Shown: in pieces, positions 1 to 64,000 of the stretch
Position numbering within the stretch: position 1 is the stretch's first letter
Layout: each line of letters begins with the position of its first letter
Source of the DNA: Candidatus Rhodoluna planktonica
GTDB taxonomy: Bacteria; Actinomycetota; Actinomycetes; Actinomycetales; Microbacteriaceae
Direction of reading: 5' to 3'
Assembly: GCF_001854225.1 (NCBI RefSeq)
Contig: NZ_CP015208.1
Location: 248,001 to 312,000 of the forward strand
Length of the DNA stretch: 64,000 nt
Translations under genes and position numbers: made by a program
The notes under the pieces: model-generated
Seen by the model: the letters and a program-made list of their open reading frames with translations, nothing else
The model's database searches: none
Told to the model about the DNA's origin: nothing

Positions 1-27
1 GGCTTGGACGAACTTAGTTCGTTAGCC

Positions 28-60
28 AAAATGCCCCTGATGAATGTCAGGGGCATTTTT
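28..60 (+). terminator. Intrinsic terminator at left edge
   Basis: A 13-bp inverted repeat (positions 28-40 with 47-59) around a six-base loop ends in a T-run, so it terminates a transcript entering from the left. The gene it ends is outside the window; a stop codon at 23-25 or 15-17 could be its end, but too few bases remain to choose the frame. Confidence 0.85.
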
Positions 61-138
61 CAACGCCAACTTCTTTTTTGCTTATGCATCAAGCTAGATA
101 TTGGCAAACGGCGCGCGCCACCTCTAAACAAATGCGGC

Positions 139-167
139 TAGAATAGATGTAATGAATTAGAGGTGGT
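139..167 (+). promoter_or_regulatory. phzF-like gene promoter and RBS
   Basis: TAGAAT at 139-144 fits a -10 box and would start transcription near 151. A strong Shine-Dalgarno AGAGGTGG at 160-167 lies five bases before the ATG at 173, so this gene is led, unlike many others in the window. Confidence 0.5.
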
Positions 168-172
168 GACTG

Positions 173-1024
173 ATGCGAACTCGAGCAAAAAAATTCGCGC
201 AGGTCGATGTTTTTTCACGCATCCCGTACTTGGGAAATCCAGTGGCGGTCGTTCTCGATGCTGATGGTCTGAGCGATGAATCCATGCAACGTCTGGCTCG
301 CTGGACAAACCTTTCAGAGACCACCTTTATTCTCAGTCCAACAACTGCCGAGGCTGACTATCGTCTTCGTATTTTTACTCCCGGCGGAGAACTGCCATTT
401 GCTGGACACCCAACTCTTGGCTCGGCGCACGCCTGGCTAGAAAACGGCGGCAAACCAAAGGTTACCGGCCAACTTGTTCAGGAGTGTGGCGTGGGCCTTG
501 TGGCTTTGAACCAAAGCGAGGAAGGCTCACAGCTTTCTTTTCGTGCGCCGGCCACGATGAAGAGTGGGCCACTAGAACCAGGTCTTCTGTCGAAGATTGT
601 CAGTGCGCTTGGCGTCGATGAATCAGAAGTTGTAGCTCATCAGTATGTCGATAATGGGCCAGGTTGGGTCTGTGTCCAACTCACCTCGGCGGCACGAGTA
701 CTGGCCGTTGATCCGAAGTTTGACGACGACTCAGAACTGATGCTCGGTCTTCTCGGTGCCTACCCATCAGGCGGTGAATCGGCTTTTGAGCTGCGGGCAT
801 TTGCCCCCAAAATCGGAGTGTACGAAGATCCTGTCACTGGAAGTCTCAATGCGAGCGTCGCGCAGTGGTTGTTCCGAACAGGCGCAGTTGCAAACTCTTA
901 TCAAGCATCGCAAGGTCAACGCGTTGGAAGACAAGGAACCATCTCTTTGAGCGTTGATGGAAAAGGCGAAGTATGGGTTGGCGGTCCAACAGTAACCTGT
1001 ATTCGCGGCTCAATCGAAATATAA
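173..1024 (+). CDS. PhzF-family isomerase/epimerase
   Basis: This 283-residue protein has the full length of the PhzF (diaminopimelate-epimerase-like fold) family. Early in the sequence it carries the family pattern VDVFSRIPYLGNPVAVVLDA. It has the ETTFI segment holding the catalytic Glu, then FTPGGELPFAGHPTLGSAHAW, and late the glycine-rich EDPVTGSLNA segment. Family members catalyse proton transfer or isomerisation on small metabolites in the cytoplasm; the substrate cannot be read here, and phenazine synthesis is unlikely because no other phz gene is present. The start at 173 follows a strong ribosome site. It stands alone, with a terminator before it and a convergent tRNA after it. Confidence 0.88.
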   Translation: MRTRAKKFAQVDVFSRIPYLGNPVAVVLDADGLSDESMQRLARWTNLSETTFILSPTTAEADYRLRIFTPGGELPFAGHPTLGSAHAWLENGGKPKVTGQLVQECGVGLVALNQSEEGSQLSFRAPATMKSGPLEPGLLSKIVSALGVDESEVVAHQYVDNGPGWVCVQLTSAARVLAVDPKFDDDSELMLGLLGAYPSGGESAFELRAFAPKIGVYEDPVTGSLNASVAQWLFRTGAVANSYQASQGQRVGRQGTISLSVDGKGEVWVGGPTVTCIRGSIEI

Positions 1025-1048
1025 AAAAGACCCTCTTGCGAGGGTCTT
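1023..1048 (-). terminator. Terminator of tRNA-Ser
   Basis: A 9-bp stem (1027-1035 with 1040-1048) and TTGC loop is followed, on the minus strand, by a T-run. It lies immediately after the tRNA-Ser 3' end and also abuts the phzF-like stop codon. Confidence 0.8.
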
Positions 1049-1051
1049 GAG

Positions 1052-1136
1052 CGGAGAATATGGGATTCGAACCCATGAGGGCTTGCACCCAACACGCTTT
1101 CCAAGCGTGCGCCATAGGCCACTAGGCGAATTCTCC
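1052..1136 (-). tRNA. tRNA-Ser (anticodon GGA)
   Basis: The minus strand folds as a class II tRNA of 85 nt: acceptor GGAGAAT pairs with ATTCTCC, the anticodon loop is CTTGGAAAG with anticodon GGA, a variable arm follows, and the T-arm contains GGTTCGAATCC. The CCA end is not encoded. Confidence 0.95.
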
Positions 1137-1147
1137 TGAACCCCAAT

Positions 1148-1153
1148 AGTCTA
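1148..1153 (-). promoter_or_regulatory. tRNA-Ser promoter -10
   Basis: TAGACT on the minus strand lies 11 bases ahead of the mature tRNA 5' end, which would give a short 5' leader trimmed by RNase P. Confidence 0.5.
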
Positions 1154-1288
1154 GCGAACTGAGAATTAGAAAAAAGTACGCGCTTTTTCGGTTTGTTGCA
1201 AAAAATTTATGGAAAATCTAGAGTAATGACAGAGGAATTCCGTAATCTTATTCCTAAATAAAGATTTCATCCGTAATCGGAGGCAAAG

Positions 1289-3382
1289 ATGCAAAAAATC
1301 GCCCGTATTTTGATTGACCAGGCCCACAACCAAGCTTGGGCAGTCAAGCCCGAAATTGCGGCAACTATGAACCCGGCAAATCCAGCGGATGCCAGCTACG
1401 CCAAAATGGCTGAGGCCGCCAAGGTCGCCGAGTTTGAAGTGAATTTGCACGAAACCGGTCTGTTTACGGCAGCTTCGCTAGCCGAAACCGACATCCTGGT
1501 TATTCCACACGCGTCAACCGAAGAGTGGGAAAAAACTATCGGAGTTGGCTCGCCAAAATTTAGCCCCGACGAATTGGAAGTTATTGAAAGTTTTGTTCGC
1601 GGTGGCGGTTCATTGCTGTTGCTTGCCGAAACCGAGCAACCAAAATACGGAAACAACTTTGCCGAGCTTGCCGCAAAGTTTGGCGTTGAAATCAAAAACG
1701 CGACCGTGCAAGACCCTAGCCGTGCCTATAAAGAGGTGCCAACTTGGATCATCGGTGATTTTGATCGTCTGACAAAATCTGATTTTGCTTTCATGGTCGA
1801 GGAGGTTTGCCTTTACCGCGCCGGAGTTCTCGATGTGGCGACCGGAATTGATGCTGAGGTATTCATGCACACCTCTGAGCACGCAGCACCAGCTTCTGCA
1901 CCCTTGGGTGTAGCGGTTCAACACGAGCTTGGTCGTGTCGTGGTCTTGGCTGACTCTGACCTTTTCGGCGACGACTCAATTGATGACTGCGACAACAAGC
2001 AACTTTGGTTGAACATTGCTGGCTGGTTGGCAAACGCGAAGGCTGCTGCAAAAGCCAACTCAAAACGCGAGCCTAGCTCGCTGCTCGCCGATGCCGGCTG
2101 GCTCAAACTTGCTGATGCCATCGAAGCATTGCGTCCGATGCAATCAAAAGACGGATCAATTGACGCCAGCGAGTTCTCGCGCGATGAGGCATCAAAACTA
2201 GTTGATCAGGTTCTCTCGGCAATCGACGATCTCGCGCCACGTTTCGAACACCAAAAAGAGTATTTCGTCGCAGTCAAAAAAGACATTGAAAATTGGCGCC
2301 AGGGTGGCTTTGCTGTTCCAGACTTCTTTGATTCGCTTGAACTTTTCCGCCCAGATCTGAACCGCAAAAATTCGGTACAGCACCTTGCTGTATTTTCGAT
2401 GTACACCCAAAACGGAAACCCAAACCGCAACCTTGAAGCGGTAATTACGAACACTTTCTGGCCAGATTGGCTTGCTGAAAAAGAAAAGAAGTACAACAAC
2501 CCGGCTTTCATCCCGATCGAGTTTGTGGCCTTCACCTCTGGCTACGACACAAACTCGGCAGTCTTCTTTCCTGAAACCGTAGCGGTTCGCTCAGTGTCTA
2601 CCTATTACTGGGGCGGAATCTTCTGCGATCGCGAAGCGGCTCGTTTCCGTCGTGTTAGCCAAGCAGCAAAAGAACTTCTCTACCTGCCTCTTCCAGCCGA
2701 TGCCGAACGTTTGGTCAACGACCAGCAGCTAGCTCAAGAGACTTTTGTGCTCTGGGATCTAATTCACGACCGCACCCACTCGCGCGGCGACCTGCCATTT
2801 GACCCATTCATGATCAAACAGCGGATGCCATTCTGGATGTATGCCCTAGAGGAATTGCGATGCGACCTAGCAACCTTCCGTGAGACATTGGTGCTTGAGG
2901 CTGAGGGTGATCGCCTTGCCAAGTACATGCGCTACGCGATTTTGTTTGACCGAATTTTCCGGTTCTCAATCACCGGCGGTCGTGTGCGAAACTACGACGG
3001 CCTTGGCGGTCAGATCATCTTTGCTCACCTTCACAAAACCGGAGCACTGCACTGGACCGATAACCGCTTGGCCTTTGACTGGGAAAAAGTCACCGAAGAA
3101 GTGGTCAACCTCTGCGAGCAGGTCGAAGCTCTCTATCACGACGGCATCAACCGTTCGCGGATGGCCCAGTGGATTTCGGCTTACGAATTTGTGACCAGCC
3201 TGGTTCAGCCACACCCAGCATCAAACTGGGCTAAAGGTGCCGACACCCTACCTACCGGTGGTGAGCTGAAAGAAATGGTGAACCTGGTACTCGATGACGA
3301 GTTCCCCTTGAATGTGTTTTTTGAAACATTGAATCGAAAGCTTGCCGATGTGATTTCCTCAACCAAAGGCATCACCGCTTAG
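1289..3382 (+). CDS. Large DUF6421-like protein with HDxxH motif
   Basis: The 697-residue cytoplasmic protein has no signal peptide or membrane segment. Residues about 1-250 look like a Rossmann or class I amidotransferase-like domain, with hydrophobic strands ending in DILVIPHAS and GGSLLLLAE. The rest resembles the actinobacterial family I know as DUF6421; this family name is from memory. Residues 493-497 read HDRTH, followed 24 residues later by EELRCDL (Glu521/522), an arrangement like a gluzincin zinc site with Asp in place of the usual catalytic Glu. A Shine-Dalgarno GGAGG precedes the ATG. It ends just before an Lrp-type regulator. Function is unknown; a metal-dependent hydrolase is only a hypothesis. 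Confidence 0.75.
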   Translation: MQKIARILIDQAHNQAWAVKPEIAATMNPANPADASYAKMAEAAKVAEFEVNLHETGLFTAASLAETDILVIPHASTEEWEKTIGVGSPKFSPDELEVIESFVRGGGSLLLLAETEQPKYGNNFAELAAKFGVEIKNATVQDPSRAYKEVPTWIIGDFDRLTKSDFAFMVEEVCLYRAGVLDVATGIDAEVFMHTSEHAAPASAPLGVAVQHELGRVVVLADSDLFGDDSIDDCDNKQLWLNIAGWLANAKAAAKANSKREPSSLLADAGWLKLADAIEALRPMQSKDGSIDASEFSRDEASKLVDQVLSAIDDLAPRFEHQKEYFVAVKKDIENWRQGGFAVPDFFDSLELFRPDLNRKNSVQHLAVFSMYTQNGNPNRNLEAVITNTFWPDWLAEKEKKYNNPAFIPIEFVAFTSGYDTNSAVFFPETVAVRSVSTYYWGGIFCDREAARFRRVSQAAKELLYLPLPADAERLVNDQQLAQETFVLWDLIHDRTHSRGDLPFDPFMIKQRMPFWMYALEELRCDLATFRETLVLEAEGDRLAKYMRYAILFDRIFRFSITGGRVRNYDGLGGQIIFAHLHKTGALHWTDNRLAFDWEKVTEEVVNLCEQVEALYHDGINRSRMAQWISAYEFVTSLVQPHPASNWAKGADTLPTGGELKEMVNLVLDDEFPLNVFFETLNRKLADVISSTKGITA

Positions 3383-3398
3383 CCACTGGGCAAAGTGG

Positions 3399-3411
3399 CA
3401 TACTTTCGTTA
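3399..3411 (+). promoter_or_regulatory. Leaderless promoter of Lrp-type gene
   Basis: CATACT at 3399-3404 is followed by six bases and then the ATG at 3411, so transcription would start on the A of the start codon. No Shine-Dalgarno sequence is present. The first base is C rather than T, making this one of the weaker examples. Confidence 0.5.
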
Positions 3412-3860
3412 TGGAATCCCTGGACCGACGACTTCTCGAATTACTGGCAACAGATTCGAGTGCATCGATAAGCGAGCTGTCCGCTCAGTTAGAGGTACCG
3501 TCATCCACGTTGCATCAACGAATTAAAAAGTTGGAGTCGCGAGGTGTCATCACCGGCTATCGGGCACAGATCAATCAACGCGAAGTCGGGCTTTCGCTGC
3601 ACGCACTGGTTTCGTTGACCCCAATTGATCCGTCAAAGCCCGATGATGTGGTCGATAAAATTCGGCCCATTGCCGAAATTGAAAGTTGTTGGTCGGTGGC
3701 TGGCACCGAGTCTTACATCGTCAAAGTTGCGGTTGCAGAGCCAGCTGACCTCGAAGCGCTGCTTGCCAAGATTCGTGCCGAGGCAAACGTTTCAACGCGC
3801 ACCAGCGTGATTCTTTCGACTCCATTTGAGGGCCGCCAGGCTCAAATTCCAAAGGACTAA
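3411..3860 (+). CDS. Lrp/AsnC-family regulator (first)
   Basis: This 149-residue protein has the two-part Lrp/AsnC build. An N-terminal helix-turn-helix opens with LDRRLLELLATDSSASISEL and continues into VPSSTLHQRIKKLESRGVITGYRA. A C-terminal ligand-binding/oligomerisation (RAM) domain follows, with SVAGTESYIVKVAV in the expected place. Such regulators bind DNA as octamers or dimers and sense amino acids. It sits four bases upstream of the threonine aldolase gene in the same direction, so control of that gene or of threonine/glycine use is a reasonable inference. Confidence 0.9.
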   Translation: MESLDRRLLELLATDSSASISELSAQLEVPSSTLHQRIKKLESRGVITGYRAQINQREVGLSLHALVSLTPIDPSKPDDVVDKIRPIAEIESCWSVAGTESYIVKVAVAEPADLEALLAKIRAEANVSTRTSVILSTPFEGRQAQIPKD

Positions 3861-3864
3861 CTAA

Positions 3865-4932
3865 ATGACAAAAAACCCACGCGGATTTGCCAGCGACAAC
3901 TATGCCGGAATTCATCCCACGGTTCTGCAGGCAATCGCTGAAGCAAACGTTGGGCACGAGGTTGCCTACGGTGAAGATTCGGTTACCGCAAAATTTGACG
4001 GGTTAGTGCGTGAGCTGTTCGGACCAAACGCGGTCGGATATCCGGTGTTCAACGGAACCGGCGCAAACGTGGTTGCACTGCAGGCTGCGACCAAGCGCTG
4101 GGAAGCAGTCATCTGCGTCGAGAGTGCCCACATCCATGTTGATGAAGGTGGCGCCCCAGAAAAGATGGCGGGGCTAAAGCTCTGGACTGTGCCAACCAGC
4201 GACGGCAAACTCACCGTTGAACTTGCTGCCAGCCAAATTTTTGATATGGGAGTTGTGCACCGTGCCCAGCCCGGTGTAATCAGCATCACTCAAACAACCG
4301 AGATGGGTACGCTCTACCAGGTTGACGAGATTAGGGCATTGGCCGACTTGGCACATGAACACGGTCTGCTGCTGCACCTAGATGGTGCACGCATTTCAAA
4401 TGCAGCCGCTGCACTGGGCAAGTCTTTTAAAGAATTCACCACCGATGCCGGAGTTGATTTGGTTTCGCTAGGTGGTACCAAGATAGGTGCCCTGGCCGCA
4501 GAGGCCGTCATCGTCACCGATGCATCTTCGATTCGGGGCAAGGCGCTCGCTGAGGCGATGCCGTTCTTGCGCAAAACCTCAATGCAGCTCTCATCCAAGA
4601 TGCGTTTCATGTCGGCGCAGTTGCTCGCACTGTTTGAAAATAACGCTGCTGTCGCAATTGAAAATGCAACCAGAGCTAACGCCATGGCCAAAATGCTTTA
4701 TGAAGGTGTGGTCGAGATTGCCGCCGATAACCCTCTGGTGTCAGTTGAAAACCCTGCCGAGGCAAATGCAGTTTTTCCAGTGTTGCCTGCCGCTGTCACT
4801 GAAAAACTGCAGCAGCAATATCGCTTTTATGTTTGGAATCAAGAAACCGGCCAGGTTCGCTGGATGTGCTCTTGGGATACCACCGAAGAGGATGTTGCCG
4901 GAATTTTGGCTGCGTTGAAGGCAGCTCTCTAA
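3865..4932 (+). CDS. ltaE: Low-specificity L-threonine aldolase
   Basis: The 355-residue PLP enzyme belongs to the beta-eliminating lyase/threonine aldolase fold. It cleaves L-threonine or L-allo-threonine to glycine and acetaldehyde in the cytoplasm. Visible features are the N-terminal FASDNYAGIHP, PVFNGTGANVVAL for phosphate binding, HLDGARISNAAAALG with the cofactor-stacking Asp, and SLGGTKIGA with the PLP lysine at residue 206. AAGGA about ten bases before the ATG serves as ribosome site. It follows the Lrp-type gene closely and overlaps the convergent LysE gene by four bases. Confidence 0.85.
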   Translation: MTKNPRGFASDNYAGIHPTVLQAIAEANVGHEVAYGEDSVTAKFDGLVRELFGPNAVGYPVFNGTGANVVALQAATKRWEAVICVESAHIHVDEGGAPEKMAGLKLWTVPTSDGKLTVELAASQIFDMGVVHRAQPGVISITQTTEMGTLYQVDEIRALADLAHEHGLLLHLDGARISNAAAALGKSFKEFTTDAGVDLVSLGGTKIGALAAEAVIVTDASSIRGKALAEAMPFLRKTSMQLSSKMRFMSAQLLALFENNAAVAIENATRANAMAKMLYEGVVEIAADNPLVSVENPAEANAVFPVLPAAVTEKLQQQYRFYVWNQETGQVRWMCSWDTTEEDVAGILAALKAAL

Positions 4933-5552
4933 AAGAGGCTGATTAGATGCCCGGCAATCAACCAAATTGCCAAACCAATCATTACTAAACCAGAAAGACG
5001 CTGCACCAAGTTGCCGAGTCTTGGCTTGGAGTTGATCATTTTGCCGGCACCTAATGCGATAGCGCTGTAAACAAACACCACGCAAATTACAAAAAGCGAA
5101 CCCAGCAGCAACAGCTGATAAACCATGGGCCAGCTACCTGTTTTTGAGGTGAACTGGGGGAGTAGGACCAAAAGCAGAAGGAGTGCCATCGGATTTAGCG
5201 TGCTGAGGCTGAAGCCCTTGAAGAAATGACGGTTTACCGAGGATGCGTTCTCGTTTTCCACTGAGATGGCCGCTCCAGATTTGAAGATGGCATTTGAGCC
5301 AAGCCAAGCTAAATACCCGGCGCCGGCATATGCCATAACGTTGAAGATTATCGGATTCGCGGCTAGCAGAGAGGCGAGGCCGATTGAAACTGCAAGGACT
5401 ACGGCTATATAGCCCGAGGCCAATCCGGCGATGGTGGGCATTGCGACCGAGCGCTTGGTGCTGGAGTTGATAACAACCGCCCAATCCGCTCCAGGGGTCA
5501 TGGTTAGCATGAGCGCAACTGACCAAAAACCTAGAATCTGCCCGATTTCCAT
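4929..5552 (-). CDS. LysE/RhtB-family amino acid exporter
   Basis: This 207-residue membrane protein has about six hydrophobic segments and the family N-terminal signature around MLTMTPGADWAVVINSS. LysE/RhtB proteins export amino acids such as lysine, arginine, threonine or homoserine across the cytoplasmic membrane. GGGAGG four bases before the ATG fixes the start. It is divergent from a second Lrp/AsnC gene, the classic exporter-regulator pairing, with a 14-bp palindrome between them. Nearby threonine aldolase makes threonine or a relative a plausible substrate, but specificity cannot be read from sequence. Confidence 0.88.
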   Translation of the reverse strand: MEIGQILGFWSVALMLTMTPGADWAVVINSSTKRSVAMPTIAGLASGYIAVVLAVSIGLASLLAANPIIFNVMAYAGAGYLAWLGSNAIFKSGAAISVENENASSVNRHFFKGFSLSTLNPMALLLLLVLLPQFTSKTGSWPMVYQLLLLGSLFVICVVFVYSAIALGAGKMINSKPRLGNLVQRLSGLVMIGLAIWLIAGHLISLF

Positions 5553-5563
5553 TTCGCCTCCCT

Positions 5564-5577
5564 ACTAGCGTGCTAGT
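5564..5577. promoter_or_regulatory. Palindrome between lysE-type and lrp genes
   Basis: ACTAGCGTGCTAGT is a perfect 14-bp palindrome lying 12 bases upstream of the LysE-family start and 80 bases upstream of the divergent Lrp/AsnC start. Its position suits an operator for that regulator. Confidence 0.4.
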
Positions 5578-5656
5578 TCAAAAGGTTATTTGGATTTCAA
5601 GAAAATGTGCTTCCAAAAATTACCTGAAACTACGGCAAGTGTGGAAGAATTTTGGC

Positions 5657-6109
5657 ATGGATGCCCTAGACAGAGAAATTCTTTCTCAACTGCAAGATGA
5701 TGGCCGCATATCGCTCACCGATTTAGCCAGCAATGTCGGCCTAACCCTGTCACCCTGCCATCGTCGGGTTCGCGATCTCGAGTCATCCGGGGCCATCACG
5801 GGCTATCACGCCACCGTGTCACCCGCATCCATCGGTTTGAATTTTGAGGCAGTAGTTTTCATCACCATCGGTCGCACCGATGCCCAGACCATTGCCGATT
5901 TCGAAGCCGCAATTTTGCAGTTGCCAGAAGTTGTTCAGGTTGAGCGCTTTTTTGGCGAACCCGACTACATGTTGCGAGTGCTAACCAAAGACCTAGAAAG
6001 CTATCAGGCGCTTTACGACCAAAAACTTGGTGCGCTACCCGGAGTGCTCAGAGCGACCTCAACCTTGGTGATGAAAAAACTCAGACCCGGCGGAAAACTT
6101 CCGCTTTAG
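5657..6109 (+). CDS. Lrp/AsnC-family regulator (second)
   Basis: This 150-residue protein has the same two-domain plan as the first Lrp-type gene. Its helix-turn-helix opens with MDALDREILSQL and carries LSPCHRRVRDLESSGAITGY. The RAM domain contains FFGEPDYMLRVLTKD. The ATG at 5657 matches the family's N-terminus; reading frame extends upstream to 5570 but adds a tail unlike the family. GGAAG nine bases upstream is a possible ribosome site. Divergence from the LysE-family exporter suggests it activates that gene. Its last four bases overlap the convergent gnd gene. Confidence 0.9.
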   Translation: MDALDREILSQLQDDGRISLTDLASNVGLTLSPCHRRVRDLESSGAITGYHATVSPASIGLNFEAVVFITIGRTDAQTIADFEAAILQLPEVVQVERFFGEPDYMLRVLTKDLESYQALYDQKLGALPGVLRATSTLVMKKLRPGGKLPL

Positions 6110-7554
6110 TGGGTGCTTGGCGCTTGCTCTACTTCGCTGCGGTCGCCAGACCAAAGCGTGTGGAAGGTACCCGGCATGTCGACGCGCTTATAGGTGTGTG
6201 CACCGAAGAAGTCGCGCTGACCCTGCACTAGCGCGGCCGAGAGGCGAGGCGAGCGCAGACCATCGTAATAAGACAGCGATGAAGCAAATGCCGGCACCGG
6301 AATTCCGGCAAGCGATGCCTTGGCAACAACCTGACGCCATGAGGTCACCGAAGTAGCCACTGCCTGCTTGAAGAATGGGTCAAAAATCAATGACTCAAGG
6401 TTTGCGTTTTTGTCGTAGGCATCGGCAATTCGGTTCAAGAACTGGGCGCGAATGATGCAACCGCCACGCCAAATTTTCGACACCGCACCCAGGTTGATGT
6501 CCCAGTTGTATTCTTTAGCGCCGGCGCGAATTGCGTCAAAGCCCTGCGAGTAAGCAACCAACTTGGATGCGTAAAGCGCACGACGAACATCTTCGACAAA
6601 CGCGGCCTTGTCTTCTACCGACCACGCAGTTGCCTCTGCTGGCAAGCCGTCAACAGCTGCACGCTGCGAAGCCTGTGAAGAGAGCGAACGGGCAAATACT
6701 GCCTCGGCGATTCCAGAGACCGGGGTGCCTAGGTTTAGCGCGGTCTGCACAGTCCAGACGCCGGTACCCTTTGAGCCAGCCTGATCAAGAATCACATCGA
6801 CAAGTGGCTTACCGGTTTTGGCATCAACCTGCTTTAGAACTTCAGCGGTGATCTCGATCAAGAAAGACTCAAGATCGCCTTTGTTCCACTCTTCGAAAAT
6901 TGCTGCAATTTCGGCTGGGCTGTAACCGCCAGCTGCACGCAGGATGTCGTAGGCCTCAGCAATAAGCTGCATGTCGGCATACTCAATTCCGTTGTGAATC
7001 ATCTTCACAAAGTGGCCGGCGCCGTCGGTGCCGACGTGCGTGACACAAGGCTCACCTTCAGCAACGGCCGCGATTGAAGCCAGAATTGGGCCCAAAGTTT
7101 TGTATGCCTCGGCCGAACCACCAGGCATGATCGAAGGGCCCTTTAGGGCGCCCTCTTCACCACCAGAGATGCCGGCGCCAACAAAGTTAATGCCCTTGGC
7201 GCTGACCTCGCGCTCGCGGCGAATGGTGTCGGTGAATAGTGCGTTTCCACCATCCACGATGATATCGCCTGGTTCGAAACGCTCGGTAAGTTGTTCGATA
7301 ACTGCGTCGGTGCCTTTGCCGGCCTGAACCATGATGATTGCGGTGCGTGGCTTTGCCAACGAAGCAACAAACTCATCGATGGTTTGCGAGGCAATGAAGC
7401 CGGCCTCTGGGTGCTCATTCATCAGCAATTCGGTGCGCTCGTAGGAGCGGTTGTAAATGGCAACGGTGTTGCCTTCGCGGCTGGCTAGGTTGCGAGCAAG
7501 GTTCGAACCCATTACCGCAAGTCCAACGACTCCAATATTTGCCTGAGCAGTCAT
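6106..7554 (-). CDS. gnd: 6-phosphogluconate dehydrogenase, decarboxylating
   Basis: At 482 residues this is a full-length long-chain 6PGDH. It oxidises 6-phosphogluconate to ribulose 5-phosphate and CO2 with reduction of NADP+ in the oxidative pentose phosphate pathway. The Rossmann motif GVVGLAVMGSNLARN opens the protein, IVDGGNALFTDT and GAGISGGEEGALKGPSIMPGG form the substrate site, and KMIHNGIEYADMQ holds the catalytic Lys. AAGGA precedes the ATG. It is transcribed alone. Confidence 0.96.
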   Translation of the reverse strand: MTAQANIGVVGLAVMGSNLARNLASREGNTVAIYNRSYERTELLMNEHPEAGFIASQTIDEFVASLAKPRTAIIMVQAGKGTDAVIEQLTERFEPGDIIVDGGNALFTDTIRREREVSAKGINFVGAGISGGEEGALKGPSIMPGGSAEAYKTLGPILASIAAVAEGEPCVTHVGTDGAGHFVKMIHNGIEYADMQLIAEAYDILRAAGGYSPAEIAAIFEEWNKGDLESFLIEITAEVLKQVDAKTGKPLVDVILDQAGSKGTGVWTVQTALNLGTPVSGIAEAVFARSLSSQASQRAAVDGLPAEATAWSVEDKAAFVEDVRRALYASKLVAYSQGFDAIRAGAKEYNWDINLGAVSKIWRGGCIIRAQFLNRIADAYDKNANLESLIFDPFFKQAVATSVTSWRQVVAKASLAGIPVPAFASSLSYYDGLRSPRLSAALVQGQRDFFGAHTYKRVDMPGTFHTLWSGDRSEVEQAPSTH

Positions 7555-7664
7555 TAATTTTCCTTATTCATAGGTAGGCGACAAGTGCCGATTTGAAAGA
7601 GAGGGGAGATGCGCCACTTTGCACAGAAAACTTATGAAAAGTTTAGTGCCTTAGCGTCAGGGTT

Positions 7665-7670
7665 TAGACT
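7665..7670 (+). promoter_or_regulatory. SRP RNA promoter -10
   Basis: TAGACT ends seven bases before the first paired base of the SRP RNA, the expected distance to a transcription start. No clear -35 is visible. Confidence 0.55.
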
Positions 7671-7677
7671 TATCTCG

Positions 7678-7765
7678 GACTCCCCGTGCGGCGTCACCTC
7701 GGCCAACTCCCCCAGGATCGAAAGATAGCAAGGGTAACTGGGCTCTGGCGGGTGTGCGGGGAGTC
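7678..7765 (+). ncRNA. ffs: Signal recognition particle RNA (4.5S type)
   Basis: The two ends pair over eight bases (7678-7685 with 7758-7765). The apical part carries the conserved SRP Alu-less core: CCAGGATCGAAAGATAGCAA followed by GGGTAACTGG, with the GAAA tetraloop and the Ffh-binding internal loops. A T-run at 7766-7770 terminates it. The location just upstream of dnaX is usual in Actinobacteria. It guides Ffh to signal sequences for membrane targeting. Confidence 0.92.
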
Positions 7766-7841
7766 TTTTTAGTTTCAACCGGCAATTTCTAGCAACCGCT
7801 TGGTTGGCCCAAAAGTCACTTCTGAAGATTAGGCTCTAAAC

Positions 7842-9632
7842 GTGGTTACCGCTCTATACCGTCGTTATCGACCAGAAAACTTTGCCGAACTAATCGGTCA
7901 AGCCCAGGTCACTGCGCCGCTAATGACTGCCTTGCGCACCGACAGGGTGAACCACGCCTATCTTTTCTCTGGTCCTCGTGGCTGCGGTAAAACAACTTCC
8001 GCTCGAATTCTGGCCCGCTGTCTAAACTGCGCCGAAGGCCCAACCGATACCCCTTGCGGAAAGTGCCCAAGCTGCATCGAACTGTCACGCGACGGCGGTG
8101 GCTCACTTGACGTTGTTGAAATCGACGCAGCCTCACACAATGGTGTCGACGATGCTCGCGATCTGCGCGAGCGCGCAATCTTTGCACCAGCCCGCGATCG
8201 CTACAAAATTTTTATCCTCGATGAGGCGCACATGGTTACCCCTCAAGGTTTCAATGCGCTGCTAAAAATCGTTGAAGAGCCACCGGCCCACGTCAAATTT
8301 ATTTTTGCCACGACCGAGCCAGAAAAAGTTATCGGTACTATCCGCTCCAGAACACACCACTACCCGTTCCGCCTGGTTCCGCCTGCCCAGATGCTTGAAT
8401 ACCTCGAGCAACTGTGTGCCAGCGAAAAAGTAGAGGTTGCTCCGGGTGTGCTTTCGCTAGTCGTTCGCTCGGGTGGCGGTTCGGTGCGTGACTCACTTTC
8501 ACTTCTCGATCAACTAATCGCTGGCAGTGAGGGCGGCAAAGTTGAGTACGAGCGCGCTGCTGCTTTGCTCGGTTACACCCACTCAGCTCTGCTCGACGAA
8601 GTCGTAGATGCATTTGCCGTCAAGAATTCGGCTGCAGTTTTTGCCGCCGTCGACAAAGTAATTCAGACCGGCCAAGATCCCCGTCGCTTCGTTGAAGACC
8701 TACTCGAACACTTGCGTGACCTAATTGTCATTTCCTCAGTTGGCGATGAAGCTAAAGCAGTTTTGCGCGGTATCGCCGACGATGAACTTGAAAAAATGAA
8801 AATTCAGGCGGCCAAATTTGGCATCAGTGAACTTACCTATGCGGCCGAAACGGTTAGCCATGCGCTAACAACCATGACGGGCGCAACTTCGCCGAAGCTT
8901 CATCTTGAACTAATGTGCGCCAGAGTTTTGGTGCCGGCGGCCGATCAAACCGAAGTTGGCTCGCTAGCCCGAATAGATCGCCTAGAACGCCGAATCGGTG
9001 TGGCGTCTCCGGTTAATTCTGAAGTTGCTGCCCCAGTCAAAGAACTTCCGGCTGTTTTGCCACCAACCGAACCCATTGGCGTAGTTGCCGAGTCGGTCGC
9101 GCCAGCAAAAACTGCGCCAGCCGCAACGAAGGTCGCCCCGGTCGAGAGCGCGCCGGCGGCACCGGCACCTGCAGCATCCACGCCTGCACCAGCAGCATCC
9201 ACGCTTGCACCAGCAGCGACCACGCCCGTCGCCCAACTTAACCTGCAGCAATTCAAAGATGCCTGGGCCGAAATCTTGAGCAACGTCAACAAGAAGTCGA
9301 AAAATGCTTGGATGGTTGCCTTCTCGCTCACCGTTGTTGATTACGGCGATGAAATCTTGACCTTGAAATTCTTGAGTCAAAAAGATCTTGAGTCATTTAA
9401 AAATTCGAACGGTGCCAGCGATATTTTGCGTAAGGCCATTTTCGACGTGCTTGGCGTAACCGTGAAATTCAAAGCTCAAATTTCAGACAGCAGCGAACCT
9501 GTAGCGCGCGAAGAAGCGACGGCACCAAAAAACCCAGCTCGAGCAGATGAAGATGCTCGCTACGGTGAATCGTTGTTGCGAGAAATGCTCGGTGCCGAGC
9601 CACTCGGCGACAAGCAAACGGGCGGTCGCTAA
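7842..9632 (+). CDS. dnaX: DNA polymerase III subunit gamma/tau
   Basis: The 596-residue clamp-loader ATPase starts LYRRYRPENFAELIGQ, has Walker A SGPRGCGKTTSARIL, a zinc module with CLNCAEGP and CGKCPSC, and the DEAH Walker B IFILDEAH. An SRC-like region follows at TIRSRTHHYPF. Residues about 380-470 form an Ala/Pro-rich linker, partly built from a 21-bp tandem repeat, before a C-terminal tau domain. GTG is the start: TAGGCT lies six bases upstream and no Shine-Dalgarno is present, so the mRNA is probably leaderless. recR follows with no gap. Confidence 0.96.
   Translation: MVTALYRRYRPENFAELIGQAQVTAPLMTALRTDRVNHAYLFSGPRGCGKTTSARILARCLNCAEGPTDTPCGKCPSCIELSRDGGGSLDVVEIDAASHNGVDDARDLRERAIFAPARDRYKIFILDEAHMVTPQGFNALLKIVEEPPAHVKFIFATTEPEKVIGTIRSRTHHYPFRLVPPAQMLEYLEQLCASEKVEVAPGVLSLVVRSGGGSVRDSLSLLDQLIAGSEGGKVEYERAAALLGYTHSALLDEVVDAFAVKNSAAVFAAVDKVIQTGQDPRRFVEDLLEHLRDLIVISSVGDEAKAVLRGIADDELEKMKIQAAKFGISELTYAAETVSHALTTMTGATSPKLHLELMCARVLVPAADQTEVGSLARIDRLERRIGVASPVNSEVAAPVKELPAVLPPTEPIGVVAESVAPAKTAPAATKVAPVESAPAAPAPAASTPAPAASTLAPAATTPVAQLNLQQFKDAWAEILSNVNKKSKNAWMVAFSLTVVDYGDEILTLKFLSQKDLESFKNSNGASDILRKAIFDVLGVTVKFKAQISDSSEPVAREEATAPKNPARADEDARYGESLLREMLGAEPLGDKQTGGR
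9165..9227 (+). repeat. 3 x 21-bp tandem repeat in dnaX linker
   Basis: Three in-frame copies of a 21-bp unit beginning GCACC(T/A)GCAGC encode Ala-Pro-Ala-Ala-Ser/Thr-Thr repeats within the DnaX linker. The copies differ at a few positions, so they have drifted since duplication. Confidence 0.8.
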
Positions 9633-10229
9633 GTGTTCGAGGGTGTTGTTCAAGAACTAATTGATGAGCTTGGCCGTTTGCCGGGGGTGGGCCCCAAGTC
9701 GGCTCAACGCATTGCCTTTTACCTGCTGCAATCTGAAGACGATCAAGCCAAGAAACTTGCGCAGGTTTTGCTCGAGGTAAAAGACCGGGTTAAGTTTTGT
9801 GAAATCTGTGGCAACGTAACTGAAGATCCAACCTGCAGCATTTGTCGCGATGCTCGCAGAAACCAAACCCTAATTTGCGTTGTCGAAGAATCTAAAGATG
9901 TTCAAGCAATTGAGCGCACCAGAGAATTCCGTGGGCTTTACCACGTGCTGGGTGGGGCAATCAGTCCAATCGATGGCGTGGGTCCAGATCAATTGCGCAT
10001 CAAAGAGCTAATGACTCGGTTGAGCAATCCTGAAATCCAAGAGGTAATTATCGCTACCGACCCAAACCTAGAAGGTGAGGCGACGGCAACTTACCTTACG
10101 CGCATGCTCTCAACTCTTGGAGTCACTGTTTCCAGGCTGGCATCGGGTTTACCGGTTGGCGGCGATCTCGAATATGCCGATGAGGTTACCTTGGGCCGTG
10201 CCTTTGCCGGTCGCACTCGCAGCAACTAA
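9633..10229 (+). CDS. recR: Recombination mediator protein RecR
   Basis: This 198-residue protein has the standard RecR parts in order: a helix-hairpin-helix [19 protein letters not shown], a four-cysteine zinc finger [16 protein letters not shown], and a Toprim domain beginning ICVVEESKD with EGEATATYL. RecR works with RecO and RecF to load RecA on gapped DNA. GTG at 9633 directly follows the dnaX stop codon, so the two are translationally coupled. Confidence 0.96.
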
Positions 10230-10290
10230 ACTAAAGGCTTGTGTGGCATCGCCTCACTAACATTCCCCTTTTTATTTAGGAGATACGGCC

Positions 10291-11571
10291 TTGGCTCTTA
10301 TCGTGCAAAAGTTTGGTGGTTCGTCTGTTGGAGACGCCAACAAAATTAAGCACGTGGCGAAGCGCGTAATCGAAACCCAAAAAGCAGGCAACCAGGTTGT
10401 TGTTGTGGTTTCAGCTATGGGCGACACCACCGACGAACTGATTGATTTGGCCCAGTCAGTGGCCGAAGATCCATACGAGTCACCTCGCGAAATGGACATG
10501 TTGCTTACTTCAGGTGAGCGAATCTCTATGGCCCTGCTGGCGATTGCCATCAATGCTGCCGGGGCGCAATCACGTTCATTTACCGGTTCACAAGCGGGAA
10601 TTATGACCAGCGCCAAACACGGTGACGCTCGAATCTCGGAAGTTACGCCATTTCGAATCCAAGAGGCACTTGACGCGGGCGACATTGCAATTGTTGCTGG
10701 CTTCCAGGGGTTCAACAAAGACAGCAAAGACATCACCACACTTGGTCGAGGTGGCTCAGACACCACCGCGGTTGCACTTGCAGCCGCACTAAAAGCAGAT
10801 GTCTGCGAAATTTACTCAGACGTAGACGGCGTTTACACAGCTGATCCAAGAGTTATTCCTGCGGCCCGCAAACTTGACTCGATTGACATCGAATCAATGC
10901 TCGAGCTCGCTGGTGCTGGGGCGAAAATTTTGCACATTCGCGCGGTTGAATATGCACGACGTCACAATGTTGATCTTCGAGTTCGTTCAACATTCAGCAC
11001 CGATCCAGGAACTATCGTTTACTCATCAAAAGCAGGAGAGAACATGGAAGAGCCAATCGTTTCAGGCATTGCCACCGATAAAGGTCAGGCCAAAATTACC
11101 GTGATTGGTATTCCAGATGTTCCTGGTAAGGCTGCTGAGGTTTTCAACACCGTTGCTTCTGCCGGAGCGAACATCGACATGATTGTGCAGAACACCCCAA
11201 CTGGCTCTGATGTCACCGATCGCGTCAGCGACATTTCGTTCACCTTGCCCCTGGGTGATTTGGGTCGCGTTGCCGGAGCACTAGATGCTGCCAAAGCAAA
11301 CTTGGGATTCCGCGATCTAGAACAGGATGCCAACATCGGAAAACTCTCGGTTGTTGGTGCCGGCATGCGCACACACTCGGGTGTTTCGGCCACCCTATTT
11401 TCGGCTCTTGCAACCGCGGGTATCAACATCGAGATGATTTCAACATCGGAAATTCGCATCTCGGTTATCACCAGCGCCGACCAGCTAGATGCGGCAGCCC
11501 GCGCTGTTCACACCGCATTCGAACTCGACAGCGATGTTGAAGCTGTGGTCTACGCCGGCACCGGTCGCTAG
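10291..11571 (+). CDS. lysC: Aspartate kinase
   Basis: The 426-residue enzyme phosphorylates aspartate, the first step toward lysine, threonine, methionine and diaminopimelate for peptidoglycan. It begins [14 protein letters not shown], has [18 protein letters not shown] for the kinase site, and two ACT domains from about residue 260, the feedback-binding region. TTG is the start, with AGGAG nine bases upstream. asd follows after 60 bases. An internal in-frame start at 11044 would yield a separate ACT-only beta subunit, as known in Corynebacterium. Confidence 0.96.
11044..11571 (+). CDS. lysC: Nested aspartate kinase beta subunit
   Basis: Within lysC an in-frame ATG at 11044 is preceded by AGGAG at 11034-11038 with a five-base spacer, a better ribosome site than that of the full gene. 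The product would be 175 residues and start [20 protein letters not shown], matching the known start of the beta subunit of Corynebacterium glutamicum aspartokinase. It consists of the two ACT domains and would form an alpha2beta2 enzyme. Confidence 0.75.
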
Positions 11572-11631
11572 CCAATACAAAACCCATCCGGCGCCAAGGT
11601 GCGCAAATTATTAAGACTTTAGGAGCAAAAA

Positions 11632-12699
11632 ATGAGCCGCAAACCAAATCTCGCCCTCGTTGGTGCCACCGGTGCAGTTGGCACCGTAATGGTCGGAATC
11701 ATCAACTCACGCGAAAACATTTGGGGCGAAATTCGCCTAATCGCTAGCCCACGTTCGGCTGGTAAAAAAATCACTGTGCACGGCGAAGAGCTAACCGTAG
11801 TTGCGCTATCGCCAGAAGCCTTTGACGGCATCGACATTGCCATGTTCGATGTGCCAGACGAAGTTTCTGAGATTTGGGCACCGATTGCCGCCGAGCGCGG
11901 TGCGGTCGCTGTCGACAACTCGGGCGCCTTCCGCATGAACCCTGAGGTTCCGCTAGTCGTTCCAGAGGTAAACCCAGAGCAGGCAAAAAACCGTCCGCTT
12001 GGCATTATCTCGAACCCTAACTGCACCACCTTGACCATGATGGCTGCCATGGGTGCCCTGCACCGCAAGTGGAACCTGAAAGAGCTTGTGGTCTCGAGCT
12101 ACCAGGCTGTTTCTGGTGCCGGGGCTGCCGGAATCGCCGAGCTTGCCAGCGAATTGGCTGTAGTTGGCAAAGATGCGTCATTGGGAACCAACACCGATGA
12201 CGTGCGAGCAGCCCTTGCTGCTGCCGGCAACGACCTTTCAAACTCACCGTGGGCTCATCCGATCGCGTTAAACGTCATCCCATTTGCCGGTTCGCTAAAG
12301 GCCGGTGGTCACTCTTCTGAAGAGATGAAGGTTCGTGATGAGAGCCGCAAAATTCTTGGTATCAGCGATCTAAAAGTTGCTGCCAGCTGTGTTCGAGTGC
12401 CAGTTCAGGTAGCCCACTCGCTAACAGTCCACGCAACTTTTGAAAACTCATTGACCCCGGATGAGGTTCGCGAAGTACTGGGACAGCAGCCAACCGTTAA
12501 GGTTGTCGATGACCCAGCTAACCACCAGTACCCAACCCCAAACATGGTTGCCGGTCAAGACCCAACCTTTGTTGGTCGAATCCGTCAATCGCTCGACTTC
12601 CCAAACAGCATCGAGCTATTTGTGGTCGGCGACAACCTGCGCAAAGGTGCTGCTTTGAACACTTACGAAATTGCCGAACTAGTGGCAAAAGAGTTCTAG
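11632..12699 (+). CDS. asd: Aspartate-semialdehyde dehydrogenase
   Basis: The 355-residue enzyme reduces aspartyl phosphate, made by LysC, to aspartate semialdehyde with NADPH. It shows [13 protein letters not shown] for cofactor binding, [20 protein letters not shown], and ISNPNCTT with the catalytic Cys131. The ATG follows TTAGGAG. It lies downstream of lysC in the same direction and is followed by a hairpin at 12717-12754, suggesting a lysC-asd unit ending there. Confidence 0.96.
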
Positions 12700-12716
12700 A
12701 GATTTAATACATTCTT

Positions 12717-12754
12717 AATTTGCCTCGGCTGTGTCTTCATAGCCGGGGCAAATT
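12717..12754 (+). terminator. Hairpin after asd
   Basis: A near-perfect 14-bp inverted repeat (12717-12730 with 12741-12754) has a ten-base loop. The T-tail is weak on the plus strand, so it may work as a terminator or as a 3'-end stabiliser. Confidence 0.6.
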
Positions 12755-12774
12755 TATGAAGGTAGCCTTGAGGT

Positions 12775-13347
12775 ATGACGAGACTAACCACTGTTGCGAT
12801 TATGGTAGGTCTCGCCATCACATTAGGGGGATGTGCAACCGAAGGTGCTGGCGAGCTGGAGCCAACGACACAAGCAAGCGAAACACCTGTTCCCACTCCA
12901 GATCCAAGTTTGCTTCCTTCTGAAGCTCCGTCAGATGCCGTTGAGGTCGACCCAGCAATTTTTGATGATGGCTTCGGTGATCTAATTTTCCGTGTTGGCG
13001 ATGGCCCAACCTGGTGCACAATCAGCACCGCATCCCAGTTTGTGGTTTGCGAACAAAATGAAGTTGCGGCTCAATACGAACCCATCCCGGTGCCCGACAC
13101 CTGTGACTACTCATACGGCTATCAGTTGCGCCTCTGGGCCAATAAACCAGCTGAGGGAGACACCGCCGAGTTTGCCTGTTCGGGTGGCTCATACGCTGAT
13201 CCGAGCCAAGCTCAGACTCTGAACAGTGGCGAAAAAATTTCGGTGAGCCCATTTAGCTGCTACGTGGATGAAATTACTGCTCGCTGTGAAAACGAATCTG
13301 GAGCCTGGATTGCTCTAGGTCCGAAAGTCTGGGGACTTAACAACTAG
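12775..13347 (+). CDS. Small lipoprotein of unknown function
   Basis: The 190-residue protein has an N-terminal hydrophobic helix and lipobox LGGC (Cys20), so it should be anchored to the outer face of the membrane. Residues about 25-60 are a Thr/Pro/Ser/Glu-rich linker. The rest holds six cysteines (CT, CE, CD, CS, CY, CE) that could form disulfides, and ends in IALGPKVWGLNN. I do not recognise a named family. TAGCCT lies six bases before the ATG with no ribosome site, so translation is probably leaderless. Its stop abuts the convergent metallophosphoesterase gene. Confidence 0.8.
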   Translation: MTRLTTVAIMVGLAITLGGCATEGAGELEPTTQASETPVPTPDPSLLPSEAPSDAVEVDPAIFDDGFGDLIFRVGDGPTWCTISTASQFVVCEQNEVAAQYEPIPVPDTCDYSYGYQLRLWANKPAEGDTAEFACSGGSYADPSQAQTLNSGEKISVSPFSCYVDEITARCENESGAWIALGPKVWGLNN

Positions 13348-14238
13348 TTAGTTGACCGCTTCAAGGCTTAGAAGTCGCACCTCTGGTCGGCAAAAGAAGC
13401 GAACCGGGGCAAAGATCGAGTGTCCCAAACCAGCGCAAACATTCAGCACCGAACTGCGACCGTTGAATTTCCAGGCGCTGAGTCCGCGGGCATTCTTTTT
13501 TGGCAGATCGCAGTTGGTAGTTAGAGCTCCAAAAATCGGCAGACAAACTTGCCCGCCATGGGTGTGTCCGGCAAAAATCAATTTGGCCGAATTTTCGGTG
13601 AAGCTCTCTAGAATCCGAAGGTAAGGCGCGTGGGTCACTCCGAAAATAATCGAGCAATCGGTGAGGTTGTTGGCTTGCCCGGCCACTGAGGTTAAGTCAT
13701 CGCGATCATCGTGAGCATCGTCAACGCCGAGAAAGCCAACCTTGATGCCGTTCAGTTGAAGTTTTCCTTCGCGGTTATTTAGGTTGAGCCAACCGGCTTG
13801 CCGGAAAGCGGCCAGCAAACGCGCGGTATCAAGTGCTTTACCGTTACTGCGCTCGGACGGTTTGGCCAGATAACCGAGTGGGTTTCGCAAAACCGGGGCG
13901 AAGTAGTCGTTAGAACCGTTTACGAAAACGCCCGGCTTCATTAGCAACGGTCCAAGTGCCGTAATGGCAGTTCCAACAGATTTTTCGTGGCCGAGATTGT
14001 CGCCGGTGTTGACCACCAAATCTGGGTTTAGTTCGGCCAGCGATTTTATGAATTTTATTTTTCGTTTTTGCCAAGGCGCTAGGTGCAGATCGCTGATGTG
14101 CAGCACCGTCAAAGTAGGCGAGCCTGCCGGAAGAATTTTTAGACTAGCCCGTTTTACTGAAAACAGTTGACGCTCAATGAGAATGCCCCAGGTGGCCGCC
14201 AAAATGGCAATTCCACCCAGGATAATCAAAAATTCCAC
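13348..14238 (-). CDS. Membrane-anchored metallophosphoesterase
   Basis: This 296-residue calcineurin-like phosphoesterase has an N-terminal hydrophobic segment and then the metal motifs HISDLHLAP, NTGDNLGH, NGSNDYFAP, GVTHAPY and AGHTHGGQ. In the third motif the usual GNHD is GSND, a variant I associate with actinobacterial members. It starts with GTG eight bases after the PASTA PBP stop, so the two are probably cotranscribed and may act together at the envelope. The substrate is unknown. Confidence 0.88.
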   Translation of the reverse strand: MEFLIILGGIAILAATWGILIERQLFSVKRASLKILPAGSPTLTVLHISDLHLAPWQKRKIKFIKSLAELNPDLVVNTGDNLGHEKSVGTAITALGPLLMKPGVFVNGSNDYFAPVLRNPLGYLAKPSERSNGKALDTARLLAAFRQAGWLNLNNREGKLQLNGIKVGFLGVDDAHDDRDDLTSVAGQANNLTDCSIIFGVTHAPYLRILESFTENSAKLIFAGHTHGGQVCLPIFGALTTNCDLPKKNARGLSAWKFNGRSSVLNVCAGLGHSIFAPVRFFCRPEVRLLSLEAVN

Positions 14239-14246
14239 GAGTCTAC

Positions 14247-16751
14247 CTAGGGGCCGGTGCTAATAATCAACAGGATGGCGCTCGCCGCATTTGCTGCACT
14301 GCCAGCCGGAGGATCGGTGCCAATTACACGGCCAGCCGGAATAGTTGGGTGTTTTTGGAAGTATTGCGTCTGCGAAGCCTGAGGTTCAGATACTGCAGCA
14401 AAACCGGCGGCCAATAAGGTTGCCTTGGCTTGGTCGACACTTAGACCAGAGACGTTTGGAACACCCGCTGAATCACCCTTTGAGATGTAAATCTTGACCT
14501 GGGTGCCGCGAGCCACAGTTGAACCAATCGATGGACGAGTGTAGGCAACCGAACCAGCCGGCATAGCTGAAGAAACCTCAACGGTCAAAATCTTGGCATT
14601 TAGGTCGGCCGTTTCGATTAGCTCTGCGGCCTGGTCTGGCGCAATTCCAGCTACCGACGGAACGACTGCGCCCGAAGCGGAAATCATGTTTTCTGGTGGT
14701 GGGCTAAATGCCGTGCCAGGGTAAAGTTCATTGACTTTGCGCATTGTGGTTCGCCAAATGTCGTGGCGTACAGTGTTTGCAGCCTTACCGTTGAGTCGGA
14801 TACCGCCCAGCGACTTGTTACCGACCACGTTTCCAACCCACACCGCGGTACCAACGGCCGATGAAAAACCGGTCATCCAGGTGTGTACTCGAGAGTCGGT
14901 AGTTCCGGTCTTACCTGCAAGCGGAGTTCCGTCTCCGGTCGCTGAGGCGCCACCGGTACCGCCGCTGATTACGCGTTGCATGGCGTAGGTCATTCCGGCA
15001 GCAACTTCTGGGCTAACCGCTGGCGAGCAAAGGCTCTGAGGGGCCTTGAGCTCTTCGCCGGTGGTGCGCTTGGTAATGCGATCGATAGCGATTGGGGTGC
15101 AGTAGACGCCCTTGTTAGCGATGGCTGCCATGGCGCCGGCCATGCTCAACGGTGAAATTTCGTTGGTACCAATAATCGATGCTGGTACATACTGCAGTTC
15201 GTTGCCGTCGGCGCGCTTGATTCCAAAACGCATGGCGGTGTCTCGAATGTCGCACAGGTCAAGCTGCGATGCCATGTCGGCGTAAGCGGTGTTGACCGAC
15301 TGCGCGGTTGCTTGTACTACAGACAAATCTTCAGCTGTCTTCGAGTCGTTACCCGGAGCCCAGGTGCCGACCAGTCCACCGCATCGAGCCGAAAACTCAG
15401 ATGCGTTCCACTCTTTTTCGCGTGCGTCGACGTGGTCGCCGAGCTTAAACCCTGCGGTCAACCACTGGGCAAGAGTGAAGATCTTGTAGGTTGAACCGCT
15501 TTGGAAACCGGATGAACCACCGTATGCACGATCAGTGGCGTAGTTAACCGAGGTGTGTCCGGCAGGCGGATTCTCGGTCTGGTCAAAGATTCGGTTTTCG
15601 GCCATTGCCAAAATTCGTCCGGTTCCGGCTTCAACTGACACCAAAGCCGAACCAATTTGGCTTGGGTCTTCGGCCGGTGCCCAGGTCATAATCGCTTCGT
15701 GAGCGGTCTGCTGAACCTCAAGGTCAACAGTGCTGAAAATTTCAAGGCCACCGCGACGCAACAGCATTTCGCGATCTTCGGGGGTTGAGCCAAATTCCGG
15801 TGAATTTCTGATTGTCCAAACTACGTAATCGCAGAAGAATGCAGCGGTTTGGTTTGCTTCACAGCCAGATGGCGATTCGGTGATGTTGACTTCAATCGGG
15901 CTCGCCTTTGCCTCATTAGCTTCAGCGCGTGTGATGTAACCCTCGGCGGCCATGTTGTCGATCACATAATCGCGACGACCTTTGGCGCGGTCTAGGTTTT
16001 CGGGCTCATCCGGTTTGTAATCGTTTGGTGACTTCAACATTCCGGCTAGCAGAGCAGCTTGTGGAATGGATAGATCTTTGGCTTTGACGCCAAAGTAATA
16101 GTTTGACGCAGATTCGATGCCGTTTAGATTGTTGCCGAAGAAGGCAAGGTTTAGGTAACCGGCCAAAATTTCTTTTTTAGTAGCAACACCTTCAAGAGCA
16201 ATAGCAAGTCTGATTTCGCGAATTTTGCGGTCGATGGTGACTGCGGTTGCTTCGGCAATTGCCTCTTCATCGCCCGACAGGTTTGCCGCCTCAACCAGCG
16301 AGTTTTTTACGTACTGCATGGTGATTGTGGATGCACCGGGACCGTTGCCCAAGGTTGCCGCGTTGGTGGCAGCGGCACGAACCAAAGCCAAAATGTCAAC
16401 GCCACCGTGTTGGAAGAATCGCGGGTCTTCGGTTGCGACTACCGCATTGCGAATGTTCTCTGACATGTCGTTGTAGTCGACTGAAATTCTGTTCTCGTGA
16501 TAGAACTTGGCGATTTCTACAGTCTCGCCGTTGGCGGTTCCGTACAGGGTTGAAGATTGTGAAGCATTTACCGGCTTGATGTAGTCGGGCAAATTTTCGA
16601 ATATGGTTAGGCCCGCAGATGTGGCAATCGACCCAACCAAAGCCAAGGGGGCTAGTAGGGCGATAGACAAGACCCCGGCAAGTGCACTTAGAAATACAAA
16701 TTTAAGAGAGGCGGTGCCGTTGGTTTCATTTTTATTCTGTGAACCAGACAT
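14247..16751 (-). CDS. Class A penicillin-binding protein with PASTA domains
   Basis: This 834-residue bifunctional peptidoglycan synthase has one N-terminal membrane helix. A GT51 glycosyltransferase domain follows (ATEDPRFFQHGG with Glu108, GASTITMQYVKN). The transpeptidase has SGSTYK (Ser420), an SVN triad and GKTGT (Lys614). Two C-terminal PASTA repeats begin VPSVAGIAPDQ and VPNVSGLSVDQ. It polymerises and cross-links glycan outside the membrane. The start at 16751 is chosen over an upstream in-frame ATG because TAACCT lies seven bases before it, the leaderless arrangement. It heads a unit with the metallophosphoesterase. Confidence 0.95.
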   Translation of the reverse strand: MSGSQNKNETNGTASLKFVFLSALAGVLSIALLAPLALVGSIATSAGLTIFENLPDYIKPVNASQSSTLYGTANGETVEIAKFYHENRISVDYNDMSENIRNAVVATEDPRFFQHGGVDILALVRAAATNAATLGNGPGASTITMQYVKNSLVEAANLSGDEEAIAEATAVTIDRKIREIRLAIALEGVATKKEILAGYLNLAFFGNNLNGIESASNYYFGVKAKDLSIPQAALLAGMLKSPNDYKPDEPENLDRAKGRRDYVIDNMAAEGYITRAEANEAKASPIEVNITESPSGCEANQTAAFFCDYVVWTIRNSPEFGSTPEDREMLLRRGGLEIFSTVDLEVQQTAHEAIMTWAPAEDPSQIGSALVSVEAGTGRILAMAENRIFDQTENPPAGHTSVNYATDRAYGGSSGFQSGSTYKIFTLAQWLTAGFKLGDHVDAREKEWNASEFSARCGGLVGTWAPGNDSKTAEDLSVVQATAQSVNTAYADMASQLDLCDIRDTAMRFGIKRADGNELQYVPASIIGTNEISPLSMAGAMAAIANKGVYCTPIAIDRITKRTTGEELKAPQSLCSPAVSPEVAAGMTYAMQRVISGGTGGASATGDGTPLAGKTGTTDSRVHTWMTGFSSAVGTAVWVGNVVGNKSLGGIRLNGKAANTVRHDIWRTTMRKVNELYPGTAFSPPPENMISASGAVVPSVAGIAPDQAAELIETADLNAKILTVEVSSAMPAGSVAYTRPSIGSTVARGTQVKIYISKGDSAGVPNVSGLSVDQAKATLLAAGFAAVSEPQASQTQYFQKHPTIPAGRVIGTDPPAGSAANAASAILLIISTGP

Positions 16752-16757
16752 AGACTC

Positions 16758-16764
16758 TAGGTTA
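16758..16764. promoter_or_regulatory. Overlapping divergent -10 boxes
   Basis: TAGGTTA reads TAGGTT (16758-16763) on the plus strand and TAACCT (16764-16759) on the minus strand. The minus box is seven bases before the PBP start; the plus box would start RNA near 16771 for the DUF4177-RidA pair. Confidence 0.5.
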
Positions 16765-16792
16765 CCTGACCACACTTGAGAGGATGCTGAAA

Positions 16793-16945
16793 ATGCAAAA
16801 GTGGGAGTACTTCACCACACCTTTACTACTACACCGTGAGAGCGCAATCCTGAATAACTGGGGTTCAGAAGGCTGGGAGCTGGTGCAGGTTGTAACCGGC
16901 CCAGAAGGCGGCATGGTTGCCTTTTTTAAGCGTCCGGTGGCCTAA
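16793..16945 (+). CDS. DUF4177-family small protein
   Basis: This 50-residue protein begins MQKWEYFTTPLLLH and continues with NNWGSEGWELVQVV and GPEGGMVAFFKRP, the pattern of the small DUF4177 proteins that sit beside RidA genes in many Actinobacteria. It has no signal or membrane segment and its role is unknown. AGAGGA eight bases upstream supports the ATG at 16793 over the one at 16784. Its stop overlaps the RidA start by one base, so the two are translationally coupled. Confidence 0.85.
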   Translation: MQKWEYFTTPLLLHRESAILNNWGSEGWELVQVVTGPEGGMVAFFKRPVA

Positions 16946-17415
16946 TGTCCAAAATTGAACAGCGCCTTATCGAACTTGGATTTCCGCTACCAGAGGTAGC
17001 CAAACCGGTTGCGGCCTATGTGCCATCCACCGTTACCGGCAATCTCTGCTTCACATCGGGGCAATTGCCTTTTGTCAGCGGTGTGCTGCCAGCAACCGGA
17101 AAAGTGGGCGTCGGCGACGGACTGGTTAGCCCAGAGCAGGCTAAAGATCTTGCCCGCCTCTGCGTTTTGAATGCCCTGGCTGCGCTAAAGCTTGCGATTG
17201 GCGATCTAGATCGTGTTACCAGGATCGTCAAAGTTGTTGGATTTGTTGCTTCGGTTCCCGAATTCACCGGTCAGCCAGCGGTCATTAACGGCGCATCCGA
17301 GTTTTTGGGTGAGGTTTTCGGCGAAGTCGGCGTTCACGCTCGTTCAGCTGTGGGTGTCACCGCGTTACCGCTGGACTCAGCTGTAGAGCTAGAACTGATC
17401 GCTGAATTCAAGTAA
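16945..17415 (+). CDS. RidA/YjgF/YER057c/UK114-family protein
   Basis: The 156-residue protein matches the longer RidA-like subfamily: VTGNLCFTSGQLPFVSG near the start, then DLARLCVLNALAALKLAIGDLDRVTRIVKVVGFV, and HARSAVGVTALPLDSAVELE at the end with the conserved Arg. RidA proteins form trimers that hydrolyse reactive enamine/imine intermediates of amino acid metabolism. This subfamily is not proven to share the activity. It is coupled to DUF4177 and ends at a bidirectional terminator. Confidence 0.9.
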   Translation: MSKIEQRLIELGFPLPEVAKPVAAYVPSTVTGNLCFTSGQLPFVSGVLPATGKVGVGDGLVSPEQAKDLARLCVLNALAALKLAIGDLDRVTRIVKVVGFVASVPEFTGQPAVINGASEFLGEVFGEVGVHARSAVGVTALPLDSAVELELIAEFK

Positions 17416-17422
17416 TTTCTGC

Positions 17423-17462
17423 AAAAAAATGCCTGCCCAAATTATCGGGCAGGCATTTTTTT
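17423..17462. terminator. Bidirectional terminator ridA/acs
   Basis: A 16-bp stem (17423-17438 with 17447-17462) has A-run and T-run ends, so it can end both the RidA transcript and the convergent acs transcript. Confidence 0.92.
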
Positions 17463-17469
17463 GTATGTT

Positions 17470-19443
17470 CTAGTCGTTAGCGCCACCGGCAATTTTGCCT
17501 GAGATGATGTCCATCACCGAGGTGTCGGTCAGTGTGGTCACGTCGCCAATTGGTCGGTCTTCAGCAACATCGCGAAGCAGGCGTCGCATGATTTTGCCCG
17601 AACGAGTCTTTGGCAGTTCGGCCACAACCATAATCTGGCGCGGCTTTGCGATTGGACCAATCTCTTTGGCTACGTGGTCACGCAAAATCTTGCTGACGTC
17701 TGCGTCACTTCCGGCTGCTTCGAGCTGGCTCTGACGCAAGATCACAAACGCAACAACTGCCTGACCGGTAGTTTCATCTTTGGCACCAACTACAGCTGCT
17801 TCCGCCACAAACGGGTGTGAAACTAGCGCAGATTCGATTTCAGCGGTTGAAAGTCGGTGACCAGAAACATTCATCACGTCGTCGACTCGACCAAGCAACC
17901 ATATGTTGCCCTCTTCATCAAACTTGGCACCGTCGCCCGCAAAGTACTTGCCCTCAAAACGCGACCAGTAAGTTTCTTTGTAGCGATCTGGGTCGCCCCA
18001 AATGCCGCGCAGCATCGAAGGCCATGGTTCGGTGATGACCAAAAGTCCGGCATGCTCTAGGCCAAGTTCGGTGCCAGCCTCATCCAAGATTTTGATTTCG
18101 ATGCCGGGCAGTGCGTGCTGAGCCGAACCGGGCTTTAGCGTGGTGATGCCCGGTAGCGGCGAAATCATGATTGCACCGGTTTCAGTTTGCCACCAGGTGT
18201 CGACAATCGGTGCCTTACCGGAACCGATCACATCGCGGTACCACATCCACGCTTCAGGGTTGATTGGCTCGCCAACCGAACCCAGTACCCGAATGCTGCT
18301 TAGGTCGTGCTGCTTCGGAATCGAAGACCCTAACTTCATGAAGCTGCGAATCGCGGTCGGAGCGGTGTAGAGAATCGAAACCTTGTATTTTTCTACGATG
18401 CTCCACCAGCGGCCCCAGTCTGGAGTTTCTGGGGTTCCCTCGTAAATAACCTGGGTAGCACCATTGGATAGCGGCCCGTAAACGACATAGCTGTGACCGG
18501 TAATCCAGCCGACATCGGCCGTGCACCAGTAGACATCTTTTTCTGGGTGCAGATCGAAGACATTCTTGTGGGTGTAGGTGGTTTGAGTTAGGTAACCGCC
18601 GGTGGTGTGCAAAATACCTTTTGGCTTACCGGTTGTTCCTGAGGTGTAAAGAATGAACAGCGGGTGTTCGGCGTTGAAACCTTTAGCCTCGTGCTCTGGG
18701 CTTGCTGCGGCTAGTGCTTCGGTCCAGTCAAGGTCACGGCCTTCTACCCAATTCACATCCTGGTTGGTTCGGCGATAGACCAAAACATTTTGCACACTTG
18801 GGCATTTACCGCCCGATAGCGCCTCGTCGACAGCGGGCTTTAGCGCAAGTGCGCGACCTTTGCGGTAGCCACCATCGGTGGTGATAACCAATTTGGCCTG
18901 GGCATCATCGATGCGGGTGGTTAGTGAGTCGGCGCTAAAGCCACCGAAAACAACGGAGTGCACTGCACCAATACGAGCCACGGCCTGCATAGCCACAACT
19001 GCTTCTGGAATCATCGGCATGTAAATTGCAACGCGGTCGCCCTCTCGAACGCCCAGATCAAGCAGCACATTTGCCGCCCGTTTGACCTGATCGGTGAGTT
19101 CGGCGTAGGTAATTGCTCGGCTGTCGCCGGGTTCGCCCTCAAAATGGATGGCTACGCGATCGCCATTGCCGGCAAGCACGTGCCGGTCAAGGCAGTTGTA
19201 AGAGATGTTCAGTTCGCCATCGTGGAACCATTTGGCAAATGGTGCGTTTGACCAATCAAGCACCTGGGTGAAGGGCTTGTGCCAGTGCAGCTTCTTGGCC
19301 TGCTCGGCCCAGAAGCCCAAACGGTCGGCTTTCGCCTGCTCGTAAAGTTCTGGCTTGGCAATTGCTTGAGCCACGAACTCTGCTTCCGGTGCAAAGTGTC
19401 GGGTCTCTTGAAGTAGGTTTTCGATCTCGTGATCGGCTGACAT
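17470..19443 (-). CDS. acs: Acetyl-CoA synthetase
   Basis: The 657-residue enzyme activates acetate to acetyl-CoA through acetyl-AMP. It has the AMP-binding motif LYTSGTTGKPKGI, GWITGHSYVVYGPL, the DTWWQTETG adenylate motif, and near the end PKTRSGKIMRRLLR, whose second-last domain lysine is the usual acetylation site. The ATG at 19443 sits six bases after GGAGG; the frame is open further upstream but without a ribosome site. It pairs logically with the ActP acetate permease at 28.9 kb. The gene is monocistronic. Confidence 0.96.
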   Translation of the reverse strand: MSADHEIENLLQETRHFAPEAEFVAQAIAKPELYEQAKADRLGFWAEQAKKLHWHKPFTQVLDWSNAPFAKWFHDGELNISYNCLDRHVLAGNGDRVAIHFEGEPGDSRAITYAELTDQVKRAANVLLDLGVREGDRVAIYMPMIPEAVVAMQAVARIGAVHSVVFGGFSADSLTTRIDDAQAKLVITTDGGYRKGRALALKPAVDEALSGGKCPSVQNVLVYRRTNQDVNWVEGRDLDWTEALAAASPEHEAKGFNAEHPLFILYTSGTTGKPKGILHTTGGYLTQTTYTHKNVFDLHPEKDVYWCTADVGWITGHSYVVYGPLSNGATQVIYEGTPETPDWGRWWSIVEKYKVSILYTAPTAIRSFMKLGSSIPKQHDLSSIRVLGSVGEPINPEAWMWYRDVIGSGKAPIVDTWWQTETGAIMISPLPGITTLKPGSAQHALPGIEIKILDEAGTELGLEHAGLLVITEPWPSMLRGIWGDPDRYKETYWSRFEGKYFAGDGAKFDEEGNIWLLGRVDDVMNVSGHRLSTAEIESALVSHPFVAEAAVVGAKDETTGQAVVAFVILRQSQLEAAGSDADVSKILRDHVAKEIGPIAKPRQIMVVAELPKTRSGKIMRRLLRDVAEDRPIGDVTTLTDTSVMDIISGKIAGGAND

Positions 19444-19858
19444 CATCGTCCTCCAAATGGCTTGAACCTTTGGTAATACTGCCACAAATTCGATACCGAG
19501 GATGTGCGAAACAGCTTTCAAAATCACAACTTTGGTAGTGCACATCCGGTTTTTCAAAAAAAGGTGGCCGGAACGGAACTTTTTGGGCGAAGAAAAAAAT
19601 GTTTGAAAGTACCGGTTCGGGGGATGATTTTCGGAAAATTCTGAATTATGCTTTTGGTGTTGCCTAGAGCAACCTGCGAATAAAGCAATTTATTTGCCTG
19701 GCCCCGCTAACTTCCCCCAGTTAGCGGGGCCCCCTAATTTAACAGGTTCGGGTTTTTGGCTTCGCTAATCATCTCTCATCCAGCATCCGGGCAAAGACTT
19801 ATTCACAGATTTGTGCGGTCGGCCTCAGCGCTGTCTCCCTTGGCCCCAAAATCAAGAA
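19444..19858. other. 415-bp intergenic region acs/tadA with hairpin
   Basis: This region between divergent acs and the Tad genes has no supported gene. It contains TATGCT at 19647-19652, a short GTTGC/GCAAC hairpin just after it, and a strong 13-bp hairpin at 19700-19712 / 19719-19731 followed by only a weak T-rich end. Together these could be the promoter, body and terminator of a small plus-strand RNA of about 75 nt. No clear acs promoter was found. Confidence 0.4.
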
Positions 19859-20764
19859 ATGCTTTATGTGCTTGAATCCAAATTGGGTGATTTACTTCGC
19901 CAGCCCGGGGTAACCGATCTGTTGGTCAACTCACATCGTGAAATTTATCTGGGTCGGTCAACGCGCCCACTCGAAAAAGTTGACAGCCCGTTTGAGTCAG
20001 AGTCTGAACTTGCCCAGCTGGCACAATCCTGGGCAGCCGGTTCAGGCAAAAATCTCGATCAGGCCCACCCCTTTGCAGACATAATTGCCGAAAAGTTTCG
20101 CATCCACGCGGTGCTTGGCTCGGCCTGCAGCAGCAGCACCAGGCTTTCAATTCGCGTTCACGCCGAACGGCAATTTGCCCTAGACGAGTTAGTTTCTTTG
20201 GGCTCTCTCACCGCCGAACAGGCAACTTTTCTCCGTGCCATTGTCAAACGCCGAGAATCATTTCTGATTAGCGGGGCAACTGGTTCAGGCAAAACCACGC
20301 TGTTGCGGGCAATGCTGATGGAGGCGACATCAGATCGAATTTTGGCGTTAGAAGACAACTCTGAATTACAAATTCAAAGTGGGCATTTTGTTTCACTAAC
20401 CACAAGAACTGCCAATGTTGAAGATAAGGGCGCCATTGGTCTTGACCGGTTGCTCCACGAAGCCCTACGAATGAGGCCCGACCGGCTAGTCATCGGCGAG
20501 GTTCGTTCGGGCGAGCTGCTAACTTTGCTCTCTGCTCTCAATACCGGCCACCAAGGCGCGGGTGCAACCATCCACGCAAATTCGCTTAGTGCATTGCCGG
20601 CCCGGCTAGAGGCCATCGCGGCGCTGGCGAAGTTACCCATTGACCAGCTAGGTCGGTTAGTGTCCAGTGCATTTGCTTGGTGCATTCAGCTGGAAAATCA
20701 CCAAATAGTTGAAATTGGCAAATTTGGCGACACCGAATTGGCGGTTCAAAGTGTCTGGCCCTGA
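19859..20764 (+). CDS. tadA: Tad pilus ATPase TadA/CpaF-like
   Basis: The 301-residue secretion ATPase powers assembly of a tight-adherence pilus. It has Walker A GATGSGKTTLL (Lys145), the Asp/Glu Walker B region LRMRPDRLVIGEVRSGE and GHQGAGATIHANS. It is shorter than many CpaF proteins because the N-terminal region is reduced. The start is uncertain: ATG at 19859 matches the family N-terminus but has no ribosome site, and GTG at 19811 would add 16 residues. It heads a compact, overlapping run of five Tad genes. Confidence 0.88.
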   Translation: MLYVLESKLGDLLRQPGVTDLLVNSHREIYLGRSTRPLEKVDSPFESESELAQLAQSWAAGSGKNLDQAHPFADIIAEKFRIHAVLGSACSSSTRLSIRVHAERQFALDELVSLGSLTAEQATFLRAIVKRRESFLISGATGSGKTTLLRAMLMEATSDRILALEDNSELQIQSGHFVSLTTRTANVEDKGAIGLDRLLHEALRMRPDRLVIGEVRSGELLTLLSALNTGHQGAGATIHANSLSALPARLEAIAALAKLPIDQLGRLVSSAFAWCIQLENHQIVEIGKFGDTELAVQSVWP

Positions 20765-21560
20765 CAGCAGCCTAAAGCTAACTCGGTTGGCCAGTTTGAT
20801 CGAAGCCGGCATTCCCATTCATGCACTTGAAAACGAGTTTGATGAAATTCGCGAAACCCTTATGCCGGGCGATCGGGTTCGTCTCGATCTGGTCTTGAGG
20901 GTCGCCAAAGAAAAGGGCTCACCGATAGTTTTTGCACTTCGACAAATCGCTGAAGAGCTTGAATTCAAAGCACAATTTGAGGCCCAACTAGAACTAGCGT
21001 TTACCGCACCCAAAGCCTCGACCAAAATAATTAATCGCTTGCCAATTGCACTGATTGGCCTTGTCCAATTCACCGGTTTAGCAAACTATTTTGCAGCCCT
21101 GGCAAATCCGGTCATGTTAATAGTCATACTTACCGGTTGCGGTTTGCTAGTCACCGCCAGCCGGCTGAGTAATCGGCTAATCGCCAAGGCTCAAAAAATC
21201 GACCTCGACGATTCAGATTTACTCACTATTGCGCGTCTCGAGCTTGCCGCCGGCGTGCATCACGAACAGGTCAGAGTTGGTGCCCCAGTTCGGTTCAAGT
21301 CAGAGCACAACCGCGAGCCAAATGATGCTGTGCGACAACTTTTAGACCAAAGCCTAGACACCGCACAAACCTGGGGTGCGGCGGTCGATTTGGTAATTCG
21401 AGCTAACCAGGCTGCCTATCGAAGTGCGCGTCAAAACCTGCTATTGCGCAACGCTGAACAGTTATCGGTCAAGTTGTTGATGCCGCTTGGGTTAATTGCC
21501 CTACCTGGTTTCCTGATCATCACAGTTCTGCCCATCGCGGTAGCAATGTTGACCAACTAA
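20751..21560 (+). CDS. Tad pilus type II secretion F-domain protein
   Basis: The 269-residue membrane protein has the T2SSF plan: a soluble N-terminal helical domain (about 10-90), two membrane helices (about 95-150), a second helical domain, and a final membrane helix ending in a hydrophobic tail. It would be the inner-membrane platform for the pilus, as TadB or TadC. Only one such gene is present where most actinobacterial loci have two. GTG at 20751 overlaps tadA by 14 bases; TTG at 20709 is an alternative. Confidence 0.75.
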   Translation: MSGPDSSLKLTRLASLIEAGIPIHALENEFDEIRETLMPGDRVRLDLVLRVAKEKGSPIVFALRQIAEELEFKAQFEAQLELAFTAPKASTKIINRLPIALIGLVQFTGLANYFAALANPVMLIVILTGCGLLVTASRLSNRLIAKAQKIDLDDSDLLTIARLELAAGVHHEQVRVGAPVRFKSEHNREPNDAVRQLLDQSLDTAQTWGAAVDLVIRANQAAYRSARQNLLLRNAEQLSVKLLMPLGLIALPGFLIITVLPIAVAMLTN

Positions 21561-21573
21561 AAAAGGAGAAAAG

Positions 21574-21765
21574 ATGAAGATACTGAAAGATGAAACCGGA
21601 GCCGCGACAGCCGAGTACGCCATCGCGACGATTGCTGCAATTGGGTTTGCTGGGTTACTGGTGCTTATTTTGCGCAGTGATGAAATGAAGTCGATTCTCT
21701 TCGACCTAATTCGAGGTGCACTTGATTCATTTATCCCAGACTCTGCGGCTGCAATTGAAGAGTGA
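21574..21765 (+). CDS. DUF4244 Flp-like pilin
   Basis: This 63-residue protein has a short charged start, then GAATAEYAIATIAAIGFAGL leading into a hydrophobic helix, the Flp-pilin-like pattern of DUF4244. The Glu five residues after the cleavage region is the typical prepilin position. AAAGGAG lies before the ATG. It should be the structural subunit of the pilus assembled by the TadA-like ATPase. Confidence 0.85.
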   Translation: MKILKDETGAATAEYAIATIAAIGFAGLLVLILRSDEMKSILFDLIRGALDSFIPDSAAAIEE

Positions 21766-22090
21766 CGAACGAGGTTCGGTTACCGCAGAAGTAGCGTTGC
21801 TAACACCGGCAGTTTTAGGCCTAATTGCACTGATGCTTGGGCTGCTGGCCTTCCAAGCTCAGCGGGTAGAACTAATCGCCAATTCAACAGCAGCTGCTCG
21901 CGCACTCGCTCGAGGTGAAGATCGGCAATCGGTCGAAAACTGGCTTGCTGAAGCGTCTAAATTTGCCAAGCCAGATTTCACTCTCGACGCTGAGCAATCC
22001 TGCGTTGAACTTCAAATAGCCAGCAACCTGCTCGGGGGTGAACTTTGGGCAATAACCGAAAGGTCTTGTGCCAGAAATCTTGGTTGGTGA
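21755..22090 (+). CDS. tadE: TadE-like minor pilin
   Basis: The 111-residue protein begins with a charged stretch, then SVTAEVALLTPAVLGLIAL, a pilin-like hydrophobic helix with Glu, followed by a small soluble domain with two cysteines. TTG at 21755 overlaps the DUF4244 gene by 11 bases; GTG at 21716 is possible but extends the overlap to 50. Its end overlaps the next gene by four bases. Confidence 0.75.
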   Translation: MKSDERGSVTAEVALLTPAVLGLIALMLGLLAFQAQRVELIANSTAAARALARGEDRQSVENWLAEASKFAKPDFTLDAEQSCVELQIASNLLGGELWAITERSCARNLGW

Positions 22091-22410
22091 ACGAGCAGGG
22101 TAGCGGCACTATTTTGTCAATCGGCCTAATCCTGATGCTCAGCTTGGGTTTCCTCATTTCGCTGACCAAAGCTGAACTTCTAAGTTCGCAGGTTCGCATC
22201 CAGCAACTTGTTGATCAAATCGCACTAGACGCTTCACACGCTCAACGTGGCATCATCTCGGGCTTTCCCTGCGAGTTAGCGAATCAAGTCGCAAAGGCAA
22301 ATCTTGCCAAGATTGAGTTGTGTGAGGTAACCGAAAATACGGTTCGGCTTGAATTGCATGCAGAGCATGTGGGTATAGTTCTAAGGGCTAGGGCTCTCGC
22401 GGGTTTCTAG
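22087..22410 (+). CDS. TadE-like secreted protein (Rv3654c type)
   Basis: This 107-residue protein starts VNEQGSGTILSIGLILMLS, a pilin-like hydrophobic helix, and continues with a short domain carrying two cysteines. It corresponds in place and size to the last gene of actinobacterial Tad loci (Rv3654c type), whose role is not established. The GTG overlaps the tadE-like stop as GTGA. topA follows after 22 bases, with which it may share a transcript. Confidence 0.75.
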   Translation: MNEQGSGTILSIGLILMLSLGFLISLTKAELLSSQVRIQQLVDQIALDASHAQRGIISGFPCELANQVAKANLAKIELCEVTENTVRLELHAEHVGIVLRARALAGF

Positions 22411-22432
22411 ACATCTATATAAGGAGTACCGA

Positions 22433-25120
22433 TTGGCTAACGGGCAAAAGCTGGTAATCGTAGAGTCACCGGCTAAGGCAAAGACGATTGCCAAGTATCT
22501 GGGTGATGAATTCACAGTGCTAGCGTCGATTGGTCACATCCGCGATTTGGTCGACCCCAAAGATTTGCCCGCCGACAAGAAAAAAGGCTCTCTGGCAAAA
22601 TTCTCCATCGACATCGAAAACGATTTTGAGCCCTTCTATGCGATTTCACCCGGAAAAAGTAAAACGGTAACCGACCTAAAAAAAGCTTTGTCGGCTGCGG
22701 ATGAGCTATACCTCGCAACCGATGAAGACCGCGAGGGAGAAGCAATCGCCTGGCATCTACTGCAGGTTCTAAAACCAAAAGTTCCAGTCAAGCGCATGGT
22801 CTTCCACGAAATCACCAAAGAAGCAATCCAAGAGGCGTTGCAGCACACTCGATCGGTTGACGACAATCTGGTCCAGGCTCAAGAAACTCGTCGCGTTGTC
22901 GATCGTCTGTACGGTTACGAGATTTCACCGGTACTGTGGCGCAAAATAAATCGCGGTCTAAGTGCAGGTCGTGTGCAGTCACCGGCAACTCGTCTAGTGG
23001 TCGAGCGTGAACGCGAGCGTATGGCTTTTGTTTCATCCGCCTACCATGATGTGGAAGCCACCTTCGATTCTGCGGTTGCTGGCGAACCACAATTTGTTGC
23101 CAAATTGCAGACTGTTGGCTCAAAAAGAATTGCCACCGGGCAAAGCTTTGACGATCGCGGTCAACTCACGGCCGATGTACTTCAGTTGAGTGCCGCCGAT
23201 GCCCAGGCGCTCGCCGAAGCGGTTACCGATTCGGCCGCGAAAATCGAGGTTGTCTCGGTCGAATCAAAACCAAGCACCAGAAGGCCTGCTGCGCCATTCA
23301 CCACATCCACTTTGCAGCAGGAGGCTTCTCGAAAGCTTCGCATGTCGGCGAAGCAAACCATGGATACTGCTCAGCAGTTATACCAAGAGGGTCACATCAC
23401 CTATATGCGAACCGACTCGCCAACGCTGTCCTCGCAGGCAGTAAATGCGGCAAGAAAACAGGCTGCTGAGATGTTTGGGGCAGAGTTAGTTGCAGCTGCG
23501 CCGAGGGTTTACACCGGAAAATCGAAGAATGCCCAAGAGGCACACGAGGCTATTCGTCCAGCAGGTGAGGTTTTCAAGAAACCTTCTGAACTTGCCTCAA
23601 TTTTAAGCGGCCGCTCGCTTGACCTTTACGACCTCATCTGGAAGCGCACAATTGCCTCTCAAATGGAAGACGCCAAGGTTTCTACAACAACGGCCAAAAT
23701 CAAGGTTTCTCCGGTGCCGATGGCTGAATCGGCAGAATTCACTGCGTCGGGAACCGTTGTTACTTTCCGCGGTTTCATGGCGGCTTATGAAGAAAGCCAA
23801 GATGAGACTCGCGATGATGAAAAAGAAAATGAGTCGAAACTACCAAATCTTCAGGTTGGCCAGAAACTAACCGCAGTCAACGTCGAGGCGAAAGATCACC
23901 AGACCTCGCCTCCGCCGCGTTACACCGAGGCATCCTTGGTTAAGGCACTAGAAGAAGACGGTATCGGCCGACCTTCAACCTATGCGGCGATTTTGTCGAC
24001 CATCATCAACAAAGGGTACGTGTCAAAACGCGGCCAGGCACTGGTGCCCGAGTGGATTGCCTTCACCGTAACTAGGTTCCTTGAAGAAAACTTCGGTAAC
24101 TTGGTCGATTACGCATTCACCGCGCAGATGGAAGAAGACCTAGACCTAATTGCTGCTGGCAAGTTAGACCGCAGCGAATGGCTAAAAGGTTTTTACTTCG
24201 GTGAATCTGAAGCTACCGGTCTCAGAAATACAGTTGAAAATCTTGGCGACAGTGATCCGCGAGCTATCAACTCAATTCGCATCACCGATGCCATCACCTT
24301 ACGCACGGGTAAATACGGTCCATATCTTGAGGTCATGGTTGAGCCAGGCAGCGAGGGCGCCGACGAGAATGGGCGTCGAATCGTAAACATTCCAGACGGC
24401 TTGGCGCCTGATGAGTTGAATGAGCAAAAAGCAATCGAACTTATCAATGCTCCAATAATCACCGACCGCGTTCTCGGGGTTGACCCCAACACCGGTTTCG
24501 ACATCCTGTTTAAAGACGGTCGCTATGGGCCTTACGTAACCCTGGATGATCCGAAAGCCGCTAAGCCAAAAACGGCATCACTTTTCAAAACGATGAGTCC
24601 TGAAACCCTCACGCTAGAAGACGCGGTCAAGCTTTTGTCTCTTCCGAGGGTCATCGGCCAAGATCCAGAAACCGGCCTAGACATCACAGCGCAGAATGGA
24701 AAGTTCGGGCCTTACCTCAGTAAAGGCAAAGACTCTCGTTCATTAGCCACCGAGGATGAAATTTTCACTCTTGATTTGCCTCAGGCGCTAGAAATTTTTG
24801 CTCAACCAAAATATGGTGGCCGACGCACTGCCGCAACGCCTCTGAAAGAATTCGGTGAAGACCCTGCTTCGGGACTAAACGTGGTTGCCAAAACTGGGCA
24901 ATTCGGTCTCTACGTAACCGACGGAGCTGTAAACGCTACCGTGCCCAAAGATATGAACCTTGAAGAAATGACGGGCGAAGAAGCCTTCGAATTGCTTGCG
25001 ATTCGTCGCGAGAAACTGGGTCTTGAGCCTGGTCAAGCCCCGGCCAAATCGGGCAAAGCAGCCAAGAAACCAACCACCACGCGAACTGTGAAGCGCGGGG
25101 CAACTCGAAAGAGCAAGTAA
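22433..25120 (+). CDS. topA: DNA topoisomerase I
   Basis: The 895-residue type IA topoisomerase relaxes negative supercoils. The Toprim domain has VIVESPAKAKTIAKYLG and DEDREGEAIAWHL; the catalytic Tyr is residue 324 in YMRTDS. C-terminal repeats (TGKYGPYLEV, DGRYGPYVTL, NGKFGPYLSK, TGQFGLYVTD) are the actinobacterial TopA C-terminal repeats, and the tail is Lys/Arg-rich. TTG is preceded by AAGGAG. tmk follows with no gap. Confidence 0.97.
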   Translation: MANGQKLVIVESPAKAKTIAKYLGDEFTVLASIGHIRDLVDPKDLPADKKKGSLAKFSIDIENDFEPFYAISPGKSKTVTDLKKALSAADELYLATDEDREGEAIAWHLLQVLKPKVPVKRMVFHEITKEAIQEALQHTRSVDDNLVQAQETRRVVDRLYGYEISPVLWRKINRGLSAGRVQSPATRLVVERERERMAFVSSAYHDVEATFDSAVAGEPQFVAKLQTVGSKRIATGQSFDDRGQLTADVLQLSAADAQALAEAVTDSAAKIEVVSVESKPSTRRPAAPFTTSTLQQEASRKLRMSAKQTMDTAQQLYQEGHITYMRTDSPTLSSQAVNAARKQAAEMFGAELVAAAPRVYTGKSKNAQEAHEAIRPAGEVFKKPSELASILSGRSLDLYDLIWKRTIASQMEDAKVSTTTAKIKVSPVPMAESAEFTASGTVVTFRGFMAAYEESQDETRDDEKENESKLPNLQVGQKLTAVNVEAKDHQTSPPPRYTEASLVKALEEDGIGRPSTYAAILSTIINKGYVSKRGQALVPEWIAFTVTRFLEENFGNLVDYAFTAQMEEDLDLIAAGKLDRSEWLKGFYFGESEATGLRNTVENLGDSDPRAINSIRITDAITLRTGKYGPYLEVMVEPGSEGADENGRRIVNIPDGLAPDELNEQKAIELINAPIITDRVLGVDPNTGFDILFKDGRYGPYVTLDDPKAAKPKTASLFKTMSPETLTLEDAVKLLSLPRVIGQDPETGLDITAQNGKFGPYLSKGKDSRSLATEDEIFTLDLPQALEIFAQPKYGGRRTAATPLKEFGEDPASGLNVVAKTGQFGLYVTDGAVNATVPKDMNLEEMTGEEAFELLAIRREKLGLEPGQAPAKSGKAAKKPTTTRTVKRGATRKSK

Positions 25121-25741
25121 TTGGCCGGTTTATTTATTTCGTTCGAAGGAATCGACGGCGTTGGGAAATCTACCCAAGCCGATCGGCTTGGTGAGTGGCT
25201 GACTTCCAAAGGTAAAGAAGTGCTTCGCACTTTGGAACCTGGGGGAACCGATCTAGGACAAGAGATCCGCAACATTTTGCTGCACCGCAAGGGTGACGTA
25301 GCTCCTCGTGCCGAGGCTCTGCTCTACGCTGCCGATAGGGCCCATCACGTTGCAACCAAGATTCGCCCCGCGCTCAACGCGGGCAAGACCGTGATCACCG
25401 ATCGTTACCTTGATTCTTCGGTTGCGTACCAGGGCGCCGGCCGGGCGCTAGATGCAAATCTGGTGCGGGATCTTTCACTTTTTGCGGTTGAGAATCTGCT
25501 GCCAAACCTTACCGTGCTGCTTGATCTCGACGCAGCAGCGGCGCTTGAGCGACGATCAAAAACGGGCACCGAGCCAGATCGACTTGAGCGCGAAAAGCTT
25601 GAATTTTTTGAAGCGGTGCGCGACCAATATTTGAAATTGGCAGCCGCTGAACCTAATCGATGGTTGGTGGTCGATGCCCGACTCGATGTTGATGAAATAG
25701 CTCAAATTATTCGCGACCGCGTTTCGACCCTTTTGGTCTAG
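25121..25741 (+). CDS. tmk: Thymidylate kinase
   Basis: The 206-residue enzyme phosphorylates dTMP to dTDP. It has the P-loop SFEGIDGVGKSTQADRL, RTLEPGGTDLGQEIRN, and DRYLDSSVAYQGAGR. TTG starts directly after the topA stop codon, so it depends on upstream translation. holB follows after two bases. Confidence 0.96.
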   Translation: MAGLFISFEGIDGVGKSTQADRLGEWLTSKGKEVLRTLEPGGTDLGQEIRNILLHRKGDVAPRAEALLYAADRAHHVATKIRPALNAGKTVITDRYLDSSVAYQGAGRALDANLVRDLSLFAVENLLPNLTVLLDLDAAAALERRSKTGTEPDRLEREKLEFFEAVRDQYLKLAAAEPNRWLVVDARLDVDEIAQIIRDRVSTLLV

Positions 25742-25743
25742 TC

Positions 25744-26889
25744 ATGTCCGACGCAAAGATTTGGTCAGAGTTGCCCGGTCAACCAGAGGCGGTAGCTCAA
25801 CTGGCACTGGCTGTTCGGCACCGCGATGAGGGCTTGCATCACGCCTGGCTGATCACAGGGCCGCCGGGATCAGGCCGTTCAAACCTGGCTCACATTTTTG
25901 CTGCTGCTTTACTTTGCCCTGATGGTGGTTGTTCAGTCTGCAAGAGTTGCACTATGGCCAAGGCCGGCTCGCACCCTGACATAACCTCGCTGGTCACCGA
26001 AAAGGTTCAAATAACCATCGACGAAGTTCGAAAAATGGTGGCCGATTCACAATTCGGTGGCTCGCTCGGAAAATTTAGAGTGATGATCATCGAAGATGCC
26101 GACCGAATGCAGGAACGTTCTTCGAATGTTTTGCTGAAGGCTCTCGAAGAGCCGCCAGCGGGAACAGTATGGCTGCTCTGCGCACCGTCTGAAGCTGATA
26201 TGTTGCCCACCATTCGGTCGCGAGTGCGTCGCGTCGGCCTTAAAGTTCCGGCTGTAGAAACCGTTGCGGCCCTGCTCGAGGGCGAGGGAATTGAGCCTAA
26301 ATTAGCCAGGCAGGCAGCCGAAGAATCGCAGAGCCATATCGGTATGGCGCGCCGCTTGGCAAACAGTTCCGACGCCAGATCTCGGCGTCGCGAGACCCTG
26401 ATGATTGCCGCCTCGATCAATTCAATTTCGGCGGCGATGATTGCTGCCGAGCGCTGGCTTGATGTAGCTAAAAAAGATGCCGATGCGCTGACTCAAGAAC
26501 GCGACGCCGAAGAGAAACAGGCGATGATGCGTTCGCTTGGTTTGGGGCCCGAAGACACCATCCCGAATAATTTGAGAACCGATTTCAAAAATCTTGAAGA
26601 AGCGCAGAAACGCCGGGCTACGCGTTCGCTGCGCGATGGTTTAGACCGAATTCTGGTTGATCTGCTATCGCTGTATCGAGATGTGCTCAGTGTGCAGCTC
26701 GCGGCAGCAACACCGCTAATTAATCGCGATCTTGAAAAAACCATCGCCGAGATCGCCAACACCACCACGCCAGCGCAGACAATTAGCGTCATTGATTCAA
26801 TCGCTAAAACCCGACACCTCATTGAAGCCAACGTTCGCGATCTTTTAGCCCTCGAGGGCCTGGCTGTTGCGATGCGCAGAAAGAGCTAG
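25744..26889 (+). CDS. holB: DNA polymerase III subunit delta'
   Basis: The 381-residue clamp-loader subunit resembles the N-terminal ATPase domain of DnaX: GPPGSGRSNLAHIF in the P-loop position (altered, as is common in delta'), zinc-binding CPDGGCSVCKSC, IIEDADRMQERSSNVLLKALEEPP and TIRSRVRRV. It belongs to the clamp loader with DnaX. It lies in the topA-tmk-holB run, an order conserved in Actinobacteria. Confidence 0.95.
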   Translation: MSDAKIWSELPGQPEAVAQLALAVRHRDEGLHHAWLITGPPGSGRSNLAHIFAAALLCPDGGCSVCKSCTMAKAGSHPDITSLVTEKVQITIDEVRKMVADSQFGGSLGKFRVMIIEDADRMQERSSNVLLKALEEPPAGTVWLLCAPSEADMLPTIRSRVRRVGLKVPAVETVAALLEGEGIEPKLARQAAEESQSHIGMARRLANSSDARSRRRETLMIAASINSISAAMIAAERWLDVAKKDADALTQERDAEEKQAMMRSLGLGPEDTIPNNLRTDFKNLEEAQKRRATRSLRDGLDRILVDLLSLYRDVLSVQLAAATPLINRDLEKTIAEIANTTTPAQTISVIDSIAKTRHLIEANVRDLLALEGLAVAMRRKS

Positions 26890-26891
26890 TC

Positions 26892-28457
26892 GTGGCTTCC
26901 AGATTTCTAAAAACGATTTCAACTGCAATCTCGATTTCAATCGGGTTGACAGCCTGTGTCGTACCTTCGGTGAACGGCGCAACCGAATTACCTCAACCTC
27001 TACCGACACCTGCAGTAGCTACAGAGCTAGCAAGTTTTTACAGCCAGACCATCGATTGGCAGTTGTGTCCTGACCCAGACGCACTTCAAGACCTACAGGT
27101 CTATTGTGGAAGTTTCGAAACACCGGCAGATTGGGATTCACCTGAAGACGGCTCGCTTAGGTTAGCGGCAGCTCTGGTGCCGGCCAAGGCAAGTAACCCT
27201 ATCGGCTCCATTATTTTCAACCCCGGCGGCCCCGGTTCAGCCGCCGTTGATTGGCTGGTCGGTTCGCCGGATTATGTGGGCACCGAAGAATTGCGCACCA
27301 ACTTTAACATCGCAACTATTGACCCGCGCGGGGTTGGTCAGAGCGAACCGAAAATTGATTGCCTGACCGATCAAGAAACCGATGATTACCTATATGGGCA
27401 GTCAAATTTTGCGATTGGTACCCCTGAGGAGCGTGCCGATTCCAGGAAAAGCCTGGGTTTCTTTGCTCAGAGTTGTCTTGAGCACACCGGCCCGAATCTC
27501 GAATTTGTCGACACTGTTTCTGCGGCCAAAGACCTCGATCTTTTTCGCTCACTGATCGGTGACGAGAAAATCAATTATTTGGGCTTTAGTTACGGCACGA
27601 TGCTTGGTGTTACCTATGCAGACCTTTATCCCCAGCGAGTTGGTCGCATGGTGCTGGATGGTGCCATAAATCCTAAGCGAACAGATTCGCAACAGCAGCT
27701 TGGCCAAGTAACGGGTTTCGATCAGGCGCTAAGAAGTTATCTTGCTGATTGTTTGGCGGGGCAGGACTGCCCCTTCTCCGGCACGGTTGATCAGGCCATG
27801 TCTCGAATCGCTAAATTCTTACGCGGATTAGAAACTAAACCGCTGCCTACCGATGATGGTCGCCAACTTACGGTTTGGTCCGCGGTCACCGGCTTAATCA
27901 TGCCGCTCTATGGAAAGGACTGGTGGCCATCGCTCAGCGAGGCATTCTTTGCCGCCTTTGAGGGTAATGGCTCGGTTCTTATCGGCTTGGCAGATTTATA
28001 TAATGACCGAGAGTCTGGCAAAACGCCGAAATACTCGAGCAATATTCTTGAAGCAAATATTGCAATTAGTTGCCTCGATGCACGTTCTCCAGCCGATGAC
28101 GAAGCCATGGCCAAACAGAATGAGGCGGTTTTGGCAGCCAGCAAAGTCTTTGGTCGCTACTGGCTAGACGGCGCACTAACCTGCGAACAGTGGCCATTTC
28201 CGCTTCGGGCACATCAGGGTGACTACCGCGCCGACGGGGCTGAAACTATTTTGGTGGTAGGCACAACCCGCGATCCGGCAACTCCTTATCAGCAGGCAGT
28301 AGAACTTGCAAAGCTAATTTCGAATGCCCGACTGCTTACTTTCGAGGGTGATGGGCACACAGCATATGGTCGTACCAGCGACTGTGTCGATAGTCACGTG
28401 GATGACTTTTTCATCCGAGATATGGTGCCAACCGAAGATTTGACCTGTCAAAATTGA
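26892..28457 (+). CDS. Secreted alpha/beta-hydrolase lipoprotein, TAP-like
   Basis: The 521-residue protein has a signal helix and lipobox LTAC (Cys22). It is a member of the tripeptidyl-aminopeptidase-like S33 hydrolases: NPGGPGSAAVDW forms the oxyanion region, DPRGVGQSEP follows, the nucleophile is Ser233 in GFSYGT, and the C-terminal part ends with the Asp/His region (TTRDPATPY, EGDGHTAYG). It probably cleaves peptides or esters at the cell surface. GTG starts two bases after holB, so it shares the transcript. The substrate is unknown. Confidence 0.9.
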   Translation: MASRFLKTISTAISISIGLTACVVPSVNGATELPQPLPTPAVATELASFYSQTIDWQLCPDPDALQDLQVYCGSFETPADWDSPEDGSLRLAAALVPAKASNPIGSIIFNPGGPGSAAVDWLVGSPDYVGTEELRTNFNIATIDPRGVGQSEPKIDCLTDQETDDYLYGQSNFAIGTPEERADSRKSLGFFAQSCLEHTGPNLEFVDTVSAAKDLDLFRSLIGDEKINYLGFSYGTMLGVTYADLYPQRVGRMVLDGAINPKRTDSQQQLGQVTGFDQALRSYLADCLAGQDCPFSGTVDQAMSRIAKFLRGLETKPLPTDDGRQLTVWSAVTGLIMPLYGKDWWPSLSEAFFAAFEGNGSVLIGLADLYNDRESGKTPKYSSNILEANIAISCLDARSPADDEAMAKQNEAVLAASKVFGRYWLDGALTCEQWPFPLRAHQGDYRADGAETILVVGTTRDPATPYQQAVELAKLISNARLLTFEGDGHTAYGRTSDCVDSHVDDFFIRDMVPTEDLTCQN

Positions 28458-28463
28458 GCTTTT

Positions 28464-28512
28464 GTAACAGAGGCGTAACAGAATAATTTTTTGGGAATTT
28501 TTTTGGTTTTTT
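28464..28512 (+). promoter_or_regulatory. GTAAC direct repeat and phased T-tracts
   Basis: GTAACAGA occurs at 28464-28471 and 28475-28482, so GTAAC is repeated with a six-base gap, one helical turn apart. That form resembles the MtrA response-regulator box of Actinobacteria. T-runs then begin at 28487, 28498 and 28507, about ten bases apart, which predicts bent DNA. A possible -10 TAGATT is at 28529-28534. Confidence 0.45.
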
Positions 28513-28609
28513 GACCCGCCAACTCCACTAGATTGACGAATGGTGTGCCACCATGCACTCTTCCTCGCGGCAATTACGTCTCGAGTAAATGTATGAACAT
28601 TGGAGTTCA

Positions 28610-28945
28610 ATGCAAGCTACAGATAAAGAAGGGGTATGGGTTGAGACACAATCCAGTCCCGAATTCAAAGAACTGCGACACAGGTATCGCAGTTTCGCTT
28701 TTCCGGTAACCATTGCCTTCTTGGTTTGGTACTTCGGTTACATTTTGCTAACCGCTTTCGCACGCGATTGGGTGAGCATCGAAGTTCTGCCCAACATCAA
28801 CATCGCCATCATCCTTGGCTTGTTGCAATTTATTTCTACCTTCGTTATCGCCTGGTTGTACGAGCGTCATTCAAGCAAGCACCTTGATCACGCCTCAGAT
28901 ACTCTGCGCGACAAAATCAATGAAAAGATCGGTCACCAGGGCTAA
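28610..28945 (+). CDS. DUF485 membrane protein (YjcH-like)
   Basis: The 111-residue protein contains SPEFKELRHRYRSFAFPV and two membrane helices, the DUF485 pattern. Such proteins are encoded just before acetate permease ActP and probably assist it. GGAG four bases before the ATG at 28610 supports this start; ATG at 28589 has no ribosome site. Its stop overlaps the actP start by one base. Confidence 0.88.
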   Translation: MQATDKEGVWVETQSSPEFKELRHRYRSFAFPVTIAFLVWYFGYILLTAFARDWVSIEVLPNINIAIILGLLQFISTFVIAWLYERHSSKHLDHASDTLRDKINEKIGHQG

Positions 28946-30594
28946 TGAATTCAACAACTCTCTCGACGATTCTCTTTATCGTCTTCGTAATTTTCACGCT
29001 CGTGCTGGTTATTCGTGCGGGCCGATCCAACAAGAAGAACACACAAGATTTCTATGACGGTGGAGCTTCTTTCTCCGGTTTCCAAAACGGTCTAGCCATT
29101 GCCGGTGACTATATGTCTGCCGCTTCATTCTTGGGTATTGCCGGCATGATTGCTCTCGCCGGGTATGACGGATTCCTGTACTCAATCGGCTTTCTAGTTG
29201 CTTGGCTGGTCGCGCTATTGCTAGTTGCTGAACCGCTTCGTAACTCTGGTCGTTTCACCATGGGTGATGTCGTCGCCTTCCGAATGAGACAGCGTCCGGT
29301 TCGTACCGCATCCTCGGCATCTACCGTGGTTGTCTCGATTTTCTACCTGCTCGCTCAGATGGTTGGTGCCGGAAGCCTTGTTTCGCTGCTACTCGGCATA
29401 GACCCAACCGACAGCGGTGCCAAAAACTTAATCATCGGCGTGGTCGGTATCTTGATGATCGTCTACGTGACCGTTGGCGGTATGAAGGGAACCACCTACG
29501 TTCAAATTGTGAAGGCTTTCTTACTGATGATTGGTGCCACGGTGCTGACCATCATGGTCTTGTGGCATTTCGGGTTCGACATCGGTGCCCTTCTCGGCGC
29601 TGCTAAAGAACAGAGCGGAAACGCCAACTTCCTCAACCCGGGCGGTAAGTACGGTGTTGAAGTTGAAGGTGACCCTTTCAAGACTCTGATGAACAAACTT
29701 GACCTGATTTCGCTGGGTCTAGCTCTGGTTCTGGGTACTGCTGGTTTGCCGCACATCCTGATTCGTTTCTACACTGTTCCAACTGCAAAGGCTGCTCGCA
29801 AGTCGGTTAACTGGGCGATCGGCAACATTGGGGCTTTCTACCTGATGACCATCGCGCTTGGCTTTGGTGCTGCGGCCCTGGTTGGTTCAACCGCAATCAA
29901 GGAAGCTGACAAGGGTGGAAACCTAGCGGCACCGCTGCTTGCCAAAGAACTTGGTTTGGGTATCGCTGGTGAGACCGGTGGCGCAACAATGTTGGCCATC
30001 ATTGGTGCGATTGCCTTCGCAACAATTCTTGCCGTGGTAGCCGGTTTGACCTTGGCTTCGTCATCATCATTCGCTCACGATTTCTACGCCAACGTCATCA
30101 AGAAAGGCAATGTTGACCCGAAGAGTGAGGTTCGTGTTGCACGAATCGCAGCAATTCTCATCGGTGTGGTCGCCATTGTTTTGGCAATCGGAGCGCAGGG
30201 CCTAAACGTAGCCTTCCTGGTAGCAATTGCTTTTGCGATTGCCGCATCGGCAAACTTGCCAGCGGTCCTGTATTCGCTGTTCTGGAAGAACTTCAACACC
30301 CGAGGCGCTGTTTGGGCTATCTACGGTGGCTTGGGAATGGCGCTGGTCCTATTGGTTTTCTCGGGCAACGTTTCCGGAACCGAAACCAGCTTCATCAAGT
30401 GCCTGCCAGACACCGAGTGTGTCAAGTTCAACTGGTTCCCGTTGAACAACCCTGGAATTGTCTCGATTCCATTCGGTTTCTTCATGGGATGGTTGGGTGC
30501 AATCACCTCGAACGAACGCAACTCGGCCAAGTATGCCGAACTTGAAGTTCGCTCATTGACCGGCGCTGCCATTGGTAAGGCAGTCAGCCACTAG
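28945..30594 (+). CDS. actP: Cation/acetate symporter ActP-like
   Basis: The 549-residue sodium/solute symporter has about 13 membrane helices. It shows DFYDGGASFSGFQNGLAIAGDY and the sodium-site helix AASFLGIAGMIALAGYDG, and later LGTAGLPHILIRFYTVP, all typical of ActP/MctC. It imports acetate or other short-chain monocarboxylates, feeding Acs and perhaps the methylcitrate genes. It overlaps the DUF485 gene and ends at a strong terminator. Confidence 0.92.
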   Translation: MNSTTLSTILFIVFVIFTLVLVIRAGRSNKKNTQDFYDGGASFSGFQNGLAIAGDYMSAASFLGIAGMIALAGYDGFLYSIGFLVAWLVALLLVAEPLRNSGRFTMGDVVAFRMRQRPVRTASSASTVVVSIFYLLAQMVGAGSLVSLLLGIDPTDSGAKNLIIGVVGILMIVYVTVGGMKGTTYVQIVKAFLLMIGATVLTIMVLWHFGFDIGALLGAAKEQSGNANFLNPGGKYGVEVEGDPFKTLMNKLDLISLGLALVLGTAGLPHILIRFYTVPTAKAARKSVNWAIGNIGAFYLMTIALGFGAAALVGSTAIKEADKGGNLAAPLLAKELGLGIAGETGGATMLAIIGAIAFATILAVVAGLTLASSSSFAHDFYANVIKKGNVDPKSEVRVARIAAILIGVVAIVLAIGAQGLNVAFLVAIAFAIAASANLPAVLYSLFWKNFNTRGAVWAIYGGLGMALVLLVFSGNVSGTETSFIKCLPDTECVKFNWFPLNNPGIVSIPFGFFMGWLGAITSNERNSAKYAELEVRSLTGAAIGKAVSH

Positions 30595-30604
30595 CAGTTC
30601 AAAA

Positions 30605-30639
30605 ATAAAATGGACCCCGAATTTCGGGGTCCATTTTAT
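30605..30639. terminator. Terminator after actP
   Basis: A 16-bp stem (30605-30620 with 30624-30639) with a three-base loop has A/T-rich flanks on both sides, so it can serve actP and the convergent small membrane gene. Confidence 0.9.
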
Positions 30640-30732
30640 TTATCCGGCTGTTTAGTTTTAGGCCACCCATCGAGTGTCAGTCAATCGCTGGGGCGGTGGG
30701 GTGAACCTTTTGGTCAGAACCTGTAGTGCTTG

Positions 30733-31104
30733 CTATAAACCCAGCAAGGAGATAACTAGGGCAACAAAGATGGCCACAAAAATCGAGGTGGTCAGATACT
30801 TCACAGTGTGCAACATAGGAGCCCAGGTGATAATCGACTTTGCCGCCGCCGATTTGCCCTTTAGCTCGCGCAAATCTTTGGCCAAGGCTTGAGCCTCATC
30901 TGCTGCCGTGAATTGAACGAGAGCACCCAAAATACCCGAGGCCAACAAAATTCCGATAGTTGCCCAAATCACAGGCTGCCCGGCGGCTTTGATCTCGTCG
31001 ACCAATCCCACCGTGGTAATCAACAAGAACGTCGGAGCCAACTGTGAAAAAACTATTTGGTTTCGAGCTTTTTGTGAAAGTTGGATTAGTTCTTTCTGAT
31101 TCAT
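30733..31104 (-). CDS. Small membrane protein, unknown
   Basis: The 123-residue protein has three or four membrane helices: two central (FLLITTVGLVDEI region and VIWATIGILLASGILGALV) and one at the C-terminus (YLTTSIFVAIFVALVISLLG). I do not recognise a family. AGGAG five bases before the ATG gives a strong start. It is divergent from the MpaB-like gene over 36 bases. Confidence 0.75.
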   Translation of the reverse strand: MNQKELIQLSQKARNQIVFSQLAPTFLLITTVGLVDEIKAAGQPVIWATIGILLASGILGALVQFTAADEAQALAKDLRELKGKSAAAKSIITWAPMLHTVKYLTTSIFVAIFVALVISLLGL

Positions 31105-31140
31105 GGTTACTCCTAGCGGTTATCGGTAATTAAAGGTTAG

Positions 31141-32079
31141 GTGCTCTTGGCAAAGAACAATTCGCTACAAGAAAATCTATCCCGAAGATTTCGTCGACTT
31201 CTCTCGCAAGACCCAAATGGGGTTCCACCATGGTTGCCGATTGTGGCTGAGGGAGACAAACCCGGATTATTTCTACCCAGTGATGCGCCCTGGATTGTGC
31301 ACGCCGATTTTGGAACTTTAGTTGGTGGCATCCGAGCCTTACTGATGCAGGCTTTGCATCCTGGTTCTTTGACCGGTGTGAAAAACCACTCGCGTTATCA
31401 GCAAGACCCGTTAGGTCGTTTAGCGGGCACAATTCGTTGGCTCACTGTCACGACCTTTGGTTCGGTCGACGCGGTTGCTGGCGAAGCAGCACGCGTAAAC
31501 CGCATGCACCAGCGAGTGACCGGTGAATACCAAACCGGCGCCGGTGAGCTAAAGAGCTATCGGGCAGCCGATGAAGATTTGCTGCTCTGGGTGCACATTG
31601 CATTTATGGAGTCTTTTCTGGTCGCCCATCAGTTTTACTCGGCTCAGCCAATTCCCTCGGGAGATGCTGCCACCGGAGCGGATAACTACGTAGGTCAATG
31701 GTCGCGATCGGTCGAGCCTTTGGGGCTAACCAACGTGCCGATGACCGAGGCTGAGTTAGAAAAACTCATCGCCGAGATTTATCAGTCTGGTCAGTTGAGT
31801 AAAACGCCAGATACCGAATCGGTAATCAAATTTATTCAGTACCCGCCGCTACCTGCTACCGCTAAGCCCGTTTACCGGTTGCTTTTTGAAGCTGCGGTCG
31901 TGTCTCTGCGCCCCGAATTTCGCGAATTACTTGGCCTAAAGGCCAAATCGCGTTGGTTGATTATTCCAATAACCAGGGCAGTGTTGAAGATAATGCGTTG
32001 GGCCATCGGTCCTGAGTCACCAATCGAGGATGCTGCTCGCGCTCGTCTTATCCGCGCCAGAGTATGGTCCCCGAAATAA
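31141..32079 (+). CDS. MpaB-like oxygenase family protein (DUF2236)
   Basis: The 312-residue protein has the DUF2236/MpaB pattern: GGIRALLMQALHPGSLTGV near residue 60, then DPLGRLAGTIRWLTVTTFGS, and LLWVHIAFMESFLVA with the conserved His in helices. Members include heme-dependent latex oxygenases and poorly known 'MpaB' proteins, so oxidation of an organic substrate is possible but not shown. The GTG follows AAAGG by four bases; the start is moderately certain. Confidence 0.8.
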   Translation: MLLAKNNSLQENLSRRFRRLLSQDPNGVPPWLPIVAEGDKPGLFLPSDAPWIVHADFGTLVGGIRALLMQALHPGSLTGVKNHSRYQQDPLGRLAGTIRWLTVTTFGSVDAVAGEAARVNRMHQRVTGEYQTGAGELKSYRAADEDLLLWVHIAFMESFLVAHQFYSAQPIPSGDAATGADNYVGQWSRSVEPLGLTNVPMTEAELEKLIAEIYQSGQLSKTPDTESVIKFIQYPPLPATAKPVYRLLFEAAVVSLRPEFRELLGLKAKSRWLIIPITRAVLKIMRWAIGPESPIEDAARARLIRARVWSPK

Positions 32080-32118
32080 ACCGTGGCGACTAAACTTCTA
32101 GTGTTGCCTATGCAGCAT

Positions 32119-32191
32119 GCCACCTTAGCTCAGTCGGTAGAGCAGCTCCCTCGTAAAGAGCAGGTCGGGGGTTCAATTCCCCCAGGTGGCT
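32119..32191 (+). tRNA. tRNA-Thr (anticodon CGT)
   Basis: A 73-nt cloverleaf: acceptor GCCACCT pairs with AGGTGGC, the D-arm has AGCTCAGTCGGTAGAGC, the anticodon loop is CTCGTAA with CGT, and the T-arm carries GGTTCAATTCC. One C-A mismatch lies at the base of the anticodon loop. CCA is not encoded. Confidence 0.95.
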
Positions 32192-32228
32192 CTGAAAATC
32201 CCACCCGACAGCGCTGGAAAGGTTTGAG

Positions 32229-33335
32229 ATGAAAAAATCCCAAAAATCTTTTAGCAGTCTGAAACCGGCTTATTTCGCCATCCCGGCTATAGCCACTGCT
32301 GCCCTTCTGATCAGTTGGAACGCTCAGCTTCCGGCACTTATTTTGCTACTTTTGGGAAGTCTTCTAATCGCGACTGTTTTCGTAGCGGTTCACCACGCCG
32401 AAGTGGTTGCTCTAAAGGTTGGCGAGCCATTTGGCTCACTAATTTTGGCCGTTGCGGTCACGGTTATAGAGGTTGGCATGATTATCGTGCTGATTCTCGA
32501 TAGTCCGGAAACCGCAAACAATTTGCCTCGAGACACGGTGTTTTCTGCGGTGATGATTACCACGAACGGCATTGTGGGTGCGGCTTTGCTTGTCAAGGTG
32601 CTGCGACGCAAGGTGGCAAATTTCAAAGCGGATGGGGTTTCTGGGGCAGTTGCAACGTTATCGGCACTGAGTGTCTTGAGCCTTGTTTTACCGAGTGTGA
32701 CCACATCTTCGCCAGGCCCAACTTTCAACACGGCTCAGTTAGCCTTTGCGGCCGTGACTTCTTTGGTGCTTTATTTGGTCTTTGTGCTGTTTCAGACAAT
32801 ACGCCACCGAGATTATTTTTTGCCTCCGGTGACAAACCCCGAAAGGGTAAGCGAGAGTTCTCACATTGAGGCACCGTCAGCGAAGTTAGCCTGGTTTAGC
32901 TTTGCAGCCTTGTTCGTTTCTCTGGTGGCTGTTGTTGGTCTGGCAAAGGTAACCAGTCCGCTAATAAAGTCGGTGGTCGACGATCTAGGCTTTCCAGAAA
33001 TGGTGGTCGCGGTAAGCATCGCCTTGGTGGTGCTGCTGCCCGAATCTGTGTCGGCAGTTAGAGCTGCCTACTCGGGCCGAACGCAAACCAGTCTCAACTT
33101 GGCTTACGGTTCGGCCTTGGCATCAATTGGCCTAACAATTCCGGTAATCGCAGTGATCTCAATTGTTTTTGACTATCAGGTCAATTTAGGGCTCAATCCG
33201 AGTGAGATAACCTTGCTTTTCCTAACCCTTGTAGTGTCGGCGCTGACGGTAATGCAGGGTAAAGCTACCCTGATGCAAGCGGCTGTGCATCTGAGTATTT
33301 TTGGCTCATTTTTACTCGTGGTTTTTACGCCATAG
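32229..33335 (+). CDS. Calcium/proton antiporter (ChaA/CaCA)
   Basis: The 368-residue membrane protein has about eleven helices and the paired acidic motifs of the CaCA superfamily: AVAVTVIEVGMIIVL in the first half and VVLLPESVSAVRAAY in the second. It would export Ca2+ (or Na+/K+) in exchange for protons. GGAAAGG lies before the ATG. It is followed, with a 67-base gap, by the potassium-uptake genes. Confidence 0.88.
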   Translation: MKKSQKSFSSLKPAYFAIPAIATAALLISWNAQLPALILLLLGSLLIATVFVAVHHAEVVALKVGEPFGSLILAVAVTVIEVGMIIVLILDSPETANNLPRDTVFSAVMITTNGIVGAALLVKVLRRKVANFKADGVSGAVATLSALSVLSLVLPSVTTSSPGPTFNTAQLAFAAVTSLVLYLVFVLFQTIRHRDYFLPPVTNPERVSESSHIEAPSAKLAWFSFAALFVSLVAVVGLAKVTSPLIKSVVDDLGFPEMVVAVSIALVVLLPESVSAVRAAYSGRTQTSLNLAYGSALASIGLTIPVIAVISIVFDYQVNLGLNPSEITLLFLTLVVSALTVMQGKATLMQAAVHLSIFGSFLLVVFTP

Positions 33336-33402
33336 CGCCAATTAGGAGTAATGTCTTCTAGGGTTCGGATTTCGAATCGAAGCTAACCAAGAAGGTGTTT
33401 AG

Positions 33403-34779
33403 ATGGCCAGCCGAAAAGGCTTGCATCCCACGCAGCTCGTTGCAATGGCGTTCACGGTAATCATTCTGTTCGGCGCATTGTTGCTCATGATACCTACCGC
33501 AACCAATTCGGGTGAATCAACGCCTTTTATCGACGCACTATTCACTGCCACTTCGGCTGTAACCGTTACCGGCCTCAGCACACTCAACGTTGAAACACAC
33601 TGGTCCCAGTTTGGTCACTGGATCATCGCCATCCTGATTCAGATAGGTGGCTTTGGAATCGTGGGTTTTGCCACACTGGTTGGCTATTTACTTGATGGTC
33701 GCATCTCTTTGAAGAACAAGATGCTAACAACATCTGAGGCATCGATCGCTGTTGCTCCCGACATCAAATCCCTTCTCAAAAACATCGCCAAAGTGATGCT
33801 TTTCTTTCAGGGATTACTCTTCATTTTCTTATTTGTCAGATTGTTGACCCATTACAACTACAGCACTGCGGATGCGTTGGGGCATGGTCTCTTCCACGCG
33901 ATGTCTGCCTTTAACAATGCAGGTTTTGCTCTCTACAGCGACAGTCTGATTGGGTTCGCCCGGGATGGCTGGATTATTGTGCCGATTTTCATGACCGTAA
34001 TTATTGCCAGCGTGGGTTTCCCCGTAATTGTTGAAATTCGAGATCGAGCTAAGTGCTACCTGGCGAAGTTACTTAAAAAACCAAAGCCATTCGCGTTTCC
34101 TGCGCAATGGTCGCTAAACAGTCGAATCGTCCTTTGGGCGACATTGGTTTTGTTAGTCGGCGGGTCTATCGCAATCGGATTTTTGGAGTGGAACAATCCA
34201 AAGACTCTCGGCCCACTTGACCCGGTGAGCAAAATCCTAGATAGCATTTTCGCCGCTGTTATGCCTAGAACCGCTGGCTTCAACGCTATGGACATGTCGG
34301 TTGTAAACCCCAGCTCTTGGTTGATTATGGACATTTTGATGTTTATCGGCGGCGCAAGCGCATCGACCGCAGGTGGAATCAAAATTGGCACCGCGGTGGT
34401 GTTGTTTTATATCATCTACACCGAGATTCGCGGCGAGGCCGCAGTTAACATCGGAAACCGCAGGTTGCCCAGATCAATGCAGCGCCAAGCGCTGACAATT
34501 GTGAGTCTGGCAGCTGCGGTGGTAATTGGTGCAACGGTTCTACTGCGCCTAACCACCAATTTCACGCTGGATGAAATTCTGTTTGAGGTCACCTCAGCTG
34601 TGGGAACCACTGGCCTTTCAACCGGCATCACAGCACAAATGCCGGATCATGCAAAGTTCCTGTTGTCATTACTAATGCTTTTCGGGCGCCTTGGCCCCAT
34701 CGTGGTTGCAACATCACTGGCGCTTCGAAAGACAAAACGACATTTTGAATATCCGAAAGAGCGACCTCTAATCGGCTAA
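33403..34779 (+). CDS. trkH: Potassium uptake protein TrkH/KtrB-like
   Basis: The 458-residue channel-like protein has four pore repeats whose filters read VTGLSTLN, SAFNNAGFAL, PRTAGFNAMD and GTTGLSTGI. It carries K+ through the cytoplasmic membrane with a TrkA/KtrA ring as regulator. AGAAGG precedes the ATG. The regulator gene starts 36 bases downstream. Confidence 0.94.
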   Translation: MASRKGLHPTQLVAMAFTVIILFGALLLMIPTATNSGESTPFIDALFTATSAVTVTGLSTLNVETHWSQFGHWIIAILIQIGGFGIVGFATLVGYLLDGRISLKNKMLTTSEASIAVAPDIKSLLKNIAKVMLFFQGLLFIFLFVRLLTHYNYSTADALGHGLFHAMSAFNNAGFALYSDSLIGFARDGWIIVPIFMTVIIASVGFPVIVEIRDRAKCYLAKLLKKPKPFAFPAQWSLNSRIVLWATLVLLVGGSIAIGFLEWNNPKTLGPLDPVSKILDSIFAAVMPRTAGFNAMDMSVVNPSSWLIMDILMFIGGASASTAGGIKIGTAVVLFYIIYTEIRGEAAVNIGNRRLPRSMQRQALTIVSLAAAVVIGATVLLRLTTNFTLDEILFEVTSAVGTTGLSTGITAQMPDHAKFLLSLLMLFGRLGPIVVATSLALRKTKRHFEYPKERPLIG

Positions 34780-34815
34780 CGGTTAGATTGGAATCGAAAG
34801 AAGAAGGTGCATCAG

Positions 34816-35502
34816 GTGGCTAACGAAACCCCAAGACGCAAAAGAAGTTTTCACTCGGCAAATGTGGTCGTGATTGGCCTAGGTCGCTTTGGTTCGGCGC
34901 TAGCCGTCGAGTTGGTGAACGGCGGTCACCAAGTTCTCGGCATCGATTCCGACGAGCGTCTAGTTCAGGCTATGTCGAGTCAGTTGACCCATGTGGTTAC
35001 GGCTGACACTACCGATGAAGAGACCCTTCGTGAACTTGGTGTTCAAGACATGGATAGTGCGGTTGTCGCTATCGGTGCCGACCTGGAATCAAGTATTTTG
35101 ACCACATCACTGTTGCTGCAACTCGGAGTCAAACAAGTTTGGGCTAAATCAAACTCAACCTCACACGGGCGAATCCTTGAGCAACTTGGCGCCCACCACG
35201 TAATTTTTCCAGAGAAAGAAATGGGGCGCCGCGTGGCCCATATGGTTTCTGGTGAATCACTTGATTATGTGCACATTGATGAAGACTTTGTCATGGTTAA
35301 GTGCGAAAGCCCAGTTCAATTCGATGGAAAGAATTTGGCTGAACTGAAAATTCGCAGCACCTACGGGGTAACCGTAGTTGCGGTAAGTCACGGTGACGGA
35401 AACTATGTACCGGCTTTTCCAGAAACAGTCCTAAGTACTGGCGACCACTTGGTTATCGCCGGCAGAAAAAAGCCCCTAGACGAGTTTGTGCAGCTAGATT
35501 AG
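34816..35502 (+). CDS. trkA: Potassium uptake regulator TrkA/KtrA-like
   Basis: The 228-residue protein has an RCK_N NAD-binding fold (VVVIGLGRFGSALAVEL with GxGxxG) and an RCK_C domain (KSSTYGV-like region, residues about 145-225). It gates TrkH in response to nucleotides. GTG at 34816 is chosen because AAGAAGG at 34801-34807 lies eight bases upstream; GTG at 34807 overlaps that site. Confidence 0.92.
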   Translation: MANETPRRKRSFHSANVVVIGLGRFGSALAVELVNGGHQVLGIDSDERLVQAMSSQLTHVVTADTTDEETLRELGVQDMDSAVVAIGADLESSILTTSLLLQLGVKQVWAKSNSTSHGRILEQLGAHHVIFPEKEMGRRVAHMVSGESLDYVHIDEDFVMVKCESPVQFDGKNLAELKIRSTYGVTVVAVSHGDGNYVPAFPETVLSTGDHLVIAGRKKPLDEFVQLD

Positions 35503-35541
35503 TTGCCCTTCTAGCCGGCTCGCGAATAATTCGACACTCAA

Positions 35542-37347
35542 TCAGCGAATTCTGCGTGCGCTGGGCACCAGTGCCCAGAGAATTGCTGCCGCGTCAATTC
35601 CTTCTTGAAGAAGTGCGCTTCCGGTTGCATTGATCAGTCCAAACGAAGCCCCAACCATAGCCAAAATAGACAACCCCATGCCGACACTCGCGGCTTGAAG
35701 AGCTCGGTTACGAGCACCCTGTGCGGTATCGACGGCAATCGCAAGTTGCCTAATCGAATCTTCGACAATCACCACGTCGGCAGCTTCGCTCGCGGCAGTG
35801 GCTCCACGCGCACCCATCGCAACACCTACGTGTGCTGCTGCCAAAGCTGGCGCATCGTTGATGCCATCGCCAACCACAACCACGGTGCCTTGGTCAAGTT
35901 GCATTTGTTCTTTGACAATCGCGAGTTTTTGTTCTGGCCGGCATTCGGAGTAAACAGCATCCGCGCCAATTGCCTCACCGACCTCATTGGCCGTTTCAGA
36001 TCGGTCACCGGTTACCATCAACACCTTGTCGACACCGATTTCGCGCATTTCGGACACGGTTTGCACAGCGTCTTCGCGCAGCGGATCATCAAGCCCGATG
36101 ACTGCTGCCAACTCATCGTTCAGCCAGACACCAACTAGAAGACTGTGTGAGATGTTGCTCCAAGCCGGCTTCTCGGTTAGTTGGCCGACACGCACTCGAG
36201 TGCCACCCACCGTGCCGATTAGTCCATGTCCGTGATCTTCAATAACATCGTTAGCCGATTCAAGCATCAGGTCCCGGTCGCGAGCCTGCGCGACAATAGC
36301 CTTGGCCACGATGTGCGGACTTGATTGTTCTAGGGCAGCAGCAAACGCCAACACGCGGTCGGTGCTGATTCCATCGGCGGTGACAATTTCGCTAACCTCA
36401 GGCCCGCCTTGGGTAAGAGTGCCGGTTTTATCTAGCAGCAAAGTTTTGACTCGAGCAAGTTGCTCCAGCGCCGCACCGCCCTTGATGATTGCTCCGTGGC
36501 TGGCAGCCCGCGACATCCCCGAAATGATTGCGACTGGGATAGCCAAAATAAGTGGGCACGGTGTGGCGGCAACGATAACTGCCACCGCTCGATCTAGCTC
36601 GCCGGTAACCAACCAGGTTCCGCCGGCCAGCGCCAACGCAAATGGCACAAACCGGATGGCCCACTTGTTCGCGATTCGAACTCCGGGGGCCGAATCGGCT
36701 TGAGCAGCCTTAACCAGTTCAATCAGCGCCGAGTATGTGCTGGTTTCTTCGGTTTGTGTGGTTTCAATTTCGAGTGTTTGTCCGGCATTAACAATGCCCG
36801 AGTTGACTACCGATCCGGCCTCGTAGCTTTTCGGAATTGGCTCGCCGGTGAGGGCCGATTCATCGAAAGTGCCTGCGCTAAGAAGAGTGCCATCCAGGGG
36901 CACCACCTCGCCTGAGCGCACTAGCAATTTTGAACCAACTGAAATTTGCCCCAGGGGCAGATCGGTGATCCGATTTTTGTCATCGATTAGGTGACCCACT
37001 CGAGGTGCCCGTTCAAGCAGCGCTTGCAATTGCATGCGAGCCCTGCCCGCTGCCCAGTTTTCTAGTGCTCGACCGGTCGCCAACATCACTGCAATCACCA
37101 CTGCAGCCAGCCACTCGTCAGTTAACGCCGTGGCAGAAATGGAAATCAGAGCCAAGATGTCGCTGCCGAAGGCTTTGGCTTTAATGGCATCGACTATCAA
37201 ATAGATAGCCAACAACAGACCTACCAGCGCGCCAAATGCCCAAAAACCTTTTTGCAGCGGGGCGTTTTGGAAAAAAGCTAAACCGAGAAGAAGTGCCCCC
37301 AAAGTGAGCCCGAGCATCAGGTAATTGTTTTCCACCAACTTGCGCAT
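35542..37347 (-). CDS. TPC-type heavy-metal P1B-ATPase
   Basis: The 601-residue pump has no N-terminal metal-binding domain and begins directly in membrane helices. The phosphorylation site is DKTGTLT (Asp306), with TGEP, MVTGDRSETA and VGDGINDAPAL. The transmembrane metal motif is Thr262-Pro-Cys-Pro-Leu rather than Cys-Pro-Cys, and the usual HP motif reads SPH. It is thus not a standard Cu or Zn/Cd exporter and the metal is unknown. CAGACT lies six bases before the ATG, a weaker leaderless-like signal. It is convergent with trkA and divergent from the beta-CASP gene. Confidence 0.88.
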   Translation of the reverse strand: MRKLVENNYLMLGLTLGALLLGLAFFQNAPLQKGFWAFGALVGLLLAIYLIVDAIKAKAFGSDILALISISATALTDEWLAAVVIAVMLATGRALENWAAGRARMQLQALLERAPRVGHLIDDKNRITDLPLGQISVGSKLLVRSGEVVPLDGTLLSAGTFDESALTGEPIPKSYEAGSVVNSGIVNAGQTLEIETTQTEETSTYSALIELVKAAQADSAPGVRIANKWAIRFVPFALALAGGTWLVTGELDRAVAVIVAATPCPLILAIPVAIISGMSRAASHGAIIKGGAALEQLARVKTLLLDKTGTLTQGGPEVSEIVTADGISTDRVLAFAAALEQSSPHIVAKAIVAQARDRDLMLESANDVIEDHGHGLIGTVGGTRVRVGQLTEKPAWSNISHSLLVGVWLNDELAAVIGLDDPLREDAVQTVSEMREIGVDKVLMVTGDRSETANEVGEAIGADAVYSECRPEQKLAIVKEQMQLDQGTVVVVGDGINDAPALAAAHVGVAMGARGATAASEAADVVIVEDSIRQLAIAVDTAQGARNRALQAASVGMGLSILAMVGASFGLINATGSALLQEGIDAAAILWALVPSARRIR

Positions 37348-37396
37348 AACTAAAGTCTGCCATCAGATCTCAGCCGACAAACATAGACTGCTAAGT

Positions 37397-38788
37397 ATGC
37401 AAACTCCTAAAATCCAATTTCTCGGCGCCGCCGGTACCGTTACCGGAAGTCGCTTTTTGCTGAGTCACGGCAAAACCAAGGTTTTGGTCGACTGCGGACT
37501 TTTTCAAGGCCTCAAAGAACTCCGGCTCCGAAATTGGAAACCCCTGCCAATTGATGCCGCTGAAGTCGATGCTGTCATACTCACCCACGCCCACCTAGAC
37601 CACTGCGGCTACATCCCTAGGTTGGTTAAAGAGGGTTTTCGCGGAAAAATCTACGCAACCAAATACACGACGAAATTGGCCGACATTATCTTGCGCGATT
37701 CTGCCCGCATTCAAGAAGAAGATGCTAGATACGCAGCCAAAGAGGGGTTCTCAAAGCACAATCCGCCGGCTCCGCTCTACACCGAACAAGATGCAGCTTT
37801 GGCTCTGCAGCATTTCAAGCCAGAGGCCTTTCACGAGCGCATTAGGGTTGCCGAAGACACCTACGTGACTTTCTACCCAGCTGGGCACATCCTTGGTGCT
37901 GCATTTGTCGAGGTCGAGTTTTTTGGTAAGAGACTTTTGTTCACCGGAGACATGGGTCGAGACGAACATCCGCTACTGCGCCAGCCAGATCAAATTCCAA
38001 GCGGAAAATATGACGCAATCGTTACCGAGTCAACCTACGGTGATCGCGAACATGTTGCCGAGACTAGCAACTTTGAAGATGTGATTAATCAAACGATTAA
38101 ACGCGGTGGTTCGGTCCTTATTCCAGCTTTCGCGGTTGACCGTACCGAAGTTATTTTGGTTCGACTTCGCGAATTGATTGAACAGGGCAAAATTCCTCAG
38201 GTACCAATTTTTGCTGATTCGCCGATGGCGTTGCGTGCCCTCGCACACTATCGCGACGCTATCGATGGCAACTCGCCAGAAATTCGTGACGAAATCGTCG
38301 CTGAGTGGGCGGGCCGCGATCCGTTTGATCCGGGAACCCTTAGCGAGTTGATGACGGTTGAGCAATCGAAATCAATCAACAAGCCAACCTCGCCCTGCAT
38401 CATCATTTCGGCCTCGGGTATGGCCACCGGCGGACGCGTGGTGCACCACCTGAAAGAAATGCTGCCAAATCAGTTACACAGCGTCATTTTGGTTGGATTC
38501 CAGGCAATCGGCACTCGTGGTCGCCGTCTAATCGAGGGTGAAGAGCAGGTAAAAATGCACGGCCAGATGATCGATGTGAAAGCTCAAATAGAGCAAATCA
38601 ACTCTTTCTCAGTACACGCGGATGCCGATGAGATGATTGGCTGGTTAGCGGTAGCCAGTGAAGCGCCGAAGCGAATTTTCGTGGTTCACGGTGAAGCGGG
38701 GGCGGCCGATATTTTCGCCGACCGTATTAAGGGTGACCTGAACTGGGATGCTATCGCGCCCGGCGACGGCGAGGCATTCGACCTCTAG
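37397..38788 (+). CDS. MBL-fold beta-CASP ribonuclease-like protein
   Basis: The 463-residue protein has the metallo-beta-lactamase motifs VLVDCGLFQG, LTHAHLDHCGYIP, PAGHILGAAFVEV and FTGDMGRDEHP. It then has a beta-CASP domain and a C-terminal RNA-specificity segment (QINSFSVHADADEMIGW, VHGEAGAADIF). Members resemble CPSF-type RNases and act on RNA in the cytoplasm. ATG at 37397 is chosen over upstream starts because TAGACT lies seven bases before it and the protein then begins at the first MBL strand. Confidence 0.92.
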   Translation: MQTPKIQFLGAAGTVTGSRFLLSHGKTKVLVDCGLFQGLKELRLRNWKPLPIDAAEVDAVILTHAHLDHCGYIPRLVKEGFRGKIYATKYTTKLADIILRDSARIQEEDARYAAKEGFSKHNPPAPLYTEQDAALALQHFKPEAFHERIRVAEDTYVTFYPAGHILGAAFVEVEFFGKRLLFTGDMGRDEHPLLRQPDQIPSGKYDAIVTESTYGDREHVAETSNFEDVINQTIKRGGSVLIPAFAVDRTEVILVRLRELIEQGKIPQVPIFADSPMALRALAHYRDAIDGNSPEIRDEIVAEWAGRDPFDPGTLSELMTVEQSKSINKPTSPCIIISASGMATGGRVVHHLKEMLPNQLHSVILVGFQAIGTRGRRLIEGEEQVKMHGQMIDVKAQIEQINSFSVHADADEMIGWLAVASEAPKRIFVVHGEAGAADIFADRIKGDLNWDAIAPGDGEAFDL

Positions 38789-38814
38789 CAGTCGGTCAGG
38801 TTACCCTGATTTTG

Positions 38815-40155
38815 ATGAACAAAAGGTTGCAATTTGCTACGGCGGTTTTGGCGTCTGCGCTGATGCTGGGTCTTTCTGGCACAGCGTACGCAAACCCAAC
38901 ACCAAACCCGTCTGAGACGCCAACCCCAACGCCAGTCGCGTCTGCCGCAATTTGCTCGGCAAAGTCGGTTATCAGGCAGTCGGCTTTAGGTAAGTTCTAC
39001 GGTTACGTGGTTGACGTAAATTCAGGCAAGGTGTTGCTAGATGTGCGAGGTAGTGAGGCAACTCCGTCGGCCTCGGTGCTCAAGGTAGTTTCCGCCGCGG
39101 CAGCAATGCTTACCCTGCCGAGCGACTATCGGGCAACAACAAAAGTTCTTACCGTGCCAGATCAGCCCGGTGTAATTGTTTTGCAAGGTGGCGGAGATCA
39201 CACGCTCTCGCGAATGACCGGCGAAAGCTACACAACCTATACCGGGGCACCTCGACTTGAAACTCTGGCCTATCAGGTTTTTACCCGTTGGGCGGAAGCT
39301 TACGGGATTAGCAAAATTATCCTGGATCCGAATTTCTTCGCCGGACCAACCTATAACTCGGCTTGGAAAGCTTCGGATCGAACCAACGGCTACATTTCAC
39401 ACATCACCGCTTTGCAGGTCGACTCGGATCGCGCTAATCCTGACTTAACTTCCAAGGCCTACAGCGGCTACCGCAGCACCGACCCGGTTTTGCGTACCGG
39501 CCAATTTTTCAAAGAGGCGCTTGGCGGTTTAGCCGAGGATGCCAAAATCACCAAGGGCCGCACCCCAAAAAACGCGGTGGAATTCACCTCGGTTTCAAGT
39601 CAGCCAATCTCGGTTTGGCTAAAACATGCGATTGCTGTTTCAGATAACACCGAAACAGAATTCATCATTCGTCACGCTGCTAAGGCAGCTGGATTACCGG
39701 CGAGTTTTAGTGCAATTGAACCCCTGGTGAAACAAAAGTTGACTTCGGTGGGCGTCGACACCACCGGGCTGGTCATGAAGGATGGTTCGGGTCTAGCCCA
39801 GGCAAACCGACTAACCCCAAAAATGGTGACCGAAATTCTTGCCTTGGTGGCAAAAGACCATCCGAATCTTGCGGCCATGGATGAGTACCTACCTATTGCG
39901 GGTCGAACCGGAACGTTGGCGGGCAGATTCACCGGCAAAAATGCGGTCGCTAGAAATTTTGTACGAGGAAAATCTGGGTACATTCCGGGGCTGTATAGCC
40001 TTGCCGGAACCATTACTGCTAAAGATGGCAGCAACCTTGCATATGCCATTTTTGCGAGGTCAGGCGATGGTAAAAAAGTTGGTTACTCAGCCCGAGCAGC
40101 CTTAGATAGCGTTGCCACCAGGTTTTTCACCTGCGGCGCAAATCTGGGTCTTTAG
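38815..40155 (+). CDS. dacB: D-alanyl-D-alanine carboxypeptidase, PBP4-type (first)
   Basis: The 446-residue S13-family enzyme has a signal peptide ending near Ala26, a Thr/Pro linker, the SVLK nucleophile (Ser87, Lys90), SDN, and KSG in RGKSGYIPG where KTG is usual. It trims or cleaves peptidoglycan peptides outside the membrane. ATG at 38815 lies seven bases after TACCCT, suggesting leaderless translation. A paralogue lies 600 bases downstream across copC. Confidence 0.9.
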   Translation: MNKRLQFATAVLASALMLGLSGTAYANPTPNPSETPTPTPVASAAICSAKSVIRQSALGKFYGYVVDVNSGKVLLDVRGSEATPSASVLKVVSAAAAMLTLPSDYRATTKVLTVPDQPGVIVLQGGGDHTLSRMTGESYTTYTGAPRLETLAYQVFTRWAEAYGISKIILDPNFFAGPTYNSAWKASDRTNGYISHITALQVDSDRANPDLTSKAYSGYRSTDPVLRTGQFFKEALGGLAEDAKITKGRTPKNAVEFTSVSSQPISVWLKHAIAVSDNTETEFIIRHAAKAAGLPASFSAIEPLVKQKLTSVGVDTTGLVMKDGSGLAQANRLTPKMVTEILALVAKDHPNLAAMDEYLPIAGRTGTLAGRFTGKNAVARNFVRGKSGYIPGLYSLAGTITAKDGSNLAYAIFARSGDGKKVGYSARAALDSVATRFFTCGANLGL

Positions 40156-40709
40156 TTTTTCTTCCTGCGACGCTGCACCATACCAATGGTGATAATTAGC
40201 CCGACGATGAGCGCCCCCCAAACAGCTACAGCAATCAGGATCGGACCAAAATCAGGTTCGCTCTCGTCAGTGGCCGGCGCTGGTGCGATTACCATCATGG
40301 TTTCGCACGGTGTCACCGAACCCTCGTTGATGGTGCTGGTGTCAACGGTGAATTCAAAATTTCCCGAAACCGGATGGCCGTCTTCGGAAACCGAGCGCCA
40401 GACAATCTTGTAGTCACCTGATTCTGCAAAAACGGCATCGAGGCTGATGGAGTTTGTCTCTTGGCTCACGCAGGAGACTTCGGTCAGCAGTTCATCGGCA
40501 GAATTTTTGACAATGATTTCTGAACCCTCGCCATCACCTAACGCCAAAAGCGGTTCAGCAAACTCAATCCGGATGTTTTGCAGGCCACCTGCGACGGTGC
40601 TGCCCGCGACCGGATTGGTTTTGACCTCATCGGAATGGGCAGTCGCTGCTAGGCCACTGCCAAAAACCAGGGCAAAACAGATGCCGATTGCGCTCAAAAA
40701 CCTCTTCAT
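40152..40709 (-). CDS. copC: CopC-domain copper-binding protein
   Basis: The 185-residue protein has a signal peptide and matures at about AHSDEVKTNPVAGSTV, placing a histidine at the N-terminus as in CopC. The beta-sandwich includes VWRSVSEDGHPVSGNFEFTV with the second ligand-region His. A C-terminal membrane helix and RRRKK anchor follow. It binds copper outside the membrane. TAGACT lies seven bases before the ATG at 40709. It overlaps the first dacB stop by four bases; no copD partner is present. Confidence 0.85.
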   Translation of the reverse strand: MKRFLSAIGICFALVFGSGLAATAHSDEVKTNPVAGSTVAGGLQNIRIEFAEPLLALGDGEGSEIIVKNSADELLTEVSCVSQETNSISLDAVFAESGDYKIVWRSVSEDGHPVSGNFEFTVDTSTINEGSVTPCETMMVIAPAPATDESEPDFGPILIAVAVWGALIVGLIITIGMVQRRRKKN

Positions 40710-40780
40710 ACCTAGAAGTCTAAGATGCCCGGCTGTACCAGCCCAGGCCAAATTAGCTCTGGGCTAGGTATCATCGTTTG

Positions 40781-42142
40781 GTGAAAAGGTTTGAACACTT
40801 TAAAGAAGTCGGGATTGGAGCCCTATCGGGTGCAGCCATCTTGGCGCTAATTATTGGCGGCTTTAGCGTTGGGGGCACTGCCAACAACAACGCTCAGCCA
40901 CAGGCCAGCGAGTCGGCAACCGCTTCAGCATCTGCGTCGCCTTCGCCATCTTCAGCTCGAATGTGTTCGGTTGCTGAGCAGGCTGCCGATCCGCTCTTGG
41001 CAAACCTATCTGCCGTGGTGATAAACCCGGCAACTGACGAAATTCTTTTCGATCGAAACGCCCAAACCCCAGCCGCGACAGCCTCGGTAATGAAGCTGCT
41101 AACAGCTGCTGCAGCACTTGAAACCCTAGGGCCCAATTACCGCGCAGAGACTCGCGTCTACCAAGATGCAACCGACCCTTCGACAATTATTTTGGTCGGG
41201 GGCGGCGACCCAACCCTCTCGCGAACTGCAGCCGGTGTCCAGTCTGTTTACGTGGACGCACCAAAACTCAGCACCCTGGCCCTCAATGTAAATCAGCGCC
41301 TAGCTGGAACACCAATTTCCAAAATCATTCTCGACTCATCCATGTTTCAGGGGGCCAGTTGGGAGTCGAGTTGGGAACGCAGTGAGCAAACTCAGGGCTA
41401 CATGTCAGAAGTGACGGCGCTGCAGGTTGATGGCGATCGAGCCAACCCGTCAAAAGAAACTTCTGCTCGCTCAACTAACCCGGTTGGTAACGCCGGTCGA
41501 TTCTTCAAAACCGCACTGGGAGAAAGTGCTTCAGCAGCCACCGTGGTCAAGGGTGCGTTGCCGGCTTCGGCAAAAGAAATTGCCAAGGTGGTTTCGCAAC
41601 CGATCAGCAAATGGATCAACCACATGCTGCAGGTTTCTGACAACACTCAAGCTGAAGCCTTGGCTCGCTTGGTTTCACTCGACATGGGCTTTGACGGATC
41701 ATTCGCCTCGATTGGTCCGGCATTCAAAAAAGCGCTTGCCAACACCGGGCTCGATTTATCAGCGGTAACCATCCGGGATGGTTCTGGTTTGAGCGACTTC
41801 AACGCGGTCTCACCAAAAGTGATTGCCGATCTCATGAAGTTGGTTATCAACAACACTTCAAACTTGGGCGTCATCAACCAGGGACTTCCGGTTTCGGGCG
41901 AATCTGGGTCACTGGCTAACCGTTTCAAGGGCGACAACGTGGATGCTGCCGGAAAAATCTTTGCGAAAACCGGCTGGATCAAAAAAGGCTACACGCTTGG
42001 TGGGTACCTGAAGGCGGCTGACGGAACCACCCTAACCTTCGCGGTTTACGCGCTAGGTAACGTGTCTGACTCAACCAAACAGGCAATTGATAATTTGGTT
42101 ACCGGTTTTTACCGCTGCGGAGATACTCTTTCAAACCAGTAG
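40781..42142 (+). CDS. dacB: D-alanyl-D-alanine carboxypeptidase, PBP4-type (second)
   Basis: The 453-residue S13-family paralogue has an N-terminal membrane helix (about 10-32), a Ser/Ala-rich linker, SVMK (Ser102, Lys105), SDN, and KTG in AKTGWIKKG. It probably stays membrane-anchored rather than released. GTG at 40781 is chosen over TTG at 40778 because TATCAT lies exactly six bases upstream. The two copies differ in the third motif (KSG versus KTG) and in the N-terminus, suggesting divided roles. Confidence 0.92.
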   Translation: MKRFEHFKEVGIGALSGAAILALIIGGFSVGGTANNNAQPQASESATASASASPSPSSARMCSVAEQAADPLLANLSAVVINPATDEILFDRNAQTPAATASVMKLLTAAAALETLGPNYRAETRVYQDATDPSTIILVGGGDPTLSRTAAGVQSVYVDAPKLSTLALNVNQRLAGTPISKIILDSSMFQGASWESSWERSEQTQGYMSEVTALQVDGDRANPSKETSARSTNPVGNAGRFFKTALGESASAATVVKGALPASAKEIAKVVSQPISKWINHMLQVSDNTQAEALARLVSLDMGFDGSFASIGPAFKKALANTGLDLSAVTIRDGSGLSDFNAVSPKVIADLMKLVINNTSNLGVINQGLPVSGESGSLANRFKGDNVDAAGKIFAKTGWIKKGYTLGGYLKAADGTTLTFAVYALGNVSDSTKQAIDNLVTGFYRCGDTLSNQ

Positions 42143-42157
42143 CGGTCGACTCGTCGG

Positions 42158-43339
42158 CTAAATGAGTTGTTCGCGGGCAGCCCCGTCCGCGGCTGAAACC
42201 GAAAAGATGTTTGGTGTGGCGTAACCCAGGTTTTCAAACTCGGCCAACACAGCCAAGGTAACCTCAGAGATTTTCTCGATCGGGGTTAGCGCAATCGCCG
42301 CCCCGCCAAAGCCACCTCCGGTCATTCGGGCTCCAATTGCTCCGTGAGCCAGCGCGGTTTCGACGGCTGTATCTAGTTCATCAATTGAAATCTCAAAGTC
42401 GTCGCGCATTGATTGGTGCGACTGGTACATTAGTCGACCGATTGCAGCAGGCCCTTTTTCGCGAAGAGTTTTGATGGTGTCGAGAACGCGCTGATTCTCG
42501 GTGACCACGTGTCTTACTCGGCGGAATGTGACGTCATCCATGATTTCGCGAGCTCGGGTCAAATCTGCTTCGGACACATCGCGCAGGCTGCTGGCACCAA
42601 GCAGCTCGGCACCGCGTTCGCAAGCTGCGCGACGCTCGGCATAGCCGCCATCGACGAGACGGTGAGCCACTCGAGTATCGATGATGAGAAGTTCCAGACC
42701 CGCTGCGGCAAAACCGAGTTCGATGGCTTGAGTTTCTAGCGTGCGGCAATCTAGAAATACCGCATGATCTAGCTGGCCAAGCATCGATGCCGACTGGTCC
42801 ATAATTCCGGTAGGCGCGCCAACAATTTCGTTTTCACCAAGTTGCCCCGCTTGAGCCAAGGTTCTGTCGTCAAGATTTAGATTCCAAAGCTCATTAATTG
42901 CGACGCCGACCGCGCATTCGATAGCGGCAGATGAAGATAGACCTGCGCCTACTGGCACATCTGAGTCAATGAAACAATCGAAGCCGGCCGAAAGATCAAC
43001 TTCAAGGCCAGCCGCTTTAGCTTTCTGAATTACCGCCCAAGCCATACCAAACGGGTAGGCAGCCCAGTCATAGTTTTGTCCGGCAGAAATCTCAGAAAGC
43101 AAAACTTGGTGAGTCTGATCTGAAAAGCTGGTCGCGACTCGAAAAACACCATCGCTTCGTTTTCCGAACGCTGTGTAGGTTCGGCGATTAATGGCAAGGG
43201 GAAAAACGAAGCCTTCGTTGTAGTCGGTGTGCTCACCGATTAGATTCACTCGACCGGGGGCAGACCAAACGCCAGTCGGTTCGTAGCCGAACTTTTCGAC
43301 GAAGGCAGCTGCGGTTTTTTTGGCTAAAGACTGGCTCAA
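42158..43339 (-). CDS. galK: Galactokinase
   Basis: The 393-residue GHMP kinase phosphorylates galactose at C1. It begins with the galactokinase signature VNLIGEHTDYNEGFVFPLAI, then PVGAGLSSSAAIE for ATP, and MTGGGFGGAAIAL. TTG overlaps the galT stop as TTGA, with AGAGGAG seven bases upstream. It is cotranscribed with galT. Confidence 0.95.
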   Translation of the reverse strand: MSQSLAKKTAAAFVEKFGYEPTGVWSAPGRVNLIGEHTDYNEGFVFPLAINRRTYTAFGKRSDGVFRVATSFSDQTHQVLLSEISAGQNYDWAAYPFGMAWAVIQKAKAAGLEVDLSAGFDCFIDSDVPVGAGLSSSAAIECAVGVAINELWNLNLDDRTLAQAGQLGENEIVGAPTGIMDQSASMLGQLDHAVFLDCRTLETQAIELGFAAAGLELLIIDTRVAHRLVDGGYAERRAACERGAELLGASSLRDVSEADLTRAREIMDDVTFRRVRHVVTENQRVLDTIKTLREKGPAAIGRLMYQSHQSMRDDFEISIDELDTAVETALAHGAIGARMTGGGFGGAAIALTPIEKISEVTLAVLAEFENLGYATPNIFSVSAADGAAREQLI

Positions 43340-44430
43340 CGAATAGCTCCTCTAAGCAGCTCGGCTGCAACTTCAGGTGGAAAGTCGGCAATAAAAGCAC
43401 CCATGGCTGATTCTGAACCGGCCAGGTACTTTAGTTTGTCCTCAGCCCGTCTTGGCGAGGTAATTTGCAACTGCAACCTTACTTTTTCTCCGCCAGCAAC
43501 TAGCGGGGCTTGATGCCACGCAGCGATGTACGGGGTTGGTGTGTCGTAAATCAAATCGAGAGCTTTTAGCAACTTCGAGTAGATGCTTGCCAATTCGTCT
43601 TTTTCAGCTTCGGTTAGTTGACCAAAGTGGTTTACGTGACGATGAGGCAGCAGGTGAATTTCGATAGGCCAACGAGCCGCGAAAGGAACGTATGCGGTGA
43701 AGTGCTCGCCAGCAATCAAGACTCTCTCACTTGATTTTTCAAACTGCAGAGTTTGTTCGAACAGGTCGTCGCCGAAAGCAGCAATCGAACTAAGAAGCTT
43801 CTTGGTTCTTGGAGTGACATAGGGGTAGGCGTAAATCTGGCCGTGGGGGTGGTGGAGGGTTACGCCAATTTCTTGACCGCGGTTTTCAAATGGAAAAACC
43901 TGCCGTATTCCCGGTAGCGCCTGAAGTGTCGTGGTGCGATCTGCCCAAGCCTCGATAACAGTTCTGACTCGACTAACTGCCATCTGACCGAGAGACCCAA
44001 GGTGTTCTGGGCTAAAAACCACAACCTCGCATCGTCCAATCGAATCGCGAGTTGAACCAAGTTTCAAATCAGCTACCACAGCATAGTTTTCGTCATCAAC
44101 TTCGGGCAGTGTTGGGCCAAAAGACGGGCTTTTATTTTCAAATACGGCCACGTCAAAGAAATCCGGCATTTCAGACTGGTTTGTCGTTGTGGTCGGGCAG
44201 AGTGGGCACTGGTTTGCTGGCGGCAGAAATGCTCGTCCGTGTCGGTGTGCAGCAACCGAAATCCAATCCCCGGTTAGTGAGTCAAGGCGCATTTGCGCGA
44301 CCGGGGGTCGTTCTGGAAGTTCACGGGTGTCGGCCAGACGAGTTGCGGGCAGTTTTGAATCGACATCATCGAAGAAGAGTAGGTCTCGACCGTCTGCTAA
44401 TTTCGCACTGATCTTTTTGATCCCCGTCAT
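43336..44430 (-). CDS. galT: Galactose-1-phosphate uridylyltransferase
   Basis: The 364-residue enzyme moves UMP from UDP-glucose to galactose 1-phosphate. It has the active-site HPHGQ in TLHHPHGQIYAYPY and VPFAARWPIEIHLLPHR with the metal and substrate histidines. ATG at 44430 has AGAGG about nine bases upstream; an earlier ATG at 44448 has none. galK follows with a four-base overlap. Confidence 0.95.
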   Translation of the reverse strand: MTGIKKISAKLADGRDLLFFDDVDSKLPATRLADTRELPERPPVAQMRLDSLTGDWISVAAHRHGRAFLPPANQCPLCPTTTTNQSEMPDFFDVAVFENKSPSFGPTLPEVDDENYAVVADLKLGSTRDSIGRCEVVVFSPEHLGSLGQMAVSRVRTVIEAWADRTTTLQALPGIRQVFPFENRGQEIGVTLHHPHGQIYAYPYVTPRTKKLLSSIAAFGDDLFEQTLQFEKSSERVLIAGEHFTAYVPFAARWPIEIHLLPHRHVNHFGQLTEAEKDELASIYSKLLKALDLIYDTPTPYIAAWHQAPLVAGGEKVRLQLQITSPRRAEDKLKYLAGSESAMGAFIADFPPEVAAELLRGAIR

Positions 44431-44476
44431 GCCGCAATGCCTCTTCATTTATCGTTTGCCTGGTTAGGCTTTGCCT

Positions 44477-45406
44477 ATGGCAAAAGACCTCGGGCACAAG
44501 TTTAGCCTTTCACTATCGCAAAGTTACCGAAACGTGACCGCTGTAATCGATTCGATAGGAGCGGCCATCCTCTCCTTGAAAGTCGGCGATACCGAACTTC
44601 TCGATCCCGGTTCGTACGAAAGTTCGAGCGGTTTCCTTGAGGGCGTAACCATGGCCCCCTGGGTGAATCGCCTGGCCGACGGTCGTTATCAATCGGCTGG
44701 AGTTGCCTATCAGGTGCCGCTTACCGATGAAGAGCGCTCGGTTGCAAATCACGGACTTGTTTTTGAGTCTGATTTTGAGGTAGCACAGGTTCTGCCTGGT
44801 GCCATCAAGTTGGTAAAAGAAATCGATGACCCAAACATCTATTCGACAAAGCTTCGGATAGAGGTCAGTTACCAGCTCACTGAAGATGGGATCTCGGTAA
44901 CCCAGCAAATTACAAATCTCGGTGATCGCGAGGCACCGCTATCTTTTGGTTCGCATCCCTATTTTCGAATCGGCGAATTTTCAGCTGATCAACTAGAGAT
45001 AAAAACTTCGGCTAAATCGGTCGTCGCAGCCGATGAACGACTTTTGCCGATTGGTAAAGTGCCGGAAACTACATTTGGTCTAGTTCGGGATGAGTGGGTT
45101 CTTATCGGAAATCTAGAAATAGATAATTCACTAACCGATTTACACTTCGATGAAAATGGTCTCAGCGAAACGTTCTTGCGTGACCCAAATGGGCGAGTAA
45201 TCCGACTTTGGCAATCAAAAATTTATCGCCACCTCTCGCTCTTTACCCCCGATTTCTATCAAACGGCAGAGGGCAACACGCGCTGGTCGGTGGCCCTAGA
45301 GCCGCAAACTTCGGCGGCAAATTCTTACAACACCGCAGATGACTTGCTGGTTATCCAACCAGGCCAAGTTCTCGAGGGTAACTGGGGAATCAGTTTCGCC
45401 GAGTGA
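44477..45406 (+). CDS. galM: Aldose 1-epimerase (galactose mutarotase-like)
   Basis: The 309-residue beta-sandwich protein matches aldose 1-epimerase: APWVNRLADGRY, NHGLVFESDF with the catalytic His, GSHPYFRIG, and a late SVALEPQTSAANSYN with the catalytic Glu. It interconverts sugar anomers before GalK. ATG at 44477 lies six bases after TAGGCT, so it is probably leaderless; TTG at 44471 overlaps that spacing. It diverges from galT. Confidence 0.88.
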   Translation: MAKDLGHKFSLSLSQSYRNVTAVIDSIGAAILSLKVGDTELLDPGSYESSSGFLEGVTMAPWVNRLADGRYQSAGVAYQVPLTDEERSVANHGLVFESDFEVAQVLPGAIKLVKEIDDPNIYSTKLRIEVSYQLTEDGISVTQQITNLGDREAPLSFGSHPYFRIGEFSADQLEIKTSAKSVVAADERLLPIGKVPETTFGLVRDEWVLIGNLEIDNSLTDLHFDENGLSETFLRDPNGRVIRLWQSKIYRHLSLFTPDFYQTAEGNTRWSVALEPQTSAANSYNTADDLLVIQPGQVLEGNWGISFAE

Positions 45407-45425
45407 ATGGCAAAAGAGTTGCTGT

Positions 45426-46100
45426 TTAGTTAAAGGCGCTCGCCGCAAGTTCGGCCTGGTCGCCCTCGATCGCCGCAACTATTTTTGAAACAACCGATTG
45501 TGCTGTCATTCCGGTTGGCATCGGCGGTGCTTGACCTTCGACTGGTCTTGTAGCCAAACCGGTTTCGGTGTGCCCCGGTCTCAGATCTATGAATCGAACG
45601 CCATTCTTGCGCTCCTGTTTGGCCATGGCGCGAAGGTAGCTGCTGAGCGCCGATTTACTTGCCGAGTAAATGGCCATTCCAGGCATTGGTAGCTCGGCAA
45701 CAACTCCGCTGATTGCCGCAACAAAGGGTTTCTTTTCTGGGGTAGCGCTGCGGCGCAGCAACGGCAACATTTGTTGAAAAAAGTTGATTGGTCCCAAGGC
45801 GTTGATCTTGAAAACTTTATCCAGGGTTGGCGAGCTTGCAAGTTCGCCGAAGGTCACAACTCCGGACGCGTTGATAATGCCATCCAGGCCTTCGAGTGAG
45901 TCATTGAGATAGTTGGCCAAGACTTCAATTGATTCATCCGACCTCAAATCAAGAAGCAGTCGCAGCGATGCCTCACTTGGAATGTTCGCGGCTGACTCGA
46001 CTGTGGTCGCGGTGGCCAAAATCTCGTGGCCTGCGGCTCGAAGCTGTCTAACCAACTCACCGCCCAAAACACCAGAGCCACCTACAACCAAGATTTTCAT
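45426..46100 (-). CDS. Short-chain dehydrogenase/reductase
   Basis: The 224-residue SDR has the cofactor motif VVGGSGVLGGELVRQL, NASGVV, and the catalytic YSASKSAL. The substrate is unknown. ATG at 46100 is the natural start, with GAAAGG six bases upstream; the frame is open further but without a ribosome site. It ends 20 bases from the convergent galM stop. Confidence 0.88.
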   Translation of the reverse strand: MKILVVGGSGVLGGELVRQLRAAGHEILATATTVESAANIPSEASLRLLLDLRSDESIEVLANYLNDSLEGLDGIINASGVVTFGELASSPTLDKVFKINALGPINFFQQMLPLLRRSATPEKKPFVAAISGVVAELPMPGMAIYSASKSALSSYLRAMAKQERKNGVRFIDLRPGHTETGLATRPVEGQAPPMPTGMTAQSVVSKIVAAIEGDQAELAASAFN

Positions 46101-46169
46101 GCTCGACCTTTCCAACCTGACCCAACCTTCGTGGGGCAATTTTTATGCCCAATCCAGGGCAGGCATTTG

Positions 46170-46229
46170 TTTACCAATTGTTTACTTTTTGTCTATAAAG
46201 TGAACAGCGTTCAAACTAGGTTTCCCTAG
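46170..46229 (+). promoter_or_regulatory. pit promoter with two palindromes
   Basis: TTTACC (46170-46175) and TATAAA (46194-46199) with an 18-base spacer form a good promoter, starting near 46206. At the predicted start is the interrupted palindrome TGAAC-AGC-GTTCA (46201-46213), and then CTAGG-TTTC-CCTAG (46216-46229), a hairpin in the 5' UTR. Confidence 0.55.
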
Positions 46230-46260
46230 TGCCAATTATTTAGACATCTGAAAGGGTCCC

Positions 46261-47481
46261 ATGGATCCGATTTTCGTAGTGGTGCTGGTGGTTAGTCTGG
46301 CCCTGTTTTTCGATTTCACCAACGGTTTTCACGACACCGCCAACTCGAGCGCAACAGCAATCGCAACCGGCGCCTTGAAGCCGCGCGTGGCTGTTGCGAT
46401 CGCCGCGGTCATGAATCTTATTGGCGCATTTTTATCAACCGCCGTAGCTAAAACAATTTCGGTCAGCCTCATTAACGAGGATGTCAGCTTGGGTGCCGAA
46501 ATGGTATTTGCCGGTTTGACCGGCGCCATTCTCTGGAACCTCACCACCTGGTTCCTTGGTTTGCCATCATCCTCGTCGCACGCACTATTTGGTGGCCTAA
46601 TCGGAGCAGCGATTGCCTACGCCGGCGTTGCAGCAGTGAACGCACCTAAGGTTATTGAGAAAGTGCTCATCCCCGCCCTAGCTGCACCTGTGATTGCCGG
46701 GCTTTCGGCATTCTTGGCCACTCGACTGGCCTACTGGCTCACCGCGCGCAGTCAAGAGCAACGTCGTAAATCAGGCATTGGAACCGGTCGTGCCAATTTC
46801 AGAATTGGTCAGATTTTCACCTCGTCGCTGGTTGCTCTATCGCACGGCACCAACGATGCGCAAAAAACTATGGGTGTAATCACACTGGTTTTGGTTGCCT
46901 CCGGTCTGCAAGAAGATGGAAACCACGTTGAGTGGTGGGTAATCGTCTCAGCAGCGCTAGCAATTGCGATCGGCACCTACTCGGGCGGTTGGCGCATCAT
47001 CAAGACAATGGGCACCGGGCTTGCTGAAATTAAGCCAGCCCAAGGTTTGGCTGCAGAAACTGCGACCGGTGTCACAATTTTGGCATCGAGCAATCTTGGC
47101 TTCGCTCTATCTACCACTCAGGTGGCATCCGGTTCGGTAATCGGTGCCGGCCTTGGTCGCAAAGGCGGTGCTATTCGTTGGAACAAAGCTGGCCACATCG
47201 TGACCGGATGGTTGTTTACGTTGCCAGCCGCTGGAGTCGTTGGTGCCATTTCGGCATACATCACTATGGCTGGGCCATTCGGAGTTCTAATTGACGGAAT
47301 TTTGACCTTGGCGCTGATTGTGACCATTTTCCAGATGTCTCGCAAGTCCAAGATCGGCCACCACAACGTGCTCAGCGAGGTGGAAGAGGCCAGCGAGCTG
47401 GTTGCATCACCGCGTCAGGTTCGTGCCGCTGCCAAGAAGGCAGCGCTCGCCGCAAAAAAGGCTAAGAAGGGTAAGAAGTAA
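46261..47481 (+). CDS. pit: Inorganic phosphate transporter, PiT family
   Basis: The 406-residue membrane protein carries the two PiT motifs FTNGFHDTANSSATAIATGA and LSHGTNDAQKTMGV, plus about ten helices, and ends in a Lys/Ala-rich tail. It imports phosphate with protons. The ATG follows GAAAGGG. Its stop overlaps the next small membrane gene by one base. Confidence 0.95.
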   Translation: MDPIFVVVLVVSLALFFDFTNGFHDTANSSATAIATGALKPRVAVAIAAVMNLIGAFLSTAVAKTISVSLINEDVSLGAEMVFAGLTGAILWNLTTWFLGLPSSSSHALFGGLIGAAIAYAGVAAVNAPKVIEKVLIPALAAPVIAGLSAFLATRLAYWLTARSQEQRRKSGIGTGRANFRIGQIFTSSLVALSHGTNDAQKTMGVITLVLVASGLQEDGNHVEWWVIVSAALAIAIGTYSGGWRIIKTMGTGLAEIKPAQGLAAETATGVTILASSNLGFALSTTQVASGSVIGAGLGRKGGAIRWNKAGHIVTGWLFTLPAAGVVGAISAYITMAGPFGVLIDGILTLALIVTIFQMSRKSKIGHHNVLSEVEEASELVASPRQVRAAAKKAALAAKKAKKGKK

Positions 47482-47747
47482 TGGAAATCAACTGGTCAAG
47501 TTTTGCTCTGGTTGCCGGAGCATCAGTAACTTTCACCCTGGTAATCGTAGGTTTTTTCTCGCTGGGCATGCGCTTGCTGACTAACGCTCAACACGCTGCT
47601 CCCGCTGCAAAAAAAGGCAAAGCCGCAGCTGTTCGAGTTGAAGCCTTCAATCGCACCTTTGCGTATTTCTTTTTCGCACTTTGCGCTGGCGCGCTGCTCT
47701 ACGGCATCTACTTAGTGGTTCCTTATTTCCACCTAGCCGATAAATAG
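47481..47747 (+). CDS. Small membrane protein coupled to pit
   Basis: The 88-residue protein has two membrane helices, FALVAGASVTFTLVIVGFF and YFFFALCAGALLYGIYLVV, joined by a Lys/Ala-rich loop like the pit tail. I do not recognise a named family. The one-base overlap with pit shows translational coupling, so it may be an accessory subunit of the transporter. Confidence 0.8.
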   Translation: MEINWSSFALVAGASVTFTLVIVGFFSLGMRLLTNAQHAAPAAKKGKAAAVRVEAFNRTFAYFFFALCAGALLYGIYLVVPYFHLADK

Positions 47748-47769
47748 TTTTAGGTAGTTTCACCCGCCA

Positions 47770-47804
47770 CGAATGGTGTCCCGATAGGGGCGCCATTCGT
47801 TTTA
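47770..47804 (+). terminator. Terminator after pit operon
   Basis: A continuous stem (47770-47782 with 47787-47799) closed by GATA is followed by a T-rich end. It separates pit from the leader of the next operon. Confidence 0.88.
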
Positions 47805-47819
47805 TTACGCAACATTACG

Positions 47820-48038
47820 TATGCTGTTTTAGTCGGCGATGAGGCCAAGGTAGCCTTGTCTCATCACGGCATCGGCCTTTGGCCATTCGATGTGGTGGGT
47901 AAGACGAGAAAGGGAAGCCATGTTCACTATGCAAATGCGCATGATGAGCATGATGCAGGAGAGCATCGGCTAGTCGTCAGTTAATCTGACTCGAGCTCTC
48001 CGTAACACCCAACCGCCCCACCAATCGAAAGTACTCGT
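47820..48038 (+). promoter_or_regulatory. Structured leader of ABC-metY cluster
   Basis: TATGCT at 47820-47825 is a possible -10, with RNA starting near 47832. The leader has a hairpin (GATGAG 47838-47843 with CTCATC 47860-47865, plus an inner CAAGG/CCTTG pair), then a Met-rich short ORF. GGAGAGC (47958-47964, inside the ORF) pairs with GCTCTCC (47995-48001) around an inner GTCAG/CTGAC hairpin. TGGTGGG (47893-47899) pairs with CCCACCA (48017-48023), just before the next gene. There is no T-run, so an intrinsic terminator is not apparent. It matches no SAM riboswitch I know. Confidence 0.55.
47920..47973 (+). CDS. Methionine-rich leader peptide
   Basis: The 17-residue ORF reads MFTMQMRMMSMMQESIG, with seven methionines, six of them after the start and two Met-Met pairs. 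AAAGGG with a five-base spacer gives a strong start. It lies 65 bases ahead of the ABC transporter gene and its 3' codons are part of a helix. The make-up is that of an attenuation peptide sensing methionine, upstream of a cluster ending in metY. No homologue was compared. Confidence 0.6.
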   Translation: MFTMQMRMMSMMQESIG

Positions 48039-48818
48039 ATGTCAATCTCAGCAGCGCTTAGCAGCAAAAACTTCTCGGTATTACCGGCTGAAGTTGTGCT
48101 TGAAAATGTCAGCAAAACATTTGGCCGTGGAAACCGCGCCGTCAATGTTCTGGCCGACATTACACTAACCGTGGCCAAGGGTGAGATCGTTGTTTTGCTT
48201 GGCCCAAGCGGTTGTGGAAAATCTACTCTGCTAAGACTTATTGCCGGCTTAGAAACTAAAACTTCTGGGCAGGTTAAAGTCGATGGTCACGAAGTCACCG
48301 GCATTGATGCACGCACCAGCGTTGTTTTTCAAGAGCCTCGACTATTGCCTTGGCGTTCAATTCGCAAAAACATCGAATTGGGCACCCGAGGCGAAGATCA
48401 TTCGGCAGAAATAGATGCGTTGATTAGCGCGGTAGGTCTTGCGGGGTTTGAAAATCATTTGCCTCGCCAGGTCTCCGGCGGCATGGCTCAACGAGCCGCT
48501 CTAGCCAGAGCACTGAGCGGGTTCCCCGGCGTGCTATTGCTAGATGAGCCGTTTGCTGCGCTCGATGCCCTGACTCGTTTACAAATGCAAGATTTACTGC
48601 TCGAGGTAGCGGCTGCCGCTGGCTCAACAGTAATTCTGGTCACCCACGATATTGATGAAGCCCTGCACCTGGCAGATCGAGTAGTAGTCCTTGGCGAACG
48701 CGGATCCGGCATTGCAGAAATCGTTGAAGTGAATCAAGCCCGGCCGCGCGATCGCAGCCACCCAGCTTTGGCGCCGCTCAGAACTGAGTTGCTGTCCAGA
48801 TTTGGCATTCATCCATAA
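48039..48818 (+). CDS. ABC transporter ATP-binding protein, SsuB/TauB-like
   Basis: The 259-residue ATPase has Walker A LGPSGCGKSTLLRL, the Q-loop VVFQEPRLLPWRS, signature VSGGMAQRAALARAL, Walker B LLLDEPFAALD, and the H-loop THDIDEAL. The Q-loop style matches sulfonate/nitrate/taurine importers. The ribosome site is weak (GAAAG), in line with control through the structured leader. The lipoprotein gene follows after 15 bases. Confidence 0.92.
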   Translation: MSISAALSSKNFSVLPAEVVLENVSKTFGRGNRAVNVLADITLTVAKGEIVVLLGPSGCGKSTLLRLIAGLETKTSGQVKVDGHEVTGIDARTSVVFQEPRLLPWRSIRKNIELGTRGEDHSAEIDALISAVGLAGFENHLPRQVSGGMAQRAALARALSGFPGVLLLDEPFAALDALTRLQMQDLLLEVAAAAGSTVILVTHDIDEALHLADRVVVLGERGSGIAEIVEVNQARPRDRSHPALAPLRTELLSRFGIHP

Positions 48819-48833
48819 CCAAAAGAGAGAACA

Positions 48834-49850
48834 ATGAACAAGCTTTTCAAAAAAATTGCAGCCGTAGTCGTGGCCGCTTCCACCGCGGTAGTCGGTTTGA
48901 CCGGCTGCGTAGCCGGCGAGGGTTCAGCGGCCAGCGCCGAAAACGGCGAGGCGCTGTCTGTAATCAAGCTCGACTATGCCTACTGGAACCCGCTAAGCCT
49001 GGTGATTAAAGACCAGGGTTGGGCAGAAGAAGAATTTGCCAAACAGGGTGCAACCGTCGAGTGGGTACTTTCGGCCGGAAGTTCGAAAGCCCTAGAAAAC
49101 CTGAATGCAGAGGCAATTGATGTTGCATCAAGCGCCGGTTCGGCAGCATTTGCCGCTCGCGCGAATGGTGCAACTCTAAAAACGATTGGCGTTTTCAGTC
49201 AGCCAAACTGGGCGACCACTGTGGTACCTAAAGGCAGCGACATTACCTCGGTTGCCGCTCTGAAAGGCAAGAAAATTGCCGCCGCCTCCGGCACAGACCC
49301 ATATTTCTTCTTGCTGCGCTCGCTAAGTGACGCGGGGCTTTCAACCGCGGATGTTGAAATCGTGAACCTAATTCACGCCGATGGTCAAAAGGCGCTTGAA
49401 TCTGGCGATGTCGATGCTTGGGCAGGTCTAGATCCGCTGACCGCAACTTCAGAGCGCACCGCCGGATCAGTCATCCTTTCGTCAAAGCCTGAGTACAACA
49501 GCTGGGGAGTGCTTAGCGTGAACGAGAAATTCCTAGCGGCACACGCTGCCGAGCTCGAGATTGTGCTTTCGCTCTACGAAAAGGCACGAACTTGGATTGC
49601 CGAAAACCAAGATGCTGCCGTGGCAATTTTGGCTCGCGACGCATCATTGGATGAGGGCGACGCTCGCAAGGTCTTGCTAGAGCGCACCAAGGTTGACGTC
49701 TCGATCATCCCCGGTGCCGAGCAGAAGTCGGTACTTGAGGCAATCACTCCGGTGCTTGTGGCCGAAGGAAAAATCAAATCTCAAGAAGCTGCAGACAATG
49801 CGTTGGCTTCAATTTACGACACTGCAATTGCCGAGAAGGTAGCTAAGTAA
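48834..49850 (+). CDS. Substrate-binding lipoprotein, SsuA/NMT1-like
   Basis: The 338-residue protein has a signal helix with lipobox LTGC (Cys25) and the two-lobe binding fold of the sulfonate/NMT1 group: DYAYWNPLSLVIKDQGWAEE, SAGSSKALENLNAEAIDVAS and ALKGKKIAAASGTDPYFFLL. It captures the substrate at the cell surface for the ABC importer. A sulfur compound is likely from the neighbouring metY and Met-rich leader, but the ligand is not certain. Confidence 0.88.
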   Translation: MNKLFKKIAAVVVAASTAVVGLTGCVAGEGSAASAENGEALSVIKLDYAYWNPLSLVIKDQGWAEEEFAKQGATVEWVLSAGSSKALENLNAEAIDVASSAGSAAFAARANGATLKTIGVFSQPNWATTVVPKGSDITSVAALKGKKIAAASGTDPYFFLLRSLSDAGLSTADVEIVNLIHADGQKALESGDVDAWAGLDPLTATSERTAGSVILSSKPEYNSWGVLSVNEKFLAAHAAELEIVLSLYEKARTWIAENQDAAVAILARDASLDEGDARKVLLERTKVDVSIIPGAEQKSVLEAITPVLVAEGKIKSQEAADNALASIYDTAIAEKVAK

Positions 49851-49852
49851 AA

Positions 49853-50656
49853 ATGTCTGACACAAGAAGCGGCAGCACCGCAATCAAGAACTCCGGCAAC
49901 AAGACCGTGCGCAAACTACGTAATCTTGGCCTGGGTTTGGTGCTGCCGATTCTTGTGCTTGTAATCTGGCAAACGCTATCAACCAACGGTAGTTTCAGCC
50001 CCACCCAGTTGCCGCAACCGGGCGACATTGTGCTCGCTGCGGTAGAACTTATCAACCGCGGCACACTATTGGGCCACGTTGCAATCAGTGCTCAACGCGT
50101 GCTCATCGGTTTCTTAATCGGTGCCCTTCTGGGTATTTTTCTCGGTTCTATCGTGGGCCTGTCCAAAATCGCTGGTCGCCTGCTTTACCCTACCGTGGGC
50201 GCGCTGCGCGCGGTGCCATCGCTGGCTTGGGTTCCACTCTTGCTAATTTGGATGGGCATCTATGAAGAGCCCAAAATCACGCTGATTGCAATCGGTGCGT
50301 TCTTCCCGGTTTTCACCACGGTTGCCTCTGGATTCAAAGCTGTTGATCGTAATTTGATCGAAGTTGGTCGCAGCTACGGCCTGCGCGGGGCTCAGCTAGT
50401 CACCCAGATTCTGCTGCCGGCAGCTTCACCAACGATTTTTTCGGGTATTCGTTTAGGTTTGGCGCAGGCGTGGTTGTTCTTAGTTGCTGCCGAACTGATT
50501 GCCAGTTCGAAAGGCTTGGGCTTTTTATTGCTGGACAGTCAAAATACGGCCCGCACCGACATCCTGTTTTTGTCGATTATTTTGTTGGCAATTCTCGGCA
50601 AGACCAGCGACTGGTTGGTCGGCTTGCTTGAGAAGCGGGTTTTGCGCTGGGTTTAG
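49853..50656 (+). CDS. ABC transporter permease, SsuC-like
   Basis: The 267-residue permease has six membrane helices and the EAA-loop motif EVGRSYGLRGAQLVTQILLPAA, which docks the ATPase. The central GAFFPVFTTVASGFKAVDRN matches SsuC/TauC. It starts two bases after the binding-protein stop, completing an importer with the two previous genes. Confidence 0.9.
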   Translation: MSDTRSGSTAIKNSGNKTVRKLRNLGLGLVLPILVLVIWQTLSTNGSFSPTQLPQPGDIVLAAVELINRGTLLGHVAISAQRVLIGFLIGALLGIFLGSIVGLSKIAGRLLYPTVGALRAVPSLAWVPLLLIWMGIYEEPKITLIAIGAFFPVFTTVASGFKAVDRNLIEVGRSYGLRGAQLVTQILLPAASPTIFSGIRLGLAQAWLFLVAAELIASSKGLGFLLLDSQNTARTDILFLSIILLAILGKTSDWLVGLLEKRVLRWV

Positions 50657-50685
50657 TCCTCGTTGAAAGCGGGTTTAATAGTCAA

Positions 50686-51993
50686 ATGAGTGAAAAGTCA
50701 AAAGAGCACCAGTTTGGTTTTAAGACCAGGTCGCTGCACGCTGGAGCCGTTCCCGACGCCGCCACTGGGGCTCGCGCTGTGCCGATCTACCAGACCACAT
50801 CCTTCGTTTTTGAAGACACCAAGGATGCCGCGAATCTTTTCGCTCTGCAAAAGTACGGCAACATTTACAGCCGCATCGGAAACCCCACCGTGGCAAGTTT
50901 TGAAGAGCGAATTGCCAGCCTTGAAGGCGGACTCGGCGCGGTTGCAACTGCCAGCGGTCAAGCCGCTGAATTCATCACTTTTGCTGCCCTAACGCAAGCC
51001 GGCGATCACATTGTCTCTTCGTCTCGGCTATACGGCGGAACAGTAACTCAGCTTGACGTCACCATGCGTCGCTTTGGGGTTGATACGACTTTTGTAACAG
51101 GAAACTCAGCCGAAGACTATGAAGCGGCAATTCAAGAAAACACCAAACTCATTTTTGTCGAAGTGGTTTCCAACCCTTCCAGCAACGTTGCAGATTTGCA
51201 GGCCATCGCTGATGTTGCGCACAAAAACGGTATTCCGCTAATCGTCGACGCCACCACAGTCACGCCATACCTCTGCCGACCTATCGAACACGGGGCCGAC
51301 ATCGTTATTCACTCAGCAACGAAGTTTTTGGGTGGCCACGGAACAACTCTTGGTGGAGTCGTGGTCGACTCCGGCAACTTCCACTGGGACAATGGCAAAT
51401 TCCCAACCCTGGTAGACCCGGTTCCGGCTTACGGAGATTTGCAGTGGTGGGGAAACTTTGGTGAATACGGGTTCCTGACCAAGTTGCGCACCGAACAATT
51501 GCGCGACATCGGTCCGGCACTCGCTCCGCACAGCGCCTTTTTGCTCTTGCTTGGTGTCGAGACTCTGTCGCAACGCATGAAAGATCATGTGACCAACGCC
51601 AAAGCTGTAGCCGAGTGGCTCGATTCGGACAAGCGAATTTCATGGGTAAAATACGCCGGTCTGGAATCGCATCCCGACCACGCATTGGCGAAGAAATACA
51701 CCCCAGAAGGTCCGGGCGCCGTGTTTTCGTTTGGCGTTGAAGGCGGCCGCAAAACTGGCGAGCGTTTCATCAACAGCGTTCAGCTGCTAAGCCACCTGGC
51801 TAACATCGGCGACGCTAAGACCTTGGTCATCCACCCGGCATCTACTACACATCAGCAGCTCAACACCGAGCAACTCGCTGCGGCCGGTGTGCCAGAAGAT
51901 TTGGTGCGAATCAGCGTCGGCATCGAAGATGTCGAAGACATCATTTGGGATCTTGACCAAGCACTGACCAAGGCAACGGGGGTTTCCCGATGA
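50686..51993 (+). CDS. metY: O-acetylhomoserine sulfhydrylase
   Basis: The 435-residue PLP enzyme of the Cys/Met metabolism family makes homocysteine from O-acetylhomoserine and sulfide. It has TRSLHAGAVPDAATGARAVP, GGLGAVATASGQAA, and SATKFLGGHGTT with Lys213, in the extended form typical of MetY. No ribosome site is seen; TTTAAT lies six bases upstream of the ATG, so it may have its own start as well as the operon transcript. The next gene overlaps it by four bases. Confidence 0.93.
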   Translation: MSEKSKEHQFGFKTRSLHAGAVPDAATGARAVPIYQTTSFVFEDTKDAANLFALQKYGNIYSRIGNPTVASFEERIASLEGGLGAVATASGQAAEFITFAALTQAGDHIVSSSRLYGGTVTQLDVTMRRFGVDTTFVTGNSAEDYEAAIQENTKLIFVEVVSNPSSNVADLQAIADVAHKNGIPLIVDATTVTPYLCRPIEHGADIVIHSATKFLGGHGTTLGGVVVDSGNFHWDNGKFPTLVDPVPAYGDLQWWGNFGEYGFLTKLRTEQLRDIGPALAPHSAFLLLLGVETLSQRMKDHVTNAKAVAEWLDSDKRISWVKYAGLESHPDHALAKKYTPEGPGAVFSFGVEGGRKTGERFINSVQLLSHLANIGDAKTLVIHPASTTHQQLNTEQLAAAGVPEDLVRISVGIEDVEDIIWDLDQALTKATGVSR

Positions 51994-52466
51994 GTTGGGT
52001 CGAACCAAACGCACGTGAACGCCTGCGCATTTTGCAGGATTCGAAAGTTATTGCAATCGTTGGTGCTTCAAATAACCGGGCCAGGGCCTCATACTTTGTG
52101 GCAAGTTACCTCAAGGGCTTCGAGAACTATCGCGTTTATTTTGTGAATCCAATGATTGACGAATTACTCGGTGATCCGGTTTACAAATCATTGGCCGATT
52201 TACCTGAAAAACCAGATATCGTCGATGTCTTCCGCAAACCCAGTGATACTCCGGCTGTCTTTGCCGAGGCCGCTGCGGCGGGAGCGAAAACCGTTTGGTT
52301 GCAGCTTGGTATTTTCAACGAAGAGGTCGGCGAGTTGGGCCAAAAAGCTGGCATCAACGTGGTGATGAATCGCTGCATCAAAATTGAGCACGCTCGATTC
52401 CACGGTGGTCTCCACCTAGCTGGTTTCAACACCGGAGTAATTTCTTCAAAGAGGCAGGCAATCTAA
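51990..52466 (+). CDS. CoA-binding protein (YccU-like)
   Basis: The 158-residue protein has the CoA-binding Rossmann fold: VIAIVGASNNRARASYFVASYL, then FVNPMIDELLGDPVYKSLADLP, DVFRKPSDTPAVFAEAAAAGAKTVWLQ and VMNRCIKIEHAR. The role is not established. It overlaps metY (ATGA) and is itself overlapped by the thioredoxin-NHL gene, so the three genes are translationally coupled. Confidence 0.9.
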   Translation: MSWVEPNARERLRILQDSKVIAIVGASNNRARASYFVASYLKGFENYRVYFVNPMIDELLGDPVYKSLADLPEKPDIVDVFRKPSDTPAVFAEAAAAGAKTVWLQLGIFNEEVGELGQKAGINVVMNRCIKIEHARFHGGLHLAGFNTGVISSKRQAI

Positions 52467-54325
52467 TGGCTGGGCCAAAAACCGCTAAACCGCTAATCGG
52501 TGATACCTGGTTTGGTACCGGTGATCGCAACATCAAAGTTGAAGATCTTCGCGGCCGCTTTGTGCTGCTAGATTTCTGGACTCTTTGCTGCGTTAACTGC
52601 CACCACGTTTTAGCTGAACTTCGGCCGATTGAGAAAAAATACTCGGATGTACTCACCGTCATCGGTGTGCACTCACCCAAATTTGAACACGAGAAAAAGC
52701 CAGAATCTGTGGCCTCAGGAATTGAACGCCACGACATTCACCATCCGGTGTTGAACGACCCAAACATGGCAACCTGGGCTGCTTACGGGGTTCGCGCCTG
52801 GCCTACGCTAGTGCTCATCGACCCACGCGGCGACGTGATTGCAACTTATTCGGGCGAAGGGCACGCGCATGCGATTGATGCTCTGCTAGCCGAGCTGGTT
52901 GATCAATACGAGCAAGACGGTTCTTTGGTCAGAGGCAAAGATATATATGTTGCTCCGCCGCAGTCGAGCAATCTCTACCGCCAGCCTGGCAAGGTCGAAG
53001 TTATCCCCGAAAGACTGCGCAACTTTTTCAACGGAGCAGACCTGCTGATTAGTAACAGCGGTGCGCACAACCTGATTGCTGTTTCGTCGGCGAACACTGA
53101 TATCGCCCTGCTGACTATCGGGTCCAAAACACGAGGCAACCGAGACGGCGACTTTGAAAACAGTGAATTTGCCGAACCCTACGGCAGCTATTTTTTGCCA
53201 GCCGAGCTAGCTGCTGAAGTGGGCTTCGACCTGGTTGTTGCTGATACGGCCAACCACAAAATCAGAGCAATCGATCTGGCGAATCAAAAAGTCACCACGC
53301 TGGTCGGAACCGGTGAGCAGTGGATGCAGAACGATCCAACCGAGGGTCTTGGGCCACAGATTCGACTAAGCACTCCGTGGGATGTAACTGTAATCGGTCG
53401 AGACTTGCTAATCGGCATGTCGGGTGAACATCGCATCTGGGCTTACAACTTTGATGCCAAAAAAACTCGCATCTTTGCCGGCACAACAAACGAAGGTTTG
53501 GTCGACGGCAACCTGACCGAGGCTTGGTTTGCGCAACCTTCGGCACTGCAGCCTTCACAAAGTTTGCCCGACGCCTTCTGGTTAGTCGATGCCGAAACCT
53601 CCGCCCTACGGTTGATTAGCGGGGGCAAGATTTCCTCGCCCGTCGGCAAGGGTTTGTTTGATTTCGGCCACGTCGATGGGCCTGCATCTGAGGCGCTACT
53701 GCAGCACCCGCTTGGTCTTGATGAATTGCCTGACGGCTCGGTGCTAATCGCCGACACCTACAATCACTCAATCCGCCGATTCGATCCGCAAACCAATCAG
53801 GTTTCGACGGTGCTTCGCAATCTGGCCGAACCCAGTGACGTCAAAGTTATCGAGACTGAAGCCGGTCCACGCATGGTTGTAGTTGAGGCTGCAGCCGGAC
53901 GCATTTCCCTGCACCCGATTTCCGATTCGGTAATGGTCGCCGGTGATGCCATGCGCACCACTCGACCCGCGTTGCTCATTCGCGACGGTGCTGTGTCCTT
54001 GGATGTTGTCTTCAACCCACCACCTGGACAGAAGTTTGATGAGCGCTATGGGCCATCTACTTCGCTGGTGATCAGCAGTACGCCAAAAGAGTTGCTGCTC
54101 TCCGGAGCCGGTACGTTCACCGGTTTGACCAAGGAACTGCAGATAAATCCAGAAATTGCAGAGGGAGTTCTGCACGTCGCTGCCAGAGGAGCATCCTGCG
54201 ACGACGATGGTACCGAGTTTGCTGCCTGCCACATTCACCAGCAAGATTGGGGCATTCCGGTGAAGGTAGCCTCTAGTGGTTCTGCTGAGGTTCAGCTAGT
54301 TCTTTCAGGAAAACTGGAAGCATAA
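52466..54325 (+). CDS. Thioredoxin-like/NHL-repeat protein (NHLRC2-like)
   Basis: The 619-residue protein has a TlpA/thioredoxin domain (about 10-150) with active site CVNC (Cys42, Cys45) in FWTLCCVNCHHVL, followed by NHL-type beta-propeller repeats such as VVADTANHKIRAIDL and LIADTYNHSIRRFD. This is the arrangement of NHLRC2. No signal peptide is visible, so it is probably cytoplasmic. It lies in the metY-CoA-binding chain, suggesting a thiol-redox role in sulfur metabolism. Confidence 0.85.
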   Translation: MAGPKTAKPLIGDTWFGTGDRNIKVEDLRGRFVLLDFWTLCCVNCHHVLAELRPIEKKYSDVLTVIGVHSPKFEHEKKPESVASGIERHDIHHPVLNDPNMATWAAYGVRAWPTLVLIDPRGDVIATYSGEGHAHAIDALLAELVDQYEQDGSLVRGKDIYVAPPQSSNLYRQPGKVEVIPERLRNFFNGADLLISNSGAHNLIAVSSANTDIALLTIGSKTRGNRDGDFENSEFAEPYGSYFLPAELAAEVGFDLVVADTANHKIRAIDLANQKVTTLVGTGEQWMQNDPTEGLGPQIRLSTPWDVTVIGRDLLIGMSGEHRIWAYNFDAKKTRIFAGTTNEGLVDGNLTEAWFAQPSALQPSQSLPDAFWLVDAETSALRLISGGKISSPVGKGLFDFGHVDGPASEALLQHPLGLDELPDGSVLIADTYNHSIRRFDPQTNQVSTVLRNLAEPSDVKVIETEAGPRMVVVEAAAGRISLHPISDSVMVAGDAMRTTRPALLIRDGAVSLDVVFNPPPGQKFDERYGPSTSLVISSTPKELLLSGAGTFTGLTKELQINPEIAEGVLHVAARGASCDDDGTEFAACHIHQQDWGIPVKVASSGSAEVQLVLSGKLEA

Positions 54326-54349
54326 TTTTTTCTGGGTTAGCCTTCGATT

Positions 54350-54955
54350 GTGCGAAGAATCGAAACCCCAGCTTTTATTGCCGCAGTGATTGGCCCATTT
54401 CAATCCGTTGGTGGCTGGCTGCTCGCGGGCTCACTCTGGCCAGGATATGACCCGGTTACCAAAACCATCAGTGATCTAGCTGCCAAAGATTCCCCGGTGT
54501 GGCCGCTGATGAGTGCGTTCTTTTTACTGGGCGGCACCCTAACCCTGCTTGCCGCGGTTTACTCAAAAAGTTTTCCTATGCCCGGCCGAGTGGTGCTGTT
54601 GTTAGCTGCCCTAGCAACCTACGGTCTAACCATCTTTCAAACGCCGACCCAGGATACCTACTCGGTCGCACATCGATTCTTTGCCGCAACCGCATTTGTG
54701 CTCTGGTCAATCTGGCCAATTTTCGCGACGCGGCGAGATCCAGCTGCGCCGATGCTGCTAAGGCCAAAGGCCACGATTCTGGCCACCGGATTTTTCTTGC
54801 TCTTGGCGATTTGGTTTCTATCCGTATGGACAGATCCGAACTTTACCGCGGAAGGTGTGGCCGAACGCATCCTGGTAACCGCTCAGGCTCTCTACATGTC
54901 ACTGGCCATAGTGCTTATTTGGTTTGAAGAGCGTCGTTTGTATACAAAACAATAA
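54350..54955 (+). CDS. DUF998-family membrane protein
   Basis: The 201-residue protein has six membrane helices and the DUF998-like start PFQSVGGWLLAGSLWPGYDPVTKTISDLAAKDSP. Function unknown. GTG at 54350 lies six bases after TAGCCT, with no ribosome site, so it is probably leaderless and separate from the preceding operon. Its stop is near the GntR operator. Confidence 0.85.
   Translation: MRRIETPAFIAAVIGPFQSVGGWLLAGSLWPGYDPVTKTISDLAAKDSPVWPLMSAFFLLGGTLTLLAAVYSKSFPMPGRVVLLLAALATYGLTIFQTPTQDTYSVAHRFFAATAFVLWSIWPIFATRRDPAAPMLLRPKATILATGFFLLLAIWFLSVWTDPNFTAEGVAERILVTAQALYMSLAIVLIWFEERRLYTKQ
54937..54948. promoter_or_regulatory. GntR operator 1
   Basis: TTTGTATACAAA is a perfect 12-bp palindrome, overlapping the end of the DUF998 gene. 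Confidence 0.65.
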
Positions 54956-54999
54956 CAAAAATCAATAATTAGGTAGATTGGTTGCTAAATAGAGCATAA

Positions 55000-55009
55000 T
55001 TGTATACAA
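55000..55009. promoter_or_regulatory. GntR operator 2
   Basis: TTGTATACAA is a perfect 10-bp palindrome whose centre is 62 bp from operator 1. CATAAT at 54995-55000 is a possible -10, so the site overlaps the predicted transcription start and would repress. Confidence 0.65.
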
Positions 55010-55032
55010 ACATACAGTTATGCGAGGAAACA

Positions 55033-55728
55033 ATGCGTGCCAGCGACCGTGCCTATCGTGCCCTAATGGCCGATATCATCGACGGTCAATTGAAACCCGG
55101 CACCATTCTCGGCGAGGTAGAGCAGGCCAGTCGTCTGGGCGTTTCAAGAACTCCGCTTCGCGAAGCACTGAACCGGCTGCAAGCAGAGGGGTTTCTAGAG
55201 ACAACCAGTGCCCGCAGTTTGGTTGTTTCCGAAGTCTCGCTGGTTCAGGTTCGAGAACTGTATGAACTGCGTGAGGCGCTTGAGATGCAGGCTGCAAAAC
55301 TGGCTGCACAGCGTGGAGACCGAGAAATCTTTCAAAACCTGCAACGCGAATTTGAATCGCTAACCGGCGACCTCGATAGCCAAAACCAAATCGAGCTGCT
55401 GTACCAACTGAATGCTCGCCTCGATGCGGCTGTCGATGTGGCTATAAACAACGAATATCTTGTTGCCGCACTTCGAAATGTTAGAACTCACATGGCCAGA
55501 ATCCGTCGGTTGGCCACCCACAATCCTCGTCGGCTTGCCCAGAGTGTTGCCGAAACTCTACTAATCATCGAGGCCATCGCATCGGGTGATTCCGAATTAG
55601 CAGCCAGCGCTACACAAATTCACCTGCGCCGCTCACTTGCCAATGTCGCTGGCGAACTTGAGCTGGCCAACAACCAACAGATATCGCGAATCAAAATCGA
55701 AAAGGATAAAAACAATGAAGTTGCATGA
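55033..55728 (+). CDS. GntR-family (FCD) transcriptional regulator
   Basis: The 231-residue regulator has an N-terminal winged helix ([23 protein letters not shown]) and a C-terminal all-helical FCD ligand domain (ending [23 protein letters not shown]). The ATG at 55033 has GAGGA upstream; an earlier TTG at 55000 falls inside operator 2 and is unlikely. It overlaps prpD and probably represses the prp genes and itself through the TTGTATACAA sites. Confidence 0.9.
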
Positions 55729-57238
55729 GGTTCGGGTTTACAAAAGCGAAGAAAATCTAAAGCGTGAAGATCAGCTCGCCTGGAAAATCGCAGCGGTAGC
55801 CAGCGACAAAGTAGCTGTCGATGACGAGGTTACTGAAATGGTTATCAACCGCATCATAGAAAATGCCTCGGTGGCCGTTGCCTCGCTAATTCGCAAACCG
55901 GTAGTCTCAGCAAGGTCGCAGGCCTTGGCTCATTCAAAATCTGCCGGTGGTGCGGGTGCCAACATCTTTGGTTTGCCAGCCGACAAAAGAGTTTCTGTCG
56001 AGTGGGCTGCTTGGGCAAATGGCGTAGCCGTTCGCGAACTCGATTACCACGACACTTTCTTGGCCGAGGAATACTCTCACCCCGGTGACAACATCCCACC
56101 GATGATTGCCGTAGCTCAACATGTTGGCTGCGACGGAATGTCATTGATTCGAGGCATCGCAACCGGTTATGAAATTCAAATTGACCTAGCTCGGGCGATA
56201 AGTTTGCACCGTCACAAAATCGACCACGTGGCTCACCTTGGGCCATCGGCCGCTGCCGGCATCGGAGCTATGCTCGGTCTAGACACCGAGGTCATCTACC
56301 AGGCCATCGGTCAGGCATTGCACACCACAACAGCCACCCGCCAATCGCGTAAGGGTGAGATTTCTAGTTGGAAAGCGCACGCTCCGGCATTGGCTGGCAA
56401 AGTCGCGATTGAATCAATCGATCGGGCTATGCGTGGCGAAACCAGCCCCACCCCAATTTACGAGGGCGAGGATGGCGTCATCGCTTGGTTGCTTAGCGGA
56501 CCCGGCGTCGTTTATAAGGTGCCGCTGCCAGAGGCCGGAGAAGCGAAACGAGCAATTTTGCTGTCTTATCCGAAAGAGCATTCAGCCGAGTATCAAGCTC
56601 AGGCGCTGATTGACCTCGCGCGCAAAATTAACGCTGAGCACCCCGAGGCAACCAACCCAGACAATGTCGAGTCAATTGTTATCCACACTTCTCACCACAC
56701 CCACTTCGTTATTGGCTCGGGTGCGAACGATCCGCAAAAGTATGATCCAACTGCAAATCGTGAGACTCTCGATCACTCAATTCCGTACATGTTTACCGTG
56801 GCTCTACAGGATGGCGACTGGCATCACGTTCGCAGCTATTTGCCTGAGCGTGCTCAACGAGTCGATACCGTTGCGCTCTGGCACAAGGTAACTACCGTTG
56901 AAGATCCTGAGTGGAGTCGCCGCTACCTTTCGACTGACCCAGATGAAATGGCGTTCGGTGGTCGTGTGGTTATCACGCTAAAGAATGGCACCGTCATAGA
57001 AGACGAATTAGCCGTTGCTGATGCCCACATCCACGGCGCCCGACCATTCGGCCGAGAGCAATACATCCACAAATTCCGCACGTTAGCTGAAGGAATTGTC
57101 GATGAGCAGGAGATCGAACGTTTCTTGGAGCTTGTGCAGCGGTTGCCGGAACTGTCGGCAAATGAGATGGCTGGGCTAACCGTAACTGCCCGAGCCGGCT
57201 ACCTAGACAGCGTTGTTGAGCCTAAAGGACTCTTCTAA
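55715..57238 (+). CDS. prpD: 2-methylcitrate dehydratase (MmgE/PrpD family)
   Basis: The 507-residue enzyme dehydrates 2-methylcitrate to 2-methyl-cis-aconitate in propionate breakdown. It has the family regions [41 protein letters not shown] and GIGAMLGL. The ATG at 55715 has AAGGA eight bases upstream and overlaps the regulator gene by 14 bases. prpB follows with a one-base overlap. Confidence 0.93.
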
Positions 57239-58146
57239 TGCTGTATTCGAAAGTATCGCCAGCACAGAAGCGGGCCAAGTTTCGAGAAAGCCTTTCAGGG
57301 CCGGAAATCCTCGAATTTCCCGGTGCGTTTAATCCGCTTTCGGCAAAGCTAATTCAAGAAAAAGGCTTCGACGGAATTTACATTTCAGGGGCAGTAATTG
57401 CCGCCGATTTGGGGCTACCAGATATTGGTCTGACCACGCTGACCGAGGTGGCTAACCGAGGTCGTCAAATTGCCCGCATGACTGATCTGCCAGCCCTAAT
57501 CGACGCCGATACCGGGTTTGGCGAACCGATGAATGTGGCCCGAACAGTGCAAGAGCTGGAAGATGCTGGGGTCGCCGGATTACACATCGAGGACCAGGTG
57601 AATCCAAAACGCTGCGGCCATCTTGACGGAAAAAATGTGGTTGACAGCGATACCGCGATAAAGCGAATTCGTGCCGCAGTTGAAGCGCGACGCGATTCAA
57701 ATCTGGTTATTATGGCCCGAACCGACATCCGCGCGATTGAAGGCCTAGATGTGGCAATCGATCGCGCCAAGGCACTGGTCGATGCAGGCGCTGATGCAAT
57801 TTTTCCCGAGGCTTTGAAAGACCTGGGCGAATTTGAGGCGTTCCGCAAGGCAATCAATGTGCCGCTGCTGGCTAACATGACCGAGTTTGGTAAAAGCGAG
57901 CTCTATACAAAACAGCAGCTGCAAGATGTAGGCATGAACATGATCATTTATCCGGTGTCGCTGCTGCGGCTAGCGATGGGGGCGGCAATGCGCGGCTTAG
58001 ATTCGCTAACCGAGCAGGGTTCGCTGAATGACATGGTGCCCCAGATGCAGACCCGGGCGCAACTTTACGAGCTGCTCGACTATGAAGATTACGGTCATTT
58101 TGACAGCGGCATTTTCAATTTCGATTTAGGCAACAACCGCGCTTAA
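57238..58146 (+). CDS. prpB: Methylisocitrate lyase
   Basis: The 302-residue enzyme splits 2-methylisocitrate to succinate and pyruvate. It has the isocitrate-lyase superfamily active site KRCGH (Cys126), LIDADTGFGEPMNVARTV and EDQVNPKRCGHLDGK. It is coupled to prpD and ends at a terminator. No prpC (methylcitrate synthase) is in the window. Confidence 0.95.
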   Translation: MLYSKVSPAQKRAKFRESLSGPEILEFPGAFNPLSAKLIQEKGFDGIYISGAVIAADLGLPDIGLTTLTEVANRGRQIARMTDLPALIDADTGFGEPMNVARTVQELEDAGVAGLHIEDQVNPKRCGHLDGKNVVDSDTAIKRIRAAVEARRDSNLVIMARTDIRAIEGLDVAIDRAKALVDAGADAIFPEALKDLGEFEAFRKAINVPLLANMTEFGKSELYTKQQLQDVGMNMIIYPVSLLRLAMGAAMRGLDSLTEQGSLNDMVPQMQTRAQLYELLDYEDYGHFDSGIFNFDLGNNRA

Positions 58147-58150
58147 ACAA

Positions 58151-58178
58151 AAAGACCCCACTCGAAAGTGGGGTTTTT
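58151..58178. terminator. Bidirectional terminator prpB/tRNA-Lys
   Basis: A 12-bp stem (58151-58162 with 58167-58178, one G-U) with a CGAA tetraloop has A-run and T-run flanks; it ends prpB and the convergent tRNA. Confidence 0.9.
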
Positions 58179-58180
58179 TG

Positions 58181-58254
58181 TAGGCCCCGTGGGACTCGAA
58201 CCCACGACCCACGGATTAAAAGTCCGTTGCTCTAACCAACTGAGCTAGAGGCCC
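58181..58254 (-). tRNA. tRNA-Lys (anticodon TTT)
   Basis: The minus strand folds to a 74-nt cloverleaf: the anticodon loop is CTTTTAA with TTT, the T-arm has GTGGGTTCGAGTCCCAC, and the acceptor GGGCCTC pairs with GGGGCCT through two G-U pairs. CCA is not encoded. Confidence 0.95.
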
Positions 58255-58348
58255 ATGTGTTGCCGCTTCCGACAACTCGGAAAAGTTTACCAGTTTTTAT
58301 CGGTCACCATTTCAACTGGCATTTCCCGACCTGACAAACCGCTTGGAT

Positions 58349-59830
58349 TTAGGAATTCTGCGTTGCCCAACCGCTCGAAACCTTCACCGCACGCTGCCAG
58401 TTGATGTAATTCCACTCATTGAATTGGGCGGGGGTGAAGATGCGGTCGGTGCGGAAGATGCTCTTCAGCTCTTCTTTTGATTTCCATATGCCAACACCCA
58501 GACCAGCTAAGAATGCTGCGCCAATAGCGGTCGACTCGAGGTTCACGCCTCGAATCACTGGAATTCCAAGACTGTCGGCTTGGAACTGCATCAAGAAGTT
58601 ATTTGCGGCCGCACCTCCGTCAACTCGGAAGCTCTCGAGCTTGGCGCCGGTATCGGCTTTGATGGCGTCTGATACCGCACGGATTTGGTAGGCAATAGCC
58701 TCGAGGGTTGCGCGAGCGATGTGAGCTTTTGTCGTTCCCCGAGTTATGCCCAGAATTGTGCCTCGAGCATAAGGATCCCAGAATGGCGCACCCAAGCCGG
58801 TAAGCGCAGGAACAAATAGCACTCCGCCGGTGTCAGTTACTGATTCGGCCAAAGCCTCAACCTCAGAGGATTTTTCAATAATTTGTAGGCCGTCGCGAAG
58901 CCACTGCACGGCCGCACCCGCCACAAACACTGAGCCTTCGAGCGCGTAGGTAATTTTTCCGTCTGGCTCCATCCACGCAATTGTGGTCAGAAGACCGTGA
59001 CTGCTCGATTTGCGCTGCTCGCCGGTGTTGGTCAGGATGAACGCCCCGGTGCCGTAGGTGCATTTGTTATCGCCGATTTCGAATCCGGTTTGGCCGAAAA
59101 GCGCAGCTTGCTGATCTCCGGCGATACCCGAGATTGGAACCTCTAGACCTAAGAAATGATTCGGGTCAGTGGTAGCCAAACGGCCGTAACTTGGCACAAT
59201 CTGCGGAAGTGCTGCCATCGGGACTTCAAAAATTCGAAGCAGTTCCTCATCCCATTTTGCTGTTGAGATGTTCATCAATTGGGTGCGGCTGGCGTTGGTG
59301 GCGTCGGTGATGTGTGATTTGCCGGCGGTGAGACGAGCCACCAGGTATGAGTCAACAGTGCCGATTACGAACTTGCCAGACTGAACCCCAGACCAAACCT
59401 CTGGCTCGTTTTTTGCCAACCAGAGAAGCTTGGTTGATGAAAAGTACGGGTCAAGACCAAGTCCGGTTTTGGCCCTGATTTCGTCCTCGTGGCCGGCATT
59501 CACCAGTTCAACGACGAGGGGCGAGGTGCGTCGGTCTTGCCACACTATTGCCCTGCGGGGTGCAGCGAGTGTTGCTTTGTCCCAGAGCACCACCGTTTCG
59601 CGCTGGTTGGTGATGCCAATCGCTGATATCGGTACGTCTGCCCCCTGCATAGCCTCGCGAACAGCAGTCAAGGTCGCTTGCCAGATTTCCTCTGGATCGT
59701 GTTCGACCCATCCAGGTGATGGAAAATACTGCGGAAATTCTCGATAACCCTTGGCCAGACCTTCGCCCGACTCACTCATGATTAGCGCCGTGACACCGGT
59801 GGTGCCCGCGTCAATAGACAAAATAGCCAC
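58349..59830 (-). CDS. glpK: Glycerol kinase
   Basis: The 493-residue FGGY kinase phosphorylates glycerol. It begins ILSIDAGTTGVTALI, has GITNQRETVVLWDK, and late GGAAANNFLMQFQADSLGIPV. GTG at 59830 is chosen because AAGGAG lies five bases upstream; the frame is open for 21 more codons without a ribosome site. It is divergent from glpD. Confidence 0.95.
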   Translation of the reverse strand: MAILSIDAGTTGVTALIMSESGEGLAKGYREFPQYFPSPGWVEHDPEEIWQATLTAVREAMQGADVPISAIGITNQRETVVLWDKATLAAPRRAIVWQDRRTSPLVVELVNAGHEDEIRAKTGLGLDPYFSSTKLLWLAKNEPEVWSGVQSGKFVIGTVDSYLVARLTAGKSHITDATNASRTQLMNISTAKWDEELLRIFEVPMAALPQIVPSYGRLATTDPNHFLGLEVPISGIAGDQQAALFGQTGFEIGDNKCTYGTGAFILTNTGEQRKSSSHGLLTTIAWMEPDGKITYALEGSVFVAGAAVQWLRDGLQIIEKSSEVEALAESVTDTGGVLFVPALTGLGAPFWDPYARGTILGITRGTTKAHIARATLEAIAYQIRAVSDAIKADTGAKLESFRVDGGAAANNFLMQFQADSLGIPVIRGVNLESTAIGAAFLAGLGVGIWKSKEELKSIFRTDRIFTPAQFNEWNYINWQRAVKVSSGWATQNS

Positions 59831-59967
59831 AGAATCTCCTTGCGTTATTGGCAGGTTATTCGAAGATTTTGGCCGCCAATAGACCGTTATCATTTCGTAA
59901 TAAAACTCGTTACCGGCCCGTAATCTGGCTCCCGATATTCGTTATCAAAGCCTGTAAATCTATACCC
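59831..59967. promoter_or_regulatory. glpK/glpD divergent control region
   Basis: CGTTAT occurs at 59843-59848, 59885-59890 and 59940-59945, and CGTTAC at 59908-59913, with CGTAAT copies between, which read ATTACG on the other strand. Such repeats suit a DeoR/GlpR-type regulator, but the gene for one is not in the window. Confidence 0.4.
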
Positions 59968-61497
59968 ATGACCAAATTCGATGTTGCAATTGTTGGCGGT
60001 GGCATTAACGGTGCAGTTTCAGCTGCGGCACTTTCGGCTGCCGGATTGAGCGTCCTACTTCTCGAGAAGAACGATTTTGCCTCGCAAACCAGCCAAGAAT
60101 CGAGCAACATGGTCTGGGGCGGCATCAAATATCTGCAGACCTTCGAGATTCCACTGGTCTACAAACTTTGCCGCTCACGCTCGCGACTATTCGAGGCATT
60201 TCCGACCAGAATCCGCCAAATTGGCTTTTTTGCCGTCGGCGATAAAAATGCACCAGCCGCGCCACTGATTACTTACGCCGGAGCCCTGCTCTATTGGTTT
60301 ATCGGCTTGTTCGGCACCAAGGCGCCTCGGTATTTTGGCACCAAAATGGCAAAACAATATGAAGGCCTAGTCGATGAGACTCGGGTCAGAGGCGCGGTGC
60401 AGTACTTTGACGGCTTACTTAACGACAACGACGCAAGGTTCGTCTGGGACTTCATCAACCGAGCCAAGCAACTGGGTGCCGACACCAGAAACTACACCGA
60501 AATGGTTGCCGCAACCCGTGAAACCGACGGTTGGCTCGTCGAACTACAAGACCAGCTAACCAAGCAGCGTTCGACTGTCTCGGCCACTGTGCTGATCAAC
60601 GCGGCCGGACCAGAATCTGCCGAACTTAACCAGAAAATTAGCGTCTCAACCAAAAACTCGTTGGCGTTGAGTAAAGGCATCCACCTGATCGTCCCAAAAA
60701 TCACCGCGGATGATCGTGTGATCGCAGTCTGGGATGAGGACGGCCGACTTTTCTATGTGCTGCCGATGCATGACCGCAGTGTTATTGGCACAACCGACAC
60801 GCGTGTTGCTGCCGTAACCAAGGAAGTTACTGAAGCCGATCGCGAATTTGTGCTTCGCAACATCAACCAAGCGCTCAAATTAGCAACTCCACTGACTAAA
60901 GCCGACATCATTGCCGAACGCTCGGGTGTTCGTCCGCTTGTTATTTCATCGCCGAAGAAGGGCGCGAAATCACAAGAAATTGATTGGCACAAACTTTCGC
61001 GCAAACACGAAATTGAAGTTGATGCCCAGACCAAAGCGATAACAATTTTTGGCGGCAAACTAACCGACTGCCTCAACATTGGTGAAGAAGTTCTTCAAGC
61101 GGTTTCAAAACTGGGACTTCGAGGCAACAAGCCGGCGCGATGGTTTGGCGAAGACAAGATGGCTGGCACCGCCGAAAGATTGCGTCAACTTTTGTCTGAC
61201 ATCGTCAAAGACTCTAGTTATCTAAACCTCTTGGTCGATGGCCTCTGGCGCCGTCACGGAGAGCAGGCCTTTGAAATTGCCGACCTGTTTCTAAAGAATC
61301 CAGATGCAGCAGAGCCTGTTTTTCCCGGATTGGGTTTCAGTTTCGGTGAACTTGATTTCATCATTCAAAACGAACAGGTCAAAACCGCAGAAGATTTGTT
61401 GCGTCGCCGGACCCCGATTGCCCTGGTTAGATCTGACGATGAAATTGCTAACAACAGCAGGCTTCAAAAACTAGTGCACCAGCGGATCAGCGCCTAA
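59968..61497 (+). CDS. glpD: Glycerol-3-phosphate dehydrogenase
   Basis: The 509-residue flavoprotein oxidises glycerol 3-phosphate to dihydroxyacetone phosphate at the membrane. The FAD fold is VAIVGGGINGAVSAAALSAA, followed by SSNMVWGGIKYLQ and GTTDTRVAA. ATG at 59968 fits the family's start; TAAATC lies seven bases upstream, a weak leaderless signal, and no ribosome site is seen. Its end overlaps the convergent EamA gene by 27 bases. Confidence 0.92.
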   Translation: MTKFDVAIVGGGINGAVSAAALSAAGLSVLLLEKNDFASQTSQESSNMVWGGIKYLQTFEIPLVYKLCRSRSRLFEAFPTRIRQIGFFAVGDKNAPAAPLITYAGALLYWFIGLFGTKAPRYFGTKMAKQYEGLVDETRVRGAVQYFDGLLNDNDARFVWDFINRAKQLGADTRNYTEMVAATRETDGWLVELQDQLTKQRSTVSATVLINAAGPESAELNQKISVSTKNSLALSKGIHLIVPKITADDRVIAVWDEDGRLFYVLPMHDRSVIGTTDTRVAAVTKEVTEADREFVLRNINQALKLATPLTKADIIAERSGVRPLVISSPKKGAKSQEIDWHKLSRKHEIEVDAQTKAITIFGGKLTDCLNIGEEVLQAVSKLGLRGNKPARWFGEDKMAGTAERLRQLLSDIVKDSSYLNLLVDGLWRRHGEQAFEIADLFLKNPDAAEPVFPGLGFSFGELDFIIQNEQVKTAEDLLRRRTPIALVRSDDEIANNSRLQKLVHQRISA

Positions 61498-62355
61498 CTG
61501 TCGTTCTTTTCGGGATGGCCACTCCACGATTAGCATCGCAATTAGCATCAATCCGCCACCGATCAGGGTTTTAGCTGACAGTTCCTCCTGACCCACACCA
61601 ACGGAAATCGCCGCAGCAAAAACCACTTCGGTGGTCAAAATTAGGGCAACGCGAGACGAATCCATAATGCTTTGCGCCCAGGTTTGGACAAAGAATGCCA
61701 CCGCGGTAGACAAAATTGCGGTGAAAAAGATTGCAAACCAAACATCTTGGTTTGGCGCGGCTTGGTAGCTGCCATCGGCAAGAGCGCCCACCCAACAAAC
61801 CGCGGCCACGGTGCCCAGCTGAAGAACGGTCAGGGCATAGGTATTTTTACCAGGACTCCAAACGCTTAGCCCAACGATGTGCGCTGCAAAAAGCACGGCG
61901 CAAATAATGCCCCAGATTTGTCCAAGTTCAATTGAGAAGCCCGACACCGAAAGAATTGCTAGCCCAACGGTGGCCAAGGCAATTGCAAAAACCACTTTTT
62001 TGGACACTCGATGTCTCAGCACTAGCCAAGCAATAATCGGAGTAAACACCAGGTAGAGGCCGGTGAGAAAACCGGTGATAGCCGCGGTGGTTAGTTCAAG
62101 GGCGATGGTCTGAGTGACATAGCCAAGCCCCAACATCAATCCGAGAGGGATGCCTTTCTTCAGCAGGTCACGGTCTATAACTCGCAGCACTTGGGGGCGC
62201 ACCAAAATCATGGCCAAGGTTGCGATTGTGAATCGGGTAGCTAGAAAGTCATAAAACGGCTGCTGAACAATTGCCGGCTTCATAATCACAAAAGCTGCAC
62301 CCCAGGTGACTGCTACTAAGACAAGGGAAATTCCGGCTACTGTGGTGCGCTTCAT
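61471..62355 (-). CDS. EamA-family (DMT) transporter
   Basis: The 294-residue protein has ten membrane helices in two EamA halves (VTWGAAFVIMKPAIV in the first, AFFVQTWAQSIMDSSRVALILTTEVV in the second). Such DMT exporters move small metabolites; the substrate is unknown. TAGACT lies six bases before the ATG, the leaderless arrangement. Confidence 0.9.
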   Translation of the reverse strand: MKRTTVAGISLVLVAVTWGAAFVIMKPAIVQQPFYDFLATRFTIATLAMILVRPQVLRVIDRDLLKKGIPLGLMLGLGYVTQTIALELTTAAITGFLTGLYLVFTPIIAWLVLRHRVSKKVVFAIALATVGLAILSVSGFSIELGQIWGIICAVLFAAHIVGLSVWSPGKNTYALTVLQLGTVAAVCWVGALADGSYQAAPNQDVWFAIFFTAILSTAVAFFVQTWAQSIMDSSRVALILTTEVVFAAAISVGVGQEELSAKTLIGGGLMLIAMLIVEWPSRKERQLGADPLVH

Positions 62356-62394
62356 CAGACCAGTCTAAAAGCAAGCACCGGTTACCTGGTTCGG

Positions 62395-63912
62395 TTAGGA
62401 CTTCGAACGTTTCCTCTTGCCTTGGGCAACGGTTTTGACCATCGATGGGAAAACGAGGCCGTGCATAGGCCAAACCGCCCACCAGTAGAGGTGGCCCAGC
62501 AAACCTTTGGGTGCATAGGTGGCTCGTTGCACAACGCGGGTGCCATGGCCGTCAGGTTTGGCAGTAACAGTCCACTCCAACCAGGCCAGGCCGGGCATCT
62601 TCATTTCGGCACGAAGTCTTAAGCGCTTAGGTCGGTCAAGCTCTTCGACCCGCCAAAAATCGAGTGCTTCGCCAACTAAAAGATGGTTTGGATCGCGTCG
62701 ACCTCGACGAAGTCCGACCCCGCCAAAAATACGGTCGATTAGCCCGCGAGCTTCCCAAGCCCAAGTCGCAGTCGAGTATCCGTTTTCGCCGCCAATTGAT
62801 TCGACTCGAGCCCAAACTTCATCGATTGAATCGGTGCTTTCCGCAATGCGCTCGTCTAGGTAGAGCGAACCACCCGCCCAATCCGGATCGGTTGGTAGCG
62901 GTTCAGAGGGTGTACCAGGGGTTGACGCATTCGACCATCGGGTCTCAACACTGGCATCTTTAATCTTGGTCAAGGCCAGTTCTACTGCCCGCTTGAAATG
63001 GGTTAGGCCACCATCCGGATCTGGAATCAGTTGCCGAATTCGATCATCCTCGGCGACCACTTTGTTTTTCAGGCTGGCGACCAATCTCTTTGCCAAAGTA
63101 TATGGAACCGGCGTGACCAGCCCGACCCAGCCGCTAGATAGTCGAGGAGTTAGCACTGGAATGGGGATGATAATTCTGCGACGAAGACCGGCGGCTTCAG
63201 CGTATTGCTGCATCATCTCGGCATAGGTAAAGATGTCTGGTCCGCCAATGTCGAAGTGATCGTTTATGTCGCTTGGCAGAGCGGCCGAACCGACCAGGTA
63301 GCGCAATACGTCGCGAATCGCAATCGGCTGAATTTTTGACTGAACCCATTTTGGAACAGTCATGATAGGCAATCTCTCGGTCAGGTAGCGGAGCATTTCA
63401 AAAGATGCCGAACCAGAGCCGATGACCACTCCGGCTCGAAGCTCGATGGTGGGTACCCCGCTTGCTCGCAAAATTTCACCGGTCTCCGCGCGCGATTCAA
63501 GATGCGGTGAGAGCTTAGAATCCTTGGCAATCATTCCGCCTAAATAAACAATCCGACGAACTTTTGCCTTTTTCGCGGCTTCACCAAACGTTGTCGCTAG
63601 CTGCCGTTCCTTAGCTTCAAACTCATCTTTCTCGAGCAGAGCATGAAGCATGTAATAGGCAACATCAACGTCTGCCAGGGCTGTTTCTAAGTCAGCAATC
63701 TTGAACGCGTCTCCGGTTATTACTTCTACCGTTTCAAACCAGGGATGATCTTTTAGACGATTGGCATCGCGCACCAGCACTCGAACCCGGTAGCCATGAT
63801 TGATCAGTTCGGTGACTAACCGGCCGCCGATGTATCCGCTGGCTCCGGTCACCAAGACTCGGGCCGGTTCTCCATTTGGTCGCTTGAACTGGGGTAGGTC
63901 GTTGGCGATCAT
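62395..63912 (-). CDS. SDR-fold protein with DUF2867 domain
   Basis: The 505-residue protein has an NAD-binding SDR domain (VLVTGASGYIGGRLVTELI, IVYLGGMI, AYYMLHALLEK) in residues 1-300 and a C-terminal DUF2867 domain with MPGLAWLEWTV and TYAPKGLLGHLYWWAVWPMH. Its role is unknown. GAAAGG five bases before the ATG sets the start. The gene upstream ends 14 bases before, so the two are probably cotranscribed. Confidence 0.88.
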   Translation of the reverse strand: MIANDLPQFKRPNGEPARVLVTGASGYIGGRLVTELINHGYRVRVLVRDANRLKDHPWFETVEVITGDAFKIADLETALADVDVAYYMLHALLEKDEFEAKERQLATTFGEAAKKAKVRRIVYLGGMIAKDSKLSPHLESRAETGEILRASGVPTIELRAGVVIGSGSASFEMLRYLTERLPIMTVPKWVQSKIQPIAIRDVLRYLVGSAALPSDINDHFDIGGPDIFTYAEMMQQYAEAAGLRRRIIIPIPVLTPRLSSGWVGLVTPVPYTLAKRLVASLKNKVVAEDDRIRQLIPDPDGGLTHFKRAVELALTKIKDASVETRWSNASTPGTPSEPLPTDPDWAGGSLYLDERIAESTDSIDEVWARVESIGGENGYSTATWAWEARGLIDRIFGGVGLRRGRRDPNHLLVGEALDFWRVEELDRPKRLRLRAEMKMPGLAWLEWTVTAKPDGHGTRVVQRATYAPKGLLGHLYWWAVWPMHGLVFPSMVKTVAQGKRKRSKS

Positions 63913-63926
63913 GCTGACCTTTCGAA

Positions 63927-64000
63927 TTATTCGATGGTTACCAGTGGTGCGTAAGTTTCAATTGCAACGATACTTCTGACCGTATCTGCTTTTTTGGCAG
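63927..64000 (-). CDS. Partial CDS at right edge
   Basis: The minus strand from the right end encodes the last 23 residues, AKKADTVRSIVAIETYAPLV and then TIE, ending in TAA at 63929-63927. I do not recognise the protein. The stop lies 14 bases upstream of the SDR-DUF2867 start. Confidence 0.6.
   Translation of the reverse strand, partial: AKKADTVRSIVAIETYAPLVTIE

Follow-up and report, generated by a model that had tools for sequence, protein, structure and literature searches.

Leader peptides and RNA leaders of actinobacterial sulfur genes

The known control of bacterial methionine genes relies mostly on SAM and SAH riboswitches, T-boxes and repressors. Another layer of control has been described for sulfur operons in mycobacteria and other Actinobacteria, which are preceded by Cys-rich leader peptides or upstream ORFs (uORFs), as set out in the accessible text of two studies (PMC1262725, PMC4633059); later work on Cys leaders (Canestrari 2020) is cited in the accessible part of PMC13236596. 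As described there, these leaders resemble the ones analysed below: a short ORF with a run of one sulfur amino acid near its stop codon stands before sulfur genes and no terminator hairpin follows (PMC1262725, PMC4633059). Rho-dependent termination is named as one possibility for the mycobacterial Cys leaders in the accessible text of PMC1262725. They differ in that the amino acid is cysteine and that the available descriptions report no conserved potential-terminator hairpins, whereas most of the leaders analysed here carry a highly conserved element, termed R1. The same 2005 comparative study, which covered actinobacteria, reports in its accessible text no conserved RNA regulatory structures before methionine operons (PMC1262725).

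A leader peptide, MetL, has been proposed before metNIQ of S. lividans from the transcriptome of one strain, according to the accessible part of PMC8079986, and is the one earlier methionine leader peptide proposal found for Actinobacteria in the literature covered. It is an actinobacterial short ORF with Met codons near the stop (MSTTSDRTPATEATTTPGARCMCRRMCAF) before a methionine importer, and it is followed by hairpins with no typical Rho-independent terminator, all of which recalls the leaders described here; it is unlike them in its leaderless transcript, in having two internal Met plus Cys, and in its operon (PMC8079986, accessible text). The accessible text of a uORF review (PMC11550727) holds nothing on bacterial Met leaders. 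The earlier note on this DNA regarded a Met-sensing leader as unfamiliar in this lineage; in view of the S. lividans proposal the idea is not wholly new. Two further comparisons are instructive. The ilvB-II motif of Corynebacterium likewise joins a conserved RNA motif to an in-frame uORF rich in pathway amino acids, with the differences that these are branched-chain amino acids, that an intrinsic terminator stem is present and that reporter evidence exists (accessible part of PMC10272879). SAM riboswitches and the Streptomyces-metH and -metK RNAs (Rfam; accessible part of PMC8079986) are likewise RNA leaders of actinobacterial methionine-related genes, but the leader under study has no Rfam match above chance.

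What appears to be new here, at moderate confidence, is an amino-acid-sensing uORF for methionine that is joined in most relatives to an RNA element without an Rfam entry. As methionine starts every protein, a Met-codon sensor could report the charging of elongator tRNA apart from that of initiator tRNA.

A methionine-rich ORF upstream of an ssu-metY operon

The window, that is the whole stretch of DNA analysed, comprises 64,000 nucleotides (64 kb) of Candidatus Rhodoluna planktonica, a member of the Microbacteriaceae (contig NZ_CP015208.1, positions 248,001 to 312,000). Positions below are those of the window.

47769 to 47800, forward strand: intrinsic-terminator-like site from a terminator scan, a consensus match with 14 pairs followed by TTTATTACGC; upstream border of the leader region
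47804 to 47819, forward strand: candidate promoter box variant ATTACGCAACATTACG (compare TTACG-N5-TTTCA of leaderless metY), matched by a loosened pattern
47909 to 47917, forward strand: Shine-Dalgarno (SD) site of the leader ORF, AAAGGGAAG, a good site as read from the sequence
47919 to 47952, forward strand: predicted hairpin A, holding the start codon and Met codons; -16.2 kcal/mol, z -3.4, 0 of 200 shuffles as good
47920 to 47973, forward strand: leader peptide ORF, MFTMQMRMMSMMQESIG and stop, 7 Met in 17 codons; based on sequence, simulation, genome pattern search and the matching placement of uORFs in related operons
47958 to 48001, forward strand: hairpin B of the predicted fold, GGAGAGC (last ORF codons) paired with GCTCTCC (47995 to 48001)
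48001 to 48038, forward strand: C-rich, G-poor stretch before ssuB, conceivably a Rho loading site (rut)
48039 to 48818, forward strand: ssuB-like ABC ATPase, first operon gene
48834 to 49850, forward strand: SsuA-family substrate-binding protein (SBP; TIGR01728, 192 bits, cut-off 163.5)
49853 to 50656, forward strand: SsuC/TauC-type permease
50686 to 51993, forward strand: MetY, O-acetylhomoserine sulfhydrylase (TIGR01326, 612 bits, cut-off 495)
51990 to 52466, forward strand: CoA_binding_2 protein

The operon runs ssuB-SBP-permease-metY-CoA_binding, and a CoA_binding_2 gene also follows metY at the comparison loci L066, L067, L068, L070 and L106. The terminator-like site stands after upstream Pit-type phosphate transporter genes, and the leader ORF is the sole ORF between this site and ssuB, from which it is separated by a spacer of 65 nt. 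Its codons read ATG TTC ACT ATG CAA ATG CGC ATG ATG AGC ATG ATG CAG GAG AGC ATC GGC TAG, with Met at positions 1, 4, 6, 8, 9, 11 and 12. The earlier note's description of a 17-codon ORF with a good ribosome site, seven Met and two Met-Met pairs, standing alone in the leader of an ABC importer-metY operon, is borne out by the sequence and by the ssu genes and MetY found downstream. Between the promoter box and the uORF, at 47838-47865, the sequence contains a near-palindrome, GATGAGGCCAAGGTAGCCTTGTCTCATC, which may be a 5'-leader hairpin or an operator.

Such a density of Met codons is exceptional for this DNA. Eight neighbouring genes have Met at 28 of their 2570 codons (1.1%), versus 7/17 in the leader ORF, which is enriched in codons of the pathway's amino acid as attenuators of the trp/his/ilv class are. 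ATG-started ORFs of at most 17 codons with at least seven Met numbered 0 in 30 simulations (first-order Markov, with the base statistics of the 64 kb, both strands), versus one observed. The pattern ATGNNNATGNNNATGATG occurs a single time in the 1.42-Mb genome, at the leader ORF. The full Met spacing was found in four of 398 genomes of the family; besides the window's own genome, these are three in which runs of ATG/ACG triplets produce the match, and they were dismissed as coincidences. When the ATPase served as query, 30 loci were fetched, and a Met-rich short ORF in the scanned upstream stretch was found at the window's own locus only. Among the matches listed for 59 other congener genomes, none to ssuB exceeded 46% identity, so a close comparison for the window operon is missing.

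Predicted structure of the leader RNA

The leader RNA is predicted to be highly structured: the segment 47890-48045 folds at -52.7 kcal/mol, versus a shuffle mean of -39.2 (z -3.8). Translation of the leader ORF would open hairpin A. The segment holding hairpin B (47953-48009) folds at -22.5 kcal/mol (z -3.8, 0 of 200 shuffles as good), and the leaders of the related loci L065 (-3.7) and L066 (-3.8) reach similar z-scores; the inner stem of hairpin B, GTCAG/CTGAC, begins 2 nt past the stop codon, a spacing equal to that of the R1-type leaders.

A terminator scan between the uORF and ssuB of the window returned no terminator-like site, and the mutually exclusive terminator and antiterminator with a U-tract that mark trp/his/ilv-type attenuators are not present in the window leader. 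In the related leaders, sequence rich in A and C comes after the stems. In the window, the 40 nt at 48001-48040 comprise 16 C and 5 G, a C-G excess reached by 0.5% of the 40-nt windows in the 64 kb. C exceeds G by 4 to 11 per 40 nt after the structure in 10/10 leaders; in the nine related ones the excess is modest, being reached by 1.7 to 19% of background windows, and it passes the 2% tail only in the window and L110, the background being the window's own 64 kb throughout.

Known RNA families do not account for these structures. Across the 64-kb window, Rfam gathering scores were reached only by tRNAs and SRP RNA, and for the window leader, at E values up to 5, only chance-level matches to Chloroflexus-1 (13.6 bits versus 181.5) and Afu_304 appeared. 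The L065 leader gave one chance-level match, HIV_FS2 (14.3 bits versus a gathering score of 44, E 3.4). The Rfam models of SAM and SAH riboswitches fit neither leader.

Short uORFs at related ssu loci

A binding-protein scan of genome contigs yielded eight loci, six of which belong to Microbacteriaceae or Micrococcales (63-72% identity). Of the 22 genomes of the related genus g42, six have an orthologous ssu locus, and in all six a short, SD-led uORF precedes ssuB, so that a short ORF in the 5' leader, predicted to be translated in the window, recurs at the corresponding place. The SD sites of related loci are of the AAGGAG, AAAGG or GGGAGG type and lie in the same place as AAAGGGAAG of the window. 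Five of the six g42 uORFs have exactly 25 codons and are followed by R1 2 nt after the stop; four are clearly Met-rich, with 5, 7, 8 and 8 Met of 25. At L065, L067 and L070 the uORF MPAMRFSHSAGFAMGMSMMTMERML stands directly before ssuB with the SD AAGGAG (at L067 it begins MPALRF), and L066 has MSRSRILPFVVSLSGTLLGAMARMR. The L065 contig (genome G506) stops within the permease gene, so metY lies outside the view. Several entries cover one locus (L115 and L066, L065 and L116, L067 and L114, L068 and L125), and the L070 leader is identical to that of L113; overlapping loci were entered once in genome counts.

Two uORFs depart from this pattern. The L115 uORF has Met1, Met21 and Met24 only (3/25): Met14, 16, 18 and 19 are missing, while frame, R1 and operon are intact, an indication that some leaders can do without the run of Met codons. 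The sixth g42 genome with an ssu locus (G504) carries the L068/L125 type, MTIIHAPFMLNRMR, with 14 codons, two internal Met and no R1; the other five are the genomes with strong R1 matches. In a third genus, the L069/L076 locus (one genome region, ssuB 71% identical, no adjacent metY) shows no Met-rich short ORF. A family search covered 299 genomes, of which 120 had a match, and 30 loci were taken from these: L074 and L076 proved to be loci already known, L075 is a new close locus with the uORF MSDLRILHSVVSKVGMRMVSMERML, and 26 more distant ssu loci (L077-L102, ssuB 52-58% identical) have no family-like uORF, with only 151 nt upstream at L095. Short ORFs of L084, L086, L089 and L092 contain at least two internal Met and are unrelated in sequence to the family uORFs.

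Met codons in the ssu uORFs are thus usually, though not always, kept. On the question raised in the earlier note, whether they are conserved in related Microbacteriaceae, the uORF at 6/6 g42 ssu loci, four of them clearly Met-rich, speaks for conservation, and L115 and L068, with two internal Met each, speak against it. Orthologous leaders lacking the ORF or its Met codons, which the note had named as contrary evidence, exist in part, as L115 and L069. The note's idea of a leader that couples methionine supply to the downstream genes receives partial support.

The R1 element

R1 is a strongly conserved stretch directly after the uORF in related leaders. Its layout is the stop codon, 2 nt, GCTTAG ... 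GTGAA CTAAGC and then a hairpin, GCGAGG-GTGAAG-CCTCGC. The stem shows one G-U change and zero double compensatory changes, and the unpaired bases GTGAA beside it are nearly invariant. A covariance model was built from five stretches (L038, L041, L065, L066 and L106) and includes no more of the uORF than the stop codon and the single base before it. Matches were obtained in 5 of 22 genomes of g42 (E about 1e-22), in 3 of 67 genomes of the window's genus (four loci) and in 5 of 398 genomes of the family (two genera). Five further g42 matches, in four genomes at E 0.03-0.1, were taken as chance, and the 16 g42 genomes with no ssu locus, several of them incomplete, gave no match better than E 0.044. 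The window's own genome has no match at E of 0.01 or less. There were 0 matches in 198 genomes of the order, where stricter filters applied and an empty answer alone shows nothing, and a 21-base R1 pattern had no match in viral contigs.

Nine R1 loci result: five are inside the model, two (L113, L114) had been met earlier through L070 and L067, and only L110 and L111 were newly found, which limits the independence of the search to the latter two. In each of the nine the uORF is exactly 25 codons long and led by an SD, and its stop lies 2 nt before the stem GCTTAG/CTAAGC (or CTGAGC); at L109 the contig starts 12 nt before the uORF, and GGAG is present there. The nine represent seven distinct uORF sequences, and eight of the nine uORFs contain 5 to 8 Met in 25 codons, L115 having 3/25.

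Conservation and descent of the leader peptide

Residues M1, R5, G15, M21, R23 and M24 are invariant in the seven distinct R1 uORFs, and Arg23 is encoded by CGA in all seven; eight genes of the window use CGA 19 times versus CGC 58 times. Close pairs show more synonymous than nonsynonymous change: pS/pN is 0.32/0.09 for L108/L113 and 0.30/0.09 for L108/L109, with Fisher P values of 0.037 and 0.049. The other two of the four tested pairs gave P values of 0.098 (L113/L112) and 0.61 (L113/L115), and in seven pairs with L115 pS is 0.47-0.58 and pN 0.36-0.47. In 15 pairwise comparisons of six leader loci, identity is 60-100% over the uORF and 78-95% over R1; the flanks are 47-68% (upstream) and 54-71% (downstream) identical.

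In the window peptide, the stretch FTMQMRMMSM shares seven identities with the family core FAMGMSMMSM, a level reached by 1529 of 20000 composition-keeping shuffles (7.6%). This test of Met spacing gives no significant sign that the window peptide descends from the R1 peptide, and common descent is therefore not proved by sequence: its support lies in the position of the leaders and in the operon.

A proposed ribosome-position sensor

The reading preferred here, which is somewhat more probable than its negation, is that the leader ORF acts as a methionine-responsive, ribosome-mediated attenuator of the ssuB-SBP-permease-metY-CoA_binding operon. We infer that the leader is translated and that it senses Met, as well as the on/off sense and the mode of output. 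Expression of the operon would be tied to the speed of the ribosome across the Met codons of the leader. When charged Met-tRNA is scarce, the ribosome would wait on the Met codons, the stem 2 nt past the uORF stop would stay intact and the operon would be expressed; when methionine is plentiful, a ribosome at the stop codon would cover or melt the stem, and expression would be reduced. Most likely Rho would bring this about from the C-rich stretch that precedes the first gene, the preferred version of the output; alternatively, translation of the first gene would be hindered.

The geometry of the window leader and of the R1 leaders is that of a ribosome-position sensor. For the modelling, the ribosome edge was set 12 or 14 nt past the first base of the codon in the A site. 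The distance from the first base of a codon to the start of the R1 stem is 20 nt for codon 21 (Met), 11 nt for codon 24 (Met) and 5 nt for the stop. When pair probabilities were modelled under several settings, free RNA formed the stem in 9/9 R1 leaders, and the stem also formed in 8-9 of nine with the ribosome on codon 14 and, depending on the setting, in 7-9 of nine with the ribosome on Met21. With the ribosome on the stop codon the stem formed in 0/9, because the 5' arm is then covered by construction; with the ribosome on Met24 the count swung with the settings from 0 to 9 of nine, which makes this position uninformative. Because the stem is also present in free RNA, it would return once the ribosome leaves; any switch therefore has to operate co-transcriptionally, with a ribosome still on the uORF. 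In the lowest-energy folds of L108 and L115 with the ribosome on the first internal Met, the R1 stem is absent. Counting in the window gives the corresponding picture: a ribosome on Met8, or on Met9 with a 12- or 14-nt edge, spares the inner stem and the GGAGAGC arm, and a ribosome at the stop covers both the inner stem GTCAG/CTGAC and the outer arm GGAGAGC. The L113 fold suggested that the stem arm, once freed, pairs with the start of ssuB; this idea was discarded, as such pairing is not consistent across leaders.

The same leaders could be regulatory without any counting of Met codons. In this unlikely alternative, the nascent peptide (R5...G15...M21-x-R23-M24-x-stop), or translation to a fixed stop, controls the stem in a TnaC-like arrest, the signal being a small molecule (S-adenosylmethionine, for example) or the overall rate of translation. 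The invariant residues listed above do not cover the whole Met run, Arg23 is always CGA although CGC is the commonest in the eight window genes, L115 retains the invariant residues with few Met, and the L068 uORF, which lacks R1, also ends CGA-ATG-CGA-stop. The window argues the other way: its uORF ends MMQESIG before the stop and does not keep the pattern, yet it is the most Met-rich of all, and Met richness is found in both the R1 type and the window despite different ends and different RNA.

Attention to the RNA itself leads to a second and rather improbable alternative, in which the uORF plays a secondary part and R1 serves as an aptamer, either a riboswitch for methionine, SAM or SAH or a binding site for a protein. 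Such a role would suit the near-invariance of its unpaired bases and the five pairs with L115 in which R1 is conserved above the uORF (78-85% versus 60-64%). It is opposed by the failure of any Rfam family to fit the L065 leader and by the intact 25-codon uORF at a fixed 2-nt spacing in all nine R1 loci; moreover, the window has the uORF without R1, so R1 cannot explain the window. In a third alternative the window ORF would be devoid of function, its ATG triplets having come together by chance within an intergenic hairpin, as could be argued from a peptide that cannot be aligned to the family significantly beyond composition and from a hairpin A that is made by the ATG repeats themselves. The 30 simulations with no such ORF, the uniqueness of the Met pattern in the genome, the good SD and the uORFs at the matching position in 6/6 g42 ssu loci make this the most improbable of the alternatives. 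For the preferred reading, a methionine-responsive attenuator, the uORF and R1 together offer a direct reporter test in streamlined Microbacteriaceae.

Leaders and promoter boxes at metY

The four R1 loci of the window's genus, in three of its 67 genomes, place the uORF-R1 leader before a different metY, whose product is 51-53% identical to that of the window; no ssu genes lie nearby within the stretches compared. Recurrence of the leader at a different metY strengthens the link to methionine. A metY survey of the genus provided loci for 30 of 45 metY matches, and among these 30 a uORF of the R1 kind is present in two (L038, L041).

The leaderless metY genes of the window's genus (g1) are characterized by another feature. 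A box, TTACG-N5-TTTCA or a variant, lies 61-125 nt, mostly about 80 nt, upstream in 27/27 of them (26 loci within L037-L064 plus L103), a count that is descriptive and not a blind test, since a stricter first pattern had matched 22/31 rows and was loosened after looking at the misses. Set aside from this count were L035 and L036, where metY is not first or is ssu-linked, and the leader-bearing L038 and L041. The loosened pattern has six matches in the 64 kb on both strands, 47804-47819 included. This box is probably the site of a methionine or sulfur regulator. At the leader-bearing metY loci L108, L110 and L111 it is found neither in the 250 nt before the uORF nor in the 330 nt after its start; L109, whose contig starts at the uORF, was left out of this check. 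The window operon has both a box variant and a leader, and among the ssuB-type R1 leaders a box match occurs in L112 only, 229 nt before the uORF.

Comparison of L108 (before metY) with L113 (before ssuB) reveals 86% identity in the uORF and 85% in R1, versus 52% and 63% in the flanks, so that the leader looks like a mobile unit. In L108 (genome G053) the sequence CCCAATTGGCTATA between R1 and metY is identical to the ssuB start region of L065 and L067, which suggests that the leader came from an ssu operon. A tentative wider reading, held with somewhat less than even confidence, is that of a portable methionine cassette: the uORF-R1 unit would have passed between the ssu-metY operon and a metY not linked to it, where it took the place of the transcription-factor box, and the window would harbour a Met-richer version with another hairpin in place of R1, giving a Met-codon ribosome sensor across two genera. 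The apparent exchange of promoter box for leader at metY would exemplify the replacement of one regulatory layer by another.

Two minor observations concern other metY loci. In the binned genome G024, metY is present twice, on contigs C77 and C16, with a separate R1 leader before each copy; the bin could be a strain mixture. At L104 (G023, contig C80; metY at about 2276-3568, reverse strand) the contig shows no ssu match and the scanned stretch before metY no Met-rich short ORF; its metY-CoA_binding pair is 82% and 77% identical to that of the window, and the stretch GGTAACCGGGCCGC before metY is slightly R1-like.
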